From a virus, in IMG/VR virus record IMGVR_UViG_3300032316_000466, positions 1 through 20,209 of that record: DNA of 20,209 bases; one strand, written 5' to 3'. The notes beneath the pieces were generated by a model. The model made no database searches. It was not told where the DNA came from and saw only the letters and a program-made list of their open reading frames with translations. This document shows, in pieces, positions 1 through 20,209 of the stretch; the stretch's first letter is position 1, and every line of letters begins with the position of its first letter. The translations under genes and the position numbers were made by a program.

Positions 1-816
1 ACTTCCGTTGACCCCCGCTTTTTCAACTGTTCCAATAATGACTCTGCTATTAGGAGCGACAGGCAAAGAACCTGACATTGAGCCATTCGAGGTAAGATAG
101 ATTGGAAATCCATTTGCAAGCCCCCCCGGCACATTCAAGCTCATTGATCCGCTGACAGTTACTGTTCCAGTAGCATTTACGGCAAGACTTGTGTCATTGA
201 TCACTCCAACTATTCTTGTAGAAGTTCCATCTGAAAAGCTCGCTCTTTTGACGGACAACTTATCCCCGATTGACCCAAACGCATACACAACAGTTCCTCT
301 TGTCAGGGCCACCGAGTCAGCGTTGACGACAGTTGCTATAGACGCATTTCCGTTAATCCAAAGCGTATTTTCCGGATTACGGATCAATGCCTGACCAGCC
401 ACAGGAGTTGTAATCAGAACATCGTGAAGCTCGTCCAGTTCGTATCCGTTCTGAATCTTCACATAGGCAATGCCGTTTCCAGCATTTGCTCGTTCCACAA
501 CTCCAAGGAAAACACTATTATTCGGAGCGGTTGGTCTTGTTCTTGTAAATCCTCCGGCTGTTCCAAGCCAAATCTGGTCTCCATCTACGAATGGTGATCC
601 AAGGCTCAACTGATCCATCGATCCATAGAGCGTGATTGTCCCTTGAGCATTCGGAGCCAAACTTGCATCCCGAATAAATCCGATTGTTTTTGAGGAGGTT
701 GCTTCTGATGTATTGTCTGCTCGTTTTACAGAGAGTTTGTTTCCGACAGAACCAAACGCATAAACAACAGTTCCTCGAACAAGAGCAACAGAATCTGCGT
801 TGACAACAGTCGCAAT
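1..816 (-). repeat. Tandem domain duplication inside the tail-fibre-like gene
   Basis: Copy 1 covers about 816..472 and copy 2 about 339..1 of the minus strand, a period of about 159 codons. Both begin IATVVNADSVAL, continue RGTVVYAFGS and KLSVKRA, then diverge. They re-align at a G(T/S)hTh-GSM segment and at APNSxVhhGxVE. The DNA of the conserved parts differs mainly at third codon positions, which points to an old duplication kept under protein-level selection. Copy 2 may continue beyond the window. Confidence 0.85.
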
Positions 817-1200
817 TAGATTGTCAGCATCTCCAGATCCACCAACAACAGCAGCTTGAACAAAAGCTGTAGTCGCAAGTTGGGTTGTGCTTGTTCCGGG
901 TGCTGCTGTAGGAGCAAGCGGAACTCCGGTCAAAGACACATTAGCCTTGATCGTTGGGTCCGGATAGGTTCCGGCCAAGTCTCCTCCGGCTGGGCCAGAA
1001 GGCACTCCACCACCACCACCACCACCATTGGCAGCAATGTAGTTAAGCGCATAAAGCACCAAATGACGGAAGTCAGCGGTGCTTAAAATCGAAGGAATCG
1101 AAGTGATGTTTGCACCCGGACCAGCAATCTGTGACAGAGCTTGAAGGACAAGATGTTCGTACTGGGAAGTGCTTAAATTGGGCGGTATGTTGATCGGCAT
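1..1200 (-). CDS. Tail-fibre-like structural protein with duplicated domain (partial, runs off the left edge)
   Basis: An open frame of 400 codons runs from ATG at 1200 to the window edge without a stop. The start is supported by a strong Shine-Dalgarno AGGAGG (1210..1205) four bases upstream. The N-terminus has two copies of an 18-residue motif (about residues 9-26 and 39-56), then seven consecutive glycines. Next come GGDLAGTYPDPT (about 87-98) and APGTSTTQLATTAFVQAAV (about 120-138 region), both signatures I know from phage tail fibres and other receptor-binding or tail appendage proteins. The rest is a domain present twice, each copy beginning IATVVNADSVAL (residue 129 and 288). It lies directly downstream of the capsid gene, as expected for a late structural gene. 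It may contact the host receptor as a trimeric fibre, or be a capsid/tail decoration protein. The C-terminal receptor-binding part is not in the window. Confidence 0.75.
   Translation of the reverse strand, partial: MPINIPPNLSTSQYEHLVLQALSQIAGPGANITSIPSILSTADFRHLVLYALNYIAANGGGGGGGVPSGPAGGDLAGTYPDPTIKANVSLTGVPLAPTAAPGTSTTQLATTAFVQAAVVGGSGDADNLIATVVNADSVALVRGTVVYAFGSVGNKLSVKRADNTSEATSSKTIGFIRDASLAPNAQGTITLYGSMDQLSLGSPFVDGDQIWLGTAGGFTRTRPTAPNNSVFLGVVERANAGNGIAYVKIQNGYELDELHDVLITTPVAGQALIRNPENTLWINGNASIATVVNADSVALTRGTVVYAFGSIGDKLSVKRASFSDGTSTRIVGVINDTSLAVNATGTVTVSGSMSLNVPGGLANGFPIYLTSNGSMSGSLPVAPNSRVIIGTVEKAGVNGS
1033..1176 (-). repeat. Short N-terminal tandem repeat (two 18-residue units)
   Basis: The first unit is LSTSQYEHLVLQALSQIA and the second LSTADFRHLVLYALNYIA, 30 codons apart (residues 9-26 and 39-56 of the tail-fibre-like protein). 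The pattern LST-x3-xHLVLxAL is amphipathic. It probably forms short helices at the N-terminus, the end that normally attaches to the virion. Confidence 0.7.
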
Positions 1201-1235
1201 ATGTCCTCCTGCTGGTTAGGGATGTGGTCTGATAA

Positions 1236-1263
1236 GGCTGGGGAAGATCGCTCCTCCCCAGCC
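1236..1263 (-). terminator. Perfect 9-bp inverted repeat between capsid and tail genes (possible terminator or attenuator)
   Basis: The arms GGCTGGGGA and TCCCCAGCC pair perfectly around a 10-base loop, 20 bases after the tandem stop codons (TAA TAG) of the capsid gene. The minus-strand sequence after the stem is TTATCAGACC rather than a T run. A strong intrinsic terminator is therefore unlikely. Partial termination, RNA processing or mRNA stabilisation of the capsid message fits better. The tail gene's Shine-Dalgarno lies 26 bases further on. Confidence 0.4.
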
Positions 1264-1283
1264 ATGATCAAACTACCTCCCTA

Positions 1284-2492
1284 TTAGAGACCAGTGGTGC
1301 TGGTCGAGCAGGGGAGCGGCAGACCGTCGAACGGACAACGCTTGTACACGATGGCACAGACGTTCTGCGGACGGATCGGCTGGATCGCACGGCTGATTTG
1401 GTAGATGTGCTGACCAAAGTCACCGTACAGGTTACAGTCGTTGTCGCGGAAGTACGTCCACTCCAGTTCGCCCATAGCAAGCTGAGGAGCGAATTTGAAG
1501 GTGCCTTCACCCGTGTAGCTTTCGGGAACGAGGCGCTTGAACGCTTCGCCACCGATAACAAACATGACCTCGTACGGCGCCGTGACCCAAGCCGGGTTGC
1601 GGCGTTGAGCGAAGCCGTTGGTAACTGCGCTGCTGATGATGGGGTTAACCAGAACCAGATTGCCGTTGCCATCGAACCCGGTAGCCCGGAGGGGCTGCTG
1701 GTCGATGCCGAAAGCGAAGCCACGGTAGCCCATGAACTGGTAGCCGGAGATGCTCTCTTCGCCGAGGCGGAAAGAACCAGCCGACAGGTAGTTCAGGTCT
1801 TCTTTGACATCCGCATCGTTACGGAAGTTCTCGATCTGATCAGCCGAGGCGAGGACTTGGAAGAACTCGCCGTCACGGGTCGCGAAAGGCTCGGCCAGCA
1901 TCTCCTCGCGGAGGAACGTGCCGATCTTGTACAGCGACTTGAAGTTCATCGGACCATCGGGAAGCGCCGGGGCAAACTGCGTGTTGATCTGCTGCATGTC
2001 TCCGGTGAGATTCTGCGAGAAGGTCCGTGTGCTGTTGACCGTGAACTTGATACCAGACTTGATGAGGTACTGGTAACGGATGTCCGCATTGATGATCTGA
2101 AGGATCGATTTTTCCAGCGAGACTTGCGCTTGGAGGTAGGAGCCTTTGAACGCCGTCCGGGCTTGCTTCACGCAAACGCGAGGACCAGCCCCACGCAAGG
2201 TTTCAAGCTGGAACTGGTATTCGGTGCTACCCACCTGATCCGGGGTCGCGCCAACGCCACACAAGGTGGTGTCAGCAACGAACTGCGGAGAAGCGAGCGA
2301 AGCAGCAGGAACTGCCATTTCCTCGACAACGGAACGCACAACGTCAGAGACGTTGGGCAGAGTGCCGCCATCGATTGAGTTGATGTAGGGAGATTTACGA
2401 GCAAGAACCCGACCGATCTGCCCAATGATACGATTAACATCCTTCGACGCGAAATTTTGAATCGTCGCCAAAGGGATACATTCGTTTGCCAT
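1284..2492 (-). CDS. Major capsid protein (HK97-fold type, predicted)
   Basis: A 402-residue protein starting MANECIPLATIQN. It is called capsid from its size, its position after portal and scaffold and before tail genes, and its mixed alpha/beta composition without enzyme motifs. I do not recognise a specific family signature, so the HK97 fold is inferred. The open frame extends upstream to a GTG at 2618, but I chose ATG at 2492. The extra 42 residues (Lys/Ser-rich, ending NPKLKT) look like translated leader, and neither start has a Shine-Dalgarno. The region before the ATG is A-rich (AACTTAAAACT). Seven cysteines, two of them in the terminal CPFDGLPLPC, are unusual for a cytoplasmically assembled shell. 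The gene ends with tandem stops TAA TAG. It has its own predicted promoter upstream. Confidence 0.75.
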   Translation of the reverse strand: MANECIPLATIQNFASKDVNRIIGQIGRVLARKSPYINSIDGGTLPNVSDVVRSVVEEMAVPAASLASPQFVADTTLCGVGATPDQVGSTEYQFQLETLRGAGPRVCVKQARTAFKGSYLQAQVSLEKSILQIINADIRYQYLIKSGIKFTVNSTRTFSQNLTGDMQQINTQFAPALPDGPMNFKSLYKIGTFLREEMLAEPFATRDGEFFQVLASADQIENFRNDADVKEDLNYLSAGSFRLGEESISGYQFMGYRGFAFGIDQQPLRATGFDGNGNLVLVNPIISSAVTNGFAQRRNPAWVTAPYEVMFVIGGEAFKRLVPESYTGEGTFKFAPQLAMGELEWTYFRDNDCNLYGDFGQHIYQISRAIQPIRPQNVCAIVYKRCPFDGLPLPCSTSTTGL

Positions 2493-2752
2493 AGTTTTAA
2501 GTTTTGGGTTTTCTGATTTGTTGATTTCGCTCTTGAGATCAACCCCAAAACTCTTCGGGGCGACCACAAAAGCATTGCGGAATTTCACTCGCGTGAACTT
2601 CCAACTTTTTGATCGCACCCGGCACGTTGGTGCTTGTTATTTCGGCCTGTCTTGCAGTTCGTTTGGCGACTGCTCGCCACTACAATAACGGATGTAGCCT
2701 CCCGAGTTGTGCAATAATTAGATCACCGGACTTTTTCTGTCAACGGTTTTTT
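2493..2752 (-). promoter_or_regulatory. Structured 5' leader and intergenic region upstream of the capsid gene
   Basis: This is one of only two sizeable gaps in the window. Its right part carries a sigma70-like promoter (2743..2714). The transcribed leader would be about 210 bases long. It contains a perfect 6-bp hairpin TGGCGA-4-TCGCCA (2664..2679) and, next to it, CTACA-8-TGTAG (2680..2697), so the first 40 bases of the RNA could fold into two adjacent stems. I see no protein in the leader other than the GTG-initiated in-frame extension of the capsid frame, which I regard as spurious. Confidence 0.45.
2714..2743 (-). promoter_or_regulatory. Predicted sigma70-like promoter for the capsid gene
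   Basis: On the minus strand a perfect -35 box TTGACA (2743..2738) is followed after 18 bases by AATTAT (2719..2714), four of six matches to TATAAT, inside an AT-rich stretch. It begins 10 bases after the stop codon of the last glycosyltransferase gene. It would start an RNA near 2706 whose first gene is the capsid protein. A dedicated promoter makes sense, because capsid protein is needed in far larger amounts than the enzymes encoded just upstream. Confidence 0.45.
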
Positions 2753-3466
2753 TTACGCGAGCAATTTTTCTAATTCTGAAACGTCCCAAGGCGTATGCCC
2801 GTCCGGTCTTTGTAATGGGGCATCTAGTCCTCCCCATGACCAGAATTGGATGCACGGCGTCTCCCAAAATTGCGGATTCATCCACTCGAAACTTTCTATA
2901 TGGTGCCTTTTGGCCCATTGCCCAAGTGTATTAAATTCGCTCCATGCCATAGGAGGATGGCTACAGATGTGCGCTTCGAGCGAAACGCCGTGCTTTTGCT
3001 CCATCCATGCCCTGAACTCCGGATAAATCCACCGAGGGTAAATGATGGGCATGCGCCTCATATACTCATACTCGTCTTCCCAGCCCAGCGATTGAGCGGA
3101 AATGGCTCTCCACGGGGTTTGAACGTCTTTTTCCTGCAAGACTATTGGCTTTCCCCCGGAGAAGAAGTGGTGCGGCGTTGTGGGTCTTGTAAAGACAACG
3201 TCACTGTCTACATGGAGTATGTGTTCGGCGTCAGAAAACTGATCGGCGCATAACTTGGTATATTGTTGCGCGAGGTAGCCGCTACAATTGTCTTTGACCT
3301 TGTGTTTTTCAACTCCAGATATGCCTTCGATAAGATGAAAATCTTCTTCCGGTGCGATGATATGAATCTTGTTAAACCCGGAGCAGAACTTATCGATGCT
3401 CTTTAGGCTGTATTTAAGCCATCCTATATCACCGCGATAGGACCGAATTAATATGTCTACCTTCAT
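2753..3466 (-). CDS. Glycosyltransferase, GT-A-like with HVDSD motif
   Basis: A 237-residue protein starting MKVDILIRSYRGD. The open frame extends six codons further, but ATG at 3466 overlaps the stop of the upstream methyltransferase as ATGA, the pattern used throughout this operon. The N-terminal strand DILIRSY, the phrase KIHIIAPEEDF (about 33-43) and HVDSDVVFTRP (about 85-95) are typical of a GT-A Rossmann-like sugar-nucleotide domain. The D87-x-D89 pair would bind the metal and nucleotide sugar. It resembles the DUF6492-type glycosyltransferases. Aromatic-rich C-terminal segments (YPRWIYPEF, QFWSWGG) could form the acceptor site. It is the last gene of the five-gene sugar cassette and the closest to the capsid gene. 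Acceptor and sugar donor cannot be read from the sequence. Confidence 0.72.
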   Translation of the reverse strand: MKVDILIRSYRGDIGWLKYSLKSIDKFCSGFNKIHIIAPEEDFHLIEGISGVEKHKVKDNCSGYLAQQYTKLCADQFSDAEHILHVDSDVVFTRPTTPHHFFSGGKPIVLQEKDVQTPWRAISAQSLGWEDEYEYMRRMPIIYPRWIYPEFRAWMEQKHGVSLEAHICSHPPMAWSEFNTLGQWAKRHHIESFEWMNPQFWETPCIQFWSWGGLDAPLQRPDGHTPWDVSELEKLLA

Positions 3467-4029
3467 GGAACGACGATCCACCAAGACTGATCAAGCTGGT
3501 CTTCGTTAGTGACGTGGAGTTTCAGTTTTTTCTTTTTCACAAACGCATCCACAGCCTTTTTCACGTCACACCGATAGAAGGACTCGTTTAAGTTGTAGTA
3601 GTCATGTCCTCCGAATAGTCCTCCGGGCTTTACCTTGCTATACCAGTCATTAATGTCCTTGCTCACCTGTGGATCATGGTGATTCCCGTCGATATAGACA
3701 AAATCCAAGCTGGAATCTGGAATTTTTCCCAAAGCCTCATCACTTGTTCCACGGAGAACAATTGTTCGTCCCGGAAAGCTGCTGATTTTGCTGATGCACA
3801 AGTTGTAAGCGGCATCGAAGTCGATATTTGCGGAGCCATCGATGTACTCTCCGCACTTGGAAATGTCCCAAGGATCGACAAGAAACAGCCCGGAGCCTTG
3901 CCATTTGTTCAAAATCTCACAGGCGTTTTCCCCGTAAGCCACACCAACTTCTGCTCCAAGGTTCGTGAGACCGTTGGCGTTCAAATAAAGGCCGACATCG
4001 CGCCTATTCTTCAGTTCGGTTATTTTCAT
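3463..4029 (-). CDS. Class I SAM-dependent methyltransferase (Methyltransf_24-like)
   Basis: A 188-residue protein with the motif-I loop GAEVGVAYG (about 25-33) for S-adenosylmethionine. It also has VDPWD (51-55), DFVYIDGNHH (109-118) and KPGGLFGGHDY (134-144). The YIDGxHxxxxVxxDI pattern is characteristic of the Methyltransf_24 family, whose members often act on sugars or glycosylated products. The start at 4029 has an AGGAG Shine-Dalgarno seven bases upstream and overlaps the preceding gene by 26 bases. Lying between glycosyltransferase genes, it most likely O-methylates a sugar or the growing glycan, or caps it. A protein or nucleic acid substrate cannot be excluded, but the fold and family do not point to a DNA methyltransferase: there is no DPPY/NPPY motif. 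Confidence 0.78.
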   Translation of the reverse strand: MKITELKNRRDVGLYLNANGLTNLGAEVGVAYGENACEILNKWQGSGLFLVDPWDISKCGEYIDGSANIDFDAAYNLCISKISSFPGRTIVLRGTSDEALGKIPDSSLDFVYIDGNHHDPQVSKDINDWYSKVKPGGLFGGHDYYNLNESFYRCDVKKAVDAFVKKKKLKLHVTNEDQLDQSWWIVVP

Positions 4030-4762
4030 CGTTTATTCTCCTGCTCATTATTTTGATGACAGAGTCGTCTTTGACTCCATGAAGCAGAACACAGCCGTTT
4101 GCCAGCAGTACATCTACTCCGGATTCGTTAATTGTTCTGGTGTTCCATATGCTTACGACCGCCTTGGTATTGGCCCATCCAAGCAGTGAAAAATTTTTGG
4201 CATGATAGGTGTCCCATGCGGTGCCGTGCGGAGTCCCGGTAATGCCGGGAATTTTCCGGTATAGGTCAATCGCAAACATGGCATTTCCATTGATGTGACC
4301 GACCTGAGGATGATCAAAATTGTGAGGAAGGTGATGACCCATGAAATAGCATTTATGATGCTCCCATTCGTCATCTATCACTTGGAGCCACTCTTTTGTG
4401 AGAGGATAAGCGTCTGCCTCAATAGCCAAAACAGACTTGTATTGAGACCAAACCGGAGGCTTTGACGTAGCCGTTTCCGTATGCCTTCGGTATGCGGTCT
4501 CCACAAGGCTTGACCACAATCCGTTGCTCCCATTCGGATATCCAACAAGCTGCTCCCTTCCCTTCACTACATAGACATTTTCAAACGACTTGCTCAGTCC
4601 CTTCACAATGTCCGGATTAGGTTCTTTTGAGTCGAATCTGTGGAACACAACGAAGTCAGCATGCTTGTTTTTATCCTCTGTAATCAGTGGAATAAATTCC
4701 ATCAGACGATGCGCTGCATCTCTGTCTCCATCCCAGTATTGCAGCGCAACAAGATACTTCAT
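4004..4762 (-). CDS. Putative glycosyltransferase with EADAYP motif
   Basis: A 252-residue protein beginning MKYLVALQYWDGDRDAAHRL. The N-terminal strand is followed by DFVVFHRFD (36-44) and by VLAIEADAYPLTKEW (111-125), where E115-x-D117 occupies the usual place of the metal-binding DxD of GT-A glycosyltransferases. GHINGNAMFAID (155-166) and GTAWDTYHA (180-188) resemble the acceptor-side segments of such enzymes: a G(N/C)-x-hF-x-I/h strand followed by WD. The assignment rests on this pattern and on the neighbours, not on a close family match. The start ATG overlaps the stop of the upstream gene as ATGA at 4762..4759. The 3' end overlaps the methyltransferase start by 26 bases, so translation of the two is probably coupled. 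Confidence 0.6.
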   Translation of the reverse strand: MKYLVALQYWDGDRDAAHRLMEFIPLITEDKNKHADFVVFHRFDSKEPNPDIVKGLSKSFENVYVVKGREQLVGYPNGSNGLWSSLVETAYRRHTETATSKPPVWSQYKSVLAIEADAYPLTKEWLQVIDDEWEHHKCYFMGHHLPHNFDHPQVGHINGNAMFAIDLYRKIPGITGTPHGTAWDTYHAKNFSLLGWANTKAVVSIWNTRTINESGVDVLLANGCVLLHGVKDDSVIKIMSRRINDENNRTEE

Positions 4763-5346
4763 TGCATGTGCTCGTTCATCTCTTGCGAGCGTTTCTTTGT
4801 GGGCGTTTTTCTCGCATGAAAAAGAAGCTCTTGTATGGGTCCAAGTTTGTCATCAGCTACGAGAATTTCAGACTCGGTAACGAGGCTTGTCCCATTGAAT
4901 AGTTCAGAATTGATGAACTTGGTAATAGCCGCATGACAAAGCTCGGGAGTCGCATAGAAAAGCCATGCTGGTCCACCTGTTATAACTTGAAGATTGCCAT
5001 TTTTTTCATGGGTCTCAGCAACGTGAGACGGGAAATTGATATTGACCACATCGTAGTCAGACATCCATCCACCACCAGAAGCGTGAAGCGCACACCACCG
5101 GAGATACCTTGCCATAATCTTTTGCGAGTCGTTGACAAGCTCCGGAGGCATTCGGTGTGATGCGTCAACCAATGTCCTTACTAGCTTCAGGTGCAAGTTG
5201 CTTCCCTTGGCATGGCTTTTGTTGAGCATTACGCACTCCCAGCCCTGTTTTTCCCACGATTGTTTCCAGATGTTTGCACAGGCAAACTCTTCCGGCTGAT
5301 CGACCGTTTGAATCGACTCGTAATATGAATAAATGCGTTTTGTCAT
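4759..5346 (-). CDS. GT32-like glycosyltransferase (DXD sugar-binding type)
   Basis: A 195-residue protein beginning MTKRIYSYYES. The open frame continues 28 codons upstream, but the ATG at 5346 forms TAATG with the upstream stop, and the extension overlaps a confident gene. The core is RYLRWCALHASGGGWMSDYDV (about 80-100, in two parts RYLRW and GGGWMSDYDV). It matches the (R)-x-LR-x-L-x3-GG-x-Y/W-x-D-x-D signature of the DXD sugar-binding glycosyltransferases (Gly_transf_sug, OCH1/GT32-like). The D97-Y-D99 pair is the expected metal/nucleotide-sugar ligand. GGPAWLFYATPEL downstream fits the acceptor-side strand of that fold. It is shorter than typical GT32 enzymes but has the catalytic core. 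It is the second gene of the sugar cassette and is translationally coupled at both ends. Confidence 0.72.
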   Translation of the reverse strand: MTKRIYSYYESIQTVDQPEEFACANIWKQSWEKQGWECVMLNKSHAKGSNLHLKLVRTLVDASHRMPPELVNDSQKIMARYLRWCALHASGGGWMSDYDVVNINFPSHVAETHEKNGNLQVITGGPAWLFYATPELCHAAITKFINSELFNGTSLVTESEILVADDKLGPIQELLFHARKTPTKKRSQEMNEHMQ

Positions 5347-6458
5347 TAGTATGTCTTGTACCCAACATGAAACACAGGAAGCCCAAGGTCTATGTGGCAT
5401 TGATGACCAGCCTGCTTTGCTCGATGGCAAAATGAAACATCTTCGCCCATCGTTGATTTGATCGGATGAAAAAAGTCGAACGCTTGTCCGGGCTTTTCCG
5501 GCTTTAGCTCCGGGAATTTTACCATGATGTCCTCAAGAACGCTTCGATGGACAAGCATGCACCCCGTAGCAACCCACTCTACAGGGGCGACACTGTCCTC
5601 GTAGCTTCGCGCCCTTGGCGCAAGGTCCGGAGAGGAACACATTAGACCCGCGCCCTCTTGCCTACCAAAGTAGGCACCACCGATTAGTTTTTGTCCGCTT
5701 CCGACAAGCCTATGCAGAACATGACGCTGTAGCGGAATATCTCCAATGTTTCTTGCCGCTTGGACCGTTGCCCTCATCCATTGCGGTCTGCCAATACACG
5801 GGATGATATCGTCATCAATCATCAGCATGTACTTGGCATCCGTATCCAAGAACTTTTGGGCAAGCGTGTTACGCGAATGATAAATCATCGCATCACCGAT
5901 AGACATATCGAACCGGATCTTGTCCCGGCCAAAGTCTAACGCCATTGCAAGAAGAGCGAACGCTGTAACCGGATTTGTGGTCTTATAGCATGGGAATCCG
6001 ACAAAGATGTCCCTTCCTGCAAACTCACAGCGGTACGAAGGCATTCCCTCTGTGCTACGCGACTCAATAATGGGGTTGGCAAACGATTCTTTTTCAACCT
6101 TTGCGACCTCTTCCGCCACGCTTTCGGCAAACGATTCGGTCAATGTCTTTTCAGCGACCTCCACATTTGTTTTTGGCTTAACGGGCTTTGGCTTCTTTTG
6201 ATTTTTAGGCTTCGACGTATCGATAATAACGGGCTTTGGCTTTTCAGCGACTGGCTCGTCAAATCGAGACAGGTCACGGTTTGTCTCCGGAGCCTTCGGT
6301 TGTGGAATATTTTGTCGAACTTGTCCGGGTCGAGTGAACGGATCGAAAGAATCGAGAGCGTTCATCGTGATCTTCTCGTCAGGAGATATCTTCGTTGTCA
6401 TGGATTTATACATTTCCCTCAACCCCGGCATTGGATTGAAGAAGTCTTTCAGTTTCAT
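5346..6458 (-). CDS. GT2-like glycosyltransferase with long Pro/Lys-rich N-terminal extension
   Basis: A 370-residue protein. Residues about 145-370 form a glycosyltransferase domain: FVGFPCYKTTNP (152-163), YMLMIDDDIIPC (210-221, with D215-D216-D217 as metal site), EWVATGCMLVHRSVL (294-308), GEDVSFCHRAKQAGH (338-352) and a final HVGY. The order DDD / ATGC / GEDVSFC-R / H is the pattern of phage-type GT2-like enzymes. The first 140 residues are different. They contain FFNPMPGLREMY, then a low-complexity KPKPV/KPKNQKKPKPVKPK stretch (73-96) and a predicted charged helix (100-125). That part could tether the enzyme to the scaffold or capsid. The start has AGGAG upstream, two bases after the scaffold stop, so the sugar cassette is read straight from the head operon. 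Confidence 0.75.
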   Translation of the reverse strand: MKLKDFFNPMPGLREMYKSMTTKISPDEKITMNALDSFDPFTRPGQVRQNIPQPKAPETNRDLSRFDEPVAEKPKPVIIDTSKPKNQKKPKPVKPKTNVEVAEKTLTESFAESVAEEVAKVEKESFANPIIESRSTEGMPSYRCEFAGRDIFVGFPCYKTTNPVTAFALLAMALDFGRDKIRFDMSIGDAMIYHSRNTLAQKFLDTDAKYMLMIDDDIIPCIGRPQWMRATVQAARNIGDIPLQRHVLHRLVGSGQKLIGGAYFGRQEGAGLMCSSPDLAPRARSYEDSVAPVEWVATGCMLVHRSVLEDIMVKFPELKPEKPGQAFDFFHPIKSTMGEDVSFCHRAKQAGHQCHIDLGLPVFHVGYKTY

Positions 6459-6460
6459 CG

Positions 6461-7723
6461 TTAGGCTCCTGCCTCATCAAGCCCCAGATCAATTGCGTCA
6501 CTTGCAGACATTTTGATCCGGTCATTCAACGAGTTTCCCTTGTTTGAATTCGCAGAAGAAATATTGCTCCTCGGCATTTTTGAGGCGCCCTTCAATCGGC
6601 TGTTTTCTTCTGTCAGTTTTTTAAGCTGTGCGGAAAGCTGTGCCGTTGTTGACTGGGTTCGGCGCAACTCGTCTGTCAGAACGTGCGAAAATACTGCCGC
6701 CGCCGCGACATTTGCCCGATCTTGAGCAGTCTGGGGCCAGAGCGCCGATTGAAACTTTTCTGCCAACGCTCCGACAGTTTCGTTGTGCCTTGTGATTTTC
6801 TGGATGTCCTCTTGCGAGGCTCCTGCTGGAACTTCAGCAAACCTTGCCCAAGGCAAATCCTTTGTCATGGCATCGACGTGTTGATCGATTGTAGACGTTT
6901 CCTGCTGATACCAGTTAGTTGTCTGATCCTCGCGTTGAGCCATGATTTGCTCGATGTTTTCGGCAGCATACTGAATCTCTTGCTCTTGCTTTTCCTTGAG
7001 ATCCACAACATCGACCAAGCTGCGCTTGAGCCTTTCGCCATCAGTCATCGGCAACTTATCGATTGCGTTGTTCTTCCACCAAGAAGAGTCAATCTTGTCT
7101 GGACCACCAGCCTTCTCGATAGATTGGATGACATCGTCTGAAGCGCCGTGCTTCTTCAGGATATTGTAGATGTTGTCTTTTGCGGCAGAGATTGGCTGTG
7201 AGTATTTCGACTGAAATTCCGGATCGTTTTTGATGTCAAAAATCTGACGGAACTTGCGAAGCTCATCATAGTCCGGAGGAAGCTGGTACTGCTGCTGCTG
7301 TCCCTCCATCTGGGACAGTCTTTGACGAAGAACTTCTGCTTCTTCGGCCTGTCGCTTATAAGTCGATGCAGTCTCTTGCAGCTTGCGCCAATTGTTTTGA
7401 TTTTTCTCAGAGAGATTTCTCGGTTGCTCAATAGCCGCAATCTCCGGATCAATCTGTGATTGTTGCGGGGGCGCTGGCGATACCTCTGGTTGAACTTGCG
7501 CTGGCTGCGGCACCGGAGCCGGAGGCTCTGGCTGTGCAAAATCTTCTTCTGCCTCTCCAGATTCTTTGACGGCTTCATCGAGCAACGAGTCAATCGTTGC
7601 ATCGGTATCGTCATCAATTCTGTCTGCATCAAGAGATGGATTGCCAAATCCGGACGCTGCTGTGGGTTCGGATACGGAATTGTCTTCCGCATCTGTTGTC
7701 GTTGTATCGATGTCTGTTTCCAT
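6461..7723 (-). CDS. Capsid assembly scaffolding protein (predicted)
   Basis: A 420-residue protein with the layout of phage scaffolds. An acidic N-terminus (METDIDTTTTDAEDN, about 1-60) is followed by a Pro/Gln-rich linker (65-95) and a long helical, coiled-coil-prone region with Gln/Glu runs (105-150, including MEGQQQQYQLPPDYDELR). More helices follow, then a second coiled coil (about 350-375, LSAQLKKLTEENSRLK) and a basic/Ser-Asn-rich tail. No enzyme motif is visible. Scaffold lying between portal and capsid gene is the usual order, although here five sugar genes separate it from the capsid gene. The protein would fill the procapsid and leave or be cleaved during maturation; no protease gene is seen in the window. 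There is no clear Shine-Dalgarno, and it starts five bases after the upstream stop. Confidence 0.72.
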   Translation of the reverse strand: METDIDTTTTDAEDNSVSEPTAASGFGNPSLDADRIDDDTDATIDSLLDEAVKESGEAEEDFAQPEPPAPVPQPAQVQPEVSPAPPQQSQIDPEIAAIEQPRNLSEKNQNNWRKLQETASTYKRQAEEAEVLRQRLSQMEGQQQQYQLPPDYDELRKFRQIFDIKNDPEFQSKYSQPISAAKDNIYNILKKHGASDDVIQSIEKAGGPDKIDSSWWKNNAIDKLPMTDGERLKRSLVDVVDLKEKQEQEIQYAAENIEQIMAQREDQTTNWYQQETSTIDQHVDAMTKDLPWARFAEVPAGASQEDIQKITRHNETVGALAEKFQSALWPQTAQDRANVAAAAVFSHVLTDELRRTQSTTAQLSAQLKKLTEENSRLKGASKMPRSNISSANSNKGNSLNDRIKMSASDAIDLGLDEAGA

Positions 7724-7728
7724 AAATT

Positions 7729-7986
7729 TTATTTATTACGCATGGACTTTGCTCCACGGCATTTCCACTTCTTCCGGGAAAGATTATTCGGAGAGTTTGG
7801 ATCTTTTTTCCAGTCGCCCTTGATCTTCAAAGATCTCGCGCAGTACGCATCGCCCTTTTTCGTTCCGGGCCTGATGCGGTCCTTGCCGTCCTTGGCTTTT
7901 CCAGCTTGTCCGTATTTGACGGTTCTCGTCCTGCCAGTCGCCTTGCTGTGGACTATCTTTGTGAAGCGTTTCTTGATCTCAGCCAT
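7729..7986 (-). CDS. Small highly basic conserved phage protein
   Basis: An 85-residue protein with about 25 Lys/Arg residues. The central GKDRIRPGTKKGDAYCARS and NSPNNLSRKKWKC segments look like a conserved small-protein family I recall from environmental phages, though I cannot name it with certainty. The two cysteines in these segments (YCARS, KWKCRG) could bind metal or form a small fold. The charge suggests DNA or RNA binding, or neutralisation of packaged DNA. It starts three bases after the upstream stop and is followed five bases later by the scaffold gene, so it is co-expressed with head proteins. No function is established. Confidence 0.7.
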   Translation of the reverse strand: MAEIKKRFTKIVHSKATGRTRTVKYGQAGKAKDGKDRIRPGTKKGDAYCARSLKIKGDWKKDPNSPNNLSRKKWKCRGAKSMRNK

Positions 7987-7989
7987 AGG

Positions 7990-8229
7990 TCACATTGCTG
8001 TAAACGATCCGGTTTCTGGGCTATTGGGAGACTCCTCGTTGTTGATCAAATCTTCGATTTCACCAATTAACTTTTCACAGCCCTCCTTATACTTGGCCTG
8101 CAAAGCCACCTCTTCGATGGTCTTGCCGTTGCAAGCAGGTATTCGAGACCTCAAGTATGCGAGCAGTCTGCCGCCACTTTTTTGGTGATACTCTTTGAGC
8201 CTTGCGGAGTCTCCCAATTCCCATTTCAT
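7990..8229 (-). CDS. Small protein of unknown function in the head operon
   Basis: A 79-residue protein, MKWELGDSARLKEYHQKSGG..., with a predicted helical middle (LLAYLRSRIPACNGKTIEEVALQ) and an acidic end (NNEESPNSPETGS). Two starts are possible: ATG at 8229, or a TTG at 8247 that directly follows the upstream stop (TAATTG). Neither has a Shine-Dalgarno, and I prefer the ATG. The segment IPACNGKTIEEVALQAKYKEGCEKLI looks like two helices with one Cys each. Its place between portal and scaffold is typical of small virion-assembly proteins. No family is recognised. Confidence 0.65.
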   Translation of the reverse strand: MKWELGDSARLKEYHQKSGGRLLAYLRSRIPACNGKTIEEVALQAKYKEGCEKLIGEIEDLINNEESPNSPETGSFTAM

Positions 8230-8247
8230 GTATTTATATGGTTGCAA

Positions 8248-8421
8248 TTATTTGCAGCCTTTTTTGCCACCCTTTTTGGACGGCATCGGTTTAGCTTTTT
8301 TGCTTTTCACGATTTTGGTTCTTTCTGGTTTTGGTTTAGTGCCAGCGCATGGTTTTACGCACTCTCTGGCGGGAAATAGTTTCTTCAGGAGCCGTGAGAC
8401 AAGTCCGTAGATGATGTTCAT
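8248..8421 (-). CDS. 57-residue Lys-rich small protein
   Basis: An open frame of 57 codons starts with ATG overlapping the upstream stop as ATGA (8421..8418) and ends TAA immediately before the next gene. The N-terminal MNIIYGLVSRLLKKLF is an amphipathic helix. A Cys-x3-Cys (ECVKPC) and a tail of Lys/Pro/Gly (KSKKAKPMPSKKGGKKGCK) follow. An amphipathic or membrane-interacting helix plus a polycationic tail suggests binding to membrane or nucleic acid. The tight coupling on both sides is the main argument that it is a real gene. Confidence 0.6.
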   Translation of the reverse strand: MNIIYGLVSRLLKKLFPARECVKPCAGTKPKPERTKIVKSKKAKPMPSKKGGKKGCK

Positions 8422-9047
8422 TTTTTTGAACCCTTCATTGCCTTCATGGCTTTGCGGTAGCGTGTCAGGTCTCCTTCGGTAATAACTCCGGCGCCCATCA
8501 TGTCGCTCAACTCTTTGATCGCCGGGTCTTCTGCTGCGCCCTTCGCTCGATTAGCTCCTGATGCCATTTTACCAACTGACTTAATTGCGCTCCTCGCAGC
8601 CCGGTAAGCGGGAGCGATTCCAGATCCTTCGGCAACATCTGTTGCGAGTTTTTTGACTTTTTCTTTTCCACCTTCGATAAATCCTTCCTTTGCTGCTCTC
8701 AAGACCTGCATGGGAGCGGCATCTTTTATGAGTTGCATTTGGTCCTCGTAACGCTTGCGACGAGGAGATCCGGGGCCAATATACTCAACTGGCTCTTTCA
8801 TTTCCGGCAGAGGAGGCTCGACGTAATCAATAGTCTCGCGCATCTTCATATCTTCAATATCGCTTCCATCGGGATCAATGTCCTCCCGGTAGCGAACCTC
8901 TTTATTGATCGACTTATCGTCTTCGTACTTGGACAACTCAGAGTCGATCTCGTCCATGTATTCATCTTTCGTAGAAAGAGGCTCGATAGGCTCCAGCTTG
9001 GGCATTTTCTTCATACCCTTTATTGTTTTCATCATCGGTCTAGGCAT
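8418..9047 (-). CDS. Unknown head-module protein with SHOCT-like C-terminus
   Basis: A 209-residue protein with a good Shine-Dalgarno (GAAAGGACC) before ATG 9047. The N-terminal third is Met/Lys-rich, then very acidic (about 25-90, with many Asp/Glu). A basic patch (SPRRKRYED) and Ala/Lys-rich helices follow. The end, IKELSDMMGAGVITEGDLTRYRKAMKAM (about 173-200, in two parts IKELSDMM and GAGVITEGDLTRYRKAM), resembles the SHOCT oligomerisation motif: L-x2-L/M-x3-GVIT-x3-hxxxK. That resemblance is my own reading and is unconfirmed. It follows the portal gene and overlaps the next small gene by four bases. A minor head or internal virion protein is the most likely role. Confidence 0.6.
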   Translation of the reverse strand: MPRPMMKTIKGMKKMPKLEPIEPLSTKDEYMDEIDSELSKYEDDKSINKEVRYREDIDPDGSDIEDMKMRETIDYVEPPLPEMKEPVEYIGPGSPRRKRYEDQMQLIKDAAPMQVLRAAKEGFIEGGKEKVKKLATDVAEGSGIAPAYRAARSAIKSVGKMASGANRAKGAAEDPAIKELSDMMGAGVITEGDLTRYRKAMKAMKGSKK

Positions 9048-9086
9048 ATTGGTCCTTTCGTTTGTTTTTGATTTTATCTGCCAACA

Positions 9087-11507
9087 TTAAGCTGCCGTTG
9101 GAGGGTTGGGCGGTGACGCAGCTTGGTTGATAACACCCATGAAACTTGGATCAACAGCATCGGCTGCTTGTTGAGCGACTTCTGTCTGATTGATCGATGG
9201 TCTGCGCCCTCTCGGCATAGGCATCGCCCCTGCCGCTGCTGCTGGCATTACGTTCGGATTGACGGGAGCAGCTTTGCCCTTGGTCAAATGATCCATAGCG
9301 GCTTTGACCTGAGCCTTCATCTCGGCAATGAATTTTTTGTCAGCGCCCTTCTTCTCGGCTTGGTCAACGTGCTGCACGAAGTGCTGAACAGCCTTCATAA
9401 TCGGATCGGAAAGCTCTTGCGGCAATGATCCCGGAGGAATTTTCGCAATAAGCGGCATCAATTTTTCCGTCATCGTCTTAATATGGATGACATCGTTGTC
9501 CCTTGGAGAAACTGGAACTTCTTCTCCAGAAACAATGCTCTGTAGCTCGATGATTTGCTGCCTTGTCGCCTCGATAGCCAGCGCCTCGACTTGGTCCCTC
9601 GGCAAAATCACAGAATTGGCGATAGATTCGCCAACTTTCCGGCTCCAATCGAGCTTCATCAACTCTTCTTGGTTGATCGCCGGGTTTCCAGTGTAACGCT
9701 GGATCAGCAAGTCCAAAACAGCCTCTTCTTGTGCCAGTGTATCCGGCAAAAGTTCGGATGCGCTTGTAAATGCCATCAAAATTATGTCACTCGGAGGCAA
9801 ATTCCGATCCAACATAGCCAAGCAGCATGAAATTGCCTCTTCATCGAGGTGCGGAGCGACTTCAAACGGGACAAGAAAGGTGGGGATGTCAATTCCGCTG
9901 CGCTCAAACGCATCGATGACCTCTTTTTTCGCCCAAGTAGCGTTGGGAATCTGTTGCTTCACCATGTCGAGCAAAGTTTTCAACTCTGCAGCGGCCTTAA
10001 CGTGTTCCGGATGGCAGATTCCTCGCTGCATACGCTCAACAGCCTTGGAATACTGCTTCATAAATCGCATCAGGATGCCCTCTCGGATCTGTCCCTCGAT
10101 GGCTGCTACACGATTCACCTCGCTGGCAGTCTTTTGACGTGTCGATCTGCCAATCGCTTCGCCCGGAAGGAAGGTTCCTACCTGAATTTCGGCCAATCCC
10201 GAGATGAATTGATCCAAATTCAGGAAATCTTCGACATCTGCAGGCATGGCTTGAGGAATTACCTCATACCCTTCGGAGATATATGCCACCGGGTGACTCA
10301 CGGTTAGCGGCGGAACACCAGCCTTGGCTGTCGGACCCTTCTTGAGCAAGAGCATCCCCTTCAAGTAGACGTTGTCCACCACAAGGTTCCTCGCTTTGTC
10401 CACGGCAATGTGGGTGTTGTACAAGTCCCGGCCAGCGCCCCTGCTGCTCATCAAGCTACCGGATCCAATTTCGATGGCGAACAAAGCCAAGCACTCGCTC
10501 ATCTGGTTGTACCGATCAAGCTGCGTACAAATCTCGTCGCCGCTCTTGTCATCAAACAGATATCGGCTGATTTTTCCGTTAGGCTCCTTGATCAACAACT
10601 CACCAAGCTCGACATATTTTGCATCGCTCTCGTACGAGGCGCCATAAGATCCCTCTCGGATCCAATCTTCGTAGCGCCTAGCGTCCTCATCCGTGTTCAG
10701 CGATCTTCCGAGAGGAGTTGCGCTGTTGATCGCCGTCACCAAGTTCTCGATGTGCCAACCAGCCAGAGCAGAAATCTCCGGGTCTTCTAAGACAGGAAGA
10801 AGTTCGGCAATCTGGTAGCGGCGTTTTCTTCCCCAAAGCGGAGTTGCGTCCACCTCTTGCGGTGTTTCGACGCTGAAAAACGTGTAGTCCTGACGCAAAA
10901 ACTCCGGCTTCCAGTCCCGGACATCGTCCCAAGTTAATGCCGTGAATCCAAACGTAGTGTTCTCATGCACAATCTGTGCTGTCAGATCGTCGGCGCCTCT
11001 CCATGCGCGAATGCACTTGGTGATTTCTTCCCGGAAGACCTTGGTCTTCTGTTCCGCATCAACCCCTTGTCCGGGATACTTGCTGTATGTCAGCGTCTGT
11101 GACGCTTCGACAACCTGCCTGAACGGAGGCTGGATGCGCGAAACCATTGTGGAGATGAATCCGGTAGGACGGTTGCTTCTCCAGTTCTGTCCCATGCTCT
11201 CCAGCTTCTTCTGGGCGTACGGAGGCTCGTTGTTGAGCTTCTTCTGGATCAACTGGTTCTTCCGGTTGCGCTCCACGTTCTGCGTCTTTAGTCGCTTGTA
11301 TGCGCTGAACGCTTGTGCCGAATCGCGGAACGTGCGTCTGACCGCAAGCGTGTCCGGGTTGACCGTATCAGACCCGTCATTCGAGCTTGGAGTTTTTAGC
11401 TCCATGCCAAGAATCCTTGGCTTGTCAGTAGCGTCAGCGAGCCTCGCTGACTTCAATGCAAACTCGTCAGTTACTGCTGGAGGAAGAGGTTTAGCGGAAT
11501 TGCCCAT
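9087..11507 (-). CDS. Portal protein (large, podovirus/P22-size class)
   Basis: An 806-residue protein, the largest complete gene of the window, located after the terminase and before scaffold and capsid. It has the expected portal layout: an N-terminal loader segment, and a mixed alpha/beta wing region (LTWDDV, EFLRQDYTFFSVETPQEVD). Then comes a long helical stem/crown, including KTASEVNRVAAIEGQIREG and FMKQYSKAVERMQRG; the T-A-(S/T)-E-V-x-R motif is shared by many portals. Its length exceeds T7-type (about 540 residues) and HK97-type portals and is closer to P22-like portals (about 725). The C-terminal 60 residues are Ala/Pro/Met-rich. It would form the dodecameric ring for DNA entry and dock the terminase. 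The start ATG follows the upstream stop by four bases. Confidence 0.8.
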   Translation of the reverse strand: MGNSAKPLPPAVTDEFALKSARLADATDKPRILGMELKTPSSNDGSDTVNPDTLAVRRTFRDSAQAFSAYKRLKTQNVERNRKNQLIQKKLNNEPPYAQKKLESMGQNWRSNRPTGFISTMVSRIQPPFRQVVEASQTLTYSKYPGQGVDAEQKTKVFREEITKCIRAWRGADDLTAQIVHENTTFGFTALTWDDVRDWKPEFLRQDYTFFSVETPQEVDATPLWGRKRRYQIAELLPVLEDPEISALAGWHIENLVTAINSATPLGRSLNTDEDARRYEDWIREGSYGASYESDAKYVELGELLIKEPNGKISRYLFDDKSGDEICTQLDRYNQMSECLALFAIEIGSGSLMSSRGAGRDLYNTHIAVDKARNLVVDNVYLKGMLLLKKGPTAKAGVPPLTVSHPVAYISEGYEVIPQAMPADVEDFLNLDQFISGLAEIQVGTFLPGEAIGRSTRQKTASEVNRVAAIEGQIREGILMRFMKQYSKAVERMQRGICHPEHVKAAAELKTLLDMVKQQIPNATWAKKEVIDAFERSGIDIPTFLVPFEVAPHLDEEAISCCLAMLDRNLPPSDIILMAFTSASELLPDTLAQEEAVLDLLIQRYTGNPAINQEELMKLDWSRKVGESIANSVILPRDQVEALAIEATRQQIIELQSIVSGEEVPVSPRDNDVIHIKTMTEKLMPLIAKIPPGSLPQELSDPIMKAVQHFVQHVDQAEKKGADKKFIAEMKAQVKAAMDHLTKGKAAPVNPNVMPAAAAGAMPMPRGRRPSINQTEVAQQAADAVDPSFMGVINQAASPPNPPTAA

Positions 11508-11511
11508 ATAA

Positions 11512-12090
11512 TTAGATGTTTATCCAGCATTGCGCTGGGAGTCCGGGTGACGGCGTGAAATTGTCACGCTCGAAGAAAATTGCTGACCTGTTGTCATGCC
11601 GCATCTTGGAACATCCCCCCAAAACTGGGGAAGATTTTGTGTCTCTCGCTTGTCTGATACTCGCCGACAGTCTATCGGCAGCAACTATACACGCCCCGCA
11701 ACCACTTCGCCAATTCACGTTGTTTGGACATGAGAGACATATTCTGGCTCTCTGCTCTGCAAGATCGTCGGAAACCATTTGTATTTGCTTTCCGCTTTGC
11801 AGGGTTTTTTTGGCCCAAATGGTAATGTCATTCAGCAGTTCGTCGCTTCTATTCGCGGGGTGAACGCTTGTGACTACTACCATGTCAACGCCATGACAGA
11901 AGGTCGGATATCTGGAACAGATAAAACTATTTACATCCCCCTCTACGTCTCCAAGGGGCAAATGATTTTCCGCACGATAATTCTGCACCACTTTGTACAG
12001 ATTATCGCAGCTATGCCCGGCCAGCTTTACGTCTCCCTCGTAATAGTGCCAACCACCGGGGGGTATCATTCCTAAAATGGGTTTAGCCAT
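11512..12090 (-). CDS. Cys-rich protein between terminase and portal genes
   Basis: A 192-residue protein with nine cysteines. The N-terminal half carries IPPGGWHYYEGDVKL (9-23) and GDVEGDVNSFICSRYPTFC (47-65), conserved-looking segments of a phage protein family I recall only as uncharacterised. The C-terminal half has RICLSCPNNVNW-x3-CGAC (C118-x2-C121-x9-C131-x2-C134), a plausible zinc ribbon, followed by C160. A related Cys arrangement occurs in the 85-residue protein at 14699..14956. It lies 55 bases after the large terminase gene and four bases before the portal gene, so it may assist packaging or head completion, but nothing in the sequence proves this. Confidence 0.65.
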   Translation of the reverse strand: MAKPILGMIPPGGWHYYEGDVKLAGHSCDNLYKVVQNYRAENHLPLGDVEGDVNSFICSRYPTFCHGVDMVVVTSVHPANRSDELLNDITIWAKKTLQSGKQIQMVSDDLAEQRARICLSCPNNVNWRSGCGACIVAADRLSASIRQARDTKSSPVLGGCSKMRHDNRSAIFFERDNFTPSPGLPAQCWINI

Positions 12091-12145
12091 TGAAATTAAA
12101 TGTCACTCGGTGTGGTTAGTGTCTTTTCTAATCGTTGGCAAGCGG

Positions 12146-14017
12146 TCATTGCGAAAAATCCACAAACTCTAATTTGTCTATTATGCCAACCCTCGGCGTG
12201 TCATCCCGGAACCGCTCCGGTTTCTTGTCCACCATCGTCGCGACCGATCCCGCTCGCTGACGCATCAAATATACCAATAAAGACAACGAGTCGAGAGCGT
12301 CAGGACTCCCCTGCCTCGTTCGCTTTACATAATCGCCCTTGCTCTCGACCCTCACCAGACCCTGACCCATCTGCTTGTACCTCCGGGCAATTGCCTGCTT
12401 CGTCAACTCCTCGTTCCGGAACCCCGGAGAAATCTTCAGGTATCCAAACTCCAAGTACTTCGCCAATCCAAAGATCAACTCGGTAACCACACCGTTGTAA
12501 AGCTCGTTGGCTCGCTGGCTATCGTCGCCAAGTATATGCGTTTCTGAAGCTGCCCAGCTATAATTGACGCCCATCGTCTCCGATCCAAAAAGGCTGCATA
12601 AAGAATCGTGGATTCCAGCGCCGTTCCCGGTCCTGTCCACGCACAGCCAGTTCGCTCCGATCTTCATCTGCTTGCAGAACCGAATAATCGCATGCGCCTG
12701 CTCCAGCGTTGCCTTCTTCGGAAATGTAATCTGGCTGTCCAACTGCAGGCACACTCTCGGCTGCTTAAACTGGATGAACTTACCGTCCCTCGGGGTGTAT
12801 CCATCGCATGAGCCAAACCTTCCGTAGCTGCACACCACCTGATCGTTGCCCTCCAGCGCCAAGTCGAACGCTGCGAGCGGAACTACCGGGCCAATAAACC
12901 TCAATATACCAACCGAGTTGTCTATCATGGCAGGCGTTATAATCGCCATGCTGATGCCCTCTTGCGGGAAGAAGCCTCGCGCCATCGTGTAGTACTCTGC
13001 CGTCCTGCCTCTGGCCTCGTAAGCCATATAGCCCTCATATGTCTGGAACCCCGGAAACATGATCTTCTTCTCGATCACGTTCTCGCACCTCGCAGCATCG
13101 AGTCGCAGCACATGCCACCCCTCCCGGCTGTCCCACTCAAAGTCCTCTTCGCAATCGACCGCCTGCCATCCCCTCGCTGGCTCGCACCGCTTGCCAAACT
13201 CGCTCGTCCTATCCTTCGGGTTCGACGCACCGAAAATCTTAATACGTCCTTTTGCGCCGTCCGTGTCCGCCGCTGACAATATGTTCTGCAAGCCCTCCCA
13301 CACTCCCGCCGGAACCTCTTCCGCCTCGTCCAGCACAACATGGGTGCGACTCATCATTCCCCACTTCGGATGCGGCTTCCCTGCTCTCGGCGCCGGGTGA
13401 AAGCCTCGCAGCGTCCCGGTCCCACTGTCTCCCTTCGGCACCGCCACCAGATGAATCCCGTTCTTGTCATCGTCGTTCGCCTGAATCGACTTCACCAAGT
13501 CCTCGCCGCCCTCGTACTCCGGCTTCACTAGCGCCGTCCTATAAAACGTCTTAATCGCAGCGAACACGTTCCGCTGTGCGTGACTCTCCGTCAGCGATAC
13601 TACCTTGACGCATGTGTAGTACGGGTCTCGCATCCAGTCCAACAGGAACCATGCCGCCGCATTGAACGTCTTGCCCATCGCTCCGGCGCCCTGCACCAGC
13701 AGCTTGTCGTTCTCGAACAGGCACCGCCAAGTGTCCTTCGCTGACCTCGGGCGCCAATCGTATACCTGCTCGCCCCACAGAATCGTAGCCGCCGCCTCGA
13801 ACTGGTCGTTGTCCAACAGGTGCTGAACGAATTGCAATACGATGGCTTTTGACTCCTTCTCGTCCAGCGTGACCGTATGCTTTACTGACTGCTTTGACGC
13901 ATGCTGCAGGATGTAAGCCGCCGCATACACAACGCCGTCATCGTCGCCCCTCTCGGCTTGCTGCCTTATCTTCGACGCAAGACGTATCGCGTTCTCGACT
14001 GACTTAGTTGTTCCCAT
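12146..14017 (-). CDS. terL: Terminase large subunit (packaging ATPase and nuclease)
   Basis: A 623-residue protein. The ATPase domain has Walker A QGAGAMGKT (about 109-117), Walker B VVLDEAEE (227-234) and a motif-III-like GASNP (263-267). The RNase H-like nuclease domain shows AAFDLAL (D385), CVDRTGNG (D461) and SPDALDSL (D573), the three acidic residues that bind metal in headful-type nucleases. The protein cuts concatemeric DNA and pumps it through the portal. I chose ATG at 14017; a GTG five codons upstream (14032) is possible, and neither has a good Shine-Dalgarno. The start overlaps the upstream small gene. The C-terminal tail (KKPERFRDDTPRV...) probably contacts the portal. It is separated from the small subunit gene by about 1.7 kb. 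Confidence 0.93.
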   Translation of the reverse strand: MGTTKSVENAIRLASKIRQQAERGDDDGVVYAAAYILQHASKQSVKHTVTLDEKESKAIVLQFVQHLLDNDQFEAAATILWGEQVYDWRPRSAKDTWRCLFENDKLLVQGAGAMGKTFNAAAWFLLDWMRDPYYTCVKVVSLTESHAQRNVFAAIKTFYRTALVKPEYEGGEDLVKSIQANDDDKNGIHLVAVPKGDSGTGTLRGFHPAPRAGKPHPKWGMMSRTHVVLDEAEEVPAGVWEGLQNILSAADTDGAKGRIKIFGASNPKDRTSEFGKRCEPARGWQAVDCEEDFEWDSREGWHVLRLDAARCENVIEKKIMFPGFQTYEGYMAYEARGRTAEYYTMARGFFPQEGISMAIITPAMIDNSVGILRFIGPVVPLAAFDLALEGNDQVVCSYGRFGSCDGYTPRDGKFIQFKQPRVCLQLDSQITFPKKATLEQAHAIIRFCKQMKIGANWLCVDRTGNGAGIHDSLCSLFGSETMGVNYSWAASETHILGDDSQRANELYNGVVTELIFGLAKYLEFGYLKISPGFRNEELTKQAIARRYKQMGQGLVRVESKGDYVKRTRQGSPDALDSLSLLVYLMRQRAGSVATMVDKKPERFRDDTPRVGIIDKLEFVDFSQ

Positions 14018-14288
14018 TGACAAAAGATCCACGGCTCACCATCGAGTCAGACGCATACTTGACGATAAACGCAGGACAGTGGTCCTCGTTGTACTCGTCA
14101 TCGATCTTGCTCGTCAGGTACTTCACGGCGCATCCCGGCTTCATCCCTTCATGCACCATGATGTCGATGCACATATTCATATCGTATACAGCAATCATGT
14201 TGCCGTTGTGCCGCGCTATGCCAAGCAACGCATCCTCGAATTCCGGGACCAGCATAACCTTGAAGACTGTCTCCTGATGCTCGCTCAT
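14004..14288 (-). CDS. Small protein of unknown function before terL
   Basis: A 94-residue protein, MSEHQETVFKVMLVPEFEDALLGIARHNG..., with mixed strands and helices, three cysteines and no recognised motif. ATG 14288 overlaps the stop of the lipoprotein ORF as TGATG. The alternative upstream GTG at 14315 lies inside that ORF and is less likely. The phrase GIARHNGNMIAVYDMNMCIDIMV looks like two strands flanking a helix. The gene overlaps the terL start by 14 bases, so it is probably co-translated with the terminase. No function is assigned. Confidence 0.6.
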   Translation of the reverse strand: MSEHQETVFKVMLVPEFEDALLGIARHNGNMIAVYDMNMCIDIMVHEGMKPGCAVKYLTSKIDDEYNEDHCPAFIVKYASDSMVSRGSFVNGNN

Positions 14289-14407
14289 CAGAACTGGTGC
14301 TTGGCCGCTAACCAAAACATTCCCGTCTCATGGTCGTAAGCGAGTTCAGCGTTGGCGCATCCGCCTAGCGTTGCGATCAGTACGAGCGCCATCAGTCTAG
14401 TAGTCAT
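14288..14407 (-). CDS. 39-residue predicted lipoprotein
   Basis: The open frame reads MTTRLMALVLIATLGGCANAELAYDHETGMFWLAAKHQF (given here as two halves, MTTRLMALVLIATLGGC and ANAELAYDHETGMFWLAAKH). It shows a short positively charged start, a hydrophobic stretch and the lipobox L-G-G-C with Cys17, so the mature peptide would be a 23-residue lipid-anchored protein. It starts 11 bases before the end of the membrane-protein gene upstream and ends in TGATG with the next gene. Both junctions favour a real gene despite its size. Tiny phage lipoproteins overlapping a membrane-protein gene recall the outer-membrane spanin Rz1, but this one lacks the usual Pro-rich part and no endolysin is nearby. Confidence 0.6.
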   Translation of the reverse strand: MTTRLMALVLIATLGGCANAELAYDHETGMFWLAAKHQF

Positions 14408-14624
14408 CCCTGATCGTTGGCGGCTTCACGATGAACCCTGTAGGCTGGTCGCACAGTGGGCACAGGTTGAAGTCTATGTTCATCGATTCATCGTCTGGCA
14501 CGGGCTGCTGCCTCTTGCTCAGTATCGACGCGACGATGACAACTACGAGTGTGATGACGCAGAAGAACGCCAGCGCCATAACGATGCCAATAGCACTCTG
14601 ATATCTTGACTGTCTGTTCTTCAT
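14397..14624 (-). CDS. Small membrane protein with one transmembrane helix and a CPLC motif
   Basis: A 75-residue protein. The basic N-terminus MKNRQSRYQS is followed by one strong transmembrane segment (about 11-35, AIGIVMALAFFCVITLVVVI...). After a Lys/Arg step (SKRQQ) comes an acidic linker and FNLCPLCDQPTG with a C-x2-C pair, then a Pro-rich end. The charge distribution predicts either a signal-anchor or an N-in, C-out topology, although the Lys/Arg after the helix leaves this open. It overlaps the lipoprotein gene by 11 bases. A holin-like, inner spanin-like or host-envelope-modifying role is possible; it lacks the periplasmic coiled coil of a typical Rz. Confidence 0.6.
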   Translation of the reverse strand: MKNRQSRYQSAIGIVMALAFFCVITLVVVIVASILSKRQQPVPDDESMNIDFNLCPLCDQPTGFIVKPPTIRDDY

Positions 14625-14698
14625 GGTCTGGGAGGTTACATATGCGTTGTGTCTACTGGGCTTTAATAAGGATTCCCTTGTTAATACTTAGAGCCGTT

Positions 14699-14956
14699 TC
14701 ATTTAATACAAGCAAGCCACTTGCCTTCCGGGCAAGCCTCGGTTGCCATGACGCTCTTGATCTCCATGTTGCATCCGCACACGTTGCACTTCCCGGCGCC
14801 ACTATAACCGTCCTTATCGAACTGGTCGCATGTGCTGCACACGGTCAGACGCTGCTCGATCTCTTCGACCGTAGCCCTCGGCATCCCGGCGGCGACGAAG
14901 ACAGACGCTGACTTGAAGAAGTTCAGCGCCATCTGTCCTATGCCGGGACCGCTCAC
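14699..14956 (-). CDS. Small Cys-rich protein, predicted zinc ribbon
   Basis: An 85-residue protein beginning with GTG at 14956, which overlaps the stop of the upstream gene as GTGA. The C-terminal half has VCSTC (C40, C43), CNVCGC (C57, C60, C62) and ACPEGKWLAC (C75, C83). The C-x2-C...C-x2-C-x-C...CP-x-GKW pattern is common in small phage proteins and resembles DUF6171-like zinc-binding domains. The N-terminal half is a helix-forming segment (ALNFFKSASVFVAAG) and a helix EEIEQRL directly before the first Cys pair. The 192-residue protein at 11512..12090 has a comparable Cys block. The function is unknown; binding DNA or a protein partner is plausible. Confidence 0.7.
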   Translation of the reverse strand: MSGPGIGQMALNFFKSASVFVAAGMPRATVEEIEQRLTVCSTCDQFDKDGYSGAGKCNVCGCNMEIKSVMATEACPEGKWLACIK

Positions 14957-15249
14957 GGCTCAGGGTCTGGTTCAGCAACGGGAGTGACGGGTGCTGGTGC
15001 TGATGCGTCGAGGATGACCCACTTCGGCTCCGGATCAATGTTGTCCACATGGCAGTACTGCAGCGCCTTGAAGACGTAGTAGTTGTAGCCGGGCTGAGCA
15101 AGAGCGAGGCGCTCTGCTTCCTGCCATGCCGATTCAATCGACACATGAACGACAGTGGTCTGGCTGTCATCTCTCGGGATATAAGCGTCAAGGTCTGCCG
15201 ATTGTGGGTTGTACGCCAAAGGCGTCTGGATTCGGATTACGATATACAT
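14953..15249 (-). CDS. Small protein of unknown function with acidic Pro-rich tail
   Basis: A 98-residue protein, MYIVIRIQTPLAYNP... The open frame extends 39 codons further, but that part runs through a structured non-coding leader, so I take ATG at 15249. The core alternates strands (TTVVHVSIES, YNYYVFKAL) and one helix (AWQEAERLALAQ), and the end is APAPVTPVAEPDPEP. It overlaps the following gene as GTGA. No family is recognised. The small folded core with a low-complexity acidic tail could be a partner-binding protein. Confidence 0.6.
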   Translation of the reverse strand: MYIVIRIQTPLAYNPQSADLDAYIPRDDSQTTVVHVSIESAWQEAERLALAQPGYNYYVFKALQYCHVDNIDPEPKWVILDASAPAPVTPVAEPDPEP

Positions 15250-15497
15250 GGTTTTAGTGTGGTTGGTTTTGGTGAAGGTGCTTCCGGCCAGAGAGTTGCC
15301 CATTGCCCAATGATGACCCTCCAACCGGAAGCAAAGCGTGAAAAGAGATGCCGCCACCTGAGACACTTCGGCGAGGACAACGCCCCCCAGCGTTGACCTT
15401 ATTATGTTGGTTATCTCTCAAGTGGCAGCAAATTAAGGGGTTACGTTTATTGATAGCTCTGTATGAGTCCATTATACATGAGTGATCTTGTATTGTG
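15250..15497 (-). promoter_or_regulatory. Structured non-coding gap with promoter-like -10 box
   Basis: This 248-base gap lies inside the terminase region. Near its upstream end is a perfect TATAAT (15476..15471) preceded by TG, but with no good -35 box at the right distance. Further down are AACGC-6-GCGTT (15379..15394) and a perfect 8-bp long-range pair GCTTCCGG/CCGGAAGC (15280..15287 with 15325..15332). The latter encloses the palindrome CATTGCCCAATG and a repeated TTGCCCA. The RNA could form a branched structure just before the gene at 15249. A 72-codon frame here looks like chance. Confidence 0.4.
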
Positions 15498-15725
15498 TTA
15501 TGGACGGCGCTTTCGGTATAACCTGCTGTGTTTCTTGTCGTTATGCAGATCTATGTACTCGATGATCTTCGCCATGTCGAACATAGCCTGAGCCTCGCCT
15601 TCCGGCGTGTCAGGATAACGGTCCTGAAACTTAGGCATCGGCGAACCACGTTCTAGGCGAGGTCCGACGATCCCGAAATCGGTGTGGATCTCGATATGTC
15701 CATCGATGCGTTTAAGGCTGAGCAT
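15498..15725 (-). CDS. Small protein of unknown function after terS
   Basis: A 75-residue protein, MLSLKRIDGHIEIHTDFGIVGPRLERG..., containing strands (HIEIHTDFGIV), a turn (SPMPKFQDRYPDTPEG) and a C-terminal helix (EAQAMFDMAKIIEYIDLHNDKK) with a basic end RLYRKRRP. It starts inside the last codons of the small terminase gene (14-base overlap), implying coupled translation. No family is recognised. The helix and basic tail would suit a protein- or DNA-contacting accessory factor. Confidence 0.6.
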   Translation of the reverse strand: MLSLKRIDGHIEIHTDFGIVGPRLERGSPMPKFQDRYPDTPEGEAQAMFDMAKIIEYIDLHNDKKHSRLYRKRRP

Positions 15726-16194
15726 GATCGTTCTCCGGGGATGCTAGTGCAGGAACAGGCTTCGAGTCTACAAGGGTAAAGTCCCCGTCCACCGTATCGT
15801 CACGTCCGCCAATGGTGAAGGTCAGGTTCAGCTTCTGAGTACCGTTGACCTCATGCTCGACCTTATCGCCGTACTTCTTCGGAGCGATCTTCGAGGAAGC
15901 CCATTTGAGTGCGTCCATCTGAAGGCGCCCGAGTTGCGCGTCTCCAGCAGTGCGACCGATATCGATGATCTCTTCAGCGAAGGTGTCAGCTTGGTCGAGT
16001 CGCGCCTGCGCGTATTGGCTACGAAAGTCGGGATACTTCTTCAACCAGCGAAGGATTTGAATGCGAGCAGGCATGTGATTATCCAAGCATATAGAACGGA
16101 GAGTTTCTCCGAGAGCGATACGCTCGCAGATCTCGTCGATGAGTTGAGGAGAGTAGAGCGATGGGCGACCCATTTTTGGAGCGTTGGGATTCAT
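15712..16194 (-). CDS. terS: Terminase small subunit
   Basis: A 160-residue protein. The N-terminus GRPSLYSPQLIDEICERIALGETLRSICLD (about 9-38, in parts GRPSLYSPQLIDEICERIA and GETLRSICLD) followed by MPARIQILRWLKKYPDF is the helix-turn-helix region of a well known phage small terminase family. QARLDQADTFAEEIIDI (63-79) and the LGRLQMDALKWASSKIAPKKYGDKV segment (88-112) complete the family signature, including the hallmark KYGDKV. It recognises the packaging site on phage DNA and loads the large subunit. The C-terminus is acidic and Pro-rich. The next confident terminase gene is 1.7 kb downstream, an unusually wide separation. Confidence 0.9.
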   Translation of the reverse strand: MNPNAPKMGRPSLYSPQLIDEICERIALGETLRSICLDNHMPARIQILRWLKKYPDFRSQYAQARLDQADTFAEEIIDIGRTAGDAQLGRLQMDALKWASSKIAPKKYGDKVEHEVNGTQKLNLTFTIGGRDDTVDGDFTLVDSKPVPALASPENDHAQP

Positions 16195-16265
16195 GGGTTT
16201 GTGACTCTAATATTGACAGAGTAAAGCACCACGGTAAAATCGGAGCAAGCGAAGAGGGAGAGAGG

Positions 16266-16667
16266 TTATGTTTGTGGATACGATGAAGGGTTGCGGATGT
16301 CTATAATAGTTTCCTCTTCGAGCCTCGTTTTGACTTTTTCTTGGACGAACTGGAGTTCGATACTTTGCGGATCATCGTCCGGGATGAGTTTGGCATAGCG
16401 GAGTTGATCGATGAGCGGCTTGCAGCCTCCTGCAAAATTGTCCAGATCGAGGACATGGCACGATCTCCTCGTAATGCAGACGATAATGCGAGCGCGGCCT
16501 TTTTCTTTTCTTTGAGGAGGTGAGACCAATGTTTCCCGAGCAGTTGGTTGAGCGATGGAGTTAGGTAGTGCGGGAGAATTATGCGTAGGTGAGACGGCAG
16601 GAGCTTTTGAATACGATCCATCTGGTAGTTGGATGTAGCCGAGTTTTCTGAGGTCATCGAAGGTCAT
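16266..16667 (-). CDS. RusA-like Holliday junction resolvase (predicted)
   Basis: A 133-residue protein. LDLDNFAGGCKPLIDQLR (73-90) and LIPDDDPQSIELQFVQEK (94-111) match the D-x-DN-x4-K-x2-D-x-L and h-x-DD pattern of RusA endonucleases. In that family the aspartates of these two motifs bind the catalytic metal. The N-terminal 50 residues are different: TFDDLRKLGYIQLPDGSYS and a Pro/Ser-rich linker, an extension not present in Escherichia coli RusA (120 residues). The enzyme would resolve branched DNA before packaging, which suits its place directly ahead of the small terminase gene. It starts one base after the upstream stop. A 71-base gap separates it from terS. Confidence 0.65.
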   Translation of the reverse strand: MTFDDLRKLGYIQLPDGSYSKAPAVSPTHNSPALPNSIAQPTARETLVSPPQRKEKGRARIIVCITRRSCHVLDLDNFAGGCKPLIDQLRYAKLIPDDDPQSIELQFVQEKVKTRLEEETIIDIRNPSSYPQT

Positions 16668-16668
16668 T

Positions 16669-16938
16669 CTAATCGATGAGGGTGAAGGCGCCGACAGGTT
16701 TTGCGCGGAGAGCGTCGATAGCGGCGTGAGCCTGCTCAGAGCACCATTGACCGTTGCATGACACGGGGGGCATGCCCTCGGGGGAGTTGTCGTAGATGGT
16801 CTTGCCGCCTTTAGCGGCGATGAAGGCGAGAGCGGCCATGAGTTCGTTCACGTCATCTTTGCGTTCGCGGTACATGGCTTCTACGGTCGCGAGGCGTTTG
16901 CGGAGGCGCTGGACGGTGTCTTGGTCGTTGTCGTTCAT
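16669..16938 (-). CDS. Small protein of unknown function with N-terminal coiled-coil segment
   Basis: An 89-residue protein beginning MNDNDQDTVQRLRKRLATVEAM. ATG 16938 overlaps the upstream stop as ATGA; the longer frame upstream runs across another gene and is rejected. Residues 8-33 are a charged helix likely to form a coiled coil. The middle holds ELMAALAFIAAKGGKTIYDNSPEG, the second half has two cysteines (VSCNGQWCSEQA) and it ends with a helix (HAAIDALRAK). It is one base before the RusA-like gene. The function is unknown. Confidence 0.6.
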   Translation of the reverse strand: MNDNDQDTVQRLRKRLATVEAMYRERKDDVNELMAALAFIAAKGGKTIYDNSPEGMPPVSCNGQWCSEQAHAAIDALRAKPVGAFTLID

Positions 16939-17132
16939 GCTGGTTGTTGCAGGAGCCACTTGGAGGTGCTGTTGATGGTTTGCTTGGGGAGGCACTTGTG
17001 TTGTTCTTCGAGTTGCTCCCATGTTGTCTGTTGGAGACGTACAAGCCTGTGGGCGCAGCAGTAGCAGGAACTGCAGAGACCTCTGGCCGTGGCCCATCGG
17101 TTGCAGCTTGGGTTAAGGCAGCGGATGCTCAT
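16935..17132 (-). CDS. 65-residue Cys-rich protein, predicted zinc finger
   Basis: Begins MSIRCLNPSCNRWATARGLCSSCY. C5-x4-C10-x9-C20-x2-C23 with the phrase ARGLCSSCY resembles the small C-x4-C...GLC-x2-(C/H) zinc knuckles seen in many phage proteins and in N-terminal parts of HNH-type endonucleases. Here no HNH core follows, only TTWEQLEEQHKCLP and a basic tail. Both ends overlap the neighbours as ATGA. It may be a DNA-binding regulator or adaptor. Confidence 0.65.
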   Translation of the reverse strand: MSIRCLNPSCNRWATARGLCSSCYCCAHRLVRLQQTTWEQLEEQHKCLPKQTINSTSKWLLQQPA

Positions 17133-17341
17133 GGGTTCAGGATGCGGTGCCAGATCTTTTCAGCGATGTGGTGGCGCATGAGCTTGGCCTCGCCCTCGGT
17201 GTAGCCAAACGTGATGATATGATCTTGGAACTTGTCTTTGTGCTCGACGAGGAAGGTTCCGATCACGTCATGCTCGGCCCATGTGAGTTGTCTGGCTTGG
17301 AATGGTTTGAATTTGGGTTTGGTCTTGGTCTTAGTTTTCAT
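17129..17341 (-). CDS. 70-residue protein of unknown function with Lys/Thr repeat start
   Basis: Begins MKTKTKTKPKFKPFQARQLTWAEHD and continues as helices (GTFLVEHKDKFQDHI, EGEAKLMRHHIAEKIWHRIL). ATG 17341 lies inside the end of the upstream small gene (11-base overlap); the longer frame is not supported. The alternating K-T start and His-rich helix have no recognised match. The ATGA overlap with the next gene suggests a real member of this operon. Confidence 0.6.
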   Translation of the reverse strand: MKTKTKTKPKFKPFQARQLTWAEHDVIGTFLVEHKDKFQDHIITFGYTEGEAKLMRHHIAEKIWHRILNP

Positions 17342-17471
17342 CGAATTGTAGTTCTGCTGCGTAGTCGCACGGGTTGCATTGTCCGATAGGTTTGCCGTGC
17401 ATACACACGTCATTGGTGGGCGTCTGGTTGTCAGGCGCCTCGTCCGGTAGGGTTTCTAGTTGGTTGTGCAT
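17331..17471 (-). CDS. 46-residue acidic protein with three clustered cysteines
   Basis: Starts MHNQLETLPDEAPDNQTPTND and contains CMHGKPIGQCNPCDY, a C-x-H-x6-C-x2-C arrangement compatible with one zinc site. The longer frame to 17618 crosses the preceding gene, so I use ATG 17471, eight bases after the upstream stop. It is short and rests on context and on the Cys/His pattern, so confidence is moderate. Confidence 0.45.
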   Translation of the reverse strand: MHNQLETLPDEAPDNQTPTNDVCMHGKPIGQCNPCDYAAELQFDEN

Positions 17472-17479
17472 AGAAGTTG

Positions 17480-17974
17480 TTAGAAGTCCACGATCAGATC
17501 CTGCATCTTGTGGAGTTTGTTTTGTGGGATGAAGTGAGCAGCGCCCATGTTGTTTGGATCTCTGAGGGTTCCTAACTCCTCGCGTTCGTATCCGTAGCAC
17601 CATCCTCGGAGGGAGCAACGAAGTTCGTCCACGATGACGAGAAGGTACCGCCTGAAGTCAGGGTCGTTGTCTCGCAGGATGAGGCTTCCGTTTTGAATGG
17701 GAGCGGCCCGGACCTCGATATCATCGAACAGGTCGCTCTTGTTGTGGAACACGTTGAGCCGGGGAACGAAGTAGCGTCCGTACGCCTTGGCTACGGCGAT
17801 CTCGCCCATAGCGCCAAGGATGTCGTTGGTCATCCGTTTGGCGGCTTGCTGCTCCGGGTCGCGGTGTCCTCCCCGAGCGTCCTTGTTGGCTTGCGTGATG
17901 AAGCGATTAGTCGCCGCATGCACAGCCAACGCGAACTCCTCGGGGAGGAGTACCTGCTCAGTGCTGAGATCCAC
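17480..17974 (-). CDS. Putative PD-(D/E)XK-like nuclease family protein
   Basis: A 164-residue protein starting with GTG at 17974, two bases after the upstream stop. LGAMGEIAVAKAYG (53-66), NKSDLFDDIEVRA (78-90), LILRDNDPDFRRYLLVIVDE (98-117, in parts LILRDNDPDF and RRYLLVIVDE) and GWCYGYE (124-130) match the order of a phage family I remember: GE-helix, D...EVR, RPDDPD and a GW turn. The GE, D85 and E87-V-R89 residues would correspond to the E...D...E-x-K active site of PD-(D/E)XK nucleases, with Arg in place of Lys. It follows the SSB-like gene, which suits a recombination or end-processing enzyme. A catalytically inactive relative cannot be excluded. Confidence 0.5.
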   Translation of the reverse strand: MDLSTEQVLLPEEFALAVHAATNRFITQANKDARGGHRDPEQQAAKRMTNDILGAMGEIAVAKAYGRYFVPRLNVFHNKSDLFDDIEVRAAPIQNGSLILRDNDPDFRRYLLVIVDELRCSLRGWCYGYEREELGTLRDPNNMGAAHFIPQNKLHKMQDLIVDF

Positions 17975-17976
17975 GT

Positions 17977-18495
17977 CTAGAACGGGATGTCATCGTCTTC
18001 GAGAGCCTCCTCGGTCTGCGAGTTGCTCATGGCACGTTCCTTGGCGGCATTTGCCTTCTCCTTAGACGTATCCTTCGGGACTGGCTTGCCCTCGTCCTCG
18101 GCCTTGAGCCGGGCGATGATGCGTGAGCCAACTTCCTCGGCGGCTTTGTTGCTGAGACGGTTGAGCCACTTCGCTTTGATGCGTGTCTCGCCGTTGTACT
18201 CCTCGGCTTCGGTCACGATCAGGACTTGGATCCCGTCGAAGTTGAGATCGTCCCAGTTGCCGTCCCAGTCGAACGCTTTGATGAGCGCCTCGACCGTCCG
18301 GGGCTTGGCCTTCTCGCTGAGGTAGCCGCGCCAGACAATCTCACGGTTCTCCTGATCACCCGGCTCTGTGACGATGCACGGGATGCGGATGAACGGTGTG
18401 CCAGTCTTGGTCTCGTCTAGCCAACCGTTGCCGGGGCGCTTGACCGTGCAGAGGAACTTTCCTTCTGCGTCAACGTACTGCGTGTCTTTTGCCAT
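17977..18495 (-). CDS. Single-stranded DNA-binding-like protein with acidic DDDIPF tip
   Basis: A 172-residue protein starting MAKDTQYVDAEGKFLCTVKR. A GGAGG Shine-Dalgarno precedes ATG 18495, and the 33-codon upstream extension crosses it and is rejected. Strand-rich residues 10-110 (KFLCTVKRPG, TPFIRIPCIVTEPG, IQVLIVTEAEEYNGETRIKAKWL) look like an OB-fold of the phage DUF669/SSB-like kind. A charged linker and the terminal LEDDDIPF follow. In bacterial SSB the same tip (DDDIPF) recruits replication and repair proteins. The protein would coat single-stranded DNA and bring host or phage partners to it. It lies next to the nuclease-like gene and upstream of the RusA-like gene, forming a recombination set. 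Confidence 0.65.
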   Translation of the reverse strand: MAKDTQYVDAEGKFLCTVKRPGNGWLDETKTGTPFIRIPCIVTEPGDQENREIVWRGYLSEKAKPRTVEALIKAFDWDGNWDDLNFDGIQVLIVTEAEEYNGETRIKAKWLNRLSNKAAEEVGSRIIARLKAEDEGKPVPKDTSKEKANAAKERAMSNSQTEEALEDDDIPF

Positions 18496-18500
18496 GATGA

Positions 18501-18734
18501 TTAGACCTCCGGTGTGGTTTCGGGTTGGCTGGTCTCGCTGACGAATCCCGGAGGATACTGCTGAGACTCCAGAACCTTGGAGATCTTGACGCACTCGTCA
18601 TGGATGTACTTGTACCAAGCCATGCACTGATGGTGCTCCATCTTGATCGACACGTTGAACACTTCGGGTTCCGTTCGACGCTTGGCTGTTTTGACGCCGA
18701 ATGTCAGGCGTGTGGGTTTAGGATTCCTTCCCAT
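18501..18734 (-). CDS. 77-residue protein of unknown function
   Basis: MGRNPKPTRLTFGVKTAKRRT... starts at ATG 18734 with GGAAAG just upstream, overlapping the stop of the previous tiny gene as TAATG. A basic N-terminus leads to a strand (EVFNVSIKM) and a helix with His/Cys (HHQCMAWYKYIHDECVKISKVL), then an acidic Pro/Thr-rich tail. It ends six bases before the SSB-like start and overlays that gene's Shine-Dalgarno region. No family is recognised. Confidence 0.6.
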   Translation of the reverse strand: MGRNPKPTRLTFGVKTAKRRTEPEVFNVSIKMEHHQCMAWYKYIHDECVKISKVLESQQYPPGFVSETSQPETTPEV

Positions 18735-18871
18735 TACTTTCCTTTCTTAGCAGCGAATCCGCCGCGCTTAGCTTTCATCTTCGCGAAGGTTTTCGGAGCG
18801 ATGGTTGACTTGGATTTCGGGCGCGATGTCCCGGCTTTCTTACGTTTATTTATGTTTTCGTACAGGCTCAT
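18734..18871 (-). CDS. 45-residue Lys-rich conserved small phage protein
   Basis: Begins MSLYENINKRKKAGTSRPKS and ends RGGFAAKKGK, with about one third Lys/Arg. The opening LYENINKRKKAGTSR followed by a Ser/Thr-Lys stretch and KMKA is a sequence I recall as recurring in many small phage proteins, especially from environmental samples. Both ends are coupled (ATGA upstream, TAATG downstream). A nucleic acid-binding or DNA-condensing role is plausible from the charge alone. Confidence 0.7.
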   Translation of the reverse strand: MSLYENINKRKKAGTSRPKSKSTIAPKTFAKMKAKRGGFAAKKGK

Positions 18872-19515
18872 ACTTTGGACTGTTTGTTGGAGAAGTTTTC
18901 CAAGAGCGCGAACGGTTTTGACCCATAGGCGGCGAGATAGTCATCGGTGTCGATGACCAGCCCGAGACGCTTAGCAGTCTCCTCGCTCCACACTACCTTG
19001 GCGAACTTCAGGTTGAATACGGTGATCATGTGATCGTGTCGGCCCCCGCAGGACGCCTGCAGGTTCAGGTTTTTCGGGATGCTGCCAAGCCGTGCAACCC
19101 AGAAGGGAAGCGACTTGGTGAACGCCCAGAAATGTATGTCAGGGTTGGCTTCGATGAACAGGAGCCAACCGTCGAAGTAAGTTTGCGAGAAGAAGTCCCC
19201 GGCGGTATGGATACGGCACCGCTTCATCTTGCGAGGCTTCGCACGTTCGAGGATCGAGTACACCTGATGCGGTGTCTTGCCTTTGACCGCATCGAAGTTG
19301 GTCCACAGCCGATCCCGGACGCTTGGGTATCGCTCGTATACCGCCGAGTAGCACCGGAACTCTTGCTTGGGACCGTTCCAGACCTTTCCGGTGTGCCTGT
19401 CTGCGATAGCCAAACACTTCTCGGCGCCGGGGCATGTGGTCCCGGACGGCAATGACCAAGAGTAAGCCTTCTCGTCAAAGACGTACTTGTTGACCTTGGT
19501 GAACGCCGGGATCAT
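18868..19515 (-). CDS. Gp88-family protein (mycobacteriophage gene product 88-like)
   Basis: A 215-residue protein. SGTTCPGAEKCLAIADRHTGK (24-44, in parts SGTTCPGAEKC and LAIADRHTGK), EFRCYSA (52-58), RIHTAGDFFSQTYFDGW (101-117), FWAFTKSLPFW (129-139), ASCGGRHD (154-161) and LGLVIDTDD (near 185-193) follow the full order of the Gene product 88 family, widespread in phages of many hosts. The three Cys near the start (C28, C34, C55) are a likely metal or iron-sulfur site. The family has no established function that I know of. It starts with ATGA overlap after the previous gene. Confidence 0.82.
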   Translation of the reverse strand: MIPAFTKVNKYVFDEKAYSWSLPSGTTCPGAEKCLAIADRHTGKVWNGPKQEFRCYSAVYERYPSVRDRLWTNFDAVKGKTPHQVYSILERAKPRKMKRCRIHTAGDFFSQTYFDGWLLFIEANPDIHFWAFTKSLPFWVARLGSIPKNLNLQASCGGRHDHMITVFNLKFAKVVWSEETAKRLGLVIDTDDYLAAYGSKPFALLENFSNKQSKV

Positions 19516-19841
19516 TTTTTGTCCACTTCAGCCAGCGCAAAACAGGCGATGCTCGTAGCCTTGAAGCTCTGCGCCTCAAAGCTCAAACAGGTCGTTGAAG
19601 ACAGATTGGAAATCTTCTCCAGTGCCTCGCGAAGTTGGTTGAGCTTCCGTTCAACCTCGGAAAGTCGCTGCAGATCTTTGGTGATTTGCGCCTCACGAAT
19701 TGCCTCGTTCTTTGGGCGCAATCTCCAGACTGTTGGCGAAGTCTTCAGACCGTTTTGAATGCCGCCGCACTCGACAAAGTGCAGACCGCTTTCCTCCACG
19801 ATTGCCGCACAGGACTGGCAAAGTTTTGGTGTGTCGCTCAT
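19512..19841 (-). CDS. Small protein with N-terminal Cys motif and coiled coil
   Basis: A 109-residue protein. LCQSCAAIVEESGLHFVECGG gives C8-x2-C11 and C25, a short zinc-ribbon-like knob. From about 45 to 78 it is a charged helix with heptad-like Leu (DLQRLSEVERKLNQLREALEKI), so it probably forms a coiled-coil dimer. The start overlaps the upstream gene as ATGA (19841..19838), and the end overlaps the Gp88-like gene the same way. No family is recognised. Confidence 0.65.
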   Translation of the reverse strand: MSDTPKLCQSCAAIVEESGLHFVECGGIQNGLKTSPTVWRLRPKNEAIREAQITKDLQRLSEVERKLNQLREALEKISNLSSTTCLSFEAQSFKATSIACFALAEVDKK

Positions 19842-20209
19842 TTCACTTCTCCTTCCTTGGCTCGCATATCTTCAAACACCGCAAGTGTCCCCTCCGCGAC
19901 TGCAGCGTGATCCAAAGGCGGATTGTGCGGATCGTAGGCGATCATTTCCAACGCCTCCTTGTAGGCGTCCCTCTCCCTCCGCAACACGCACATGGGCCGA
20001 CTGCAGGAGTCTCCGCAACTGTGGATCGTGGAGGCTTGGAGGTCGTCGATAAGCCTGTTTCGCTCCCGCTTTAGTTCACAAACTTCTTTGTGTTTAATTC
20101 TGGCGTTTTTACACGCCTCTTTCCATTTGCTAAGCCAATAATTGCTTGCAGCTGTGACATTGCAGAGTTCTGCTTCTGCGTCTTTCCTCGAACGCTCCCG
20201 CTGATCGAC
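19838..20209 (-). CDS. Coiled-coil protein (5' end beyond the right edge)
   Basis: An open frame of 123 residues enters from the window edge without a start and ends TGA at 19838. It has charged helices (KWKEACKNARIKHKEVCELKRERNRLIDDL, in parts KWKEACKNARIKHKEV and ELKRERNRLIDDL). A Cys cluster follows (HSCGDSCSRPMC), then another helix (LRRERDAYKEALEMIAYDP) and an Ala-rich end. Such Arg/Glu/Leu helices before an ALEMIAY-type segment are common in small phage proteins of unknown role. The missing N-terminus prevents further assignment. Confidence 0.6.
   Translation of the reverse strand, partial: VDQRERSRKDAEAELCNVTAASNYWLSKWKEACKNARIKHKEVCELKRERNRLIDDLQASTIHSCGDSCSRPMCVLRRERDAYKEALEMIAYDPHNPPLDHAAVAEGTLAVFEDMRAKEGEVK

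Follow-up and report, generated by a model that had tools for sequence, protein, structure and literature searches.

The locus described here raises the question of what is modified by a set of putative sugar-transferring and methylating enzymes whose genes lie between the scaffold-like and capsid-like genes of a tailed phage. The phage belongs to a lineage of uncultured freshwater tailed phages. Virion glycosylation has been demonstrated in few phages only. The reading favoured here, at a probability of about two in three, is that of a virion-glycosylation locus with a conserved core and exchangeable outer enzymes, in which the elaborated glycan is most likely attached to the capsid C-terminus.

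Organisation of the locus

The window, i.e. the whole stretch of DNA that was analysed, is a virus record of 20,209 bases that covers no more than part of its genome. The main genes are all located on the minus strand, in the order terL, portal-like gene, scaffold-like gene, five-gene cassette, capsid-like gene and a partial gene for a tail-fibre-like protein. Among the non-cassette genes, family support was obtained only for terL, through a PHROG match, and for the tail fibre. The names portal, scaffold and capsid follow from gene order, size and conservation, and in the case of the scaffold also from composition. The capsid profile gave zero matches in profile and family databases and none in bacterial genomes, and the portal and capsid proteins matched nothing in isolated phages. 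An attempt to name the host via terL led to a single 3.5-kb contig in a Terriglobia bin, which is too weak for an assignment. The features of the region are as follows.

6461..7723, minus strand: acidic scaffold-like protein of 420 aa, coiled-coil type; its gene lies immediately upstream of the cassette and adjoins it in relatives as well
5346..6458, minus strand: core glycosyltransferase (GT) 1, D-x-D type (P0005), 370 aa
4759..5346, minus strand: core GT 2, DYD type (P0004), 195 aa, GT-A fold
4004..4762, minus strand: outer gene, GT-like protein with an E-x-D motif (EAD, P0003), 252 aa
3463..4029, minus strand: outer gene, class I SAM methyltransferase, Methyltransf_24 (P0002), 188 aa
2753..3466, minus strand: outer gene, GT with an HxDSD motif, DUF6492/Stealth-like (P0001), 237 aa
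2714..2743, minus strand: promoter-like sequence TTGACA-18-AATTAT, bordering the cassette on its 3' side and agreeing with 10 of 12 consensus bases
1284..2492, minus strand: capsid-like protein by gene order, probable acceptor, 402 aa

A first-pass annotation had described an overlapping five-gene cassette in this position, and all five reading frames were found there, filling the gap between the scaffold-like and capsid-like genes from 2753 to 6458. In the order of the genes, the junctions consist of TAATG, an ATGA overlap, a 26-base overlap and a second ATGA overlap. As had been noted, the scaffold stop (6461) and the first cassette start (6458) are separated by two bases. The ten bases counted before the capsid promoter, however, proved to be nine, lying between the last stop (2753) and the TTGACA at 2743. 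This arrangement is not due to chance, because the core of the cassette is arranged alike in all 79 distinct loci that were chosen by their capsid gene alone.

Four of the five products had been named GTs. The cassette encodes three supported GTs, two of them through a GT-A fold (the D-x-D and DYD proteins) and one through Pfam DUF6492/Stealth (the HVDSD protein), together with a Methyltransf_24 enzyme and a GT-like protein with only a conserved E-x-D motif, whose identity as a GT is unproven. Of the motif names, 'DDD' is more accurately a D-x-D site and 'EADAYP' an E-x-D site. A PHROG search of the cassette proteins returned only a weak glycosyltransferase match, phrog_2456.

The conserved core

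Core GT 1 comprises an N-terminal peptide, a Pro/Lys/Glu-rich linker and a C-terminal GT-A domain of about residues 125-370. In an AlphaFold model calculated with the relatives' alignment as input, the pLDDT of the catalytic domain is mostly above 90. The closest folds are LH3, Mimivirus R699, STIV A197, Mnn9 and ColGalT1, with Z scores of 17 to 15 (LH3 17, STIV A197 16.6), and Foldseek adds ppGalNAc-T2. Protein GTs (LH3, ColGalT1 and ppGalNAc-T2) and the viral STIV A197 are thus among the structural neighbours, but the GT-A fold leaves the acceptor unspecified. STIV A197 is essential for its virus, and the glycosylated major capsid protein B345 is its presumed target (PMC10551542). A197 differs from the present system in being a single minimal GT of an archaeal virus, and its donor and acceptor have not been established.

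Two short elements of core GT 1 are conserved in relatives.

5808..5816, minus strand: D-x-D metal site, residues 215-217
6327..6386, minus strand: short conserved N-terminal peptide (residues 25-44), SPxExxTxxALDSxDPF, a candidate for docking

The metal site is present in 58 of 59 sequences (DDD in 54, DHD in three, DND in one), with AND in the remaining one. In the peptide, column conservation reaches 0.86 for T31 and A34, 0.95 for P40 and 0.83 for F41, next to a variable linker. A search for this motif in the other proteins of four related genomes gave one partial, chance-like match only.

Core GT 2 was modelled with a pLDDT of 95.9, and its structural neighbours are glycogenin and further GT-A enzymes, with Z scores of about 11; its DYD site occurs in 51 of 53 sequences. 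Neither core protein matched a Pfam family, and sequence searches of solved structures with the GT profiles yielded nothing meaningful. In isolated phages, core GT 1 gave weak hits only, in Pelagibacter, Rhodobacteraceae and Synechococcus phages. These matches were set aside as weak; the Pelagibacter and Rhodobacteraceae ones are also set in different gene contexts.

The exchangeable outer genes

The methyltransferase assignment made in the first annotation was borne out, as the protein lies above the Pfam cut-off for Methyltransf_24 (E 1.4e-13); a homologue is found in locus L058. P0001 is above the cut-off for DUF6492 (Pfam E 1.3e-9), with a Stealth_CR2 match below threshold, and its residues H85, D87, S88 and D89 are invariant among relatives. 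Homologues of the EAD protein occupy the corresponding interval in other relatives, and E115 and D117 (E-x-D) are invariant in them. It matched no Pfam family and no solved structure, and its profile shows no significant similarity to those of the other GTs. On its sequence, it may be regarded as a candidate GT, and it may also not be a GT.

A search with core GT 1 collected 63 viral contigs, and gene order was the same wherever both neighbours were visible. A second survey was performed with the capsid protein alone to avoid selecting for the GT. It comprised 98 distinct capsids, 79 of them with the scaffold gene in view. Between scaffold and capsid, core GT 1 was present in all 79 loci and core GT 2 in 73. 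The minimal cassette consists of the core pair alone (25 loci). Behind the core, a GT9-like protein is added in 36 of the 79 loci and class I methyltransferases in 19; further additions in relatives are other GT-like families and FkbM methyltransferases. Over 72 main-clade loci, mean pairwise identity is 86% for the capsid-like protein and 56% for core GT 1.

Outer genes are gained, lost or swapped between phages with near-identical capsids. The window capsid is 94-96% identical to those of loci L065-L070, yet the outer genes are entirely different, with a GT9-like gene in L065-L070 where the window carries the EAD, Methyltransf_24 and HxDSD genes. The DNA similarity between them ends in core GT 2 and returns at the capsid promoter and leader. 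Capsids of L075 and L076 are 99.5% identical, with the family GTfam6 absent from the former and present in the latter, and L090 and L092 differ in their outer sets at 99.3% capsid identity. Among 153 pairs with capsids more than 93% identical, outer content differs in 49.

Such free swapping is also what would be expected if the gap simply tolerated the insertion of accessory genes unrelated to one another, and some relatives do carry an FGE-sulfatase-like gene there. Core GT 1, however, is never missing from the 79 loci, and outer genes of recognisable family mostly encode GT-like proteins or methyltransferases, which leaves this explanation with very little credibility.

Association with the capsid C-terminus

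The last residues of the window capsid form a candidate glycan site, marked out by its association with the outer genes.

1287..1313, minus strand: last nine capsid codons, PCSTSTTGL, Ser/Thr-rich C-terminal tail

A Ser/Thr-rich C-terminus is found in most, but not all, relatives. Among 87 distinct capsids, those with at least four Ser/Thr in the last nine residues are accompanied by outer GT or methyltransferase genes in 45 of 50 cases (five without), and those with fewer than four in one of 37 (36 without), giving a phi of 0.865. The exceptions are L127, which has outer genes and no tail, and the five tailed capsids with no recognised outer genes. The cut of four was picked after seeing the data and then checked on later capsids; all 11 distinct capsids gathered later obey the rule, although most are close relatives of earlier ones. 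Alternative definitions of the tail (at least three Ser/Thr, CST, or the last seven residues) give a weaker phi of 0.31-0.56. With a looser tail definition, a Pagel-type test gave a p of about 0.002 and simulation a p of 0.011.

Shared ancestry could produce such an association if the true acceptor were another virion protein, for instance the tail tube, the fibre, the scaffold or a giant protein of 3,500-4,300 aa. Mycobacteriophages modify both capsid and tail tube (PMC11600133), and phylogeny alone generates sizable single-site correlations: in 34% of simulations, some capsid site was as strongly correlated as the best one observed. The composite tail measure behaves differently. On a tree built leaving out the tail, tail and outer genes each underwent some eight changes, and the observed association was not reached in any of 5000 simulations in which the two traits evolved independently. 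In a scan of 281 variable capsid site splits, residues 399, 398 and 400 rank as the top three, and all top three fell in the tail by chance in 0.6% of simulations. The later capsids, too, agreed with the tail rule. A different virion acceptor is judged unlikely on these grounds, and the covariation makes the capsid the probable acceptor to which the sequence data point.

The core pair itself is present with or without the Ser/Thr tail, a point in favour of a further acceptor. Since the core GTs persist where the capsid lacks the tail, the tail cannot be the only acceptor, and the core pair must either act on a further substrate or be confined to a priming role.

Targets outside the virion

Phage GTs often act on DNA, and the cassette might glycosylate and methylate phage DNA, yielding hypermodified bases as protection against restriction, its place in the late region being incidental. 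The TET-associated GT (TAGT), a DNA-hypermodification family, was found in three of 16 related records, all three close relatives of the window phage; TET/JBP and a thymidylate-synthase-like gene each occur in one of the 16, and a GT-B enzyme is encoded outside the cassette in six related records. The earlier statement that partners for DNA modification are lacking thus holds for the cassette but not for all relatives. However, the TAGT, TET and thymidylate synthase genes lie outside the cassette, TAGT upstream of terL. Most records with the core lack them, whereas core GT 1 itself occurs in every record, and none of the cassette proteins is matched by the TAGT model. Record G009, which is complete as judged by a 127-base terminal repeat, contains the core pair and gave no match for TAGT, TET or thymidylate synthase. 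Covariation with the capsid C-terminus is not predicted by DNA glycosylation either, and this role appears distinctly improbable.

Variable sets of GTs and methyltransferases also look like polysaccharide loci, and L059 has a sugar-nucleotide epimerase in addition. The enzymes might accordingly modify host surface glycans (O-antigen or capsule), excluding competing phages or changing the serotype. Systems of the gtr type for O-antigen conversion differ from the present locus, as the first annotation had recognised: GtrA, Polysacc_synt and Wzx-type flippase families were not found in the 16 related records, and none of the five cassette proteins contains a membrane segment. The strict scaffold-capsid placement in the late block and the association of the outer genes with the capsid tail likewise argue against a host target, which is considered very unlikely. 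A virion protein had been proposed as the target, with capsid, scaffold and tail fibre as options. Core position, the link to the capsid tail, the folds and the missing flippase support the virion, and within it the data point to the capsid rather than to the scaffold or tail fibre.

Proposed pathway and known counterparts

In the favoured reading, the two conserved core GTs would start the chemistry on a virion protein whose own gene belongs to this late block. The glycan would then be extended and capped by exchangeable GTs and SAM methyltransferases, represented in the window by the EAD protein, the Methyltransf_24 enzyme and the DUF6492-type GT. The product would be a short methylated oligosaccharide, probably O-linked, with the Ser/Thr-rich capsid C-terminus as the most likely acceptor of its elaborated form, and it could serve to mask or alter the virion surface. 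The nature of the capsid-like protein as capsid, the sugar, the linkage, the order of the enzymes and the surface role are all inferred.

Virion glycosylation as such is of a kind already known from mycobacteriophages and a chlorovirus, and by analogy the present locus is likely to belong among these systems. In mycobacteriophages of clusters F1 and O, glycans are reported at the C-termini of capsid and tail-tube proteins (PMC11256854, PMC11600133 and PMC12619734, all citing Freeman et al. 2023). In cluster O, three tandem GTs beside an O-methyltransferase are described as modifying capsid and tail tube (PMC11600133). F1 phage Che8 and the Corndog type of cluster O share with the window phage-encoded tandem GTs and a methyltransferase, known here from the genes. 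The counterpart of their C-terminal glycans would be the Ser/Thr-rich capsid C-terminus, for which covariation with the outer genes is indirect evidence. By contrast, the GT genes of F1 phage Maravista are located close to the genome's 3' end, while the present locus occupies the scaffold-capsid gap in every relative and combines a constant core with an exchangeable outer set.

In the chlorovirus PBCV-1, a common core and variable methylated outer sugars are carried by the capsid protein, and glycan changes give antigenic variants with the capsid protein unchanged (PMC7019647). Virus-encoded cytosolic GTs with a methyltransferase, a common core, variable outer sugars and a methylated cap are the points of likeness. 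However, PBCV-1 is a virus of eukaryotes, and its glycans are linked to Asn residues of a capsid protein of the jelly-roll type. New in the present locus are the fixed placement, the constant core, the exchangeable outer part and the link to a capsid peptide.

A broader, tentative proposal, which may well not hold, is that capsid glycosylation is modular across the whole lineage. A near-invariant core, perhaps held to the assembling head by its N-terminal peptide, would prime virion proteins, and outer sets would build phage-specific glycans on the capsid tail. If so, near-identical capsids with different sugar coats would be the phage counterpart of serotype switching. Across this freshwater lineage, the GT core shows the same constancy as the capsid gene, and variation in the outer part follows that of a defined peptide of the capsid. 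The capsid tail offers a precise, testable acceptor site and allows one to ask why phages in nature need sugar on the shell; possible uses are receptor mimicry, protection from grazers or proteases, and adhesion. The locus also provides a rule for spotting such systems in metagenomes.

Capsid promoter and leader RNA

Promoter-like sites are no more frequent in the region than in shuffled sequences; in close relatives, however, a TTGACA occupies the same position. The sequence motif of the leader RNA downstream proved too unspecific for scanning viral contigs, and the leader gave nothing above gathering scores in Rfam. The leader of the capsid gene (2609..2710, minus strand) is a structured RNA with four helices, including a pseudoknot, supported by covariation.

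Leader RNA of the capsid gene

A structured RNA precedes the capsid-like gene in the window, its fold being assigned by covariation.

2609-2710, (-): structured leader RNA upstream of the capsid gene

Across 30 sequences, covariation indicates four helices, two of which make a pseudoknot. In this set, 145 pair cells were changed on both sides, compared with 47.6 in shuffles (0/500), while the same count in slid controls reached at most 31. The core motif occurs once per locus in more than 150 loci, and comparison with Rfam returned nothing above gathering scores. The leader RNA is possibly a control element or a ribozyme of capsid expression.

Variable genes around the cassette

After core GT 2, a conserved glycosyltransferase, and ahead of the capsid gene, a further gene can stand, described here from the related viral locus L095.

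L095:7944-8924: FGE-sulfatase-domain protein gene

The same type of gene occupies this interval in L097, L100, L107, L117, L122-L124, L128, L141, and L007. The encoded protein combines a signal-like hydrophobic N-terminal segment with the FGE-sulfatase domain, the latter tested against Pfam on the L095 copy (E 3.4e-21). It may act at the surface as a lectin-like or a decoration protein.

Further glycosyltransferase or methyltransferase relatives lie among the terL, portal, and scaffold genes of some genomes; therefore, the scaffold-capsid gap is not the sole site of sugar genes.

G001:25305-25916: one relative
G003:14360-14971: one relative
L019:1071-1646 and 5456-6136: two relatives

Other features of related genomes

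Bearing on the rival reading that the cassette modifies phage DNA, three close relatives encode a TET-associated glycosyltransferase (TAGT) away from the cassette, and these three genomes gave no TET match.

G001:35381-36013, (-): TAGT
G002:23368-24000, (-): TAGT
G003:24991-25623, (-): TAGT

In the long relatives, a giant open reading frame spans 3,528-4,269 aa.

G001:48597-61406, (-): giant open reading frame
G003:36875-48097, (-): giant open reading frame
G009:12155-22741, (-): giant open reading frame

The related genome record G006 (71,431 bases) contains two differing copies of core GT 1, one near each end, and is perhaps a chimeric contig.
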